Below, one piece after another: positions 1 to 64,000 of a stretch of 64,000 bases of DNA. Under the pieces are notes generated by a model, which saw only the letters and a program-made list of their open reading frames with translations, was not told where the DNA came from and made no database searches. The DNA comes from Lasiosphaeris hirsuta (lineage: Eukaryota > Ascomycota > Sordariomycetes > Sordariales > Lasiosphaeriaceae). A program made the translations under genes and the position numbers. The stretch is taken from the NCBI GenBank assembly GCA_030549175.1, contig JAUKUA010000004.1, positions 5,022,001 to 5,086,000 of the forward strand. Direction: 5' to 3'. Position 1 is the first letter of the stretch; every line of letters starts with the position of its first letter.

Positions 1-440
1 TCTCAACTCCACCTCACCTGCCTCAGGCCTGCGATGCAAGTGGCCGTCTCATCCAGGCCCGTGGCGTCATCGATCTGCCCTGGAAGTGGCACGACCCCCG
101 GGGAATCCGCGTTCACGAGTGCCAGTTCTACATCTTTCCTAACTCGACCCACCTCGATGTTGTTTTCGGTGTGGAGTATATTGTGGCCGAAGACTTGCTC
201 CGCGTCAATGAGTCTGCTATCCTGCCGCTCGTAGAGCACAAGCCGACGAAGAAGGGTGTGTGTTTCAATTTTCTCCTCTATTAGGAGTCATCCCTATATC
301 TGACATCTTTTCTTGCAGGCGACAAAGCTGCCATCGCCGCCGCTAAGGAGAGACAGAGGCTGGAAAAAGCGGCGCTAGCGGAGCGAAAAAGGGAGGAACA
401 GAAAGGGAAGGAGAGAACGAAAATGGAGGCCCGAAAGTGA
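1..440 (+). CDS. 3' part of a retropepsin-like (aspartyl-protease-fold) fungal protein, cut by the window edge
   Basis: The gene starts before the window. Reading in the frame of base 3, the first exon runs to 255. A 63-bp intron (256-318, GTGTGT...TTGCAG) follows, and the second exon ends at TGA 438-440. The visible protein has a beta-rich pattern (VIDLPWKWHD, CQFYIFP, HLDVVFGVEYI) resembling the C-terminal half of retropepsin-like domains in many unnamed fungal accessory proteins. It ends in a very basic, charged helical tail (KERQRLEKAALAERKREEQK). The catalytic DTG part, if any, would lie outside the window. The exon join restores a Gly codon and keeps the frame. Function is unknown; the fold assignment is inference from pattern only. 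Confidence 0.6.
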
Positions 441-492
441 TCGGGAGAGTCGATGACATGGACCGCACTTTGGGTGCTCGATATCGCTACCT

Positions 493-1509
493 CTAACAGG
501 TAACGGCATCTGGGCCGTTGCTACCAACGAAGACCACCTGAACGGCAGTAAATCTAATTGAGAGGACAGGTGTTAGTTTTCTAGAGTCGGGAGCAAAGAT
601 CGGGGAGATGCCTAGACAGATATTTTCTTGTAAAGACATGCATGAGACTTTTGAGCTTACGCGGCGGTGGCCGAAAACACCTCGACCATTCGTCCATTTG
701 TGAGCAGACACAGACTCAACGAGAAGGCGCCGGTAAAGATGCCAATTGTCGTGAGCCGCATCACCATGCTGCCGACGGAGTACAGGACGACGATAGATCC
801 TACGAGGAGGAGAGATCCAAGAACTGTACCCACGACAGCCCAGGTGCGCTTGACACCCTCGTGGGAGTACGGCACTATGTCTCCGTGCATCCCCAACGGA
901 TCCGGCTTTTTGAAGAGGTATCCAACAAAGTGATGGTACCATCGAAGCATCCGATCGGTAAGTCCGGCAATACAACTCTCACTTTGTCGGGGTAGAAGGC
1001 AAACTAATTCCGCGGGATCGAAGGTTCCCCATATGTCACTGTCGGAGCCGAGGAGATAAATATTTCCCATGGACGGTAGGCTCATCCATTTTTGGAGAAA
1101 TTTGAAGTCCCGCCTGTTGGGCTGTCCAATCTTGGCGATATTGTGCTGCAGGTGGAGTGCCTCGTCTGGCAGAGGTCAGCGGAGAGCCCAAACTTACAAG
1201 AGCATAGACCTAACTGTATTCCTTTAGTTTCTCCCTGACTTGCAGCATAAGCTCCCATTGCCTAGGGTTTCCATTCTCTGTCGTTGCCGACTCGCTAAGG
1301 CTCTGCCAGTCCCGGCCATAGAGCGTCCTGTCGAAATGGCCCGAATCAGCGTCGGCTTTAGCCTCCTTCTGCAGAGCATTTTCCAGGTTGGTCAATTCAG
1401 CTTGTAGATAGAGTAGATTGAGGGCATTCAGGGATCCAAAGCGCCGCAAAATTGCCGTCTCTGGGTGGGCTCCCATCAGTGACGCAAGCCTTGTATAGCC
1501 CTCAGGCAT
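493..1509 (-). CDS. DUF6594 family membrane protein
   Basis: Three exons on the minus strand: 1215-1509, 661-1165 and 493-553, giving 286 aa. Introns 1166-1214 and 554-660 have GT-AG ends and the phases agree. The N-terminus (MPEGYTRLASLMGAHPETA, then RRFGSLNALNLLYLQAEL) is the hallmark opening of fungal DUF6594 proteins. The end of exon 1 plus exon 2 rebuilds the family motif REKLKEYNEALHLQ. The C-terminus has three hydrophobic segments (around TWAVVGTVLGSLLLVGSIVV, MRLTTIGIFTGAFSLSLCLL and FTAVQVVFVG), as is usual. The short third exon is supported because it restores the usual C-terminal membrane segment. Role unknown; probably an integral membrane protein. Such genes are frequent in accessory regions near HET and STAND genes. 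Confidence 0.85.
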
Positions 1510-2382
1510 GGCTCGAGTCTGTCAACGACCAGACCTCCCGTCCAGCCAAGCGTTGTAAGATAGGTTGTTCTGTTGATTGTATTAACTTTACTGCGGTGGA
1601 CGAATGGTAGAATCTTGAATGAGGAGGCGGTACCATTTTATTCTTAGCATCAGATTTTTGCTTGCAAGTCACGGTGTGAGTTAGGCATCCCTTGGGCATT
1701 ACTACCACGTGACACCCGAAGTTCTCAGTGGGCGCCACCCGAGAGCCCTGCCTGACAAAGTGAAGAAAAGAAAGGGATTTGCTAGGGCGGCTCCCCTCCT
1801 TTGTAAGTGAGGGTTAAATATCGTATGCGGCTCTCATCATCTAAAGATGACGACCAACACGAGGAAGAGTCCCTTACCCTTACTTTGACTTATAGGACGG
1901 AAGCTGGTTGTCTTTTAAATCATTATGCCATCCGACGTAGCTATATATTAGACTTGCCACGAGGTAATGTGCTTTTCTTTTTTGAAAATTACTCTTAAAA
2001 ATTCCGGTAGTATTGGCGTCGAAACAGCCAAGTCGCTTTGACCTGTGGGAAGGGTGAATACGGACATTAACACTGCGTATGTCAGTAGTAAGTGGGCAAA
2101 AATTGGGCAAAATTGGGCAAAGAATGCGCAAAGAATGCGCAAAGAATGGGCATAACATGGGCAAAAAAATGACTAAAATGGGCGAAAACTTGCATATTTA
2201 CCATAGTAGGGCCTATAAGTGACCCACACCATACCCCCTCCATTTTCCCCTCATTTCTTCATACTTTTCTTGTATTTTCCTTATTTTCCTCCCATTTACT
2301 TCTCAATTTTCATAATTTTAACCGAGTTTTGTCATTTATCAACCTCGTAGTCAAGCGCTGGCTCTTAGAGCCAAGAGAAGAC
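1510..2382. other. Intergenic, AT-rich in part
   Basis: No supportable gene. Short open frames here have no family resemblance. The stretch becomes AT-rich after about 1800 and holds the small tandem repeat at 2093-2190, followed by a C/T-rich tract (2221-2300) just before the next gene, which may be its promoter and 5' UTR. Confidence 0.5.
2093..2190. repeat. Imperfect short tandem repeat (about 13 bp unit)
   Basis: A run of imperfect units of the type GGGCAAAGAATGC / GGGCAAAATT repeated about seven times. It is non-coding in every frame examined and lies about 200 bp upstream of the gene starting at 2383. Confidence 0.6.
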
Positions 2383-4079
2383 ATGATGTCGAAGTACGAA
2401 TTCTTCAGCGCTGAAGGGCCGGAAGGCAAGTTCTTGGCCTCGAACAAGGCGATCCGCAGCCAGGCCATGAAGACAGCTCTGCGGACTCGGACGCGACAGA
2501 CCGACGGCAATCCGGAGATTGTAACCTCTCTAGCTGACTCGGAAGAGGTGGTGAGGCGCAAAGGCGAGCTTAACGGTCGGTTCCGCTTGCCGGGTAGGGC
2601 GCGGGGCATTAAGAAAACGACCGGGCATGGCCAGCAGGTGGCTGATGGGGGATCGAACACCAATAGTCTGCCAAGTGGCGGCCATACCTCCCAGGCACGG
2701 GCGTGGCCACAGGTGCAGGCGGTCCAGCGGTTCGGAAATGGCCTAGCCGACCCCTTTCAAACCTTACCGATCCCCAACAAGGGGCGAGTGGATAGCCTGG
2801 TTAAGTACAGTGAGTGGCACTCTGGGCTTTTAGTGGCCGTACCGTATCTCACCACCCGCCACAGCCCTTACCCGCTTTAACTTGAATCTGTCGACGGTCG
2901 ATGCCAGGAGGCCGTGGTTCGGCTACGCGATGCAGAGCGCTGCGGTAATGCACGCCACACTTGCCCTCTCTGCCGGGTTCTGGGCTGCCAGCATGGCAAC
3001 CCCCGATCCTGCTCTCGAGCGCGAGGGCTTCCGTCAACAGGGCGAGGCCATGGCCATGGTCAGAACACACTTGGGCACGCAGAGCGTCACAAATACTGTC
3101 CTCGCCACCATGGCTTGTCTTGGGAATGTCGAGGTCAGCCTTTCATGCCGGTGCTGGCAAGGCATTCACCATAGTAATGTGCTGCAACTAACGAAAAGGC
3201 GGACACAAGGCGTTCCAAGGCAGGTTCGAAGCCGCAGCAGTGCACCTCGGCGGTGTAGGAGCTATAGTGGAAGCGCGGGGAGGCGTTGGGACGATCCTAG
3301 ACGACTTTTATCTCTGCCGGTGCATCGACTGGGTCGATGTGCAGACGGCAACGGGGCTTGGACGGGTGCCCCTGTTTCCACCCTTACACGGTGGGATGGA
3401 CGATGTGTTTCTCCCACCCGTTGTCCTGCAGCAGGTAACACTGCCATCCCTACCACCATCCCTATGTCCAACCGTGCGGGCTATCTTTTTGCTCCTCCGC
3501 CAGGCCACTCGCGCCCAGGAATGCCTCGTCGTGTCGTCGAATAGCCTCCGCATTCTCATGCACCTTGCGGACTCCCGAATCCTGCACCACCTCTACGGCG
3601 TTGGCAGCAGCAGGCATGATTACCAAGACCAGCAGGAGGCCCATGCCTGCCCTGATACGTCCCTGGTGCTAGCGGCCCATGTCTTCTTGCACGGGGCCTT
3701 GCGACAGGTGCCCTCGACGAGCCACTTGCTGCGGACGCTGGTCGGCAGGCTGCAAGACGCGCTTAGTAAAGAAGTCGCATCACAAACCGGCATAGCAACC
3801 AATGCTGATAACTGCCTTTCTCTGGCTTGGGCGGCGTTTGTCGGACTAGCTGCCACGAGCGAGGCTGTGGAGGGGGAGAGGCACGCGTGGTTTACCAATC
3901 TTTTAGGTGCAGCGATCGGTACATTCAGGGACTCGGACACGACGTGGCCATTGGCTGATGACAACGCCGTCGCACGAGCAGAGATACAGAGCGTTCTGGA
4001 AACGTTCCTGTGGCGGGATGAATTCTGCTTACCGGGGCTGCATGTTGGGGGGGGGAGGGGGGAAGTGAGGGGAAATTAG
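2383..4079 (+). CDS. Fungal-specific transcription-factor-like protein without a zinc cluster
   Basis: Three exons, 2383-2809, 2865-3133 and 3210-4079, give 521 aa with consistent phases. Introns are 2810-2864 (GTGAGT...CACAG) and 3134-3209 (branch CTAAC, acceptor ACAAG). The N-terminus (MMSKYEFFSAEGPEG, NKAIRSQAMK) and the block LSTVDARRPWFGYAMQSAAV, ALSAGFWAASM, TNTVLATMACLGNVE are typical of fungal proteins annotated as fungal-specific transcription factor domain or ACR-2-like. The rest (VHLGGVGAIVEARGG onward) is the helical regulatory-type region. There is no C6 zinc cluster upstream, so direct DNA binding is doubtful. The start could be either of two adjacent ATGs (2383, 2386). The last residues after a G-rich run near 4045 may be out of the original frame. 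Expected nuclear; target unknown. Confidence 0.8.
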
Positions 4080-4445
4080 GAAAATTACCCGATCGGGAAC
4101 TTGCTCTGCCGACCATGCCGTCCAACCAACAAATCGAAGATGGCAACATCAGCGCGTGCATATGTTTGCCCGCGAGACTTCATCCCGTCTTCACGAGCAG
4201 ATTCCGAAAAGGAGAATTACCAACGGCCCTATAGCGGGTGCTTAGAAATTTTATCCCGACATCTTTCCTTTACCGCTTGACACTATAGACTCGTAGCTGC
4301 TAGCCTCGCAGCCGTCAAGCGATTACCAAACTGCATCTTTACGACCTGGTGAAGCCCCTGAGAAATCAACGAGATGATGGGCGACTTTTTGCGAACACGG
4401 CTATCGCGGCATGCGCGGGTCGCCAGTGAGAAGAATCACGGCGTC
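4080..4445. other. Intergenic, promoter side of the SDR gene
   Basis: No coding potential seen. It contains the likely upstream control region of the dehydrogenase gene that follows. Confidence 0.4.
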
Positions 4446-4451
4446 TATAAA
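4446..4451 (+). promoter_or_regulatory. Putative TATA box of the SDR gene
   Basis: TATAAA lies 171 bp before the ATG at 4622, in a GC-balanced context, with a C/T-rich leader between it and the start codon. Position and sequence fit a fungal core promoter; unproven. Confidence 0.4.
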
Positions 4452-4621
4452 GGTGCTGAGCACCGCTAGGCATCGTAGGTTGAGTTCTAGACATCATCAC
4501 TTATCACCGCTGGGTACCAGTTCGACCCCCTCAAGTTCTCTTCGCTACCCTGCCTTTGCACTACCCACCTAGCATTCTGGTCTGGTTCCTCCGATTCTTT
4601 CCACCAACCAACAGCATCGAC

Positions 4622-5740
4622 ATGGCCACCGGAGACCTAGTCCTCCTGACAGGAGCAACTGGCTTCCTCGGCTATCTCACGCTTCTCGAGCTCCTCCGAA
4701 GCGGCTATCACGTCCGCGCCGCCGTGAGGTCCGATACCAAAGCCGCCAAACTCCGCGGCGCGCCGTCACTGAAGGCCCTCGCACCGTCTCCGGCTCAGCT
4801 CTCCTTCGTCTTGGTGCCCGACATGACATCACCTGGTGCCTACAACGAAGCCACCAATGGTGTAAAGTACGTCATCCACTGTGCGTCACCAATCCCTAGC
4901 TTCGGCGAGGGTGAGCCGCCGGCAGTCGAGCAACTCGAGGAGCTCTTGGTCAAGGGGGCGCCGGGGGGCGTGACGGGCATGCTGCAAGCCGCAGCAGCAG
5001 CCAAGACGGTGAAGCGCGTCGTGTTGACCAGCTCGACTGTCGCCAATGTCCCGTTCGAGTATTACCTCGGCCAGGGCACCGACATTGACACGCGCGTCTG
5101 GACGCCCGAGGATCGCATCCCCGTCGCCCCGCCTCCATACGGCTTCGAGTTCCAGGCATACAGCGCCGGCAAGGCGGCTGCACTGAACGCCACCGACGCC
5201 TTCGTGCGCGACAACGACGTCGGCTTTGATGCCATCTCCATCTTGCCTTCGTGGATTTTTGGCCGCGACGAGCTTGTCGCCGACGCCGCTGCCATGCGCG
5301 TCGGGTCTACCAACTCGGTCCTTCTCGGGGTGCTGCTGGGTGGCACCAACGACCTCGCCTACGGAGGCAATGCCGTCAAGGGCACCGACGTCGCTGCCGC
5401 CCACGTGCGTGCGCTGAACCCGGCGGTCAAGGGAAACCAGGCATTTGTGGTCAATACGACGATGGTGTGGGAGGAGGCCATCGCGATCGCCAAGAAGCAT
5501 CGTCCCGAGGCTTTTGCTGATGGCAGGCTGAAAGATAACGGGAAGCAGCCAACCATGGCGCTCAAGTGGGACGTGAGCAAGGTATGTTATCGCCTCCGCA
5601 CTTCAAGTTGCAGATGGACCCCGGCTAACCAGCACGTATCGTCGCAGTCCGAGAAGATTCTCGGCATCAAGTTCGCTAGCTTCGAGTCTATGGTGAAGGA
5701 GGTGGTGGACCAATACTTGGATCTGTTGTCCAAGAAGTAA
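4622..5740 (+). CDS. Extended short-chain dehydrogenase/reductase (NAD-dependent epimerase / dihydroflavonol-reductase-like)
   Basis: Two exons, 4622-5581 and 5648-5740, give 350 aa. The 66-bp intron (GTATGT...CGCAG) has a GCTAAC branch site. The Rossmann glycine motif TGATGFLG is at residues 10-17. Further landmarks are an HCASP segment, VVLTSS (active-site Ser region) and YSAGK with Tyr180 and Lys184 forming the YxxxK catalytic pair. This is the layout of extended SDRs that reduce aldehydes, ketones or flavonoid-like substrates with NADPH. The ATG at 4622 was chosen because the glycine motif then sits at the usual distance from the N-terminus; an upstream in-frame ATG would add 22 unlikely residues. 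Cytosolic, substrate unknown. No pathway partner lies beside it. Confidence 0.9.
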   Translation: MATGDLVLLTGATGFLGYLTLLELLRSGYHVRAAVRSDTKAAKLRGAPSLKALAPSPAQLSFVLVPDMTSPGAYNEATNGVKYVIHCASPIPSFGEGEPPAVEQLEELLVKGAPGGVTGMLQAAAAAKTVKRVVLTSSTVANVPFEYYLGQGTDIDTRVWTPEDRIPVAPPPYGFEFQAYSAGKAAALNATDAFVRDNDVGFDAISILPSWIFGRDELVADAAAMRVGSTNSVLLGVLLGGTNDLAYGGNAVKGTDVAAAHVRALNPAVKGNQAFVVNTTMVWEEAIAIAKKHRPEAFADGRLKDNGKQPTMALKWDVSKVCYRLRTSSCRWTPANQHVSSQSEKILGIKFASFESMVKEVVDQYLDLLSKK

Positions 5741-7532
5741 AGGCTCTGGGGCTCAGGGGCACTGGGGTTGAACGGTTTCATGCCCAGTGTCACCTCCCTA
5801 TGTGCGAGTATTTTACCTGGGCTCCTTGATAGGCTCCTGTCCACGAACATGAACCCGAATCTCGGTCGAAGCTGGGAAGTGCTCACCTCCGGAAAGTACA
5901 GGATAAAACCAAGAGGATAGCTTAGAATGAATCTACAGTGCCTTTTGCTTCAGCCCTTGACAGTTGAGTTAAAGTACCTAAAGATGAGCTAGTCCATCAA
6001 AGCTCATTATCAACTTTCCACCCTGGATATAGGGAGAATCGCCTCCTAAGAGATGTCGGTCTTCGGCGAGATTGACCTCTGACTTTATTCCGTTGAACCT
6101 ACCGATAGTCACTCACTTCTGTAGTTACTCTAACCTTATAGACAAGAGAAGCCAGGATGAACAGAGGGCGGCGGCGGGTGTGAATGGCTCCATTATAGCT
6201 TGCTGACTTTTGAGCGACCAAGAACCCGGATTGCGGCCCACGGAACGCGGCGGTCAAAAATGGACTAGGCATAGTGGTATGGTGGGGTCGCACGACCAAA
6301 GTTTGTACAGAGGACTTTTGAGGGACCGTACACCTCACTGTCAAGGCCGCCATAAATGGCGGCACGCGCCAGCCAGATTCGGCGGCCCCAACAGCGCTTT
6401 CTCGCTTTAATCTGTAAAGGAGGTTTTTGGTACGGATTTTGATGTTGGGGTAATAGGCTGTCTCAAAAAGATTGCGGGGACGCCGGGGATTCCCAAGTCG
6501 GATGTACCTGGGAAGAAGTCGGGCATTCCCAAGGGTCTCAAGGTGTATCCTCCAGCAAACCCTTATCCCGTCGGCTTGGTCTTGTGAGAGCACTCTTCTG
6601 ACACCGGTGTTTTATGTCCGAGGATCGGCTTAGGTTTCTCCTCGTCCCCATATCCCTCCTCGGCCTCCCCTTCCTCAAGCTGTCTCGGCTCGTCCATATA
6701 TATCTGGCTAGAGCTAATTTGACCTTGCCCATAGCACCGTCGGGCTGCTGTATCGGACGCAGCCTCCTACTCCTTGGTTTGGAGCCCAGCTTCAGCCCGG
6801 CTGTGAAGGCCTGGCTCCATAGCCTCCTGATCGACCGAATCAGAGTCCAAGACGTCGACATGCACCACCTCAGGTGTGAGTTTGGCAGTGCGTGCGAAAT
6901 GACCTCGCTTTGTGGTATACGGATATCCCATCGTGGAATACCGAATGCACAGAGCTGGGTCCGTACGCCAGACCTCTTGGCCTTGTTGCTCCTAAAGTCA
7001 ATGTTGAGGCCTTTACTGATATTGAAAAGTGGCTGTACGGCAGCGATGCCCGGGTTGATATGCATAACTCGGCCTAGTTGGGGCCGCAGACACGTAGCGT
7101 AGTATACTGTAACTGTGTGTGTGTGTGGTGTGTGTGTGTGGTGTGTGTGTGTGTGTGCGTGCCTGAAAAGAAGCTGATAGGTGGGTTCCGAGGCCGAGCA
7201 GAGGCGTTATTGGCTGTTGGCTGTAAGTCCGCTTGTTGGTTCAAGTTGTCGGCCGTGTGCTTACGGCAGCTGTCAACTGTATTGAGGCCTAAGTGACTGC
7301 TTACTGAACAGATCACCCAAGATAACACAAGAACTAGGGAATTATCAGTCGTCCTCAAGAGTTCCTCTGCTTAGAAATATGAGCATATTCCATCAGTGTT
7401 CAATGCTGGTATCTCCGGGTCGCCCCTTTTTCACTCCATCATCACTTGCCTGCTCATATCACAACTTACTAGACTCTTACTACCGGCGCCCACCTTCCTT
7501 GCCCAGGTACCTCACTCAGGTACTTAGCCACC
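5741..7532. other. Intergenic with degenerate sequence
   Basis: No convincing gene. Frames of up to about 175 codons on both strands at 6100-7100 overlap one another and lack family motifs. Some minus-strand stretches look like decayed mobile-element coding sequence, but I could not name a family. It includes the GT microsatellite. The last 150 bp are C/T-rich and look like the 5' UTR of the small gene at 7533. Confidence 0.4.
7114..7160. repeat. (GT)n microsatellite
   Basis: Three blocks of GT dinucleotides separated by single extra G's, about 47 bp in total. Confidence 0.85.
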
Positions 7533-7673
7533 ATGGTCTCTGTCTCTGCCCTTTTCGGCCCCTTTGCCGCTACTCTCGCGATGCTGGCCATCTCAGCCTC
7601 GGCCGCCCCCGCAGATTTCCCCTCGGTCCCTGCTCCCGATGCCCCGCTGCCTGGGTGTTGTTCGTATTATTGA
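7533..7673 (+). CDS. Very short secreted peptide, or 5' remnant of a secreted protein gene
   Basis: A 46-codon frame starts at an ideal start context (CCACCATGG) behind a pyrimidine-rich leader. The N-terminus MVSVSALFGPF followed by AATLAMLAISASAAP is a textbook signal peptide, with likely cleavage after ASA or AAP. The mature part is only about 25 residues, proline-rich (SVPAPDAPLPG), and ends in CCSYY. It may be a genuine small peptide, or the start of a larger secreted protein whose body was lost when downstream sequence was rearranged; nothing recognisable follows. Start and signal peptide are seen directly; that it is expressed is inference. Confidence 0.45.
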   Translation: MVSVSALFGPFAATLAMLAISASAAPADFPSVPAPDAPLPGCCSYY

Positions 7674-8712
7674 ATAGAAAATAAATAAAAATATTGAAGT
7701 TGGCGGGATTATGGGACTTGGGGTAGCATGAGAGTTAAAGCCGGCATAGAATTAAAAGGCGGTTGAGACACTACATCCGGGGGACCCGACCGACTCTTAA
7801 GGTACCTAGGTACACAACCCCAACTCTGCATTGACTTCAGCCCCTATCAAATATCTCCTAGACACTTGGCGTTGGCAGAAATTGGGATATAAGTCCACAT
7901 CATTACGTACTATATGCTCTGGGCCGTACTCATGCGTGTGCGCGGTCCGCGCACAGCGTGCCGGATTCTCCGAACACCCCTCCCCCACCGCCGTGGATTC
8001 TTACTCACGTGAAATATTTCCAAGAGAGGCTATACGAAGCTGCATCTTTTCTAGAGTCAATTTAAAAAACTGTTCAACTACTTCCGGACCGATGTGTACT
8101 AATTAGTACCTACCTTTGATTTCAAAAAATGCCAAAGCAAAGGATGCAGCCTATCAGAGCTTATCTTGGATTTCCATAAAACCAGTGCGAGTACCCCTGT
8201 CCTAGAAACTACGACCTCGGAAGTCCCCCCTGCCAAAACATGGGATAAAATCAGACCACTATAAGCCAAGAAAATAGGGGAGAACCAACAGACGGCACAA
8301 AGGATGCACGGGTCTTATCTCTTAACGTAAACATTGACTGTGCCGTCGGGCACCTTGCCTGCCCACCTGGGGATAGCTTCACCATGATCGATCCCGAGGA
8401 ACAGGTGACCCAGCAGGGGAGTTGTTGGTTGTCTTTTTACGGTCCTAGGTCCAACATCAACTCGACTTGATCAAGAAGTAGCCGAGGTTATTGCACTGGT
8501 GGTTTCATGTTTGCTGCACGGGTCTTGGGATGGATGGTACACACCATGACTGCGCTGCTTATTAGCTGGACTAGACTAAGGCTCACCCGCAACAAAAGCG
8601 ATTTTGCTCCCTTGGGAGAATCTGCATGGCTTTGGGGGAGAAAGCTGAGGATTATCGTGGCGCAAGGAAATCTATGTACCCTGGATAGGGAAGCTTCGAG
8701 CTTTGTGTCGTG
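7674..8712. other. Intergenic
   Basis: AT-richer sequence without a supportable gene. Short frames at 7806-8106 and 8507-8887 lack motifs. The 3' end is the promoter side of the secreted-protein gene at 8943. Confidence 0.4.
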
Positions 8713-8720
8713 TATAAATA
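8713..8720 (+). promoter_or_regulatory. TATA box and leader of the small secreted protein gene
   Basis: TATAAATA lies about 230 bp before the ATG at 8943. The leader between them contains a possible 43-bp intron, 8819-8861 (GTAAGA...CCCGCAG), so the spliced 5' UTR would be of normal length. Confidence 0.45.
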
Positions 8721-8942
8721 TATGCCATCGAGAACCCCCTCTCTGCCGGGACAGTCCAGCTCTGCCAGCGTCTTCCGTCCTGCAACTAGCACTACAGTAC
8801 TACACACAACCCTCAACGGTAAGACCCGTCTGTCCATCCATCCCCCTCCCCCCCCCCGCAGGATATTCTCGTCACCCAAGGATTTGATTCCATACTGAAA
8901 TGCAGTCCTTAGACCACCATTCAAACATCATCGTCATCCATC

Positions 8943-9248
8943 ATGATCTCTACCCCTACTACAATCCTCGGCGGCATGGTTGCCGGCCTCGTCCTCTTTG
9001 CGGACCTGGCTGCGGCCCGCACCTGGGCCGGAGGCGTCGACATGCAGCAGGCGTGCAACTGGCAGGCTGGCGCAGGCTATACCGCCATGGTCGCGGGGAA
9101 TAACGCGTGGTCCTGGATCTGTTTCAAGAACGAGGGCGACTGGACGGGCATCAATGTCGACGCCTACTGCAAGCAGCGCTACGGCAACACTGCCTACGCG
9201 GACCCCCAGGGCGGCGGCCCGTACGACTGGGGCTGCTACTACCCTTGA
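8943..9248 (+). CDS. Small secreted four-cysteine protein (effector-like)
   Basis: Single exon, 101 aa. Residues 1-25 form a signal peptide (hydrophobic MVAGLVLFADLAAA, cleavage after AAA). The 76-residue mature part has four cysteines: ACNWQ, WICFK, AYCKQ and WGCYYP. It also carries repeated motifs of the type GVDMQQAC / INVDAYC and DPQGGGPYDWGCYY, an arrangement I recognise from small secreted proteins of fungi and actinobacteria. Two disulphides are likely. It is predicted to be extracellular; role unknown (antimicrobial, cell-wall associated or effector). The TATA box and possible leader intron support a live gene. A G-rich run (9417-9432) lies downstream. Confidence 0.75.
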   Translation: MISTPTTILGGMVAGLVLFADLAAARTWAGGVDMQQACNWQAGAGYTAMVAGNNAWSWICFKNEGDWTGINVDAYCKQRYGNTAYADPQGGGPYDWGCYYP

Positions 9249-10163
9249 TTTGAGCTTTCTGCTCTGTCCGCTACAGTGTGGCGAGTATTGTTGGGGAAGG
9301 GGGGTTGTTGTGGCCTGGTTTGGATTTGACTTGTCAGTTTCGTTGGTTCGAGACAATCATTGTTATCACTTATTCAGAATGATGGAAAGGACTTCAACGT
9401 GAATGCTTTTGGGGGAGGGGGGGGGGGGGGGGCGGCAGCTTACTTAGTAGTCACACTCGTTACAAGCCTCGGCAACGCCAATATACTATGGGATCCCAAG
9501 ACTTTACTATTTTTGCCGCCGCACCAAATAATATCGTCTTGTGCTTAGTGTATTAATATAGGCTGGCTTCGGCCAAGTCTCATGTCTGCAGGAATAAACT
9601 CTGCAACAACTTGATCCTCTCAGGGACACTACCCCCTCCGCTTGACTGTCTTAGCATAATCCAACCCTTGTTTGTTTGTCAGCGTGGGGCTTTGAAGCCC
9701 GCTATAGAAATGGAGAGGCCTTTTTAAAGAGCATACCAGAAAGGCGTATTGAGCTTATCGACGGCAGCTGTCAACTTGGCCTTGAGGTTCTCAATGGGTA
9801 TGGATGCGACAATGCTCGTCGGGCACGGTACTAAAGATGCTCTTGACGAAGAACGATCTTGTGGCCTCGATGATGAAGACTCTTGTCCTCGACTTCGCCG
9901 CCAGCATCCTTGAAGCTCTGGTATACAATCACGAGCCTCTCCCCACTCCTTACAAGACAAAGTTGAAAATGTTGAAAAACAACTGAGAAAGGGGGCTGTG
10001 TTGGTCTTGGCATTGGCGGCGGGGCAGTGACTGCCTAATAAATGCCCGAGGCTCGCTCGACTCTGCAATTTTGCCCCTCATTCTGGCAACTTCCCTCGAC
10101 AACCCCGAGGCCTGGCGTCGCCAGCAACCGCCCCCTCCCTTCGACCCCGGCCGCCATCGAAGG
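9249..10163. other. Intergenic with homopolymer G tract and partial MITE-like end
   Basis: It contains a 16-base G run (9417-9432). A segment at about 9657-9725 matches the end of the MITE at 31219-31389: AATCCAACCC next to TTGTTTGTTTG, then CAGCGTGGGG and CTTTGAAG. Only one end is present, so this is a truncated copy. The frame preceding the kinase gene stays open upstream to about 9987 but has no ATG before 10164. Confidence 0.5.
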
Positions 10164-12082
10164 ATGCCACTTCCGGACCGTGGGTTGTTGCTCTCCGATC
10201 TCGTCCGCGACTCCAGGATCGAAGCGACCGTGTTCGCCAACCACACCGTTCAAGTCGTCTACCAGGTCGGCCACTCCGCGAGGCAGAGACGCATTCGCAC
10301 AGAAGAGGTCTGGGTGCGCGAGGGCTGCCTCGGCCGCGGCGCTTATGGCACTGTCTACAAGGAGAGCTGCGAGGAGGGGCCGCGCTCGAGGGTGCGGGCA
10401 GTCAAAGAAATCAAGACCAGTGTGGTGGTGGATGAGGACGTGGACCACACTCGCGAACTGGAGGCCATTGCCAAGTTTTCACATCCCAAGGTGGGTGGCA
10501 TCATTCGCTCTCTTGTTAGCACCACATGATTGCTGACATTGGAGACAAAATCCAGTACGCACATTGCTTCGTCCGCTCAGATGGCTGGTATCAGTCCGAA
10601 GACGCAGTCTATATTAGCATGGAATACATTAGGCACGGGGACCTGCAGAGGTACCTGACACGACCCATTCCCGAGTCAGAAGCAAGGGAGATGGTGTCCC
10701 AAGTGCTGGAGGGCCTCAAGCACATGCACGACAACCGATTCATTCACCGAGACCTAAAGCCAGGGGTAAGATGACTGTTGCCTTTCTGGACCCGTGGACA
10801 CAGGCTGAAGATGCTAGAACATCATGGTTGTCGACGAGGGCCCGCACTGGTGGGTTAAGATTGCCGACTTTGGCATCAGCAAGCGTAGGCACGAGATGAC
10901 AAGCTTGCAAACCCTGCAACGGGGCACCTTTGGCTTCGCCGCCCCCGAAGCCGTCGGGTTCTCCCGTGATGACGACGACAGGGCTCATGTGGGCGCTCTT
11001 GACATGTGGTCCCTGGGAGCCGTGGCCTTTCGGATCATGACAAACACCGGCGCATTCCCGAACTTTATGGAGTTGGCAGAATACTGCTCTGGGACGCGCG
11101 CGTTTCCCGTCGCCACGTTGGAGTCATGCGCCATATCCGGTGAAGGCCAGAGCTTTGTGGCAGCTCTGATGTCGTTGAAACCCGAGCATCGGCCTCTCGC
11201 CGATGAGGCGCGCAAACACCCGTGGATACCAGCCCTCGCGAGTTCCGCTGGCATAGTGGCAAGTAGTGCTGCCATAGCAGCCGAGACACCGTGAGTCGAG
11301 AGCAGAGACGGCGGCGGTCCCTCTGACAAAACTAACAAGGCAATAGTGTCCCAAGCTCCCGTGCGCCCTTGGCTGCTGAGACTACCGTCGTATCCGAGCC
11401 GTTGGCTTTCTGGAGCTCCACGAGTGAAACCGAGCCTACCGCCTTGCCAGCCCAAAAGATTACAGTTGGGGTGTCCTCAAACTATCGGCGCCCCTATGTT
11501 GAGGATTGTCCTGACGACAGCGATAGTGCGGCCGGTTCTGATAGAGGAAAGCATGATCACCACTCTGAGCCGGATGCCCGCAGTGCGTCCTCTCCACCCT
11601 ATCGGCCCCCTGCCGCACCCCCTCCCCCGTCGTGGCGCAGATCCCCAGGGACAGATGGGCGATCCGGCAGCCGCCCCGAGGACGAAGCAGACCGGGTTGA
11701 TAGGTGGCGAGAGTATCCCCTCGTCATTGTCGAGAGCGAGAAACCAAAAGACACCAAAAGTCACGGAAATACGGCCGAGAGAAGCGTGCGTTTTAAAGTT
11801 GAACCCAATTGGGATTATGTCACGGACCCTGAATGGGCTGGGGAATCCTTGGTGGCCGAGTTTGGCGACACATCTTTGACTCGGAACCCCAATCCCCCCT
11901 ATCCGTCCAACGAGGACTCTGATGCTTGGGCTTACCACGAAAGTCGCAGCAAAGGATACGATTACGAGGAGGACTGGAACCTGTCACGGAAATACGCGAA
12001 TATGCTGGAGCGAGCTGCTGGATATATCGAAAGAAGTCGGAAGGGTTTGTCTCGGGGTTTAGAAGAGTCCCCCGACACATAA
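10164..12082 (+). CDS. Eukaryotic-type protein serine/threonine kinase with long disordered tail
   Basis: Four exons, 10164-10490, 10556-10765, 10818-11290 and 11347-12082, give 581 aa with matching phases. All catalytic marks are present: glycine loop GRGAYGTVY (about 58-65), VAIK-type lysine in RAVKEIK (Lys81), helix-C Glu in the RELEAI region, HRDLKPGN (Asp175), IADFG (Asp196), an APE-type FAAPEA and DMWSLGAV. The enzyme should therefore be active. The N-terminal 50 residues (MPLPDRGLLLSDLVRDSRIE) recall the FHA-less upstream part of fungal orphan kinases. The C-terminal 250 residues are Pro/Ser/Arg/Asp-rich and probably disordered. The start is the first ATG in a frame open further upstream, so an extra 5' exon is possible. 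Substrate and pathway unknown. Confidence 0.88.
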
Positions 12083-12362
12083 CTGTAGCAGTGGAAGCTT
12101 CCTTTAGTAATTAAGAAGTTTACCGTAGGTATCTACCTACTTAAGTCGAAATTAGAAGGTGACTAGTCATAGACTCTATATAGGATTCGGTTCCTTGGAC
12201 CATTACAATATTTCCTGACCATGCATGATCATGCAAACTTGGTACCTCTGGCTGCCATAGTGCAAAGCGATACTGCTGTGAGAATTGTTGTTGGTCATTC
12301 CTCCGCTATCTTTGTAACTAAAGCTCCAAGAGAAAGAGTTGTCAATACCTTGGGATATGACT

Positions 12363-12868
12363 CTACTGCCATGGCTTTCTGGGCCCAAGTTCAACACCCC
12401 ACCCGCTCTCCCTCATGTCGGCTGCCTTCCAAGTCCCATAAACCATCGTCCAGAGACAGCCAAGTAAAACGAACGGTATATACAACGAAATGGAGAGAAC
12501 GGGGAAAAAGCTAAGAGATAATACGACTAGTCCCAATATATGGAGCGCAATTCCGAAGGGCTCGTACCAAATCTCCCAGTACAACCAGCTCTCGTCCGCC
12601 TCTGCCTGCCACAAATACGGCCCAAAGAAGATATTCATTGCTGACAACAGATACTAAAACTCCACAAACGATGCCGCAGCACAGTACAGCGACAGAAACA
12701 GGAAAATGCGGTAGAATAGGGGTGGATAGTCTATCCCTAGGAAGTACTTACGGCGGCCTAACCAAGCTGCCAGCACTAGTGGTCAAGTATGATCGAAGTT
12801 GACTATCCGCCACGAATCGGTGATGGGCAACCCGGAATAACATATCGTCAACAATATATAGACGGTAT
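12363..12868 (-). pseudogene. Relic of an integral membrane protein gene
   Basis: Reading the minus strand, four hydrophobic blocks follow each other: TVYILLTICYSGLPI; FYRIFLFLSLYCAAASFVEF; the AMNIFFGPYLW region; and a 25-residue membrane helix around ALHILGLVVLSLSFFPV with LYIPFVLLGCLW. They are joined by frames broken by two stops that no plausible intron removes. The final part (12363-12647) is a clean 94-codon frame ending in GPRKPWQ. The remnant begins directly beside the hAT target duplication, so the element may have landed in or at the edge of this gene. Family not recognised. Confidence 0.35.
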
Positions 12869-12887
12869 TTCTAGAGGTAGAGAAGAA

Positions 12888-14162
12888 CAGGGTGGGCGAC
12901 AATATATTCGTTGGCTGACAAATCAATATTAAATATTCGCCAAATATTTGCTGACACATCAAACGAATATTCGTCAATATTAGGAGACCCACTAACAAAT
13001 CTACTTAGTCACCCAGATCCATCCCCCCAGCCACTATTTAGAAGCCCTGATCTCATCCAATGCTTCAAACACTCAAGGAACTCAATAGTATCTTCGCCCA
13101 GTTGCATCCTTTCCCAAGATGTTGTTCGACGAGCTCCAGAAAAGACGAGCCCCAGAAAAGACGAGCTCCGGCTCAGCACTTACTACTAGAATTGATAAGA
13201 CATCAATCGCTAATTAAGACAATCTTAGCCAACGTCGCCGTTGTCCGTTAAGCCACCAGGATAATACTGATATTTCGATCGAAATTACCACCTCTGAGAT
13301 ATACTCTTCGGACTCATCCTTCACTTGTTACCGTGGAAGAACATCAAGATTTTGAGCAAGGATATCGAATTTATCGAGATTTTTAACCTGTATTGTTGGT
13401 AATGTTGGAGGAGCCAGACGTCGATAGAAATGTGGACTGATGAAAGGGATGATGAAAGTTTCTTCCGAATAAAGTCTTTATAAAAGATCCAGGACCTTTT
13501 GATATGCCTTCTGATTGTCGAGTGTGATGAGATGACTTCATTTGATACTGCCGGATTGAGGGCTTTGCAGAGGGTATGGAAGTATGGGCTTTTAACAATC
13601 CGGAAAGAAAGGTTCTTAGCAACAATAAGTGAAGCAACCGCTTGTGTGATGACCTCTTTATTTAATACTCGTTTCGTGATTTGAGTATCTAACTCGGAGG
13701 TCTGGTTGATCAACATTGCTTTCTTATATAGAGATTGTAGTATATTATTGCTGGGATTTTCGACTTTCCTCAATTGACTGGTGGTTATAATTCCATGCTT
13801 GGATTCAAGGTGTTGCCGGAAGTTGGTTGTGTTCTGAGCACCCCATGATTCTACGCAATATTTGCAGTAATACATGCGGTTTTTGCCCTTTCGTGCTGGC
13901 TCGTCGTCTTACGGTGGCCGAGTATGCTCCGTGACTGGGCTTGAGATCAGGCCCGTATCTCTGGATATTGAAGAACCCTCAGAAACGAAAGACATCTTTA
14001 CGTGGATTAACTTGGTGGATAGGTTGCGTCGGGCAGCCAAATGTTGGGGGGTCTGCTTAGTCAGCCACGAATATTCGTCAATATTCGCGATATCCGCGAT
14101 ATTCCGAATAAGGAATTACCCGCCGACGAGTAAGCGAATATTTTCATTCGTCGCCCACCCTG
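12888..14162 (-). mobile_element. hAT DNA transposon, internally deleted and decayed, with perfect 8-bp target duplication
   Basis: The ends are inverted repeats beginning CAGGGTGGGCGAC: left 12888-12900, right the reverse complement at 14150-14162. Similarity continues inward through ATATTCG-rich sequence. The element is flanked on both sides by the same 8 bp, GAGAAGAA (12880-12887 and 14163-14170), the target-duplication length of hAT elements. It is 1,275 bp and holds only the N-terminal part of a transposase on the minus strand, so it cannot move on its own. Ends and duplication are seen directly; family follows from CAGGG ends, 8-bp duplication and the transposase fragment. Confidence 0.9.
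13321..13875 (-). pseudogene. N-terminal fragment of hAT transposase (BED-type finger)
   Basis: A 184-codon minus-strand frame inside the hAT element. It opens with a C-x2-C...H-x4-H finger (YYCKYC ... FRQHLESKH), the BED-type DNA-binding module. It continues with blocks seen in fungal hAT transposases: LNKEVITQAVASLIV, SFRIVKSPYFHTLCKALNP and VHISIDVW. After SIDVW the expected TSPN-type continuation is lost, apparently by a frameshift. The catalytic RNase-H-like core and C-terminal dimerisation domain are absent. Confidence 0.8.
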
Positions 14163-14170
14163 GAGAAGAA

Positions 14171-14719
14171 CCCTCGTAGCTTTACTAGCAGGGCCACGTA
14201 CTTTGTCAAGCTTCTGAGTCCAATTAACACCATCTGATTCCAAAATTCTTCTGCAGAAGTGGAAGGACTGAGCAAGACCCCGGACTGAGTATAGAGTTCC
14301 TTTTCTTTTCTATCAAACGTTGGGGGGGTGGGGGGCTTGGCGGGATGAGCTTCTCCTCAAGGGTGAGCAAGGCGAGCTTCCCCTCGGGTGTGAGCAAGGT
14401 GAGCCACTCCTCACGTGTGAGCCAGCTAAGCTCCTCCCTTGGTGTGAGCTCGACCACGAGAACATGAGAGGATCCAATACGACGTGGGGCTATAGAGACA
14501 CGGGGGAGGAGCGGACTTTGATCTGGGGGAACTTGACTAGAGGTAGAGTGAAAGGCTTCCAGGCGCGGAGAGGTCGAATCGCTATACCTGGACAGGTCGG
14601 ACAAGTCGGCATCCTTGGCCAGAGCGATGGTTTCAACAAACCGCACGAGGTGGTAACCATCCCAGTGCAGCTGCACTATGACGGCAACGTCAGAAGTCCG
14701 AGTCTCAAAAAGAATTAGA
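14171..14719. other. Intergenic, with GTGAGC-rich imperfect repeats
   Basis: At 14350-14450 the sequence repeats units of the type GTGAGCAAGGCGAGC / GTGAGCCACTCC. Similar GAGCC-rich repeats occur at 28765-28855. The resulting open frames are repetitive (LTPEGKL, LTLEEKL) and do not look like a gene. Confidence 0.4.
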
Positions 14720-15330
14720 TAGTTGCGGAATTTAGCTTCAGTAGTAATAATTGTCTATAGCTAGACGTAACAAGGCCTCTATAAGTTACGAAAGGAAACG
14801 TTATCATTCGACGTAAGTACTAAGGACGTGAAGAAACCTTCATGGTAGTAAATACTACGCCATCGAAATAAGTACTAATACTAGCCGTAGACCAGTGGAA
14901 GGAAGGTCAGTAGTACTTAGCTTAAACCCTAATTTATATGGTGTGAGAGACAGGCGGCTAGGGCCCCGGGCCGACGGGTAGCTAAGAAAGAATCTTTATA
15001 TATCTTGGTATCATTATATATTATACATAGCCTCTATACAAGCAACGAGGGCCCCGTGACGAATCCTCGAGAGGAAGAAGCTTCCCAGTCCTTTTTAGAA
15101 AATAGACCTAGAAAGATTATCAACTGAACTTTAGTAAAGCTAAGGGGTAATCAACCTTATGAACCCTTCTACTCTCTCCTGACTTACATCTACGAAGTAT
15201 CGTCTGTTACCCTCTGTAACGTCGTTCTATCTCCCTACATCAATCTACCTCCCTTACCATTTATGTAACACAGGCCAGTCACCGAGACTGGGGTGTAGCA
15301 ATCACAAGGTGTGTCACCTTCGGTGTAACC
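14720..15330 (-). repeat. Repeat copy A, inverted relative to copy B, strongly decayed
   Basis: Its reverse complement matches 15440-15970 (copy B) along several hundred bases. Shared blocks include GCTTCTTCCTCTCGAGGAT, CCCGTCGGCCC, the GTCTCTCAC run and CGTCCTTAGTACTTACGTCG. Most mismatches are transitions, with A carrying T or A where B has C or G. The two copies face each other around about 15340. It is probably part of a retroelement or of its LTR; no coding frame survives. Confidence 0.7.
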
Positions 15331-15349
15331 GAACTGTAGAGCTATGATC

Positions 15350-16265
15350 TAGATCAACTCAACCGTCCACTCCAGGCCGGCAATGGTGTTAGTCTGATTC
15401 AGAGCTTTCACATGAAGAGAGGGAGATGATCTTCGCAACCCAAAGCCCTGGTAGTTGTGAGAGAGAAGGTAGATACAGAGAGATAGAACGATCACAAGAA
15501 AGATAGCAGACGATACTTCGCAACTACAAGTCAATAAGAAACAGAAGGGTTCACAAGGTTATATTGCCCCTCAGCTTCACTGAAGTTCAGCTGATAATCT
15601 TTCTAGGCTGTTTCCAAAAAGGACTAGGGAGCTTCTTCCTCTCGAGGATCCATCACAGGCCCCTCGTCTCTTGTATGGAGGCTATGTACAATATACAGGG
15701 ATACTAGGATACATAAAGATCCTTCCTTAGCCACCCGTCGGCCCAGGGCCTTAGCCGCTCGTCTCTCACGCCCTACCAATCAGGGTTCATACCAGGTGTT
15801 ACTAACCCTTCTCTCGATAGTCCATGGCTGGTATTAGTACTAACTCCGATGGCGTGATATTCATGACCACGAAGGTTCCTTCACGTCCTTAGTACTTACG
15901 TCGAATACCGACGGTTCCCTCATGACTTCTTAGAGGCCCAGTTGGGCTTAGCTACAGCCACCTGTCACCACTGAGGCTAGACTCCGTAGAACGTCGGGGT
16001 TCAGGTTGTCCACTGGGACCGCTACAATAACTAAGGGGCCTGTCATTGAAAGTCCTGCTGAAACATCATGTGGGTCTCTTGGCTGGCTAATGCAGCCGTT
16101 GACCACGCTGCTGAGGTTGTGTGGCCGTCCTTGACAATCCGAGGTCTGGTGACGTTGCCTAGCGCAAGCCAGGTCCACTGGGTGGGCTGGCTTGGCCTGT
16201 GAATGGTGTCTGGGATCCCGGCCTAGGCCGAGAACCCATCGACCTGTGCGTGGCACTGGTCATGT
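15350..16265 (+). repeat. Repeat copy B, least mutated
   Basis: This copy is GC-richer than A and C. It aligns inverted to A and direct to C. A TGTAACAC motif at about 15265 and the complementary TGTTACA-type end suggest an LTR-like boundary near the centre of the palindrome, but no paired LTR was established. A 102-codon minus-strand frame at 15948-16256 has no recognisable motif. Confidence 0.65.
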
Positions 16266-16389
16266 GTTGCGTGTCCCACAGGTTGAGCCACGATGTGGCC
16301 ACCGTTGTGGCCATCGCTGTGGGCTCAGGCCAAGGAGGTGATCCACCCTGTTGACCTTAGGTGAGCCCAGCAATGTGACAATTTACCAC

Positions 16390-16930
16390 TTTAAGTTACG
16401 AAGATTATCTCCCTTACCTCCGTGTGGAAGCTCTACATCAGACTAACACCACTGCCGACTACTAATCCTCCTTCTAATAGTCTACGGCCGATATTAATAC
16501 TTACTTTGATAGTATAGTATTTACTACTACGAAGGTTCCTTCACGTTCTTAGTACTTACGTTAAATAGTAACGTTTTCTTTTGTGACTTATAGAGGCTGT
16601 ATTAGTTTTAGTTATAACTACCTATTATTAATAAAGCTAGACTTCGGAGAACATCGGGGTTTAGGTTCTCTACTAGAACTATTACGATAACTAGGAGGCT
16701 TATCATTGAAAGTTTGCAAAAATACCATATAAGTCTTTTAGCTAGTTAATATAGCCTTTGACTATGATATTAATGTTATATAGCCGTCTATAACAAACTC
16801 AAAGTCTAATAATGTTACTAACTACGGGCTAGGTTTATTAGGTAGCCGGCTTATCTTATAAGTAATGTCTAAGATCTTAACTTAGGCCGAGACTTAGCCT
16901 AAGAATTTATCAACCTATGTACAGCTTAGT
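16390..16930 (+). repeat. Repeat copy C, direct relative to B, heavily C-to-T / G-to-A mutated
   Basis: It aligns with B's 15810-16265 in the same order: TAGTACTTACGT, GAGGC, TAGACT..GTAGAAC-type, ATCATTGAAAGT, TAATATAGCC. Nearly every difference is a C-to-T or G-to-A change relative to B. Its first 70 bases instead match the reverse complement of 15360-15445, so the unit has been rearranged. Confidence 0.7.
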
Positions 16931-18289
16931 TCTATTCCATTTCTCAGCGTCTTGCGCTTTTGCCGTTCGCCCTCCACCCCAACTATTGTCACACTAGCAC
17001 ATCCGGTATCCACTTCGGTTGCCTTGGCTCCAAGCGATCCATCCGTTCTCATCTATCTTGGTTTACTATTAGAGTCCACTTCCACACCCTCATCCGTTTT
17101 TTCTCTTTCTTCTGCAGATTCGAGGATGTTGAGTGAGCTGGTATTAGCCTACGGGCGCCGCTGATCGGCGCTGCCGGCATGCCCAGTTGGGCGCGGGGTT
17201 TTGGGTTACCAATTGCATTTTTGACATGCCGCGGAACTTTTTGATTGAAACACCACGACTGGACTCACAACTACCATAGTGGGAGAGTTCTGCTTTATGC
17301 AACCGCCTCTAAAAGCTCGGAGGTGTAGTCGTGTGATGGATAGCCCCCCAACCTTGGCAAGCTTGGTAGATCACTACCGCAGCCTCTTGCTCTTCTCGCA
17401 GTCCTTGGGTATCGCCTAGGTACCTCTAAGGCGCTAGCAAGCTATCTAGGCACACCCGATGTGAGATTGAATGGGTACATGTACAGTTGGTTAAGTACCT
17501 GGCCACGAAGAACAGCAGCGAAACCAAACCTAAAGTCACGCGTGCCACGAATGATTTGGTGGGTCAAGTTGGGTTGAGTCTTTGGATGACAGCGCTAACA
17601 CTGTCCAGCTCCTGTGAGGCTGGTACTTCGGCTGGGACGAGACTGGATGTTCCGCCAAGCCCACCTACAACGTATCTACGCCCATAGGGGGCTCGTCTTC
17701 GGCTCCCCCCCTCCTGTGAGATCTTGTACTCCTCTTCCCAAATTTCATACCCCTTATGGAACTTATTGATGAGATACTCCCATCGTCTTTCATAGCACTG
17801 AGAGTAAGTGGTTAGGTCGGGAGTTTCTCGACATTTGGCAGCAGCGGGGGGGCACCTACTCTCGTCTGAAGCGTAGGGATAAACTGTATGCAATCGAAGA
17901 GTGCAAGTCGTACCGACGAAAGTGCCCTGGTTGTCAGCATGTATTGACTCAAGTGTTCACTAGGTAGGGAGGTTTGGGCGGGTGCTCACATTGAGTAGAG
18001 CGCATTCCAGTCATCGTAGTCTTCCTCTAGTACGGAGATAGAGAAGTGTTTTTGGTACGCCTATCGAATATGTCGCGTCCGTGGGGAACTTCTCCACCTT
18101 GACGAGGACGGCCAACTCGATCAATGCGTACCCACAGCGGCATATCCGCACCTCGTCTCCCCTTGGCGAATTCGTGCATCTGACGCAGAACTGGGTCGTC
18201 GACCTGTACCGTATCGTAGCCGGATTTTGGCTCTAGCCTCTTGGTATATCCCTGGGCGATATATTGGCTGATTCCCCCATTCTGTCCCC
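16931..18289. other. Intergenic, degenerate
   Basis: No complete gene. A minus-strand frame at 17564-17893 contains a protein-like stretch (RRWEYLINKFHKGYEIWEEE) that I cannot assign. The rest has overlapping short frames on both strands and probably represents old coding sequence in decay. Confidence 0.35.
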
Positions 18290-18700
18290 GGTCGTCGGCC
18301 ATTGCCAACACGGTGGCTTCTCGGTTCAGCCGTATTTCTGTCCGGGGCCTCCGGGACGAGGGTTGAAACGACCACATATCTTGCATTGACTCTCACGACG
18401 ACCTCGCCTCGGCTGTCGCCTGCGGGGATACTATCTTCGCTGTCGACTATAACCGGGGATCCGTCGTGCTGCACTAGAACAGCACGTGCCTGCCCTGGAA
18501 GACGCTCCACCATGGCAGCCCGGTGCGGCACCTCTTGTTCAACGGGCTGAGTACCCATCTCGTGTCGGCCGGTTGGCGGCACATCAAGATGTGGGAGGTC
18601 GACAGCGGTTTCATGTTTCGGTCGGCCGATGTGTCCCACGATATCATGAACCTCGCCATGACGGAAGACGACTACATTGCTCGCTTAAGTCGCTCCTCTC
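18290..18700 (+). pseudogene. Relic of a NACHT-WD40 (STAND-type) protein, WD-repeat part
   Basis: One plus-strand frame reads DHISCIDSHDDLASAVACGD, SVVLH, CLPWKTLHHGSPVRHLLFNG, LVSAGWRHIKMWEVDSG and DIMNLAMTEDDYIA. This matches the pattern of the beta-propeller part of fungal NACHT-WD40 proteins (CID.H, CG...GSV, YSHGS.V, LVSA..S..I.MW). The frame is interrupted by TGA (18364-18366) and TAG (18475-18477), so it is broken. No NACHT domain was found upstream. Family assignment is inference from motif order; confirmation needs a profile search. Confidence 0.45.
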
Positions 18701-19621
18701 TAGTAGGGTCTGAGGGTCGTGGGGTTCATTGGGCCTTTGGCTTATGGTGCTTAGGGGGTACTGCTACGTGCTGTGCGAGTGCTGTAGCCGATAGGTCGGT
18801 TCTGATGGCTTGCATTGATTGCCGAAGTGGTGTGCCGTGTGTGTGGGGATAGTCTCAAAATATGAACGCTTCCGAAATGCGCGTTTTTCGACAAGTTTGC
18901 GGTTTATGATCGCAGAAAAAAAAGGCCCTAATCAGTAGGCCTGAAGATGGGGATTCCAAAAGGTTAACAACGGCGAGATTAGAAAGGATTTGGTGATGTT
19001 GTTGTTGCGTTGCCGTGGTGCATCTTTTCTTCTTTCTGAAAGCCGCAGCGGGGAGGCCACACCAAATGTGGCCGGAAAGCCAGGGTGGCCGGAAAGACAG
19101 GGGAATACGTTATGGACCTCTGTACAACTACGACAGCAGGGCAGCGATCGGCGGCTGACGCGGGACACCACTAAATTTTGTGAATTCGGCGCCACAATAA
19201 GAGCCCACAGCGGTGTGGCAATCCAGGTTACATTCATGAACGCGTCCGTGGAGTTAGTTCTACAGCCCAAATCTTTCCGTCTTCCTCCAACCCAAAGAAA
19301 ATATACATTTGTTTCTTCTTACCCCAAAGCTGCACTTTAGTTCGAATCTAGGTCTTCGCTCTCATCAACCACATCATGTTAGTTCCTACGTTAGCCAAGT
19401 CGATGTTTCGCGAGGCTCCCCGCTACTGCCACGTCAGTCTTGCCTGCATGAGGCGGTGTGACCAAACGTACACCTCACTTTCCTGGGCCTGGGCTTACAT
19501 TCCGAGGCAGATTTCATGGCCGCTTGTCGCCGCCCGTATTCAATAAAGCCTTCTCGCCGTATTTCATCTCGACATCTGGACTGTTGCAATTCCCCGGCAA
19601 CATACTGACCAAACTGAGGTC
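18701..19621. other. Intergenic
   Basis: No supportable gene. It contains a short direct repeat of GTGGCCGGAAAG near 19067-19098 and the upstream region of the gene starting at 19622. Confidence 0.4.
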
Positions 19622-21562
19622 ATGGCTGAAATCACATTCGGAGCTGTTGGAGACATCATTTCAGTCTGTCTTCTCGCTAACGAAATCATCACCTGCCTCG
19701 ATGACGTCCGGGGCTCACCAAAAGAGTATCGGGCTCTGCGCGATGAGCTCCGGTCTCTTGAGAGGGCTCTCCTTGAGGCCGCACAGATGCTTGAAAAGCA
19801 AAAGTCTCGGATCGGCTTGCTCGCAGATGCAATTGCCGAGGAAGTAACTGCTTCTAAATATTGCCTCAATCTATTTCGAGACTCCCTGACAAAATACGAC
19901 GTGTTATTTCAGCCAAAGTCGCTGGCAGGGTCGACAAAGCGCTTCACCAAGTCCGTGCAATGGCGTCTGGTAGAGAAGGAGACTATTTCTAAGTTCAGAG
20001 AGAGCATTGCCCTTCGTTTCAATGCCTTGAGTATCCTACTGATTACAGCGAATGTGTGAGACAGACCGATCTGTCCATTTGTTCCTCATTAGCTGACTTG
20101 TTGGCCAGTGACCTGAGCCTGCGTATCTCCCAAAGCAGTGACGATAGCCGGACTACCCTACGCCACATACAAACCGAAGGCAACAAGAATTCTGCTCGTC
20201 TAACATCTATGAACACGTTGCTTGGCCAGGTGTACGGAAAGATTGGCATGCTAACCAACATGATGCTTTTCATTCAGTCACTGGTTATCCAGTTGCTCTC
20301 CGCCAGCCGAAGAGGCCTTCAAACAACACTCGCCACGTACGAAGTCGTGAAAGCCATTCAACAGTCTGTGTCTACACCGTTGGAACGTGTTTCGCTAATC
20401 GAGGAACCATTCATCCTCGAGGACGCAATTGGAAGAATCAGCCCCGTTCACCTTCAATTCGTCACATCATGGAAGGCATTTGACACTGTCCTTCGTCACC
20501 GATTTGAGGGCATGAAAGGCTACGGGAAGATTAAGCGCAAGGACTTTGTCTTGCAGGAGCGCGCTACTTCTAGGGATATCAGCCGGCACACTCGGTGGGA
20601 GGCAGCCTTCAGACCAGGACAGTTTGTGGAGATGGGAATTTTGTTCAGGGAGTCTGTCGAGGTGGCGGTCTTGACCCCACTACAATCCAGCCGCCAAGGA
20701 CACTACAAGGACGCCAATACATGTCCCTGCTGCCAAACAAGCCCAGAACCTGGAGCCAAACGAGACATAAAATGGTGAGCTTTATATTCTTGCATCGGCT
20801 TTTCCCACATAATTTTTCATTTCACTCACTGATATCTATCGCCAGTCGCCAATGCGGAATGATATATCGCCGTGAGACTGAGATGGACGAGTTCAACTCT
20901 CATACTGGGACGAACACTCAGAGAGCTCGCAAACCTTCCGGCGAAAGCAAGCAGGGCGCCTTCACTCGAAGCGCCGCACATTGCGGGGTAGTCGGAGGCT
21001 CGAAGAAGGCCAAGTCCAACCCGAGCGATCTAAGAAGATATCAGGGTATTCTCGATAGGTTCAAGAGAGTTCGAATTGTCTCACGGTTGGAATTCGTGGT
21101 CGCACCGCTACCTACCAAGGAGCCCACTACAAACACCTTCTCAGAGTACGAAGGCAGTACAGATAAGTGTTCACTGACGTCTTCTATTATCCGCGGGCGG
21201 CTATGTCCGCATCCGGCTGCTGAATGGGAATATTACTTTTCCACACAGGAGAAGACACTTGTGCTTGACGGTGTAAAACATCACCTGCTGTTCAAACTAC
21301 TCTGCGAAAGCCTCATCCTCGCCCCCATCAAAGACAATATGGGATACCTAACCCGGGTCGTGGACCTGGGTACGGGGACAGGAATGTGGGCAATCGATGG
21401 TATACAAATTCCGCTTTTGCTCCTTCCTGACAACAATGCTTCATTGCTGACTTCCTCATGATTGGGCTGCCGATCAACAGTGGCAGACAAATATCCTGAC
21501 ATATATGTAGAGGGTATCGATTATAACGCCAATCAACCCCTGTGGGTCCCACCAAATGTAGA
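19622..21562 (+). pseudogene. 5' part of a STAND/ubiquitin-like-domain plus LaeA-like methyltransferase gene, interrupted by a LINE
   Basis: Exons 19622-20055, 20109-20774, 20846-21399 and 21481-21562 (GT-AG introns, consistent phases). The N-terminus (MAEITFGAVGDIISVCLLAN, DDVRGSPKEYRALRDEL, LERALLE) is the helical region that precedes STAND and ubiquitin-like domains in fungi. The middle (EDAIGRISPVHLQFVTSWKA, KDFVLQERATSRDISRH) is the fungal ubiquitin-like domain with its CPCC ... CRQCGMIYRR cysteine pairs. After a linker, the same frame enters a class I methyltransferase: WEYYF, HHLLFKLL, motif I VVDLGTGTGMWAID (about residues 538-551), then VADKYPD and QPLWVPPNV. There a 5.9-kb LINE interrupts it; coding resumes at 27481. 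As it stands it cannot encode a full enzyme. Confidence 0.8.
21549..21562 (+). repeat. Left copy of the 14-bp LINE target-site duplication
   Basis: CCACCAAATGTAGA, identical to 27481-27494. It lies in the methyltransferase coding sequence (Pro-Pro-Asn-Val). Confidence 0.9.
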
Positions 21563-24500
21563 TTGATTGATTGAAATTTTATTGTGCAGGGTTATGCCCC
21601 GTAGGGGCAATCGCACAGTAAGGCTCTCGCAGTCCCCGCAAACGCCTGAGGCACCCGGCCCACTACGATAATGAGATCCTCCGCCCTGATTCCACCGATA
21701 GGAGAGTCTTGGCCCGGGGTCCCCGGGCCGACAATACCATGCTCCCCCGAGCTCCGAACCCCCTTTAAATGCCGCTCCCGGGCCTCACCTGCCCGGCTCG
21801 CTTGCCCATCAGCCTAAGATACATAAAAACCTCCGTGGGAAAAAGCCATCCTTTTTTAATTTGTTAGGGCCCTAGCCAGGGCTTTCTCTCTAGTTTCAGT
21901 CTGTGTGGTATTTTCTTCCTACTTTCGTTGTTGCCAGTATTTTCTTTCTAGTAACTTATCCGCGAAGCTTCCGAACAGGTCGAGCCATTTCTTAGACCTC
22001 TTCTATACTATCTGTAGCGGGCTGCCGTTATAGCTAGGAAGCGTCTTTGTGTTCAGTAAGTACGTAAACATGTGTCCCCGGTTCTTATTAGTACCATATT
22101 CACATAGTCCCTAGGTCTCCGGGTCGTGGTTAAATTATTTATAATACTCCTTGAAGTCCCCATGGCCGGTCCTTTCTGCCAACAAGGCCGCGTGGGCTTT
22201 GTGGGACAGGGCCAGTTTTGGTAGCCTGTCCTTCTAATAGATCTCTTAGTACCGGTAGTCCTCGGGGGCTCCGTCTTACCAGTGTCATTGTAACCGGCGT
22301 TTTCTTTCTTTCGTGTGGCATACTCTCTATTTACTATCTAATACGGCGGCCGTAGCTATGGCTTTTATCGGGGCCTCCCTCCCGACGCCTCTCGTCTGGA
22401 GGAAGTCGTCGTGTAAGGGGGACGTCCCGCCAACGTAACGGGTGATCTTCTCGAGAAACGTATTGTTCTTCCTACTAGGGGTACGTAACTTATATAGTTT
22501 TCGGACTACCGGATATGTCTGGCCTAGCCGGATAAGCTTTTTCGCGAAGGTGTCCTTCCGGGCCTTAACGAGATACTAGGTTATAGGGACTCCGGATTCT
22601 AGGTGTAGTATCGTGATCTTTGTAATTTTCTATACCGGTAGTGTCGCTTAGAGGCTGTCATTAACTACCACGTCTAGTATATTATTAACGAAGTACTCTT
22701 TATACCGGCCGTACCATATCTCTACCACATATAGTAACGTTAGTAGGAGGATCGTCTTAACTGCCTAGACCGTAAGCCTTAGGGCTAACCCTTTGACTTT
22801 GCTCGAGATGTGGTTTAGGAACACGGTCGTTAACTTACCTCTGGCTGCTACTACCTTCATATATGCCCTGAAGTAAAATATTAAGTTAAATTATATTTCT
22901 AGTTACTGGAGTGCCTCCTTATGTGGTATGACGGCTTCTTAGATAAGAATGTCTAGTCTTGAGCCCTTCTTTGGCATAAAGAGGATATACTTACTCTTCG
23001 TACCGTCGAAGGGGACTCCGTTATCCTTTCCCTAGGTTAGAAGCTTCCCGAGCCTCGCCGTAAGTTTAGCCTAGACCGATTTCTCCGTCTTACCCGTTAT
23101 AATAACCGTGATATCGTCCGTATAATAGTAGGTCTAGTCGTCCTTTACTATTATCGTAAGATATAAGGTAAAGAGGATAGGTAAGAGGAAGGAACCTTAT
23201 GATAGTCTACCTAGTATCGGCCATTAGGCCCTCGTTAAGTCTTCTCTAATCGTAGTTACCTAGTCCGTTAGGAAGGTAGTATAGAAGTAGGCTATGGTAT
23301 AGTCCTATCTTATCTTTATAAGCTTCTACTTTAGTCTTCGCTTCTATATTATATTAAAGGTACCTTTTATATCGGCCGTAACTACCCCTACTATAAGGCC
23401 TCTTATCCGTATATCCTTTATATCGTAGATTACTATTACTAGTAGGTCCGTTACTAACTATTATAATATCTTATCTATATATTATAGATAGATAAGGCTT
23501 TCTTATATAGCTAAGACGTCTATTCTCCTTACTACTAACCTTTCTAAGCTTTTACTAACATATAGTAAAAGTGAGATCGGTCTAAGGCCTTTCGTAGTCA
23601 CCTTAAAACGTCTTATTTTAGAGATAGGTACTATTTCCGCGTGTTTTTATACCTTAAGATACTACCTTACCTATAGGTAAGCCCTATATAAGGTAATAAG
23701 TATAACTGTAAGGGTCGAGGAAGTCCTAGTCATTTCCTTTCCTAGGCTTATTATCTTATCGTACTAAGCCGCCTTTAGTATAACTATTATTACTTCGTCC
23801 GGTCTTAATGCCATCGTTTATATCCCATAGCATATCTTATAAGCCTCCTCCTCCGTGACTTCGGTATTCTATAAGATACATCGTAGAAGTCTAAGTTATA
23901 AGATACCGAAGTATTTAATATCTATAAGATTAGTACTATACCGTAGTACTACTAGCTCTTCGTATATAATAACTACTATATATGCCGTTATATAGCTTAT
24001 TAGTCTCTCTCCCCTTAGGATAAGGCTTGGGAAGGCGTCTGCCGGTACCCGGCGTTCTTACTACCTTATCACCTTTTATAAGTCCTTTAGTTTAGTTATC
24101 TTTTAGACCTTTCTATATTAGTACCCCGTATAGGTTGTCTTAACTTTTCTCTTATATACTACTTACGTTAGGGCTCGTGTCTCCTTATCTCCTTAGTCCT
24201 CGGCTACCCGGAGGTACGTTCTCGCCTCTTCGAGCTCCTCGTTCCATTACAGCTATCTCTTTCCATCGGATTATCTCCTTCTTCTGTACTTACATAGTGG
24301 TAGCTTTATAGCCTCCTAAGCTTTTTAGGCGGCCTCTTCTATTTCCTATCTTCCGTCTATCCTCGTAAAGAGGTCTCGTACCCGTTTCTTTACCTCGGTC
24401 ACCTAATCTTCTAACTTAAGTAGGCTAAGCTTCTAAGTAAGGTTTTTCCTACCGGTTCTTTTTAGTATCGTCACTTCTAGGGAGAGGTAGTCCGAGCCCG

Positions 24501-27480
24501 TGGTCTTATCCTTCTCGATGTTACCGTAGGCCTATAGGTCCGAGTAGAAGGTAAGGTCGAGGACGTTTCTTCCCTAGGTTAGTATATCCCGTACTAGGGA
24601 GTATAGTCCCTCTCTGTTTACCTACATAACGATAGCCTCTACTACCGGCCCCATGTACCTCTTTACTTACTAGAGTAGGTGTCCCGTGTTAAAGTCTCCC
24701 GTGATCAGTAGTTCCTTGTCCCCCTTCTCTAAGTCTAAGACCTCTTAGATACACGAAGGTTAAGTCCTTATGTTCCTATATATAGAAAAGACTCGTAACC
24801 CTTCGTTTTCGATCTTAACTACATTTCTTAACCAGAAGTTACCTACTAGTTCCTAGTTCTAGTCCTTAACGTAGTATACCACCGTCTCTAGTTTACTATA
24901 AGTCTTATTCCCTATTACCGCCATATAAGCTAGATATACCTTAGTCTCGTCGTATTTCGTAAAGTATCACGGTTCTTATACGAGGACTAGGTCGTACTTA
25001 CCTTAGGTACTCTAGTCGAGTAGGGAGTCATAGTACGTAAAAGTCTTAGCTATGTTTCTTACTATAGCTCTGATTATGTCGAGATAGGAGTACCTAGTTT
25101 TATCTCTTTCTATTAGATATCTAACGGGGAAGGGGATAGTAGTCTTATAGACTTAGGTAGGAAGTTAGCTTTCCGGTACCTACGTACGATTAGTAGTAAA
25201 TTCCTTTATAAGATCTGGACGTACCTCCTTTTCTAGGGATTAGGTAACATGTCTTTAGAAAAGATATCTCATATAATTAAGGTTACCGTCGTCTTACGGA
25301 GGTTCGGCATAGGTAGTAGCTTCTTAGACGGGATATCGTTACTAGGTGATTTCGCCGAGGGTCCTCCTAGTCTGATTACCTCTCCTATCGGCCTTACCTA
25401 GGCGTCTTTTCTGGCGGCCTACTCCTCGGAGTAAGCTTAGATACTTCGGAACAGTTTCTCTCTTTATTATCATGTTACCTGGTAGGTATCTTAGATATCT
25501 TCTTAGTCTATGTCCTCGTCAGTCTCTATGGCCTTATATATTATTTAAAAGTAGGTTTCGAAGTTAGTCTTTAGAGCCGGTCTCTCGTTTGCTTAGTCTT
25601 AGGCTAAGGTCCCGATATTTCCCGTGGGCTCTAGGGCTTCTGTCATTTCCTTATCTTCGACCGTTGGTATAGGGACGTCTTCTGGTCGTTTAGTGGAGAT
25701 AGGGGTCACTCCGTATATGTCCGTTGACTCTGTCTATACCGGAGTCTTCCTGTCTGACGTAGGAAGTGCCATTTACGTTACTACTATTTCCTTAGCCTTT
25801 GTTTCAGCTTTGGCCTTAGCTTCTATAAAGGTTCTTCCCTTCCTTTTCCTAAAGACCTCCTTTTCCGTGGCTATCCTAATCGCCGCTTTCTCGTTTTTCT
25901 TTACCTTAGCCTTCTTCTAGGCTTATGTGTTTACCTTGTCCTTACGGGCCTTAGTTCCTACCTTCCTTCCCTCCTTAATGTCTACCTTGCCGGGAAACAG
26001 GAGCCGTCCCTCGTTCGTAACCCTAGGTCTGAGGATATACGTGTCTATGTTATCGGGCCTATGTGGCCCTAGGTAGTTAGGGCATTGTAGCGGTTCTAGG
26101 TACTTGTCTATATGTTCTTTCCGGCTATACCTACTACATATCGCCTTCGTTATACAGTCCCTTATCTAATAAAACCCGTAGTATGTCTCGTATAACGGGA
26201 TCTTTCTTTTCGACGGGAGCTTTCTTACGATAGCCGATCTGAAGAGTCGGAAAGTCTTCGTTAGGATGTACGTGTCGTTGAACGATACTATCTATACCCC
26301 GTTTCTCGTCCGGGCCGTTCTCACGGGTAAGATGCCTGTTAAGGCCTGGGCCTCCTGTTTTATCATAACCTCGGTAACCTCGTAGGGTCTCTTTAGGGTT
26401 ATGGCTGTTTTTGGGACTCTTTCTAGGACGTAGGTAATCTATTCTACGTTTTCCTAAAGGAGTACCTCTGCTGCCTTGGCTTTCGCCATGGCTTCCGTCC
26501 TCTTATCTCAGTCTCCTTTCTGTAGGAAGATTAACCATCCGTTTCCTTTGATAGTAACTTTTACTACCGCCGGCTTCAGTCCTATCACGTTGGATAATCT
26601 TAGGCTGATCTCGCCTGCCGTAGCCCGGGCCTACGGGTGACTAGCCGGTACCGTGAGCATAAGTCTATTCGGTGCCGGTAAGCTGGACCTACTTCTCCGG
26701 CCGGTCTCTAGCTTTGTCTGTGCCTTAGGCCTGGTGTCTAGGTTGACATTTGTGGGCCCTCCCGGGGCCGCTGCCTTGGAGGCCTAGCTTGAGGTCTTTC
26801 TCGCGGGGGCCGTTTTCCATTCGTTGGCTGTGTTGGTAGCCTGTGTCGTGGCGGCCCCTGATTGAGCCTGTGGTATGGTGATCCTTGGTTAGGTCGTTTT
26901 GTTAGTCGACTGGGCCAGTGATGGCGCTGTCCCTGTCGGGAGGGGTGGGTTGGTCGAGCAGGAGGCCCTGTCGTTCTTTGGCGTGGGTGCCACGTAGGCT
27001 TCCGGGGGCGGCGTCTGGATCGAACCGTTGTCGATACCTACGTAGGGCGTGGGGTTGGGCGAGGTCGTGGAGCCCGACGGTGTCGGGGTCTTCGCGGTTC
27101 CCACGGTCTGGTAGATCACCTCCTTGATCCCAAGGAGGGTCTCTCTTCCCCAACGGACGTGGTGTTCGCCCTTGGGGATTTTCGCGAAGCCCTGGTCTAG
27201 GGCCTCGGAGAGGGTCTTAATCACCTCCCACTTCGCCAGGTACTCGGCGTCGTGTTCGGCTTGTAGCTTCCTGGCGTAGTCGGCTAGGTTGGCGTGTGGT
27301 GGGCGTTGCTCAGGTGCCATGTTGAGAGCGTGCGCGTGCTGCGCGCGGGTTGTCAGGGTGGGTAGGGATGCCCGGAGGCGAAAAGAGGTCGTGATCAGGA
27401 TGTGGTGTTTTGGGGTAGCGAGTCCCGTGGTTGTGATTGGTCCGATTCTTTCGAAAAAATTAAAAGAAGGGAGAGAGCTG
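21563..27480 (-). mobile_element. Tad1-like non-LTR retrotransposon (LINE), near full length, RIP-decayed
   Basis: The element lies on the minus strand between two identical 14-bp target duplications. Its 3' end (21563 side) is a short (CAAT)n-type tail instead of poly(A), as in fungal Tad1 elements; its 5' end is at 27480. On the minus strand I can follow a gag-like ORF1 starting at 27320, an endonuclease block (LLITGDFNTGH, about 24680-24710), and a reverse transcriptase in which the usual PQGSPLSP box has become LS*GSFLLP (about 23163-23211). The catalytic box is YTDD (23113-23124), followed by the RT/RNaseH-linked KGLALRLTV-type region near 22750. Many TGG and CAG/CAA codons have become stops, so it is dead. 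It is more than 5 kb of strongly TA-enriched sequence with no other genes. Confidence 0.9.
26889..27320 (-). pseudogene. LINE ORF1 (gag-like), N-terminal part still open
   Basis: It starts MAPEQRPPHANLADYARKL, followed by a helical, charged region (EHDAEYLAKWEVIKTLSEAL) and a Thr/Pro-rich linker, like ORF1 proteins of fungal Tad1 LINEs. It is open for 143 codons to a TAA that probably replaced a CAA codon. Beyond the stop the same frame continues with recognisable lysine/alanine-rich coding sequence (KKAKVKKNEKAAIRIATEK near 25900) broken by further stops. The start is 160 bp inside the element's 5' end. Confidence 0.7.
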
Positions 27481-27494
27481 CCACCAAATGTAGA
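27481..27494 (+). repeat. Right copy of the 14-bp LINE target-site duplication
   Basis: CCACCAAATGTAGA, identical to 21549-21562. Confidence 0.9.
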
Positions 27495-28217
27495 GTTTGT
27501 GATTGAAGACATCGAGCAGGAAGCCCGGTGGTTCGGTGGATCCAGTTTTCCCGAAGGAAACCTTTGTTACATACACCTTTGTGAGATGGTGTTGGCAATC
27601 AAGGATTGGCCGAAGTTTCTGCGCCGATCTTTCAGGTGAGCAAACCCATGCCCCAGCTAATGGTTGAATCAATCAGTTCCACTTACAAACCTGTTTTGTC
27701 ACATATCAGTCGCCTTCATCCTGGCGGGTGGATAGAGATCCAGTACATCGACTACCATGTCTCCTATCAGAACAAGACGGTGAATAAAATGAAAGACCCC
27801 CTCTACCAATTTTGGGATGCCGTCAACAGAGGCCTGGAAGCATTAGGTGTAGACCACACTATATCCCACAAAGGCCAAGTGCTGAACTTGGTTGAGGATG
27901 CCGGCTTTCAACATGTCACAGAGCATTCCTGGGTTGTCCCAATCAACGCGTGGCCTTTGGACCGAAGGTTAAAAGAAGTTGGGAAGCTTATGCGAACTAT
28001 ACTGTGTCTTGGGTCTCAAGACATTGCCACAGTTCCTCTTACCAAAGGTCTAGGTTGGTCGGCGGAGCAGGCACGTGAGCTCGTCGGAGAGTTCTGTCAG
28101 GGCTTGAAAACACGTAAAAGCCAGCCATACTTCACTTTTAGAACCGTGTATGGGCAGAGGCCGGAATCTCTAGAAACAGAGGCTAAGGTTCTCTGGAACA
28201 ATGAATTGCACATTTAA
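27481..28217 (+). pseudogene. 3' part of the interrupted LaeA-like methyltransferase gene
   Basis: Coding resumes at the right target duplication (27481-27494) with PPNVEFVIEDIEQEARWFGG, the segment that follows motif II in LaeA-like enzymes. It runs to 27635. A 74-bp intron (27636-27709, GTGAGC...ATATCAG) leads to the last exon, 27710-28217. That exon has RLHPGGWIEIQYID (post-motif II), FWDAVNRGLEALGVD, LVEDAGFQHV, LDRRLKEVGKLM, LGWSAEQARELVGEF and the typical ending FRTVYGQRPE. It has no stops or frameshifts. Added to the 5' exons without the insert, the total is 2,385 bp (795 codons), divisible by three, so the insertion is the only visible lesion. Confidence 0.85.
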
Positions 28218-28910
28218 TTTAGCCGTGCTTCAAACAGAATGCACGGCGTAAGAGAAGACTAGGGAACTTTTCCGAGGTAGCTAACCATGTTGAATGAAAT
28301 GAAAGCATATTGAAAGATTGAGAGACACTAATAAGACATAAAAATTCTGTCCACAGAGACTGTGCAGAATACGGAGGAACGAGCTATTCCAGAGGACAGC
28401 TGGATGTCAGTCGCCGCGCTCATCCTGCGCTCTGGTCTTCTTTTCTGATACAGCGTTTTGCTTTCCAATCCTTCTCTCTAACACTCACCTCCAACTTCTC
28501 CTCTCCCTCCATCGTCAGCACCTGCCCATCCACCAAATTCGGCAAATACCTGACCTTCTCTCCTTCCTTGCCAACAACATGTCCATCCGCGATTTTCCGC
28601 GCCGCCACGTCCATCACCCCCTCCACCCCTTCAAACGCCTTGATCCCACGGCATAGACACGGTGACCCTCGGCATATTATCTTATGGGACCAATTCGGGC
28701 CCACTCGGCTAGAGTTGAAGCAATTCAGCATGCTGCGGCGTAGCCTGCCGAAAATGGTATTAGGGTGAGCAAAGGCGAGCCAGCCTGAGCAAATCCTGAG
28801 CAGGGGACTGAGCCGAGCCTGAGCCAGGGTGAGCCAGGGTGAGCCAGGGCTGGATTGCAAGGGGATTTGGGGCTTTTTCCGTAGGGGACTTCTTATTACG
28901 GATGTCTCAC
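28218..28910. other. Intergenic with possible coding remnant and GAGCC tandem repeat
   Basis: A minus-strand stretch at 28420-28650 reads like protein (AFEGVEGVMDVAARKIADGH, then RYLPNLVDGQVLTMEG) but I cannot assign it and it lacks a start; it may be the 3' end of a lost gene. At 28765-28855 a tandem repeat of GAGCCAGGGT-type units precedes the HET gene's 3' end. Confidence 0.4.
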
Positions 28911-30980
28911 CTAGACGATATAGATCATCTGCTTCTCCTCTGCAAACCTCCCCATTCCTTCCCCATCCATGACTCCATGAAGATAGCAGTCGCCCAGGAA
29001 TGTGTGGCAAACCGTTGGCCCGATGCCAGGAATATCTCTTACGCCCACGTCCCGTAGAACAACAGGCGTCTTGCCTCCGGGAAACAAGAATATCTCGTCG
29101 GGCCTAGGAAACGTCAATCTCGCCATGTTCGGCACCAGCCCCATTCGGCCCTCCCGCGACACAATAAAGGCCCGCATCTGCGTCGCTGCTTTCACCGCAT
29201 GACTCACGGCGCCGATTTCACCCTCACCATCTATCCCGTCTCCCAGAGCCGGAGCCTGCAAGCTCTCCACCCAGGCCCGAACCCGTCTACAATCCTCCTC
29301 TGTGGCCCTCCTGAACCCAGCAACTCTCTGCCCTACCTCCGGAATCACCATGGCGTCACCACACATCATCCTCGCAAACTTCCCTTCCCACTCCCCATCT
29401 ACCATGCCCAGTTCCTCCCTCGCGACTTCCAACCACCACTTCGCCGTATCCCTCATAGCAGCATCACTCAGCCCTACCATGATAGCCGAAGCCCTCCTCA
29501 GGGCATCCACCCTCACCCCTTGCATGGCGAGCACCTTTGCACCGCCGGCATCCTCGTACACCTCCATCCCCTGCACGCCAACCCCCCCACAGGCATCGTT
29601 CAGCGGCAGCATCCCCGCGAGCCGATCGAGCGTCGCACCGGCCGCAGCGGGCTGGCTCAAGTCCATAACCCAGCTCGGCAGCCCCGGCATCCGCTTCTCC
29701 TCCTCCATTTCCGGCGGGCGGCAGAGGACATGCAGACTCCGACTGGCCCGGGCAATATGGAGCACCGCCTCGGTGTAGACATGCCCAACCGGCTTGGTAT
29801 AATCCGGCACCAGCGGCGCGGCGCCGTACCACTCCGTCACGAGCGGCAGCAACGCATAGACTTTATCCCTTGAATCCGTCGCGCCGCGGTAGCGAAAGGT
29901 AGGCAGCACCCGCGCCAGCGAGACGGCCCCCCGGGTACGGCGGAGCTCGTCGAGGTCGCGGGCGGCCTCGACGGGCTGGTTGAGCATGTCGCGTACGCCG
30001 GGCACGGCGGCGCAGCACGTGTCGCGGTGGCGCTGAAAGTTCAGCAGCCCGGTGAGGACGGTGTCCCAGGGCATCGAGACCGGGCCGTAGAGGAGGGTGC
30101 TAGCGCGCGGGAGGAGGCATTCCTGCGCTGTCCAGATGCGCGACCACCACGGGCGCGTGGCGAGCCAGTGGGCGGCGCGGCGGGCGTGAGTTGGCGGGGT
30201 TTGGGCATCATCGGGGTCGGGGTCGGGATCGAGGTCGAGGTAGGGGATTGTATGCAGGTGGTGGTCCGCTGCGAGCAGGCGGAAGAGGGCAAAGGCGTGG
30301 AAGATGCTGTCGTTTGTGAGGTCAGGGTCGGTTGCGGCGGCCAGGAGGGCCCGGGTGTCCCGGTCGTCACCGTGCCATGTGTGTGGTCGGGTGCGAGTGA
30401 TGAGGAAGTTGTCTGGGGCAGGGCCGGGAATGGGTGTTTGGATGGAGCGGTGCAAGTCGGCGGCGAGATGGCCGATCTCGGTGTCTTGCCATGTGTCCAG
30501 GGCGGATGCTAGGTCGGCGAGGAACTTGTCTGTTTGGAGCAGTAGGGTGTCCACCTCTTGGCTCTGGGCCGGATTGACAGTGGGAACAGGCGTGTCTGGC
30601 TCTTCGCCGAGCCACAAGAGGGCTCCCGAGGTGTCTGTGTAGATGTCGCTCATCATGGCCACTTGGGCGGCCTTCTCGTCGTTGTCGGCCTGGTTGATAC
30701 ACACGGCATCTACCCAGAGCGTGCGCTGCGAACCAGCGAGTCGGAGTCTCTTCAGCGCGGCATGGAGGTTAGGGGTAACCCGGAATGGTTGGCCGCTGAG
30801 ATCGATGGACGTGTTGGAGTGCTGAGAGCCCCAGACGTAAGAGAGGGCCTCATACTGCGGGCCATGGTGCAAGCTGACGACCTGCAGCGAACACTGGATC
30901 GGCTCGTCGCTTGAGCCTGCGTGAAGGAGCAGGAGTCGAGTCTCCTTATTCTGTGTGTTTAGAGGGGTATAGACTGCCAT
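28911..30980 (-). CDS. HET-domain (heterokaryon incompatibility) protein
   Basis: Single exon, 689 aa, minus strand. All three HET blocks are present: QYEALSYVWG near the N-terminus, then LWVDAVCINQADNDEKAAQV followed by DIYTDTSGALLWLGE, and ARAAHWLATRPWWSRIWTAQE. The C-terminus (GPTVCHTFLGDCYLHGVMDG) is the common end of this family. HET proteins trigger programmed death of fused cells or respond to non-self and pathogen cues; partners are usually STAND proteins or polymorphic het genes. The start is the ATG at 30980, since the upstream open stretch has no ATG. The gene is intact. It lies between the broken methyltransferase and a MITE in the recognition-gene-rich part of the window. Confidence 0.93.
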   Translation of the reverse strand: MAVYTPLNTQNKETRLLLLHAGSSDEPIQCSLQVVSLHHGPQYEALSYVWGSQHSNTSIDLSGQPFRVTPNLHAALKRLRLAGSQRTLWVDAVCINQADNDEKAAQVAMMSDIYTDTSGALLWLGEEPDTPVPTVNPAQSQEVDTLLLQTDKFLADLASALDTWQDTEIGHLAADLHRSIQTPIPGPAPDNFLITRTRPHTWHGDDRDTRALLAAATDPDLTNDSIFHAFALFRLLAADHHLHTIPYLDLDPDPDPDDAQTPPTHARRAAHWLATRPWWSRIWTAQECLLPRASTLLYGPVSMPWDTVLTGLLNFQRHRDTCCAAVPGVRDMLNQPVEAARDLDELRRTRGAVSLARVLPTFRYRGATDSRDKVYALLPLVTEWYGAAPLVPDYTKPVGHVYTEAVLHIARASRSLHVLCRPPEMEEEKRMPGLPSWVMDLSQPAAAGATLDRLAGMLPLNDACGGVGVQGMEVYEDAGGAKVLAMQGVRVDALRRASAIMVGLSDAAMRDTAKWWLEVAREELGMVDGEWEGKFARMMCGDAMVIPEVGQRVAGFRRATEEDCRRVRAWVESLQAPALGDGIDGEGEIGAVSHAVKAATQMRAFIVSREGRMGLVPNMARLTFPRPDEIFLFPGGKTPVVLRDVGVRDIPGIGPTVCHTFLGDCYLHGVMDGEGMGRFAEEKQMIYIV

Positions 30981-31218
30981 GTTGGCATGATGTTGTGGGT
31001 TCTGAGCATTTGCAAGCTGAACCAAGCTGCTTCCCCACCAGGCTCCAGGCACAACACCACACCTTTAATCCCCAGCTTAGGTCGAGCGCTACGAGGCGCC
31101 AGGGAAGAGGTCCTGTTGGCTGCAATCTCTGCCAATCAGCTCAACAATTCACGCAAGCCCGCCGCACCCCGCACCCCACCCCCCCAAGCCCTCCCGGGTG
31201 CACACAAATGAGTACAAC

Positions 31219-31389
31219 TTTGTTTGTTAGCGTGGGACTTTAAAAGCTCGTCATAAAAATGGGAAAAGCCTTGGGAAAAGCCTTATGAAGTACAAAACAT
31301 GGCTTTTTTAAAGTTCTGGAAGGCCTTTCCAGGGCTGCAATATGACCTCCCTTTGGGACTTGAGGGAAGGTCACGCGCTAACAAACAAA
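31219..31389. mobile_element. MITE-like element with 14-bp terminal inverted repeats
   Basis: The left end TTTGTTTGTTAGCG (31219-31232) and right end CGCTAACAAACAAA (31376-31389) are perfect inverted repeats of 14 bp enclosing a 171-bp non-coding element. The interior has a GGGAAAAGCCTT direct repeat. A related end is found at 9657-9725. No clear target duplication was seen, so the true ends may lie a few bases further out. Confidence 0.7.
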
Positions 31390-31654
31390 CCAGGGTTGGA
31401 TTGCACATTGTTGTCTTGCTGTCAGAGTTCAGTCAGAGTGACCATGTAGGCTAATAAAGACCACGGCAGCCCGGAGATCTCAAGTCAAATGCTCCATCAG
31501 AGTGTGAAAGTACCGTCATATTGGCTGCGCCAAGTGAGCCATTAACATCAATTCTACCGCCATGCCGTTCTATCTTGAGTATTTTGTCCAATAACACATT
31601 TTCCCACCCCATAAACTCCATTTCCCTGGTCCCCCTAGCGCCCACGCTGCCCAC

Positions 31655-33087
31655 CTACACCATATCCCCGGGATGACTCGTAATCGTAACCCTCTTCTGC
31701 CCCGGGCCCTTCTGGCCGGCGTAGTACTCGTCCTGCCAGCTCGACGCGACCAAATTCTTCTCACTCCCGTCCCGACTCGACGACTTGATCTCGTCCTCGC
31801 CGCCCACCAGCACCGGCACGCTGCGCATCTCAAACGACCGCTCGACCTGGATGGCGTTGCGCGTGCTCGACCGCAGCGCGCTGCCGTTGGCTCTGCTCGC
31901 GCTCGACTTGTTGGGGTGTCCGTCCTTGCCAGCGGACCGCGTGGCGTAGGCGGCGCCCTTGGTGCGTCCGTAGAGCGATGATAGAAGCACCGTGGGGAAG
32001 GCCTTGACGAACAGCGGTTTTATGGCCGGGATTGAGGCGCAGATGATGGCCGTGTTGATCTCGATGCAGGACCAGATGGCGATGCTGACGCCCATGACTG
32101 CGGGGTGTTAGAACCCTGGGGATAAAAGGGGGAGGGGGACAATACCGGATTGCTCGGCCTCGGGCGCGATGGCGATCATGTAGAGCGACTGCAGGCGGAT
32201 GATGCTGGTGACGACGGCGAGGGTGCCGACGCAAAAGAGGCCCATGAGGATGATCTTTTGCTTCTTAGGGATCTGCAACCGCCAGAGCAGCGGCACGGGC
32301 ACCACGATGAGGATCAGGTCGGTCGCGATGTTGATGCCGGCGTTCGAGAAGGTCAAGGCGCCCTTGTTCAGACACACGCCCTGCGCGCCCGCGATGGCCA
32401 GCCAGTAGACCTCGATGGGCCAGCACGTCATGATTGAGCTGAACAAGGTCCACAGCCCGTACACGGCCAGGAAGACAAAGTAGGTGCGGAAGAAGCGCTG
32501 CATCTTGGGCGTGCGCAGCACGCGGCAGCACTGCACCGTGATGGAGAGCTTGCACAGGATCAGCGCCAGGTTGTAGACTGGGATCGTGGCCCACAGTGCC
32601 TGCAGGAAGCCAGGCACCTCGGGGAAGGTGAGTTGCCGTCCGAGTCCAACCTTGATTTCTGTTGGTTTTGTCAGTCTGTCTGTGTTGTGAGATACTATAG
32701 AATGGGTTTGTCCTACGCAGCATGATGATGATCAGGAACCCTATCGAGGCAAGCTATTCATTCACCCCCGTCAGCATGTTGCTTTGAACGTCCAACAAAA
32801 GGGCAAAGATCAGCGATCTTCGCCATCCCCAACATGGTGGGCCTGCAATCGAGATCGACAACTCAATCTTGATGACATCTAGATGTCGTGCAGAGCGGAG
32901 GCGGGGCGAAGGAGACAAAAAAGGGGCTGACCATGGATAACGCCATAAAGGCATCGTCAACACCAAAGTTCTTGACGAGAAATAACCTCGTGCCAAGACG
33001 CATGCACACGACAATAAAGGCAAGGCTGGTAAAGATGCAGTCGGTGACGACGGCCGGCATGGCCAGCGGGGCGGTGTTCAATACCAT
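31655..33087 (-). CDS. Fungal rhodopsin-domain-like integral membrane protein
   Basis: Four exons: 32932-33087, 32717-32753, 32146-32658 and 31655-32097 (382 aa; phases agree). The 37-nt second exon restores the family motif VDDAFMALSM-LASIGFLIIIML and joins to QIKVGLGRQLTF. Downstream are further family blocks: ALWATIPVYNLALILCKLSI, RTYFVFLAVYGLWTLFSSI, CWPIEVYW, NIATDLILIVVPVPLLWRL, KQKIILMGLFCVGTLAVVTS and IWSCIEINTAIICASIPAIK. This is the seven-helix rhodopsin-like family common in ascomycetes. These proteins lack proof of retinal binding and may act as receptors or scaffolds in the plasma membrane. The cytoplasmic tail of about 110 residues is Ser/Lys-rich. A paralog-like gene lies at 42533-44014. 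Confidence 0.88.
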
Positions 33088-34439
33088 GTTTGCGTGTGTG
33101 CTCGTGAGGGCATCAACGTAGCACCGACGGCAATGTTGAAAATGACGAGGCGACTTTTGTTCAAGACATCAACCAGACAGAATATGCACAGCATGAGAGA
33201 AACGAGGGACAGATAAAGTGGCACCCGCCGTCAACAAAACAGAACAAGACCAAGGGGCGGGATGGGCCAGACGGGAGGGATGCGGCGGGTGGGTGCACTC
33301 GGCGGGTCTTATACCGACCTGTACCGGTACCGAGTGTCTGGAAAATGAGCGTAAAAATGGAATGGTGAAGTCTGTGGGGGATGGCTAGATGCCGGGGCGT
33401 GATCTTCAAGAGACAATGGACGCTGCAGATCATGGCCCGACGCCGGCTTCGCAATGCCACTCCCTCCTCGTTACCATCTGCCCGGCTCGCCATGTGCCCT
33501 CCTTTTTTTTTTTTTTTTTCTCTTCTCCATGTCTTCAGCACACAGGCCATCGCGTTATCACGTCACTCGTCGAGGCAGAGAGTCCTGCAATCAGACGCGC
33601 TACCAGCCGGCCATTGCTAAGGTACGACGGCCGTCTGCCGTTCTCCCGTTTCCTCTGCAGGGATCACCGCTGCAGACATGACACAGGGCCAGAGTTCAGA
33701 ATCAACGATGCTGAGGAAGGGCAGAAGAAGACACCTTTGAGGACAGGATCCATGCAGGCTGTAGTTACTGCACGGGTGGACTCCTTATCAGAGGACAGTA
33801 TTGGCTCCTTGACGCCAAGCGGCCGTGCGCTGTGCCTGGATATCGGCGACCTTGGGTTGCCCAGTCGGCTGGGACCGGGGACTGGACCGGAGGGCCAGGG
33901 CTGACCAGTGCAAGACAGCATGCTGCATCGCAAGGAATATCCTTGGCGAGTTGGTTTACACGCGATTTGTCAAGGGCTCCTACGATTTCTCGCAGGGGTG
34001 TCCCCGGTTCGGCCAACAACAGACGACCTCCCCCGCCAACGGGAGGAAAAGAAGAAAAACAGAAACAGAGGGCTACATGCAGTCGCTTAGCACAACCAAA
34101 AAAGGAGCCCAGAGACGTTCCCCAAAGTGGCTCTTTGTCTCATGCGCGCATGTGGCGTCAGGACGCGGCAGGTCCTTGGGAAATTGTAGGCGGGCGTTTC
34201 ATCATGCAGCCAACGAGAGGGCGGCGTTACGACGCCGATAGTACGACCCTCTGCAACTCGGCAGTTGGATGCGATGCGGCACAGTCCGTTTCGAACCTCC
34301 ACTGAAATGGTGCTGTGCGACGGGAATGTGGGAGGCAATGTCCCGGAGGACGGTTGGGGCTGTTCGAGGCCAGATAATGATGGGCTTACATGTGACTGTT
34401 TCTGTTCCATCTGACCCTCGATCTCGAAAACCCTCGATC
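33088..34439. other. Intergenic
   Basis: No gene supported. Open frames up to 157 codons at 33825-34305 overlap each other in different frames, as expected for GC-rich non-coding DNA. A 19-base T run lies near 33506-33524. Confidence 0.4.
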
Positions 34440-35870
34440 TCAAACCCGGGACGAGTAAAGGTTCTCCTCCTTTTCCAGAGGGGCATCGATATGCATGTTG
34501 AACTCCTTGCTAGGATCCTCGATAAAGACGGCAAACTAGAACAAGGTAAAAAAGTACCAATCGCAGCAAAAGCAACAAAACAGGCTGCCGTGATCCACAC
34601 ATGCTTGAATCCAGTGGAAATGGTCGCCAGCAGGGCGGTATCAGCACCAGCGCCGACAACCTGCGGAGTGGCACCGGGAATCTTGAAGAGGGACTCATTG
34701 GCGTGTGAAGTCAGCGCTTCAATGAACGGCCCCAGCGAGCTTGGTGGTAGGCCGAGGGGGAGAATGGCTGCGGCAATGTTATCGCCGACGTGGCTCATTG
34801 CACCGGTGAAGAGGGCGTTGTCTGGAAGGTCAGTTTTACGAGCAAAGCGATGGGACTCGGGCTTCAACTTACAGATAGCGAGTCCAACCGACCCACCCAC
34901 AGCGAGCGGACGCCAATCACCAAGCCAGGAGTGATGGCAATCAACTCGGGGAGCGTCGACAGCTGGCCGACGTGTGCGGATCCGACCAGGGGAACGGATT
35001 CCTGCTTCACGCAAGCCCAACACAAAACAACAACACGCCCTCGGTGCCAGCAGACCATACCCGCTCCAATCCAGCCGGCCCAACCGCTCCCTCACCCCGC
35101 CCTCCTCCCTCGGCGGCGGACGGTACAGCAGCGCACACGACAGCGCCGCGAAGCCGTACGACCCGGTGCCAACATTCCAAACGTTCCTCCACCCATCATG
35201 CGCCACATCCGCGGCCCGCACGAACCCGCCCGAGACAAGCAGAGCCGTGATACCGCCCAGCGCATTGGCAATCAGATCAGCCGCCTGGCCCCACGAGCGG
35301 TAGCGGCGGGGCACGACCTCGGACGAGACGGCATGCAGCAAGGGCTGGACGCCGTAGCTGGCGTCGGTGACGGCGAAGCCAGCGATGGCCCATCCCCATA
35401 GAGGACGCGCGGGCGATGGTAATCGACCCGGCGGCGCCGAGCGCAGTGAGCATGATGAGAAACCAGCGGTGGCCAAAGAGGGTCGCAGCTTGGGAGACGA
35501 TGGGCGAGAGGATAGCCGTGGCGACGGCGATGGAGGTGGCTAGCCAGACGGAGCTGGTTGAGGTTTTGGGGGGGGGTGAGGTTATGGTGTTGGTGAGCTA
35601 GGGGGGTGGTTGGTTAGTTTGATCATTGTCATTTTCAGGATTGCAGAGGAAGACTTACGGCGCCGGCGCCGACGACATTGTAGATTCGGACAAAGTAGAT
35701 GACGCACACGGACAGGACGGCGAGGAAGGTCTTGGCGTGGAGTTACGGCGGCGGGCCGTCGGTGCTGGTGCTGGCGCCGTCGACGCTGACGGCGTCAACG
35801 CGCAGTGTCTGAGCCGGCTTCTTGTGGTCAAGACAGAGCAATGGAAAAGTGGTGATGGATTGGTGGTGTT
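34440..35870 (-). pseudogene. Broken TRI12-type major facilitator (MFS) efflux pump
   Basis: On the minus strand, blocks of a 14-helix TRI12-like transporter appear in order but in different frames. FLAVLSVCVIYFVRIYNVVG follows an in-frame TAA. Then come SVWLATSIAVATAILSPIVS, FLIMLTALGAAG (next exon), AIAGFAVTDASYGVQPLLHA, EVVPRRYRSWGQAADL and LGRLDWSGYGLL. After a large gap come LFTGAMSHVGDN, GLPPSSLGPFIEAL, GFKHVWITAACFVAFAAIG and, in a third frame, EDPSKEFNMHIDAPLEKEEN. One extra G in the ATGGGGATGGGC stretch near 35390 shifts the frame, and the central helices are missing. The frameshifts, stop and deletion make it non-functional. When intact, such pumps export toxins or drugs. Confidence 0.8.
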
Positions 35871-38623
35871 GTGGGCCAGGAATTCCTGGCCCTGCAACGG
35901 CTATCTAGGTGTGGCCCAAAGGCGCTAGCTAGGCGAGGTGGCGTGTGCACCAACACTTCTTCTCTTCGTGGGAGGCCGAGCCGGGTGACTAGCTTCGGGG
36001 TTGGGTCTGGGACGCCATGATGCGGTGTGTGGTGTCCGGCCGAAGAAAAACTGCCGGTTTGGGGAGTAACACAAGAGTGAGAAACAGGGGAAGGTGAGGC
36101 GGCTTACAGCCTGGGGCGGAACTGCCGAGTAAAATGACTCTGCAGGTGCACCAAAGACGGACTCAGGGGAGGGGCCTGAGAGCAAAGTAAATAAAAGACT
36201 AAACCTGCCTCAACCCAACGAGACCAAATCCTTTCAACTACTGCCCCCCGCCTCAAGGTGCTGTTGAACCAATATTAATACAGAGTAAAATGCCCAATCT
36301 CTCGCTCCCGGCTGTCGTCTGCCCAAAAAAAAAAAAAAAAAAAAAAAAGGTTGTGGTAACGGGCAGTCTCCGTCTGCGCTAGCGGGGAGGGCGGCAAGAC
36401 GGGATCGAGAATTGCAGGGGACGATAGCGTGGTGTGACCGGGATCGCTTCCGCTAGGCCCCTGGACCTGGTAAAGGGGAGTAAACAGTTGGAGTTGTCGC
36501 ATTGGCCAAGCAGGGGAGAGACGGGACTTGGTCGATCGATCTAGCGAGAAAGAGGCCACTAACAAGACGGACCTGACCGGGGGGGGGGGGGGTGTGCCTG
36601 GGGAGACCAGCCTCTCAAACACGCTGACCGTACGATACTACTTTGTGCCATTTTGTCCAAAGGATTCTGGAAGCTCGGTTTTTTTGCGCAAAGCACAAAC
36701 GACGTTACACGACCCAAGTGTCAACCGAGAAAACAGCCGCCTATGCCGCAGTGATACAATGCGGCAGATTTTGGCGTGTAAGTGGCGACTCGGGATACTC
36801 GAGGCATTCGAGACATTTGCACCGCAATTTCAGAACCAGATGCGCAGAATGCCCACGCCGTGTGAATTCGCATCACAAACCCCATGGCGGCCTTGCTGGG
36901 CCGGGCAAGCGAGGCGTCGATAAGAGTGTGTGCCACCGCGATTGATGTTTTCAATATCTTGAGCTGCGGTCCTGTCGGCATTTTCTCTCATCCGATCTCT
37001 TGGGCAGACATTGGGTCAAACCGCACTGCCTGCAGACTTGACATGTGGCGCTGCTATTGGCGTTGCCAGCTCAGTGGTAAACAGAAAAAGGCGGGTGTCT
37101 CAGGCTTGGGAACGAAGCTCGGTGCCACAGACAGATCACAGGCACAACCCCAGTTCTAGCCGACGAAAGTACCTCGTACCCCTTTCTTTCTCATTTTTAA
37201 CTAGGTCGTCTGCCTTTCGGCGGTGAACTGTGTTAGTTGGACCCTTACCGATGGTCTGGGTCCGCTTTTGTCACTTGCCGCCGCCCCCTTGCCGCCTTCA
37301 AAGTACTCAATCAAGACACTTATTTGAGAGTGAGTTGCCCTGGGACCCAGTGCGATCGTGGTCACTGATGGGATGGGGCTCTTTGATGGACCCCTGGAAC
37401 TCAGAGCATTGACGCTAGGTTCATTGTGAGCAAGGGGGGGAATCCTGTTTTTTTACCGGTGCCCTCGCCAACCACCCATTTCCTTCACCGACAAGCTGAT
37501 TGGACAAACAAATAGCAGCAGCATATGTGAATTTGACCTCCAAAGACCCCCTCTGCGCTTGCTGAACTGGGCCTGTTGACCGGGATGTGCTAGTAGCGTC
37601 AGGTTGTTGATATTCTGGTGAAGTCCTTGCTGTTGTCTCTCTGCTTTTTGGCTTTCCGCTTTCCGACACGCGCTTCAAGAGCTGAAATTCAAGTCTTCCT
37701 CCTCCCGGAGTCTCACGAGTACAGCCTCATGTTCCTCTTTTGTGATACTAGCTGAAGAACCAGTGGCCTTTGCGGTTTCACCGGAGGCTATGACCTCGGC
37801 CTCGACCTCCTCGACGGCCAATAGAACAGCGGTAGGTGTGCTTCCTTCCCTTTTGCCCGCTTCGGCTTTTTAGTCGAAACCCTGGCGACCGTGATACGGG
37901 TAAACTATCGATGGATTAGACAAATAGATAAGTAGATAGATAAGAGGATGAATGGGCAGTGAATGGCTTCCTCACGGCCCTAGCGCCCACCTGGGCCTAC
38001 ATCTTGCGCCTGGCCGGGAGCCATTCCTAACCTCCTCCTCTTCGTCACCCAATTTACGCTACTTTACGGAATATAGCACAATTGCCAGTATTTGCGTGAC
38101 TTGAGTCAGGGTCGCCAGATAACCCTATTAGACAGATTTGGCACAAGGCACTGTCTCAAAGCCGAGGAATGGCCCAGCATGTATTGAACTGTGGGCATAC
38201 CTTGAACTGAGCCATCGCATACTAGCAATATAAACCCACATTGGTTTTTTTAGAACTGGTACTCCTAATAACGTGATTGGGGGATGGGGTTGATTGGGTC
38301 TGGCAGATCTTCAGGTGCAATGGCCACTCACTGATATGCCTCGGGTAGTACAATACATGCAGAGTTTGCTTTCATCAGCGGCAGGCTCAATACCTGGGTA
38401 CTACCAATCATAAAATGTCGGGCAGCAATGGCACTTCACACACGATGCGGGGTTTTGTGTTGAAAGTCAACATTCACCAGGGACCAGGGGCAACCTCGAC
38501 GACCGTGACCAGCCCCAGCCTCGACGGCAGGGGGGACACTACGAATAGACAGTCAAATAGCCCTACATTCGCCGCTTCCTTCTTAAATACCTAGGTGCTA
38601 CTTCCGCTGTCTGCCCCCTCCCC
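35871..38623. other. Intergenic, 2.75 kb without a gene
   Basis: No convincing coding sequence. It contains an A24 run (about 36326-36349), a G12 run (about 36581-36592) and a GATA-type microsatellite around 37920-37945. Short frames at 36275-36622, 36884-37159 and 37421-37678 show no motif. The last 300 bp are the upstream region of the gasdermin-like gene. Confidence 0.45.
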
Positions 38624-39448
38624 ATGGCCCCCCCGAAAACCTACCTCCTCCCCTCGACCTTCGACATTCCCTCCATCCCGCTCGGCAACCTCCTCGCGAA
38701 CCCCTACACCCCCCTCCGCGCGCTGGCCGTCCTTCCGGCCGACCACCACCCGCCGACCACGACGACGGTTCAGACGAACCTCTCCATCACCCGCACCGCG
38801 GGCCGCAGCGCCTCGGCCACCCTCTCGGCGCAGCTGCTGGGCCTGGTGGGTCTCAGGTTCAGCGCCGAGATCTCGACCACAACATCGACGACGTACTCGG
38901 CGGCGCGGGTCACGACGCAAAGCTTCGCGGGGGACCCCGATGAGGCCGTCATATACAAGGCTGTTACCGAGAGTCTGCGCGCAAGCAGGGTGCTAGGGGT
39001 TTGGGGCGGGAAGTTGTTCCTGGTGGTCGGGGTCAAGGTTGCCGAGGGGTTTACCGTCGCGCGGGAGACGGGGGTGCGGAAGGGCGTCGGGTTGGGTGGT
39101 GATGGGCCGGCGGTTCCTGGCGTGGATGTTGGCGGCGAAGTAGCTGGGCTCAGCGAGAGAGGGGAGACGGACGAGTACGGGGTCGAGGGGGAGGTGGTAA
39201 TTGGGTACCGGGTGCTTGTGATCAGGCGGAAGGGGTGGAAAGGGGAGGCTATGGAGTTGGAGGAATACAGGACGAGGAATGAGGGGAGGATGCTTGGTGA
39301 TGATAGCGATGGCGGAGAGGAGGAGCCTGGGGTTGATGCTACGGAGCTCCTGGCCGAGGACCTTGATATGGAAAATGAGGATATGTCTGTGAAGAGGTTT
39401 ATAGTCGACAGTGAAGAAGGCCAGGCCGTCGTTCTTAGCGTGGCATGA
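38624..39448 (+). CDS. Gasdermin-like pore-forming cell-death protein (HET-Q1/RCD-1 type)
   Basis: Single exon, 274 aa. The N-terminal 215 residues follow the pattern of fungal gasdermin-like proteins: TYLLPSTFDIPSIPLGNLL, a VQTNLSITRTAG strand, SAQLLGLVGLRFSAEIS, VLGVWGGKLFLVVGVKVAEG, ARETGVRKGVGLG and IGYRVLVIRRKGW. The last 50-60 residues are an acidic tail (DDSDGGEEEPG, EDLDMENED) ending in RFIVDSEEGQAVVLSVA. In HET-Q1, the Podospora homologue, a protease removes a C-terminal piece of about 5 kDa and the freed N-terminal part makes membrane pores that kill the cell. Length and layout fit that scheme. It converges with the protease gene 92 bp downstream. The cleavage site cannot be read from sequence alone. 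Assignment rests on pattern and context. Confidence 0.75.
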   Translation: MAPPKTYLLPSTFDIPSIPLGNLLANPYTPLRALAVLPADHHPPTTTTVQTNLSITRTAGRSASATLSAQLLGLVGLRFSAEISTTTSTTYSAARVTTQSFAGDPDEAVIYKAVTESLRASRVLGVWGGKLFLVVGVKVAEGFTVARETGVRKGVGLGGDGPAVPGVDVGGEVAGLSERGETDEYGVEGEVVIGYRVLVIRRKGWKGEAMELEEYRTRNEGRMLGDDSDGGEEEPGVDATELLAEDLDMENEDMSVKRFIVDSEEGQAVVLSVA

Positions 39449-39540
39449 TATGGAAGCAGCAATCTAGGGAATAGGGGGGGGGGGGGGGCGAGGAAGAACG
39501 CTATATTCAAAATTTGTCTGTTTCACACTCATTATCGCTA

Positions 39541-41255
39541 TTACCGTCTCTCTGGGTGTCTCGCGAGCGCGGATACCAATCTCGCCGTCTGTACGTCCTC
39601 GCTTAGTTTGAAAAAGATGAAGGGCGCAACATAGTACCTTCTGTCTCCCGCGTGGATGCCAATTTCTGTCAAGTTCCCGGTTAGAGAACAAAACAAGGTT
39701 GGAAGCAGACTCGGAGTTATGGTCGTAGTACCTTTGAACATCTCAAATACCCCCCGGCGGGTGCGCATCAGTCTCAGATCCTCTGAGGTAAAATCCTTTG
39801 GGTTTGCTACCGCGTATTCGAGCAGCATGACGGCTATTGCGGTGGCGATGATAGTTGCAATAGAACAGCCTGACATAGACCGGGCCACGCCCTTCCCCGG
39901 CCAATCCGAAACAACATCAACGCCCAAGGTGCCGAAAACAGCTTCATCAGAGCAAAGGGGCGGGTTATACTTTAACTCAAACGCGCCGTATCGGTTAGTA
40001 GCTCTGACTGAGATGACCGGCGCTCCCAGACTGGCCGGGAACATCTCATTGCTGTTGAATCCTTTGTTGTTGGCTGCTGCGAAGAATGTGATAGCGCCTC
40101 CCTTACTGTAAACTGCATCTGCAATAGCGTTCCGGATCGCCTCGACTGGGTAGGAGAAGCCAAAGGGCAGTGAGACAAAGTCAACCTTCCACTCTTTGGC
40201 GGCGATGCGAATTGCCTCGGCTATAGCACTTTTGGCTGGTTCACCAAGGATTCGACTGTTCTCTGCCACACGCGCTACATAGATGTCGGCGGGGCACCTA
40301 AGCTGCAGGAGAAGAGCTAGAAGGTGTGTCCCGTGGCCGTCGGTATCAACTGGGTGAGAAGAGCCCCCAACCAAGTCTTTCCATTCCTTGATGCGACTAG
40401 AGCGGCCGGGGGGAGCGAAGGCCGGCACGCTCTCATCGTATCCAGTGTCCAGGATGGCGATCTTCCATGGGATAACATTCGGTACCGATTTTGCCTTGTT
40501 CTGGAGTGTAAGGCTTAGCATGGTCATGCCTTTGAGCCATGCGTCAGGTTCCATGACTGCTGGGATCGGCGTTTCGTCAATCGTGACCTGTGTTGGAGAT
40601 CTGGGCCGGGATGTTGGAGATAAGGCCGCCTGTTCAAATTGATCCAGCTCGGAATCCAACCCTCGGTGCTCTGAGCTCGGGTCGGGGACTGGGGTTTCCT
40701 TTAACTCCAAATGATCCTCATAGCTAATTTTCGAACAGTAGCCAAAGGCTAAAAAGATGGCATCGAAGTCAATATTGGCTTCCGAAAGTGCGCTGGGTGC
40801 GAGATCTTCAAGGGCGGAGAGCCTTTGTTTCCCCTCTTGGCCATCATTCTCCGCTTCTCTCCGGGCCAGGGCAATATTGTCCAAAATGGGAGTAACCGGA
40901 AGCCGTCTCGTACTAAAAGCCGACTAAGATACGTTAGGGAGATTTCGAAGCGGATGGCAGCTCTACTTACTGTGGTGTTATGTTTGGCGGCGTGTTTGGC
41001 TCCGGAGTCTGGGAGAGGGAGACTCGACAAGGCCGTCTCCAGTTGGAGGAGGATGTCTTCCAGAGAGGGGGCATGTTCGATACGGCGTTTTCCAGCGTCG
41101 GAAATTTCCAAAGATTTCTTTGCAAATATACGCAGCCAGCCGCCGAGACTGCTGAGTTTGGTATTTGTCTTTTCCTTGGGGATTTTATTGACCTGGTCTG
41201 AGAGCCATAGGAAAGTGTTGCGGGCGAGAGTGAAAAGAGGGTACTGCTCCTCCAT
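39541..41255 (-). CDS. Subtilisin-like serine protease (S8), HET-Q2-like partner of the gasdermin
   Basis: Three exons, 40971-41255, 39732-40923 and 39541-39665, give 533 aa (introns 47 and 66 bp, phases agree). The catalytic triad is complete: Asp in KIAILDTG (about 254), His in DGHGTH (about 292) and Ser in SGCSIAT (about 449), with the oxyanion Asn in FFAAANNKG (about 380). The 200-residue N-terminal part is helical (YPLFTLARNTFLWLSDQVN, SLEDILLQLETALSSLP) followed by an acidic linker. It looks like a regulatory or sensor region; there is no signal peptide, so the protease is cytosolic. The ATG at 41255 is the first in frame, but coding-like sequence (SAAWQLKILDLYAK) continues upstream of it, so a 5' exon may be missing. 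It is convergent with the gasdermin-like gene. Confidence 0.88.
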
Positions 41256-42532
41256 CTTTGCATAGAGGTCCAAGATCTTGAGCTGCCAAGCTGCCGAAGT
41301 TGAGTTTCGGCCGTTGTCTCTAGTCCGGCAGGAGCCAAAGATGGGCGAGGACACAGGCTATTTGTGAAGGACGGGAAGGCTAGTACGGGACCGAGCGGTG
41401 GTCAATCCGATAGATGCGTAATTTTTGCGTTTCGATCACTATGAGAGCCATGAGGGGCGAGGAGGGGAATCAGAAAAGGAGCCAAGGGAGGAGGAAGCCG
41501 GGAGGCGCCTTGCCTCATTGTGGCGTTGAAGTTGGCTTAGGCCGGCAGGCCGGTGGGTCGTAACTACCTGCCATGAACCTTGAACAGCAAGACCCGAACA
41601 GCGCGCGTCTCTGGATTGAAAGCTCGCTCAGAAGCAGAGCGTGCGGGCGACGCCGTTATCAATGTCCTTGCTCTCTTGGAGAGGCTGCTCGTGCGCTGCC
41701 TGTTTCGAACCCACGCGCGTCGACCTCGAGGGCCACTCCGACGCTCATCTCCGAACACAGCACGGCGATACTATTTCAGAGGGCCAGATACCCGTTTTCC
41801 TGCACATGTCTACCCAGACAGCGACGCCATCCCTCTTCTCCTGTCCCGACCAAGAAATGCACCCCGAGGGCTAGTTCCTAGTTTATGCCTACAACAAGTG
41901 ACGTGTCCACCTTTCTGATAATAGGAATCACATGTGATTCCTTGGACCCCCCTTTCCAGAGCAGCTTCGGGGAATAAATGGAACTAGGTTTGCCCCTAAA
42001 CCCGTCATGATCTACCGGAACGCCAAAAGCATTGGGAAGGGACGGCACATCCATTTGCTTGAGAGATGGGCAATGAATAAGGCGGTACGCCGGCGTTGAG
42101 CCACCGAACAAATCACAGCATAAACAAGCCCTCCAAGTATTCTCTGTTCGGATTCCCGGACTTGGTGTAACCACCTTTCGTGTAGGCTATATAGGTGAAG
42201 TAGCTAATCGAGGGGACAGTAGTTGTAGAGATGTGAGTGGTTTTGAAGCACGCGGGCCGTTTGGTATTTTCACTTTCTTTCTTTATTTCACATTATATAC
42301 TTGGTTCCCTCCCCTCCCTCCCCCCCGCACACACATCTGTCATATGTGTCACAACAGGAGGTATGGCATTCTTCTAATACAAAATCAAAGGTATCTCCCA
42401 AAGCTTGCGCTCGCGTGGTATATCCGCCAAACGCCGCCCCATCAACGCCACTCCCTGGAACTTAAAGCCACAACCAGCAAACCAAGCAGCCAAACAAGAA
42501 ATGAGACAAACAAGAAGAAAAAATGACAACCA
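41256..42532. other. Intergenic between two divergent-side genes
   Basis: The first 100 bp probably still belong to the protease gene (coding-like, no ATG). Beyond that, frames on both strands at 41564-41918 and 41878-42174 overlap and lack motifs. Confidence 0.4.
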
Positions 42533-44014
42533 TTACTTGGGACTCGACAGCGGCGACCAGTCCGCATCATCCCCACCAGACCCGCGCGCCGTGCTCTCCT
42601 CGTCACTATGCCTCACTCCATACCCCGCTTCCATCTCAATATACGCGTGATCGCCAAACGAGACCTCGGACGTCGTGACCGCCATCCCGATGCCCGCCCC
42701 GCTACTGCCCCCCTTGATCCGGGCCTGCTGCATCATGGCGGAATGGTACGCTGACGTGGCCGAGGGGGAGTGGGCGTGGGCGTGGGCGCGGCCGGCCGAG
42801 GGGTGCGAGTTGGAGCCGGCCGCGGAGGAGGAGGTGGGCAGGTCGTGGCCGCGGAGGTGCAGGAAGAAGCGCGGGAAGGAGGGCATGCAGCCGACGAGGA
42901 TGGTGCCGCAGTATTCGACCATACTAGGGGGGACGGGCGGGGGGTTAGCGAGGAGGGTGGAAGGGTGAGGGAAGGAGGGGGGACGTACGTCCAGATGCCG
43001 ACTTTGGTGATCAGCCAGGTCAGATCGGGGTCGTGGAGGAGGGGGATGCGGAAGGCGACGCCGATGGCGGCGATGGCGCATGTTCTGGGACCTGTTAGTT
43101 TTGTAGTTAAAAGAAAAAGGGGAAGGGGGGTGGTGGGGGGACGGACAGGATGCCGACGCCGAAGACGGCGGATATCCCGAGCTTCCGCTTCATTGGTAAT
43201 TGTAGGTGCCAGATGGCCCACAGCGGCGTGATCAGGATGCCAATGTCGAGAAACAGGTTGACGGCGCCGGCGACCACGGTCGCGGCCGCCACGTCGATGC
43301 AGTGGCCCTCAATAAAGGCGTTCCATGTCTTCTCGCGCGGCGAGCACTGGAAGATAAAGGTGAAGGTGGCCGAGGTATAGTAGGCAGCGCTGAGGAAGAC
43401 GAGGATATGGATGGCCCAGAAGACCGAGTCGCGCGACTGGCCGGTGCAGAAGATGCGGCGGAGCTGGAAGAGGATGGAGGCTTTGGCGGCGAACATGGTT
43501 ATAGCGTTGGTGATCTCGGCGACATAGCTTTGCTGCTTCGTGTTAGTGCGCGAGTATGGTCCACGGTGTTCCGGGTGGGGACTTGCGTAGGAGAGTCTCG
43601 AGACGTGGACCAGCCGAACGTCGTAGAGATGCCGGGAGAAGCCATTGATGGAGGCGTCAATGAAGAGGGCGTCCCACACTAGGATGCCAACCTGGATTGT
43701 GTTAGACAGTGGCCAAACGGACTCTGGTTTCATTCGCGTTCGTACCGTTGCAATGATGGCAAAGTCTATCGCAGTGTTAGAACCCCCGACATTCAGGCGC
43801 ACCACAAAATATACTGACATTCTTCTACCCTCATCTCTCTCAAGATGAAGGCCTTGGTATAAACGCGTATGGCGACAGCAATCGTCATCAAGGTCATGCA
43901 AACGATGGCGACGCTGAGGACGGCCGGATGCAGGGTCTCCGGGTCGACAAAGTTGGGCGTATGTCCCGGCGGAGGGATCATCGCCGGGAGCTCATTGAAG
44001 TCAGCGTCGGCCAT
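42533..44014 (-). CDS. Second fungal rhodopsin-domain-like membrane protein, with a micro-exon and a GC-AG intron
   Basis: Six exons, 43819-44014, 43746-43765, 43587-43691, 43147-43532, 42989-43084 and 42533-42923, give 397 aa with all phases matching. Blocks: PAVLSVAIVCMTLMTIAVAI, LREMRVEEYFAIIATVGILV, FSRHLYDVRLVHVSR, YVAEITNAITMFAAKASILF, FWAIHILVFLSAAYYTSAT, VVAGAVNLFLDIGILITPLW, AVFGVGILTCAIAAIGVAF and GIWTMVEYCGTILVGCMPSF. These match the fungal rhodopsin-like family. Exon 2 is only 20 nt. The third intron (43533-43586) starts with GCAAGT, a classic GC donor. The cytoplasmic tail (about 110 residues) is His/Ala/Ser-rich. It is distinct from the gene at 31655 in intron layout and sequence. 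Likely a plasma-membrane protein; ligand unknown. Confidence 0.88.
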
Positions 44015-46352
44015 GATGTCGGCCGTTTGTCCCGTGTGTGGTGCCGTGTGCACGGAGAGGGTCCGGGCAAGTGTCTCAGATGGCGACACGCATCTTGGGC
44101 GGCATACGGTGGGGAGTCCCGGGAACAGGAGGGAAAGGGGACGCAGGACAAGAAATAAATCACACGACGAAATCACGAAGAGGAGAGAATCCGGCTGTCT
44201 GGGATTATCTGGGGAACCTGGCCGGGGGGGGGGGGGGGGGGTAAGGTGAATTGGTGGTAGGGCAGAGGAATAAATGTGATGATTCCAGAAAAGGGGACGC
44301 GGGGTCTCTCTATGCGACACACATTTTGGCCTTGGTGGGCAGGTTTGCTGCCGTCATCGATAAATTCGCCAGAAGCCTAGCCAGTAATATGGTGTTGGGA
44401 GGCCATCTCGGCGCAGGTCGGCGCAGCCAGCCAGCGTCGAGAACGGGCTCCCTCCCAGGCCATTGGCTGCCGTCGGCGTGGGGCAGCACAGCGCGTGAGC
44501 GAGCGCCAACGCCGCCGACTCCGAGGCATCCAAGCACCTTCCGAGAAGGCGGGATATGATTGGCCAGTAATTCGCGGATCCAAATCGCCTGCGCGACGAG
44601 GACGGCGAGCGGCCTCAAATGGCGGCTGGCGACTGGCCCGAAAAAGAAGAGGCCCGGTGGCGCTGCGTGCCCGTTCAGGACCAGTGTCGCGGACCCAGCT
44701 GCGGCCACGGGCGGAGAATAAGGTGGGCAGCCCATCAGCGGTGAGGGGCATATTGCCACACTGTTTCGCGGCCAGGTCTGGGCACTTCTGGGCCTCCGAT
44801 GCTTTCTCTTGCGATTGCTGTCGAGAACAGAGCCGAGGCATATGCAAAGTGAGGTGCTTTCATCGAACTGTCGTCCCACCACACCGCTCAGGCACCGTCC
44901 TCCTGCTTCGCCGCTCTCCAGCCACTCTGGCTCTCTAGTGACATACGCCCACCTCAGCTCTGCGGCCCGCAGCCGTACCATCCACACACATTCTTCAACT
45001 GACCAAGCATCTCCGCGCAGCCCTGATTGAGCCTCGGCGACACAGGAACCGGTGGGTGCTACCGATCTGTTGATCGGTGGCACAGAAAGGCATCGCGGTG
45101 CACATGAGGCGCTGTGCGATGTCTCAACGTTGACGATGGCTGGCGATGCGTCGGGAGGAAGGTCGTATTGACACTGGCACGGCAGCCAAGCGCAGGATTG
45201 CAGGCAGAAGAAGGCTGCACATTGATATTTCGCTCCATTGTTCTCAGTCGACAATTCGAGTCCGTGTTGCTTCCGAAGGCTGCGGCGGGGAAATCGAGCC
45301 GGTCGGTCGGTCGGTTGAGTTAATTCAGGGATCGGAGACTCGAGGGCCTTGCATGTCGTCGCGAACAGATCTGGACTTGCAGCTGCCATGGCTGTCAAGA
45401 CACATCATGTCAGTGCGCAACGCAACGGCAGACCATCATCGCATTGCCCAAAAGAGATTTGCATCGCCCTCGCAGCTCTGGGTCCGGACCAATTCGCACG
45501 AAAAGGGATGGGAATGGCCTGAAAACAACCCCGCCAACACCCCTCCAGCTCAGGTGCCAAGACATGACGATGGAAGGTGAGAGGGGGTGACGGGTTTCAG
45601 TCGCGTGCCTGCCCATGCACCGTCGCAACCGTGGGTGTGTGGGGGGGAGGGGGACGTGGAGGGACTTGTGGAGGAAGGTGCCGTTTCGTTTCTCAACTGC
45701 TTGGACCATTGACCTTAATTCCCTTCTTAAATTGATCGCTCCAAGCGCATTGCCAGCCGACGATCTGCTCATCAAGTGAAGTTGGGCATCAATAATTGTT
45801 GACATGAGCTGGCATCCATCTCAGCGCCGGCGCGCTCTTGCCAACTGTGCAGCCACGGCACCGACAGGGCGAGACAGCCGACGCAAGAAGCAGGAGGGCA
45901 GTCGGCCTGTCGAGCTTTTCTTTCCTTTCCTTTTCAGCGTCCCAGGTGCCACTAAAAAATCTCGTCGTTGCGGTCTGAGACGGGTGTTTCGGGCCCGGCT
46001 GGGGCGCGCTGCCATTGGCTGCAGAGCCAAAATGCTGCGAAACATCCGTGGCCTGTGCCAAACGGTCCGCTCGGCCAATTGGTCGGTGTCGAGATGACAG
46101 CCAGCTGGCCGTCCCATGTGCAAATCCCATGCCCAAGAGAAGAAGCAATGGGACTCCTGAGCCCTGCGTGCTCTGGCAGCCACCGCAGACATGGTGAAAC
46201 CAACCACCCCCAAACGGACCGACAGGACCTATCTCATGGAAATGAAAGAATAAAAAAATCAATAAATCACTCGCTGTCCCATCGCGGCGGGCCTGACCGC
46301 CTGGGCATCATCCAGTCTCCCCACAACATGTTCGATGTTTGCATTCCGACCC
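44015..46352. other. Intergenic, 2.3 kb without a supported gene
   Basis: A long minus-strand frame (44310-45398, 362 codons) exists but has cysteine/proline/serine composition without domains and overlaps frames on the other strand; I regard it as chance. A G18 run lies near 44224-44241. Confidence 0.45.
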
Positions 46353-47373
46353 ATGGAGACCATTCACGAGTCAAACCCTGAATCGCCCGTCAGGGCCAAC
46401 CACGCCGAGATCCTCGACGCAGTCATGTCTACCCCCAGCCCCAACAAGAAGGAGTCCCTCAAGACGGCCCGCACATTCCCCATGACCAGAAGCGCGTCAA
46501 CCTCCAAAGTCCCATCCATGTCCGTCAAGAACCCCAGCCAGCGTGTCCGCGAGTGGATGAAGCGATCCAATTCCACCCGGTAAGTTTCCCCGCTGCTCTC
46601 ATCCGCTGCTCAGTCAGGTCCGCTGACGCAGTCCAGATCGGCCAAAGTCATCGAGGCGACAGCGTACTCGCCCGACACAGAGCAGACGGTCAAGATCGTG
46701 CATCTGGGGGGCGGCCGCGTGGAGCACCCCGAGATCGAGCCGAGCATCACCATCGGCCTGGCCTCAGCAACCATGGCCTCGACAGCCACCCGGTCCGGAC
46801 TCTCTCGCACCAACGTCGACGACAGCCGCGTCACCCAATGGATCGACCTCTACCCGGAGTTCCTGGAAGCCCTCAGCCCGCCGCTCCGGAAAGGCCTGCC
46901 GTCATCGCCAGCCTCCCAGAGCCAGCCCCTGCCCAGCCAGCCGCCCCAAGAAAACCCCCCGTCCGAAGGCGACCTCCTCCCCGCCCCGCTGCGCGTGCCC
47001 TCGCTCAAGAACCTCAAGGACGAGCCCGCCAGCAACCCCGCCAGCAACCCCGCCAGCAACCCTGCCGAGAAGCTCCACGTGCGCAAACCCTCCCGCTGGA
47101 AGCCCCTCCCGGTGCTCCCAGTGATGCGGGTTAACGGCCTCAGCCCCTCCGCAACCCCACCGCCCGAAGCTAGGGAGTCCCCGCCGGACCTCGCCATCAC
47201 CACCACAACCCCACCTCGCCACCCCCCCACCACCACACCACACCAGATGATGGACGGCACCCCGCCCCCAACGCCCGATAGCGCAACCGGCACCGCGGCC
47301 ACCACCGTCCTCACATCCACGCCCACACCCACCACAGCCCCGGCCCCGGCCCCAGCTACCGGCGATACGGACG

Positions 47374-47404
<31 letters not shown>

Positions 47405-47747
47405 GATCCAAATCAGCGTGGGGATGCGGTGCCCGCCGGTGCAACACACGCGGCAGGAGCGCGTGTGGCTGCACCGTCACTACCGGGGGGAGGCGCCGTT
47501 CCTGCAGGCGTGGGGACTGGACATCACGCGGGGGGACGACCGGGCGGCGGGGGTGGGGATCCTGCGGGACCTGATGGAGGCGGAGGCGGCCGAGGGGCCG
47601 GGGCCGGTGGTGATGTGGTCGAGCGAGGTGGGGAGCAGTACCAGCACGCATGTGACGGCCAGCCGGGCGGGGAGTGAGGGCGGCACCGAGGTGATGATGG
47701 AGGTGGAAGGGGGTAAGAGGGGGAGTAATGATGCAAAGACTTTATGA
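46353..47747 (+). CDS. Conserved fungal protein of unknown function with low-complexity centre
   Basis: Two exons, 46353-46579 and 46637-47747, give 445 aa. The 57-bp intron (GTAAGT...GTCCAG) restores an Arg codon. Conserved-looking parts are the N-terminus (METIHESNPESPVRANHAEI, NPSQRVREWMKRSNSTRSAK) and the C-terminus (RQERVWLHRHYRGEAPFLQA, WGLDIT, ILRDLMEAE). Between them is a Pro/Ser/Thr-rich region with a triple ASNP repeat (near 47030) and an Asp8 run (near 47390). No enzyme motif or membrane segment. An in-frame ATG at 46335 is possible, but 46353 has the better context (CCCATGG). Function unknown. Confidence 0.75.
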
Positions 47748-48731
47748 ATGAGAGGGTGCTGCCGGGAAATTAGATTGTTAGAAGGATGAGATGAGAGGGG
47801 TTGTTGTAGACTTGTGCACCATTGATACCCATTTATAGATCACGGCCGCCTCTCTATGTAAACATACAAACTCTACAGACTCGTTGTCTTGATGCTCCAT
47901 ATTGTATTCTGCTCTTCCGCTCAAGCCCCGGCTCGCCTGCGATTCCATGACTTTGATTGCCGCTCGAGCATTGATCAGTGATAACCTCGGGCTAGCTTTC
48001 GAGGAAGCCCAAGATAGAGGCGCTAAATTTAAGAAAACAAAAGCCAAAAAAAAAAAAAAAGTTTCGATTACAATCACAGGAGAGCAAACATGTCACGGTA
48101 CAGTTTTGACAAGAATTTACCCAATGCCCACATCATTCATGTATTATCCTCCGTCAATCTCTAAATGCTCATTCTGACAATTTCCAATCCTTCAATTCCT
48201 ACAAGATATCCAGTGTGTTTTTGCCCCAAATCCCCCCACATCATATAAACGATTGCTCGATTTCCACCTCTACAAGTGCACGAGATCCCGGATCCCGTGC
48301 CTCGCAGCCGTCCAAACGAAATAGCACTGATACGCCAACGATCCCAACAAGAACCAATCCGTGCCCGATTCCATGCAGTTGTCGCAGCAAGTAGAAGATG
48401 AATAACAAGGTGAAGTCGAAAAGGAGCCCGAAGCAAATGCCATGGCCATTGCGAATCCCAATGATCCCAGCCCGACGCTGCCCGCGAGATGTTCATGCTG
48501 ATGCTGTTCCAGAGATGATAGTTGCCAAGGAGAGTCGTCATTCGTGTCGACAAAGGAAAATGTACAGGGTTCTTGCATTGAGTCGTGTCGCCGTCGCGCC
48601 TGGTTGGCAGCGCCGCCGTCACCGCCGTCGTCGTTGTTGATCAATCTCAAGTCTGGTTGTTTCCCACCAACACCCCCTACCACCACTGCCGACTGGAGCT
48701 GTGGTGGCGCTCTTGGAGAGGCGCTGGGGAG
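47748..48731. other. Intergenic
   Basis: No gene supported. A minus-strand frame (48270-48686) ends in protein-like sequence (DWFLLGSLAYQCYFVWTAAR) but lacks a start and family. An A16 run lies near 48046-48061. Probably the 3' UTRs of the two convergent flanking genes. Confidence 0.4.
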
Positions 48732-51305
48732 TCACATGCCTCGACCAAAGAAGGCGGGATATCGGAAGCGCTTGCGCCAGCTTCCCACTCGCGACCTCTC
48801 CGGAACACTACTGGGTTGCTGGACAGGGGCAATTGATGGGACGGTGGTGTCCGGCTTGGTGTGGGCGGCGCCGTTTTGCGTCGTCGCATGCTGGGCATCC
48901 GGAATCTTGACGGACTTGTCGATGGGGGCGCTGGCGAGGGCGGTGTCGACAGTGAGTGCGGGGGCGGTGACGGCCTCGGGCTGGACTTTCGGAATCTCGG
49001 GCTCCCGAGCGGGCTCCTCTGTCGGTTCGACCGCGACGGGCTCGGCCGTCTCGGGCTGAGAGGACCCAGCGGGCTCAGAATCGTGGGGAATGAGGTCGGG
49101 CCTCGCCGCTTCGGTGTCGGGCTGTGGCTTTGTCTCCGTCCCAAGCTCCATGACCGGCTCTGGCTCTGGCTCTGGCTCTGTGGCGGCTGCGTCTCCTGCC
49201 TGCACGTCCCCCGAGGTTAGCTCCGACCCTTGCACTGGACCGCTACTCTTTTGCTGCGGCGGCGCTACCTTCTCAGTCGCCGGCTGGGCGTCGTACTCCT
49301 TGTTCAACTCTACCTTGTCTTCTTCTTCGACGGCCTTCGCCTCCGGTACCGAAGCCTCTTCCTCGATGCTCTTGAGCGCCTTGGAGTCGGAAGGCAGCGT
49401 CACCTCAGGCTCGGCAAGAACCTCTGAGGCCTTGTCGGACTCGGGCTCGGCCTCGGGCTCGGGGAACGACTCGAGAGGGTCCCTCGAGACCACCTCTGGC
49501 GCAAGAGGGAGGTCGGGCTCGTGGTAGATTACGAGAGCTGCGGGCTCGATGTCGACTAGTGTCTGGGGAACTGCGGGCTCAGTGTCGATCAGCGTCTTGG
49601 CCGTTTCGTCCTTGGCCTCGATGGCCTCGATAGCCTCGATGGGAGCACTCCCAAAGTCGAAAGTGTCGACGCCAGCCGTCTCAGCTGTGGGTTCAGGAGA
49701 CGTCTCGAGCTCGTGCACAGGGAGGGGCAGAGGCTCCTCGGGCTTTACCAGGTGCTCGGGCTCGGACTCAATCTCGAGGAGCGAGGCGGTCGAGTCCTTC
49801 AGCTGCGTCTGTTCGAGGTCGGCGGGGGTGTCCCAGAATCCCGAGTCGGCCGCCCTGAGGATCCGCTGGTGAGGGCGGGCCTTGAACAGCGGCTCGGTCT
49901 CGGGGATGGGGCCAAGGTCCTTGATGACGGGACCGACTTCGAGCTCAGGTACCACGTCGATGATCTTGGCCGAGTCCTTTCTCTCCCTCCTCTTGAAAGA
50001 CGGGCTGGGGCTCCACGTCCTCCGCTCCTCGGTCTCGACAGCCGGCTTCATCTCGGCGTCAATGGCGGCCTTGATCTCGTCCGCGACGCTGGGCTTCAGG
50101 ATCTCGGGCTCGATGGTTGTGGTGAACTGAGCTCTATGGACAGAGAGCGGCTCGGGCTCGGCGATGATCATCGGTGCCGGCGCCGGGACGGGCTCGGCTT
50201 TGATCTCTTGCACCCTGGGTTCAGGTTCAGGCTTGACGTCGAGCTTGACCTCTTGCCCTAGCTGCTGGGGGACGAGTGGCTCGGGTGTGGCCTCCTTGGA
50301 CCCTGCCGCCAGCGATGCCTCAGGTTCGGCCAAGGGCCATGGGGTTGCCTTCTTTTGAGAAGACGAGAAGCTTTCTCTGGAGATGGCCCTTGATCTCATC
50401 TGCAGCACCGAAAGGGGCGAGGGAGAAGGGGAAGGTGGGGATACTGGTCTTGAGCTGCCAGGACTTGTGATGGGGCTTGCAACGGCCGCATGAGGGGCGG
50501 TCTTCCCGGCTCTCTCGCAGAACATCTCGAGGACAGTCCGGAGGAGGACTCTGTTAGGGGACAGGATGCTGCTAATCTGGTCCAGCAGGTTGGAGCCAAG
50601 CAGCGCCTTGGGGTCCTCGAGATGGGGTCGGATGCGTGACTTGAGGTAGTCGATGAACCAATTGTCGCCCTCGGACAGGGTCGGGTGAGAATCTCTTGTG
50701 ATCTCGAGAAGATCGGGGAGGGACAAGCCCTCGCCATACTTCCTGATCCTGGACTGGGCCAGACGCATCAGGTCGGGCAATTCATAGGCCCGAGCAGCCG
50801 AGTAGGCGCGAATCGCCGTCTTGAGCTCGGCAATTTGCTTGGGTATTGTGTCGACCTCCTTGGGCTTGAGGCCCTCATATGTGCCTGTGTGGAGGTAGTG
50901 GACAAGAATGTGACCAATGTCGTCCGTGGTCTCTGGGAGCGCGGGGAGCTGGGACTCGAATGCCGCATGGAGCTTGGGGCTCTTCAAAAGAATGTCGCGC
51001 GGCACCGCCAGCGGGCTGGCGAAGGGGATTGTGCAAACTGGGCTCGCATAGGGACTTGTCGGTGGAGGGTTAGCAATGTTGTGCGGCAACGGTGTGCGGG
51101 GTCGGGCGTGGACTCACGATGTCTCCGGCCGATGATCGACTGGTACCTTCACCACGGGAGGGGCCACAGTAGCAGGCCCCTCTTTTTGAACAGACCCTTG
51201 GGCACCGGCCGGCTTGGGTGCTTCGATAGCCTTCTGACCAGACTGTTGTCCGGGCGTCAGGGGCGGCTTGGGGACGGCGGAACCGCTCTTCTTCTTCTTC
51301 GCCAT
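48732..51305 (-). CDS. BTB/POZ-like domain protein with long acidic, repetitive C-terminal tail
   Basis: Two exons, 51118-51305 and 48732-51054 (63-bp intron, branch GCTAAC), give 836 aa. After a Lys-rich start (MAKKKKSGSAVPKPP) comes a BTB-like domain: VCTIPFASPLAVPRDILLKS, DIGHILVHYLHTGTYEGLKP, YSAARAYELPDLMRLAQSRI, LLEITRDSHPTLSEGDNWFI and SILSPNRVLLRTVLEMFCER. The remaining 550 residues are Glu/Pro/Ala-rich with repeated EPE and SEP motifs, and end in the basic SWRKRFRYPAFFGRG. BTB folds mediate protein pairing or cullin adaptor use; the tail is probably disordered. A second in-frame ATG at 51404 would add 33 residues carrying a membrane helix (AVTLIGLTFVAAASFLINI). Confidence 0.8.
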
Positions 51306-51405
51306 AATGTTGATGAGAAAGGAGGCGGCGGCGACGAAGGTGAGGCCGATGAGGGTGACTGCTTCAACCGTGATGTAGACGTTAAAGTTGCAGGGAAAGG
51401 GCATT

Positions 51406-53282
51406 GCGCGCTCTCGCTCTGTTATGTGTTTGCTGCTGGTGCGTGATGGGCCCCTCTCTTCTTTCTCTGGGCTGCTGGTGGGGGAGTCGGGAGCGGGGAT
51501 TTAATATTCGGAAGTTCGCAGCGTTGAGATTCGACAAGTTTGACCGAGCAGCGCAGCGGTTGGGCGTCAATGCGGAGCCAGCATCGCCAGCATCGTCAGA
51601 TTCGCCAGCACGGCCAGGCCAGCGCGACTGGTGCCAGACTCGAGGCCGACACAGACGGCCACAAAACTGCCACGGCCTGGAGAGACGGCCTTACCACTCC
51701 TTAGCTAAGCCTGATTTCGCTGCTCAGACGGTCGAGGAGACAAGGAACCCATTGATGATGTGTCCCAGCCAGATTCCAATCGGATGCCGCCCCGCCCGCG
51801 CGATAGCGTCGAGGGCCAGTCGCTGCAAAGCAGGGCTGCGATGAGCGCTGCCGCTGGCTCGCAATGTCGCCAAGCATGTGAGCGCTTTGCGTCCCACGTG
51901 TCGCGTGCGGTATCCCATGGTTGATGGAACCAGGGTGGTGCTCGTCGACCCAATGTTTCAAGAGGGAAAAATGACCAAACGGACCAAAAATGGGTGAATG
52001 GCATGAGCGGGTGCCGCTGCTCCTCTGCTGTGGGGCGGCATCGAAGCAATCGAGGCAATCGGGGGCGGTCGTCGGGGCCAGAGGGCGGGACGACGACCAC
52101 GTAGCCGTTGGCCTAGCCCAAAGTGCTGAAAAAGCTCGCAACGAGCTAAAAGTACCGATCAATCAGCGCATGAGATAGCGCCATGGATTGAGGCAGGAGG
52201 GGCATGAGGGGGCATGTGAAGCTGCGAGTAACGACGTGGTGCCTGTGCCTGGGAGGTGTTGGGCCGTTGAGGCAGTTAAGCGACCTTCACAATCCGGTTT
52301 CGGCTGCCATTGACCTCTCTTACCAGCGCACAGTTGGGCATTGGAAACTGAATTGGAAAAAGAAGAGAAAAAAAAAGTCTCCAACATTGCTCACCCACGG
52401 CAAGGAGGTCCCCGCAGCTTTCCTCTGGGGCGCTGGGTGCTGGGGGAAGCTGTGCCTTCCTGCAGCCCCGCAGCCCCCCCCCCCCCCCTTGTCTCCCCAC
52501 GGATGGCGTGACCCCCTTGATCCTGCCCAGCACATAACGAACGAGAGTACAGAAGGTGTCTCCATGGAAGCCCTGCACACTGATTCTCGATTTTGAGATC
52601 ACGATAACAGATGCAATCCCCAGAAACCAGAATAACCGTCAAGACCTCAATCTGAGACATGCCGGTAATGCTGGCGATGGCGCAACCGTGAGTCAACCGT
52701 GTGCTGCAGTGGCTAGATGCCCAAGCCAGCCCAACCCGTTGATTGGCCACGACAGGTGACAGGTCAGGGTCCGCCGTTCAGCGCCTCTTCCATTTTTTTT
52801 CTCTGCATTTTCGTTCTGCATCCCCTTCCTGCGCCTCCTGCGCCTTCAGGAACAGCATCGAATGCAGCCAGCAATCTCATGGGAGCTCTTGGCCTGCCTC
52901 GAATTGAGGCACGTAGCAAAAAAAAAAAAAAAAAAAAAAAGTTCTAGACAGGTGAATTGGCTTGGGTCATTTGCAGACCCCTTATTCGCAACCATTGGCT
53001 CTCGGCTGACGATACCGGTGGCAAGTTGCTGCCTCACCACTGGATCTTCAGCTCATGTGTTCCGTGTCAACCTCGTTGGGCCAGCACTTCGACAGCCTCG
53101 GGCTACTGCGATGGTGATTTGCTACCCAGGTCACGCCACACTCGGCCCTTAACCTGTCAGCACGTACAATATCACGATCATACTGCTACTAAAAAGTTGA
53201 AGGGCTTGATCTGATGCCTTGGGTTCCTGAGGCCAACTTGAATTCCATCCGGCATTGGCAGTAGGAGGGCACACCAACTCAC
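51406..53282. other. Intergenic, 1.9 kb without a supported gene
   Basis: Only short overlapping frames. It contains a C14 run (about 52476-52489) and an A23 run (52918-52940). Likely the promoter of the BTB-like gene and the 3' flank of the GMC gene. Confidence 0.45.
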
Positions 53283-54974
53283 TTAGACTCTCGCCGCCAA
53301 CCTCTCCGAAAGCCGCAACCCCAACGCCGCCAGGGTCCGGACAGGATTCGCCGCGGAGCTAAACGGCATCACACTCATATCGCACACATACAACCCGTCC
53401 ATACCCCTCACCTGCAGGTCCTCATCCACGACCGAGTCAGGCTCGAACTCCCTGTCATAAGTCCACCGGAACGGCATCCTCAACGAGCAAGCGGCATGAT
53501 GCACGGTCCCGATCCCAAACCCCTTTCCACCGGTCCCAAACCACGCCTCACCGGCCGGCCGTGCCGGCCGCCCATTCAGCAGAAACTGTGAGCAGACCTT
53601 GAAGGAGACGTCATTGAGCACGGCCCAGATCTCGTCGACGGACTTGTGCCAGCCGGCCAGGGCGGGGAAGCGCGAGTCGGCGAGGTGCGATGCGCGGGAG
53701 AGGTTGCGGAACTGCATGTTGGGGACGTAGTTGGCCGCGGACAGGTCCATGTGGTTCCCCCCGTACACGGGGTTTCCGAAGCTGAATTTGAAGTCGATGC
53801 GCGAGTCGCCGTCGACGTTGTGGGCGCCGGGCTCCGAGGGGTCGTTCTCGCGGAGGTGCCAGTACTCGTGGTTGATGTTGATCTCCACGTTGAAAGGATA
53901 GCGGATCTCCTTGTTTGGTCCTTTGTTGCCCTTGGAGTAGAGGATGATTTTGGCGTGGGCGTGGCGGGGGATGGAGAGGTCGCCCATGTGGCTGATGAAG
54001 CTGGTGAGCTCGCTGGTGGTGGGGTGATCTGTGAGGCCGTTGCCGACCATGGACTTGACGGCCGGGGCGAGGTTGTTGTAGATGGGAGAGCGCTGAAGGA
54101 GCTTGGGGCTCTCGATAGAGCCGCCGCAGAGAATGACGGTCTTGGCCCGGAAGGAACGGGGCTTGCCATCGATGGTGTCAGTGGAGTTGACGCGATACTT
54201 GAGATGGCCATCATTGATTTGATCTACGCTCTCGACGAACTTGTTGAGAAGCAGAAAAAGACCAGGGCCATCGCCCTGGCTTACTCCTGGGGAAAGGCCA
54301 ACTTGGTTAATCAGGAGCTCGGCTGTGTTGAAGACACCTGTTGGCTCGGTGAAGTACGCTTCTCTCGGTGTCCCATTGGGATTCAGGTACGGTTGGTGTA
54401 GAGCCCTCGGGGTCTGCGTGATGATGAAGTCTTCAGCCAGGGGGCTTCGCTGAAATCTTTCCGTAATGCCCTGGGCAATAGTTCCCATGGAAATGGATTC
54501 GTTCATGCTTGCACCAGCCTTGTCGAGTAATCCATTCTCAAGATCTTGCCGAACCCTGTCAGGGAAGAATTGAAGCTCCCACGGCTGGATATGGGGGATC
54601 AACCCACTCCACCAGATCGAACGTCCTCCAAAGTTCAACTGAGGTCGCTCGTGGATGTAATCTTCGGAGCCCTCGTTGCCTTCTTGGCTGAATGTTTTGC
54701 AAGCAAAGTTCTTTGCAACATTGGCGTTTGGGAAGCGGCATACATTGTAGATGTGGGTCGGGTACAGGTAAGAGCCAGCCTCAAGAACCAGAATCCTTTT
54801 CTGCCGGCCAATTCTCTCGGCTAGGTCGTCGGCCAAGACGCCGCCGCCAAAGCCAGAGCCGATGATGATCAAGTCAAAATCATCCCTAGACCCGAGGTAA
54901 GGAGCAAAGAGACGAGTCTGAGAAGAGCTCCTCTCTGACACAAAGTTCTCGTAGGTGGAGGCGGAGAACACCAT
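53283..54974 (-). CDS. GMC-family FAD-dependent oxidoreductase (intracellular)
   Basis: Single exon, 563 aa, no signal peptide. The FAD Rossmann motif IIIGSGFGGG is at about 35-44, followed by LVLEAGSYLYP and the GMC signature region GGRSIWWSGLIPHIQPW. A second FAD-contact strand is TVILCGGSIESPKLLQ. The C-terminal catalytic part has GTVHHAACSLRMP (active-site His) and VCDMSVMPFSSAANPVRTLA (the Asn-Pro partner). Members oxidise alcohols or sugars, passing electrons to oxygen or a quinone; the substrate here is unknown. The first in-frame ATG (54974) is used. It lies just downstream of, and on the same strand as, the Zn2Cys6-like gene. Confidence 0.93.
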   Translation of the reverse strand: MVFSASTYENFVSERSSSQTRLFAPYLGSRDDFDLIIIGSGFGGGVLADDLAERIGRQKRILVLEAGSYLYPTHIYNVCRFPNANVAKNFACKTFSQEGNEGSEDYIHERPQLNFGGRSIWWSGLIPHIQPWELQFFPDRVRQDLENGLLDKAGASMNESISMGTIAQGITERFQRSPLAEDFIITQTPRALHQPYLNPNGTPREAYFTEPTGVFNTAELLINQVGLSPGVSQGDGPGLFLLLNKFVESVDQINDGHLKYRVNSTDTIDGKPRSFRAKTVILCGGSIESPKLLQRSPIYNNLAPAVKSMVGNGLTDHPTTSELTSFISHMGDLSIPRHAHAKIILYSKGNKGPNKEIRYPFNVEININHEYWHLRENDPSEPGAHNVDGDSRIDFKFSFGNPVYGGNHMDLSAANYVPNMQFRNLSRASHLADSRFPALAGWHKSVDEIWAVLNDVSFKVCSQFLLNGRPARPAGEAWFGTGGKGFGIGTVHHAACSLRMPFRWTYDREFEPDSVVDEDLQVRGMDGLYVCDMSVMPFSSAANPVRTLAALGLRLSERLAARV

Positions 54975-55372
54975 GTTGATCAACTGGGATCAGAGGCAAA
55001 GCCAATTAGAAAAGAAAACAGAAATAACTTTTGACTCTTTGCTGGGCTAAGCGGCGGAGAGTGTTGCGGGGTGAGATTCCTTCACTGTGGGAATTGAATT
55101 GGGTTGTATGGTGACGCCGTGGTGGGGAAGAGAAAGAAAGGTGGGGGAAAGCAGCGATCGACATTGTTGACTCATTATTATAGTGATGAGGCAAAGCGCC
55201 TTACCCGCGGGAGCAGCACAAAACGACTTTAGGCGAGAGACCTCTGTGCCGTTTTCGAGGCCAATGAGACAAGACAGATCCAGCACGCTGCACACCGGTC
55301 GCATGGCGAAGCAATACTATTTCACCCTTGGGTTAACATTGTATTTTCTTCAGATCTGATCCCATGTCCCAC
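54975..55372. other. Intergenic between GMC and Zn2Cys6-like genes
   Basis: Promoter side of the GMC oxidoreductase gene; no coding sequence recognised. Confidence 0.4.
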
Positions 55373-57917
55373 TCATGTCACGGACACCGGTCCGCCAACA
55401 TGGAGACAAAACATGGTAAACGCCAACACAAACCCAGCAATGGCAAACGCCCCTTGGACATCATTCTCACTCTTTACAACCCACACAATCGCCGCCGCCA
55501 ATGCCACCGCAAAGGCGCCACACCCGCACAAAAAGACCAGGAACGGATCGGGCCCCTCGGTCAGCTGCATGCCCCAGCCAACGGCACTCCCGGCCCGCGG
55601 ACACACAACCAGGCGGGCGCGCAGCTTCTTGGGGATGCGGCGGTACAGCACGGGGACGACCTCGGCGTGGCCGGGGTGCTCGAAGAAGTGCATGAGCACG
55701 TTGGGGCCCACGGGCGGCAGGGTGTCGCACGGCATGGGCTCGTAGTGGTAGTCGTCCCGGAGCGCGGCGGCCTCGGGGAGGGCGGGCTTGGACTGGATGT
55801 TGGTGATGGCGCTGGTGAAGACCTCGAACTGGACGAACTCGATGGACCGCGGCCCGAGCAGCCACGAGGATGGGCCTCGCTTCCAGCTCGGCACGGCCCC
55901 GCGATAGCGCTCGTTAAGCAGTTGGAAGAAGTCGCGGTCCGAGTTCACCCGGCACACCTCGGTCTGGTGCAGCTTGGTGCCCCAGCGCATAAAGGGCAGG
56001 CAGAGCAGGAGGAAGTGGTGCTTGGCTTGTTGGGAGCCTGAGGGACGGCCGCTGGGAGACGTGGCGGCTGGGGTGTTGACGGCTGTCTCGGGGCAGCCGT
56101 AGGGGTTGCCGCTGTTTTCGTGTTTGTGGACGGGCAATCCGGTGCCGGGCGCGGCCGTGGTGCTGCTGCTGGGAGGTGGTGTTCTGCCGAACAAGGATGC
56201 TATACCAGAGAAAGTCTTTCCGAGACTGCTAACCTTGCTGCGCGCCATCGGCGGGGTGTGTGATCGGTGAGAAAGTCGTCCCAGCAGCGACTGCAGACGC
56301 TCAAGGCCCCCGGGGAGCAGCTCCCGGTAGTCGTCGTAGATGGGAAGCGAGCAATGGTTCTTGGACTGTGTAAGTGGCAACGAAAGCAGGGCTTCTGGCC
56401 TGTCCAACTCCAAGTTCACTTACACAGGTGAATTTCAGCCTCGTTGTCCCTGGCTTTACGGCAGGCAGCTTGTTGAGCCCACATTTAGCCATGAAGAGCT
56501 GCAGCCCAAGCCGCAGCGAATCCCCAACATTACAAATCCCTGGGGCCAAAACGCTGCAAGTCTGTACATACGACTCTACGCTGGCCTGGAGAGCGAGATA
56601 GGCGCCTGACTCGAATAGGAACGCCTCGACGAGCCGGATGTCGGGGTTGAGGTACACCAGATCAGCCGTTGGAGGTGGCTCACCCTCGATGTTCTCTTCT
56701 CGGTCCTTTGCTTTGTTAGCAGCGGAAAAAGAGTCTGTCTCGCGTATAAAAGCAAGAGAGATTCTTGCAGCAATAGTCGCGGCATGGCCCCTGACGAAGT
56801 GGCTGGTGCTTAACTCCAGAGCGGAGGCGGCTTCGCGGTAGAGATTGTCGCCGTACTGCTTCACAAATCCCTGGATGACCTGCTTCGATCGAGCCGCCCC
56901 GGCGATATGAACGAGCTGAGGCCAGAGATACTGCAAATTCCCATCGTCGATGAGGATGAGGAAGAGAGCCTCAAGAGAGTCAGCGTCGAAGGAGGTTGCC
57001 GAAGTCGACGAAGCGATCGATAGCCCGCTTTCGGTTTCGGCATCGGTGTCGGTATCTGTTGTAGGAAGCTGGCGGGAGGGACGCAGCTCAGCTCCTGGGT
57101 CGTTTGGACTAGTAAATCCACCAAGCCATGTGTTGCCAAGTCCTCCAGCGATGAGAGTGGACTTGGAGAAAACTACAGTGTCAATTCGGTCCCGGTGCCA
57201 CGTTGGCATGCCTGGCGCTTCCAGCGCCCTTCGCGGTAGAAATGCTTCATCATGGTCGGTTTTGCACGTGAAAGGACTCTCGCCTGCTTTTTCCCCGAGG
57301 TATCTTTCGACAGCTCCCGCCCTAAATGCCCCAACTCTTGGTGATGGGGCTGTGTTTGGGGTGATTCTTAACTTCTCAAGCCGGTAGTCTGGACAAATCT
57401 TGTCCTTGAGGATGGAGTTGACGCAAGACGACCTTGTCTCCTCACACTTGACTCTTTGTTGTCTTCAGTTGCGCGATGAGGAGATCGTAAGTGTTAGCGG
57501 GGTGGGGAATCAATTCATGTTCAAGACCTTGACATACTCGCAAGTGTTACAGCCCCCGGCTTTCGGCCTGTTTTTTCTCGCTCTTCGAGGACTCTGGTTC
57601 AGGCTAAGCCCGCGGCTGGATACTTCGGCATCCACATTTACATCGGTGCTCGCGCCAGGGGCTCCCAGATGGTCCACGCTGATGCCTTCTAACGAAAGGC
57701 GACGGTGCTCGGGTTGAACGTTCTCAGATTGCCCACTCGGCTCGAATACACCCTGCTCAACGTGTGCTGTTTGGTGTAATGAGCACGCCGACCCCACGAG
57801 AATGGTCCGTCTCGTAATGCTGTGGCCAGGCCGGCCGTACGCCGCACATCTATCAATTGGGTACTGATAATAGATGCATCGACAGAGCGAGTACAGCTCT
57901 ACTAGCGTATAGCACAT
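55373..57917 (-). CDS. Zn2Cys6-like protein with an altered zinc cluster and two C-terminal membrane helices
   Basis: Three exons, 57538-57917, 56424-57462 and 55373-56365, give up to 803 aa (phases agree). The first intron splits the cluster. Joined, it reads GCNTCEQQRVKCEETRSSCV then NSILKDKIC: C-x2-C-x6-C-x6-C-x2-S-x6-C, so the fifth cysteine of the Zn2Cys6 motif is serine. A basic stretch (RRARKNRPK) precedes it. The middle contains KFTCSKNHCSLPIYDDYREL and the C-terminus LLCLPFMRWGTKLHQTEVC, EPMPCDTLPPVGPNVLMHFF and RRIPKKLRARL, blocks I recognise from an unnamed fungal family. Two hydrophobic helices (FLVFLCGCGAFAVALAAAIV; FAIAGFVLAFTMFCLHV) follow. The start (57917) is weak; the true N-terminus may be shorter or lie in another exon. 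Confidence 0.72.
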
Positions 57918-58441
57918 AATGCCGCGCAAATTTGTGGCCAGCTTGAATGAAGCATATGGAGGGGAATGTTGCCGGGCAGGAGAATGCCGAGCAAGGACTA
58001 CTCAAATAATGGAGGCTCCGAGCCGCTTTCCCTCAGGCTCCCAGCATAGCCCCAAGATCGCTAAGAGGATGAGGCAGTGCAGTGACCGCTTCTGCAGTCA
58101 CCCGATGATGCACCTTCTAGTAGTACAACTTGGAATACTACCTCGAATTTGGATTAATGCAAAAGGCATGTCCAAGTACCGACCTACTAGCACCTTACTA
58201 TACGAGGCACCTTCATTAAAACTCAAGCTCATTACATTCCGGTCTCAGCAGCTCAACTAGAAACCTTGATTAAATCCAAACAAAGACTGCAGGTGTACCC
58301 AAGTGTCCCATTTTGAGGTTTTAGGTACGTGATGAACCACAATTGTCCCGGCCGGCGCGAGGGTGACGTGTTACATGCCCGTACTGCGGTCTCCCGAGGC
58401 ATAGACCACGAATAAACGATGCCCATTATGATTTCCTTACA
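57918..58441. other. Intergenic
   Basis: No supportable gene; upstream region of the Zn2Cys6-like gene and 3' flank of the surface-protein gene. Confidence 0.4.
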
Positions 58442-59116
58442 TCACCAAAGTGTAAGGCCCAGCACTAATAAGCCAGCTGTAACAATCTTGGCAGTACTAA
58501 TCCGACCCAAGCCACGTCTCCCTCTCCCCGCCGAACTCGAAGTCGGCGGTGCCGCCCCGGTAGTAGTCGCAGTAACCCCCGCACTCCCGGTCCTAGTTGT
58601 CGAGCTCGATGCACCCGTCGTCCCGGCCGTAGCACTCGTCCCCTTGGCACTCGTCGTAGCCCCCGAAACAGTCGCGGTAGAACCAACCCCCGAACTCCCC
58701 GTCGCACTCGTCACCTCCACTCCGCCCCCAGACGCCGTCGTCGCCGTCCCCGTCGTCCCCGCGCCACCACCCGTCGTCGCCACCCCATTCTCGGCACACT
58801 CTACCTCCCAGACAGCCTTCGAGTCGCCCTCGTCGCCGAACATGCAGTCGGCATACTCGAGGCGCGCAAACCGCGCCGGGTCCACCTGGCAGAAGACGGC
58901 GCAGGCGACTGGGAACCCCACCTCGCCCTCGACCGTGGGCGAGGTCACGTTGTACACGGGGCCGTCGCAGCACTGGGCGAAGCGCGGGTGTGCGTGGATG
59001 CCCACCGGTGGCGTCTTGCACAGGAAGCCTGTGATGAGAGCCGGCCACTCGTGTGGGAAGACGTTCGGGCTGCGCGAATCCGGTTGGATGCTGGGGTTGT
59101 TTGCGCACTGGGCCAT
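58442..59116 (-). CDS. Ser/Thr-rich cell-surface-type protein with C-terminal anchor segment
   Basis: Single exon, 224 aa. The N-terminal 110 residues are Cys-rich (seven or more Cys: AQCANNP, FLCKTPP, AQCCDGPVYNVTSPT, ACAVFCQVDP, YADCMFG, VECAENG). About 80 residues of Thr/Ser/Gly/Ala follow (GTTGTATTASGGG and similar), as in O-glycosylated wall proteins. The end is a short basic stretch and a hydrophobic helix (TAKIVTAGLLVLGLTLW), which suits a GPI signal or membrane anchor. This combination is common in Sordariomycetes. Oddly there is no signal peptide at the ATG (59116), so an upstream exon may be missing or export is unconventional. Function unknown. Confidence 0.75.
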   Translation of the reverse strand: MAQCANNPSIQPDSRSPNVFPHEWPALITGFLCKTPPVGIHAHPRFAQCCDGPVYNVTSPTVEGEVGFPVACAVFCQVDPARFARLEYADCMFGDEGDSKAVWEVECAENGVATTGGGAGTTGTATTASGGGVEVTSATGSSGVGSTATVSGATTSAKGTSATAGTTGASSSTTRTGSAGVTATTTGAAPPTSSSAGRGRRGLGRISTAKIVTAGLLVLGLTLW

Positions 59117-60379
59117 TTTTGCCGTTTGTGCTTGTTGGGTGATGGATTTTGGTGGTGATGGAGTTGAGGTGGAGTGATCGGAGGTGAGGTCTGGGGGTGG
59201 CGGAGAGGAGCTCAGCTGAGGAAATGGACGAGGTCGAGGTGGCGAGGCGGGTTCAAGTTATTTAACCGGCGGATGGTGGCCTACCACATGGTTCATCGTG
59301 CCAAGTATTGAAATTACCAGCCCAGCGCGAGTTACTATTGGTCCCAGAGGAGTAGTAGTAGGTGGCATTGTCAGGGGCAGGCTACGTCCATTTTGTCTTG
59401 GTTGGTGTGAATTGGAAAGGTTGGCTTGGCCTGAGGTTTTTGCGAACGAGAGTAATAAGGTCTAGTATGCATTGATGTTATTAGCATGGCGCTATTCGAA
59501 GTTGGTGGGAGATTGAAAACGTTGAAACTTGGTAAATTTCTCCATAGTTACCCCCCCACAACATTTTCTGACCAAGTCCGGATTAGTCGTAGAGGCTGAG
59601 CAGGGGGTGAGGCGAGGCGAACACCTCCCTGAGCCAAGGTGAGTTCGGCTATAGTTACCGTGATTTAAAATCGCGTGTATGGACAACCAGTCCACCATCA
59701 AGTACTACCGTTTGCCTTTGCCCATACAAGCAACCACCATTAACAGACCCACTGAAACTACCGCTTGTTGTTACTAGCCCAATCAACTGCGTGATCTGAA
59801 TTCGGGCGCCGATGTTTGAGACCACTCCGTGCTATCTATGAATAGCTGTGATATCCATACCAGAGGCTTCGCCGATGAGTTACCAAGATCCTCCTGGCTG
59901 GCTTGCCTCAGTAGTTACCATCTCTCCGGTAGTGAGAGACCATGGTTCTTCTAGCACGTCCCACTCGTGTGGTATGAACTTATAGGCTCCCTGTATATGC
60001 GGCATCGTAAGTGGGCACTAACCCTTCGTACAGACTTGATCTTAGCACTTCCGGCCTCAGTGTTTTGCTTTCTCTTGCCTAGCTTTGGGAAAAAGCTGGA
60101 GACTGTGTGTGGAGTGCCCGGGCGATTGGTCGATTTATCGCGGGGAGCCGGGTTGGGCAGGAGTGGTCTTACCGCGGCAAAACAATTTAATAGCTCGCTC
60201 TGGCTCCGAGGGTGCCTCATAGCGTCTATCTGTACGCCTACCCGAGATACTTCTCAGCAGACATAGGACCTAGGCCCGAATGTTGGGCTGATGTATGTGT
60301 TTGGATGGGGTTGGAGGCGGAAGTAGTACTACGCTCTGCCTCTTCATCGGTTACGGTAGTTAACTGGAATGGATCGCTG
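59117..60379. other. Intergenic, degenerate
   Basis: No gene supported. A GAGGCGAGGCG / CTGAGCC-type repeat similar to those at 14350 and 28765 occurs near 59595-59640. Confidence 0.35.
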
Positions 60380-60795
60380 TCAGACGCTGGGATTTTCGGG
60401 GCATGTGACCCGGTAAGTGCCGGACTTGCTGAGATAGTTGATACTGGCGCAGTCGAGGGAGTCGATTTGTTCGAAGGATGCCAAGCTACCTAGTGGGAGG
60501 CCCGGCGATGAGCCGAACGGTGTTAAGAACGCGAGGAGACTATCGCCCGAGCTCGAGTCGATGACAGTCGTTGTCTGAGGTGTTAGCTCGAGATTGATGG
60601 ATGACAAGTGGGGGCTTAAAGCGTTCAGGTTGAAATCAGTTCCAAGATCGTCTCCAGAATCCAAGAGACCCGCAAGATCGTCCTCCAGTCGTGTGTGGGG
60701 ACCCGCTGGGGAAGTCAAAAAGCCCTAGTCGTATTCGGAGAACTCGGAGAAGTCAGCGGGTGGAGCGGTCTGTTCGGCCGGTTGGGTCTCTATGC
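60380..60795 (-). pseudogene. Fragment of an unidentified regulatory-type protein
   Basis: A minus-strand frame reads QTAPPADFSEFSEYD, then a TAG (60725-60727), then GPHTRLEDDLAGLLDSG, TDFNLNALSPHLSSINLELT and LTPFGSSPGLPLGSLASFEQ. It is an acidic, Ser/Leu-rich sequence like an activation domain. The stop could come from a CAG codon. No start or DNA-binding part is visible. I do not recognise the family. Confidence 0.3.
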
Positions 60796-61159
60796 CTGGG
60801 GCTGTCCTCGCCGCCGCAACTTCCGTCCATGACTAGAATGGCGGTACCTGGTAGGATACTGGCGAATAGGTAAGCCGCGGCTGCAGTGGGTAAAGTTGGT
60901 AAGTAAGGTAAGTGGGGAGATGAGAGAGTAGTAGGCATTGTGTCTGGACATCATATTGACGAAGACGAAATAAGATTTCCCCGATGACAACCTTTTGTTA
61001 TATCGCACGTAGTTCCCAAGCTCTGTGAAAAGTGGCGACTTTGTTTTTCTGGTGCAAGAGGATGCGTATTTACCGAGGGCAAATTGAAGAATCATAAAGG
61101 TTAGCAGTCACTCTACTTGGGAGTATTTCCATCTCCTCCAGCTGTTGGTGCCCGCTAAC

Positions 61160-61542
61160 AAATCCTAGGCTCGTACCCGGACCTTCCTGCCAACCCTGGT
61201 CGTGACCTGAACCGTCGGCATTACGATGGCTGGGGCACGCTGGCCGCCAATGCTAGGAACAAGAATAATCTGGGTGGCGATTCCATCGTGAGCATGTCCA
61301 TCGTGAGCATGCTTGTCGTCCACCCTGCCTACTGGAAGCGTGGTCATGGAACACGGTTGGCAACATGGCCGAGAGACTTGTCCGTGCTGGATAAAGTCCC
61401 CCAGTGTGTTAGCTCTGCTACTATGTCTCGACCGCTATTTCTTTCTTTGGGATATCGGCAGGTGGATTCGATCGCTGCGGAAGGTGATGAGGATGACCCT
61501 GAAGAGGTGTGCACCGCCCTATCAACTTGGAGTCTTGTCTAG
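61160..61542 (+). pseudogene. GNAT N-acetyltransferase, C-terminal fragment
   Basis: The frame reads MLVVHPAYWKRGHGTRLATW, which is GNAT motif A with the acetyl-CoA pyrophosphate-binding R-x2-G-x-G/A loop. It continues with a motif-B-like SLGYRQVDSIAAEGDEDDPE and ends at TAG after WSLV. It lacks the N-terminal part and an ATG in good position. Just before motif A a 15-bp direct duplication makes SIVSMSIVSM. It ends 18 bp before a LINE fragment. Probably a broken gene. Confidence 0.5.
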
Positions 61543-61560
61543 CTGCCATCGCGTAGTTTT

Positions 61561-62151
61561 TCAGATAAGGCCACAAGTGGAAATACGGGTCCTTGGCAGG
61601 GTTAGGGGGACAGGGTAGAAACTTCGCCGCCCACTCCCTCTCCCGGGCGCCGGCTTCGAGGAGTGCTTGCGTGGGCGCAGCTCTCCCCTACCCCCTTTGG
61701 CTGGACGAAGTGTGAGTGGACCGGGGGCGGGCCGCCGACCCGTGCCGCTAGCTTTTCTAGGAGGGCGGTATTCTTCTTGCTTCTGGGTGCCCGGAGCTGG
61801 TACAGCTTCCGGACTGCCGGGTGGGTCCCTCCCAGCCGGAAGAGCCTCCTTGCGAAGGCGTTCTTCCCGATCTTCGACTAGTTGCGTGACGTCGGGGACC
61901 CCCAACTCCAGCCGGAGTATAGGGAGCCTCGTGGTCTTCCAGGTGGGCAGGGCTGCTCGGAGGCCGTCGTTGACGACTACCTCTAGGGTGTTGTTGACCC
62001 CTGTGCTGCCGACCCGACGACCGTGCCAGGCCTCCGCAGCGTACAGGATCGTAGGCAAAACAACTGTCTTGACGGCCTGGAGCGCGAGTCTTGGGGCGAG
62101 CCCCAAGACTTTTCTCGAGACCCGTTCCAGGAGGGCCGTGGCCCCCTCCAA
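61561..62151 (-). mobile_element. Fragment of a Tad1-like LINE, same family as the one at 21563-27480
   Basis: The minus strand encodes LERVSRKVLGLAPRLALQAV, KTVVLPTILYAAEAWHGRR, VNNTLEVVVNDGLRAALPTW and GVPDVTQLVEDREERL, the RT-to-RNaseH linker region of fungal LINEs. The decayed LINE shows the same region near 22660-22760 (KVKGLALRLTV, then AVKTILLLTLLYVVEIWYGR and VNNILDVVVND). This copy is GC-rich and shows almost no RIP-type damage. Both element ends are missing. Confidence 0.75.
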
Positions 62152-63195
62152 GTCCTACAACCCCACCTACCACCTTCAATTGCACGATTGTTTTCCCTCA
62201 CAACAACATCGAAGGTTCGCCATGCCCACCCACAACTGCGTTTGAGCTAAATATCGTCGTTATAGACCAATCCTAAGCCCTTAAAAACATCGAATTCGAC
62301 CTTTTCCTGCCAAATACTGTTGCGCGCTCCTGCAGGAGACCTTGCAGGAAGCCGAACCCGCGCGTGCGAGACCGCGACCGCGACCGCGGCTGCGATTGAA
62401 GTTGACGGCTTTCCCGCGTTCGGCGCGCCAATTGAGCCTACGGAGGAGGGCCTTCCGCGATTCCCAGTGGTTAACCTCTCGGATCGGAGTGGTATTTTCT
62501 AGTTCTAGCGATTCCGACGATAGCGATCAAGATTAGGATAACGAAGAAGAGTTGGACGAGGTTCCTTTCATTTTTTAGCGACTGACCACTACAATATACG
62601 CACCCCAGCCTGTAAATAAGCGATCGATCGGAACGGTCTGCCGAGCTCATTTGGCCCCCAGCCGCACAATAGAACCACAGCCCGGCAGGCCCAACGGGCC
62701 CAGTGTCGCATTGCCCATCACTATATGTAGGTACCTTGCATACAGAACGCCGTTGAGCTTGGTCCAGCTAATCAACGGCCGCATGAAGAGGATTGCACGA
62801 CCCGTCGGCAAGGATTTCGTCTTTGGAGTTTTTGCCTTCCACGGGTCATTCCACAACAAAGCGCCGCCCAGCCAAGATCTAGGCCTGCAGGCTAGCCGCT
62901 TAGTCGGCCGAGAACACGGGGCATTGCTACATACCTCTTGCCTTGGCAATTGATTGCGGGGAATATGGGTGTCTTTGGCCGCGTCGCGGCGACTCCCAAT
63001 GGTATTAGGTCCTCGGCCCAAGACGGTACGGGTCGGCAAGGCCCACTCTAGGGGTGGAAGGCCATGGAGTCTTAGCCGCATGCACCCCTTCTCGGGTCGA
63101 ATCCTTCTCATATATATATATATAACATCCTGAGATGCCACCTCGCTAGGGAGGATGCCTTCTTCCCTGAGGCAACCTCAGGTCCCTTGATCGCC
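62152..63195. other. Intergenic, degenerate, with TA repeat before the last gene
   Basis: No supported gene. Arg-rich and acidic short frames at 62320-62540 lack family motifs. A (TA)n stretch at about 63109-63124 lies roughly 70 bp upstream of the GMC start and may serve as its TATA region. Confidence 0.4.
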
Positions 63196-64000
63196 ATGGT
63201 CCGTGTCGCAGCGTCTCTCAGCCTGCTTCTAGGAACCGCGCTCTGCGTCGTTGGTGGTAGCGGCAAGGGCGGCGATGACAATGTGTACGACTACATCGTT
63301 GTCGGGAGCGGACCCGGTGGCGCTCCTCTTGCCATCAACCTCGCCAAGGCCGGGCACTCAGTGCTCCTGCTCGAGGCCGGCGACGACCAGACCTCGGACG
63401 TCACGACGCACATCCTCTCGCTCGGCGTGCCGCTCCCTACGAACCGATGGGACTTTTACGTCAAGCAGTCATCGGATGACGCCCTCACGCTCAAGAGCAA
63501 CCACCTGACGTGGAAGCGTGCAGACGGCTCGTTCTGGGTCGGCAACGGCAGTGCTGCGCCGGCCGACGCCAAGCTGCTCGGCGTCAACTACCCCCGCGGC
63601 GCGACCCTAGGCGGCTCCTCGGTTATCAACGCTGCCGGGGCCGTGCTGCCGAGCCGCAGCGATTGGGACAACGTTGGGAAGATCACGGGCGACCGGAGCT
63701 GGAGCAACGACAAGTTCCGCCGCATCTTCAAGCGCGTCGAGAACAACCACTACTTGCCCAAGGGCGCGGCGGGGCACGGCTTTGACGGTTACCTCGACAC
63801 CAACGGCAACGACGGGACCGTGTGGGAGAACCAGCCGGACCTCATCAAGGTCTTCAAGTCAATGGTGTCGCTGGTGGGCGGCAACACATCCGACGTCATC
63901 GACATGGTCAAGCGCGACATCAACACCGACAGCCCAGCCCGTGACACGACGCAGGGGCTCTTCGGGCTGCCCTTCCACGCCAACGGGTCGTGGAGCCGCT
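63196..64000 (+). CDS. Secreted GMC oxidoreductase, 5' part (continues beyond the window)
   Basis: Open frame from ATG 63196 to the window end (268 codons, no stop). The N-terminus is a signal peptide (MVRVAASLSLLLGTALCVVG). The FAD motif YIVVGSGPGGAPLA follows at about residues 34-47, then LLLEAGDDQTS. The GMC signature GATLGGSSVINAAGAVLPSR and SDWDNVG follow, and then HGFDGYLDTN. Secreted GMC enzymes include glucose, aryl-alcohol and cellobiose-oxidising types that feed H2O2 or electrons to lignocellulose breakdown. The GSSVINAAG pattern is GMC-general, so the substrate is not decided. The catalytic C-terminal half lies outside the window. Confidence 0.9.
   Translation, partial: MVRVAASLSLLLGTALCVVGGSGKGGDDNVYDYIVVGSGPGGAPLAINLAKAGHSVLLLEAGDDQTSDVTTHILSLGVPLPTNRWDFYVKQSSDDALTLKSNHLTWKRADGSFWVGNGSAAPADAKLLGVNYPRGATLGGSSVINAAGAVLPSRSDWDNVGKITGDRSWSNDKFRRIFKRVENNHYLPKGAAGHGFDGYLDTNGNDGTVWENQPDLIKVFKSMVSLVGGNTSDVIDMVKRDINTDSPARDTTQGLFGLPFHANGSWSR

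Follow-up and report, generated by a model that had tools for sequence, protein, structure and literature searches.

A fungal gasdermin and S8 protease gene pair in Lasiosphaeris hirsuta whose protease lacks the DUF7580 domain of its orthologues

How can a predicted pore-forming executioner and the protease thought to release it stand side by side in one live genome? This question is raised by a locus of Lasiosphaeris hirsuta within the window analysed here, a stretch of 64,000 nucleotides (bases 5022001-5086000 of contig C9). The best explanation for the locus is a two-gene regulated-cell-death module, in which a fungal gasdermin is paired with an S8 protease of the HET-Q2-like type. Such pairs are of an already established kind: about 63% of some 1,900 fungal gasdermins have been reported as clustered with S8 proteases (PMC10197012). 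The distinctive point of this locus is that, in one lineage, an orthologous module is without its sensor-type domain. The executioner side of the locus comprises the following features:

38624..39448, + strand: fungal gasdermin gene, single exon, 274 aa (open frame; profile and fold matches)
38624..39295, + strand: predicted pore-forming domain, residues 1-224 (boundary inferred)
39287..39301, + strand: R222-M-L-G-D226, proposed cleavage site (inferred)
39296..39445, + strand: acidic C-terminal tail, residues 225-274, net charge -15, proposed inhibitory piece

The single-exon frame of 274 residues noted in the first-pass annotation is confirmed at these coordinates, and its identification as a fungal gasdermin (fGSDM) is supported by both profile and fold. 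The suggested relationship to HET-Q1 and RCD-1 emerged from a profile of 16 sequences, which matches HET-Q1 (E 1e-11), RCD-1-1 (2.7e-5) and bacterial gasdermins. The protein as a single query against Pfam and PDB gave no gasdermin match, and neither did a three-sequence profile. The possibility that the distant sequence P0074 was the sole carrier of the HET-Q1 match was rejected, as the match persists, albeit weaker, after its removal (9.6e-8), with bacterial gasdermins also matched and RCD-1 absent from the list at E <= 1. The suspected gasdermin-like fold was likewise recovered: fold search placed the protein with the gasdermin N-domain fold, its top structural match being RCD-1 of Neurospora crassa (PDB 8JYZ). 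The solved structure of HET-Q1 (9uv9) was not among the best 50 matches listed in either fold search, and a structure prediction from three sequences was unusable (pLDDT 31).

The acidic C-terminal tail that the same annotation had pointed to is borne out by its net charge, and the tails are negative in 16/16 sequences compared (P0074 being cut with a looser pattern). Between a variable stretch and this tail stands the R-M-L-(G)-D stretch (alignment A3), in which R222, M223, L224 and D226 are invariant in 15/15 sequences; the mean conservation is 0.97 at this stretch versus 0.57 in the tail after it. The distant P0074 does not retain R-M-L. Since HET-Q1 is shortened at its C-terminus by about 40 residues, after F238 (PMC10989679), the R-M-L-(G)-D stretch would by analogy be the likely cut point.

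The partner gene converges on the gasdermin from the opposite strand:

39449..39540, no strand: convergent intergenic gap, 92 bp
39541..41255, - strand: S8 protease gene (Q2L type), 533 aa, three exons (spliced product = P0004; PF00082 E 3e-7)
40971..41255, - strand: protease exon 1, residues 1-95
40924..40970, - strand: protease intron 1, 47 bp, GTAAGT...CTTAG (agrees with P0004)
39732..40923, - strand: protease exon 2, from residue 96, containing the deletion junction and the S8 domain match
39666..39731, - strand: protease intron 2, 66 bp, in frame
39541..39665, - strand: protease exon 3
40663..40668, - strand: deletion junction H181/R182 (L. hispida residues 182-528 missing, including DUF7580)
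39772..40464, - strand: Peptidase_S8 domain, residues 249-479 (Pfam)
40447..40449, - strand: catalytic Asp254
40333..40335, - strand: catalytic His292
40165..40167, - strand: Pro348 where 54/56 other sequences have Ser (near-invariant substrate-strand position)
39862..39864, - strand: catalytic Ser449
39850..39852, - strand: Ile453, with Pro in 41/56 others, Ala in 13 and Ile in none (Pro conserved in close relatives)

The spliced protease is identical to the public 533-aa record P0004, "peptidase S8/S53 domain-containing protein [Lasiosphaeris hirsuta]", and its PF00082 match scores 30.5 bits against a cut-off of 21.8. The full Asp/His/Ser set expected of it is present as D254, H292 and S449. 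The N-terminal extension that had been described is also present, yet it amounts to about 240 residues before the S8 domain rather than 200.

The convergent arrangement, with the genes 92 bp apart, proved exact (39449-39540), and places the gasdermin gene well within the 10 kb used to define Q2L clusters. That the protease is of a type that neighbours gasdermins was also borne out: for 9 of the 14 close relatives of the gasdermin, the contig is equal in size to that of a related protease, where equal size serves as a proxy for the same contig and adjacency was seen for one couple of the nine, with consecutive locus tags (V8F06_014486/7) on an 11.5-kb contig. The correlation of gasdermin and protease distances is modest (r 0.47 over 10 pairs, with 36/5000 permutations as high) and does not tell co-evolution from species phylogeny.

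Several further loci in the window and the genome deserve mention alongside this pair. Some 7.5 kb away from the gasdermin is a 717-residue open frame with a HET (heterokaryon incompatibility) domain (28911-31064, - strand; PF06985, E 4e-30), a hint that genes of the incompatibility type may be clustered here. The open frame at 19993-20778 (+ strand) carries a ubiquitin-like ULD_2 domain (PF22893), and a fungal rhodopsin-domain frame (PF20684) at 43107-43991 (- strand) is the nearest Pfam-matched frame past the protease among those scanned. The window additionally contains nested inverted repeats at 14726-16713 (arms up to 376 nt, 77%) with direct repeats spaced 660 nt, and an AT-rich region at 22001-26000 (41-43% GC, TpA/ApT 2.0) whose pattern is like that of repeat-induced point mutation. 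The genome as a whole has at least eight gasdermin-like loci, the window locus counted (profile E <= 2.2e-6); the at least seven others are L010 1486-2289, L042 and L045-L049, on C8, C12, C9, C7 and C11. At least four of the eight (at least three of seven without the window locus) have a match to S8 or CHAT no more than 10 kb away, one of these four neighbour matches, C9:4589607, falling below the Pfam cut-off; for the gasdermin-like locus on C8 the nearest S8 match is about 12 kb off. A weak gasdermin-like frame (L032 4445-5047, i.e. C12:216445-217047; E 0.0028) lies about 1.3 kb from a DUF7580 and S8 locus that keeps its kinase-like domain.

Comparison with the 901-aa orthologue from L. hispida (P0005) qualifies the view of an intact pair: both frames are indeed open, but the protease is without 347 residues, a whole domain. 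Its residues 1-181 align by blastp to residues 1-181 of the orthologue at 67% identity and its residues 183-533 to residues 529-901 at 76% identity, whereas the DUF7580 domain (PF24476; residues 199-523 of P0005 by Pfam) falls wholly inside the missing stretch, 182-528. A Pfam scan did not find PF24476 in P0004 and found it in 7/7 other proteins scanned; in precomputed Pfam assignments it is present in 9/9 paired orthologues, one of which (P0023) is given no S8 domain there. More broadly, those assignments give PF24476 for 45/58 protease homologues, the window's own record counted; the remaining 13/58 S8 matches are without it, counting the window's own and one partial record, and hence the sensorless state alone is no proof of decay. 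Searches of the whole genome (44.4 Mb, 14 contigs) found the flanking pieces of the L. hispida orthologue matching together at the locus; the sole match to the missing part lies elsewhere, on C12, and covers residues 347-440 at 34% identity. A family search, in which the best candidates only were scored, placed none of its 24 genome matches for DUF7580 at the locus. The idea that the sensor persists elsewhere or inside an intron was accordingly rejected, the introns being of 47 and 66 bp. Loss of the domain would be a simpler direction than gain, because L. hispida and eight more paired orthologues have it.

The missing part is called kinase-like through its Pfam family membership. A profile of 11 genomic DUF7580 matches (alignment A4, comprising those of the 15 fetched loci with a stop-free match) hits protein kinases, namely IRAK4 (E 9e-5) and the MLKL pseudokinase (0.011). 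No HRD or DFG motif was apparent by eye in the orthologues, and the domain is therefore predicted to be pseudokinase-like. DUF7580 was not named in the literature searched; fusions of proteases with predicted kinase-like domains are mentioned in a review (PMC12881547). These results also bear on the earlier proposal that the protease N-terminus is the likely sensor, which finds no support here: the sensor-like PF24476/DUF7580 of the orthologues is deleted, and 181 residues remain before the junction.

Regarding the state of the remaining protease, the two substitutions listed above, S348P and P453I, occur at positions that the alignment equates with Ser125 and Pro225 of subtilisin BPN'. The S8 core has 90 columns that are >=95% conserved in 22 outgroups; the L. 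hirsuta protein departs from these at 5 and that of L. hispida at 2, with one column in common. Columns that are >=85% conserved among 57 other sequences are changed in the window protease in 1/47 cases. Branch counts for L. hirsuta versus L. hispida are 41 versus 24 over the whole protease (p 0.046), where the unreliable alignment by the deletion, residues 175-181, inflates the L. hirsuta count, 16 versus 7 over the S8 core (p 0.093, not significant) and 16 versus 16 for the gasdermin. The protease counts used 22 outgroup proteins, P0006-P0028 minus P0016, which was left out because its gene model looked odd. The sequences thus suggest a small rate excess in the L. hirsuta protease. The gasdermin in turn differs at 14 of 81 columns >=92% conserved in 13 outgroups, and that of L. 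hispida at 11. Frank decay of the protease through stops or frameshifts was rejected, the frame being fully open.

The reading that we favour, at slightly better than an even chance, is of an ancestral sensor-protease-gasdermin module whose sensor has been lost, leaving a weak or dead protease and an uncut gasdermin. In the ancestral form, a kinase-like DUF7580 sensor fused to the protease would have answered a trigger, upon which the protease would cut the gasdermin, most likely at R-M-L-(G)-D, detaching the acidic tail and leaving the pore domain free to permeabilise the membrane. In L. hirsuta a clean, in-frame deletion would have removed the sensor domain, and what is left of the protease has two changes at putative substrate-binding or active-site positions; given both, the trigger is more likely than not disarmed. 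A sensorless protease beside an unchanged candidate site in a live genome would have to be weak, silent or otherwise held, and in the light of the residue changes the preferred guess is "weak or dead", which would also be the most economical reason for the coexistence of both genes. The supposition of the first-pass annotation that two intact partners imply a protease held inactive fails on the missing putative regulatory domain and on S348P and P453I. Against a disarmed protease stand the open frame, both retained introns and the triad, the single change among 47 conserved columns and the alanine found at position 453 in 13/56 sequences, as well as the small rate excess, not significant in the S8 core, and the changes seen in the gasdermin too. 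This leaves either a recent loss or some retained function.

An alternative is sensor loss having left an active, HET-Q2-like protease, the cell surviving because the gene is silent, the N-terminus restrains the enzyme or the gasdermin is not cut. HET-Q2 itself is 388 aa and described as an S8 protease (PMC10989679), and in the review model a sensor can become constitutively active through rearrangement (PMC10197012); the window protease, for its part, has an open frame, an intact triad and a conserved S8 core. But the R-M-L-G-D of the resident gasdermin is unchanged, S348P and P453I are present, and het-Q1 and het-Q2 are described as idiomorphs and not as neighbours (PMC12881547), leaving this a tentative and clearly less probable option. 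It is improbable that the deletion is an assembly error or a strain-private change in a species with an ordinary sensor-protease-gasdermin module: the evidence does come from a single genome, but the exon is contiguous in a 5.9-Mb contig, the junction is clean, in frame and close to the domain edges, the public gene model concurs (though possibly from the same assembly), and assembly error leaves S348P and P453I unexplained. Least probable of all is an ordinary, fully working module with the residual N-terminus as sensor, since a domain present in 9/9 paired orthologues is absent and the active site has changed, for all that residues 1-181 are retained at 67% identity to L. hispida and both frames are open.

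Alongside the disarmed module that we prefer, a transitional state may be considered, although we regard it as unlikely: the locus could be half-way from an ordinary sensor-protease-gasdermin module to an incompatibility locus of the HET-Q type, deletion of the kinase-like sensor having produced an unleashed, HET-Q2-like protease that second-site changes at the active site, or strain polymorphism, made bearable next to a cleavable gasdermin. If so, protease and gasdermin variants that are lethal upon fusion should be segregating in other strains of the species. For fungi, it is still to be explained how a module for controlled death turns into a locus for self/non-self recognition. One model, pseudogenization, has a rearranged, constitutively active sensor start the incompatibility system (PMC10197012), and a locus without the sensor-type domain, with executioner and protease still adjacent, is a concrete test case for that step.

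Among known systems, HET-Q1 of Podospora anserina, a profile relative, is of comparable length (278 aa versus 274 here), and both have a short C-terminal tail (PMC10989679, PMC12881547); HET-Q1 is cut at F238 (PMC10989679), whereas the conserved candidate here is R-M-L-G-D. HET-Q2, known here by description, and the window protease are both S8 proteases without a large extra domain. However, het-Q1 and het-Q2 are idiomorphs, distinct genes that occupy a single locus (PMC12881547), whereas in this one genome gasdermin and protease are not alternatives and lie adjacent. Gene content and close linkage are shared with the Q2L two-gene clusters of S8 protease and fGSDM genes (PMC10197012); yet Q2L proteins are described there as often multidomain sensors, and the window protease lacks the fused sensor-type domain, a frequent though not universal feature, which in the paired orthologues is the kinase-like DUF7580. 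With RCD-1 of Neurospora crassa the gasdermin fold is held in common (PMC11760362; 8JYZ), but RCD-1 works as a pair of allelic forms and has no inhibitory C-terminal domain (PMC11760362), in contrast to the 50-residue acidic tail and the protease neighbour found here.
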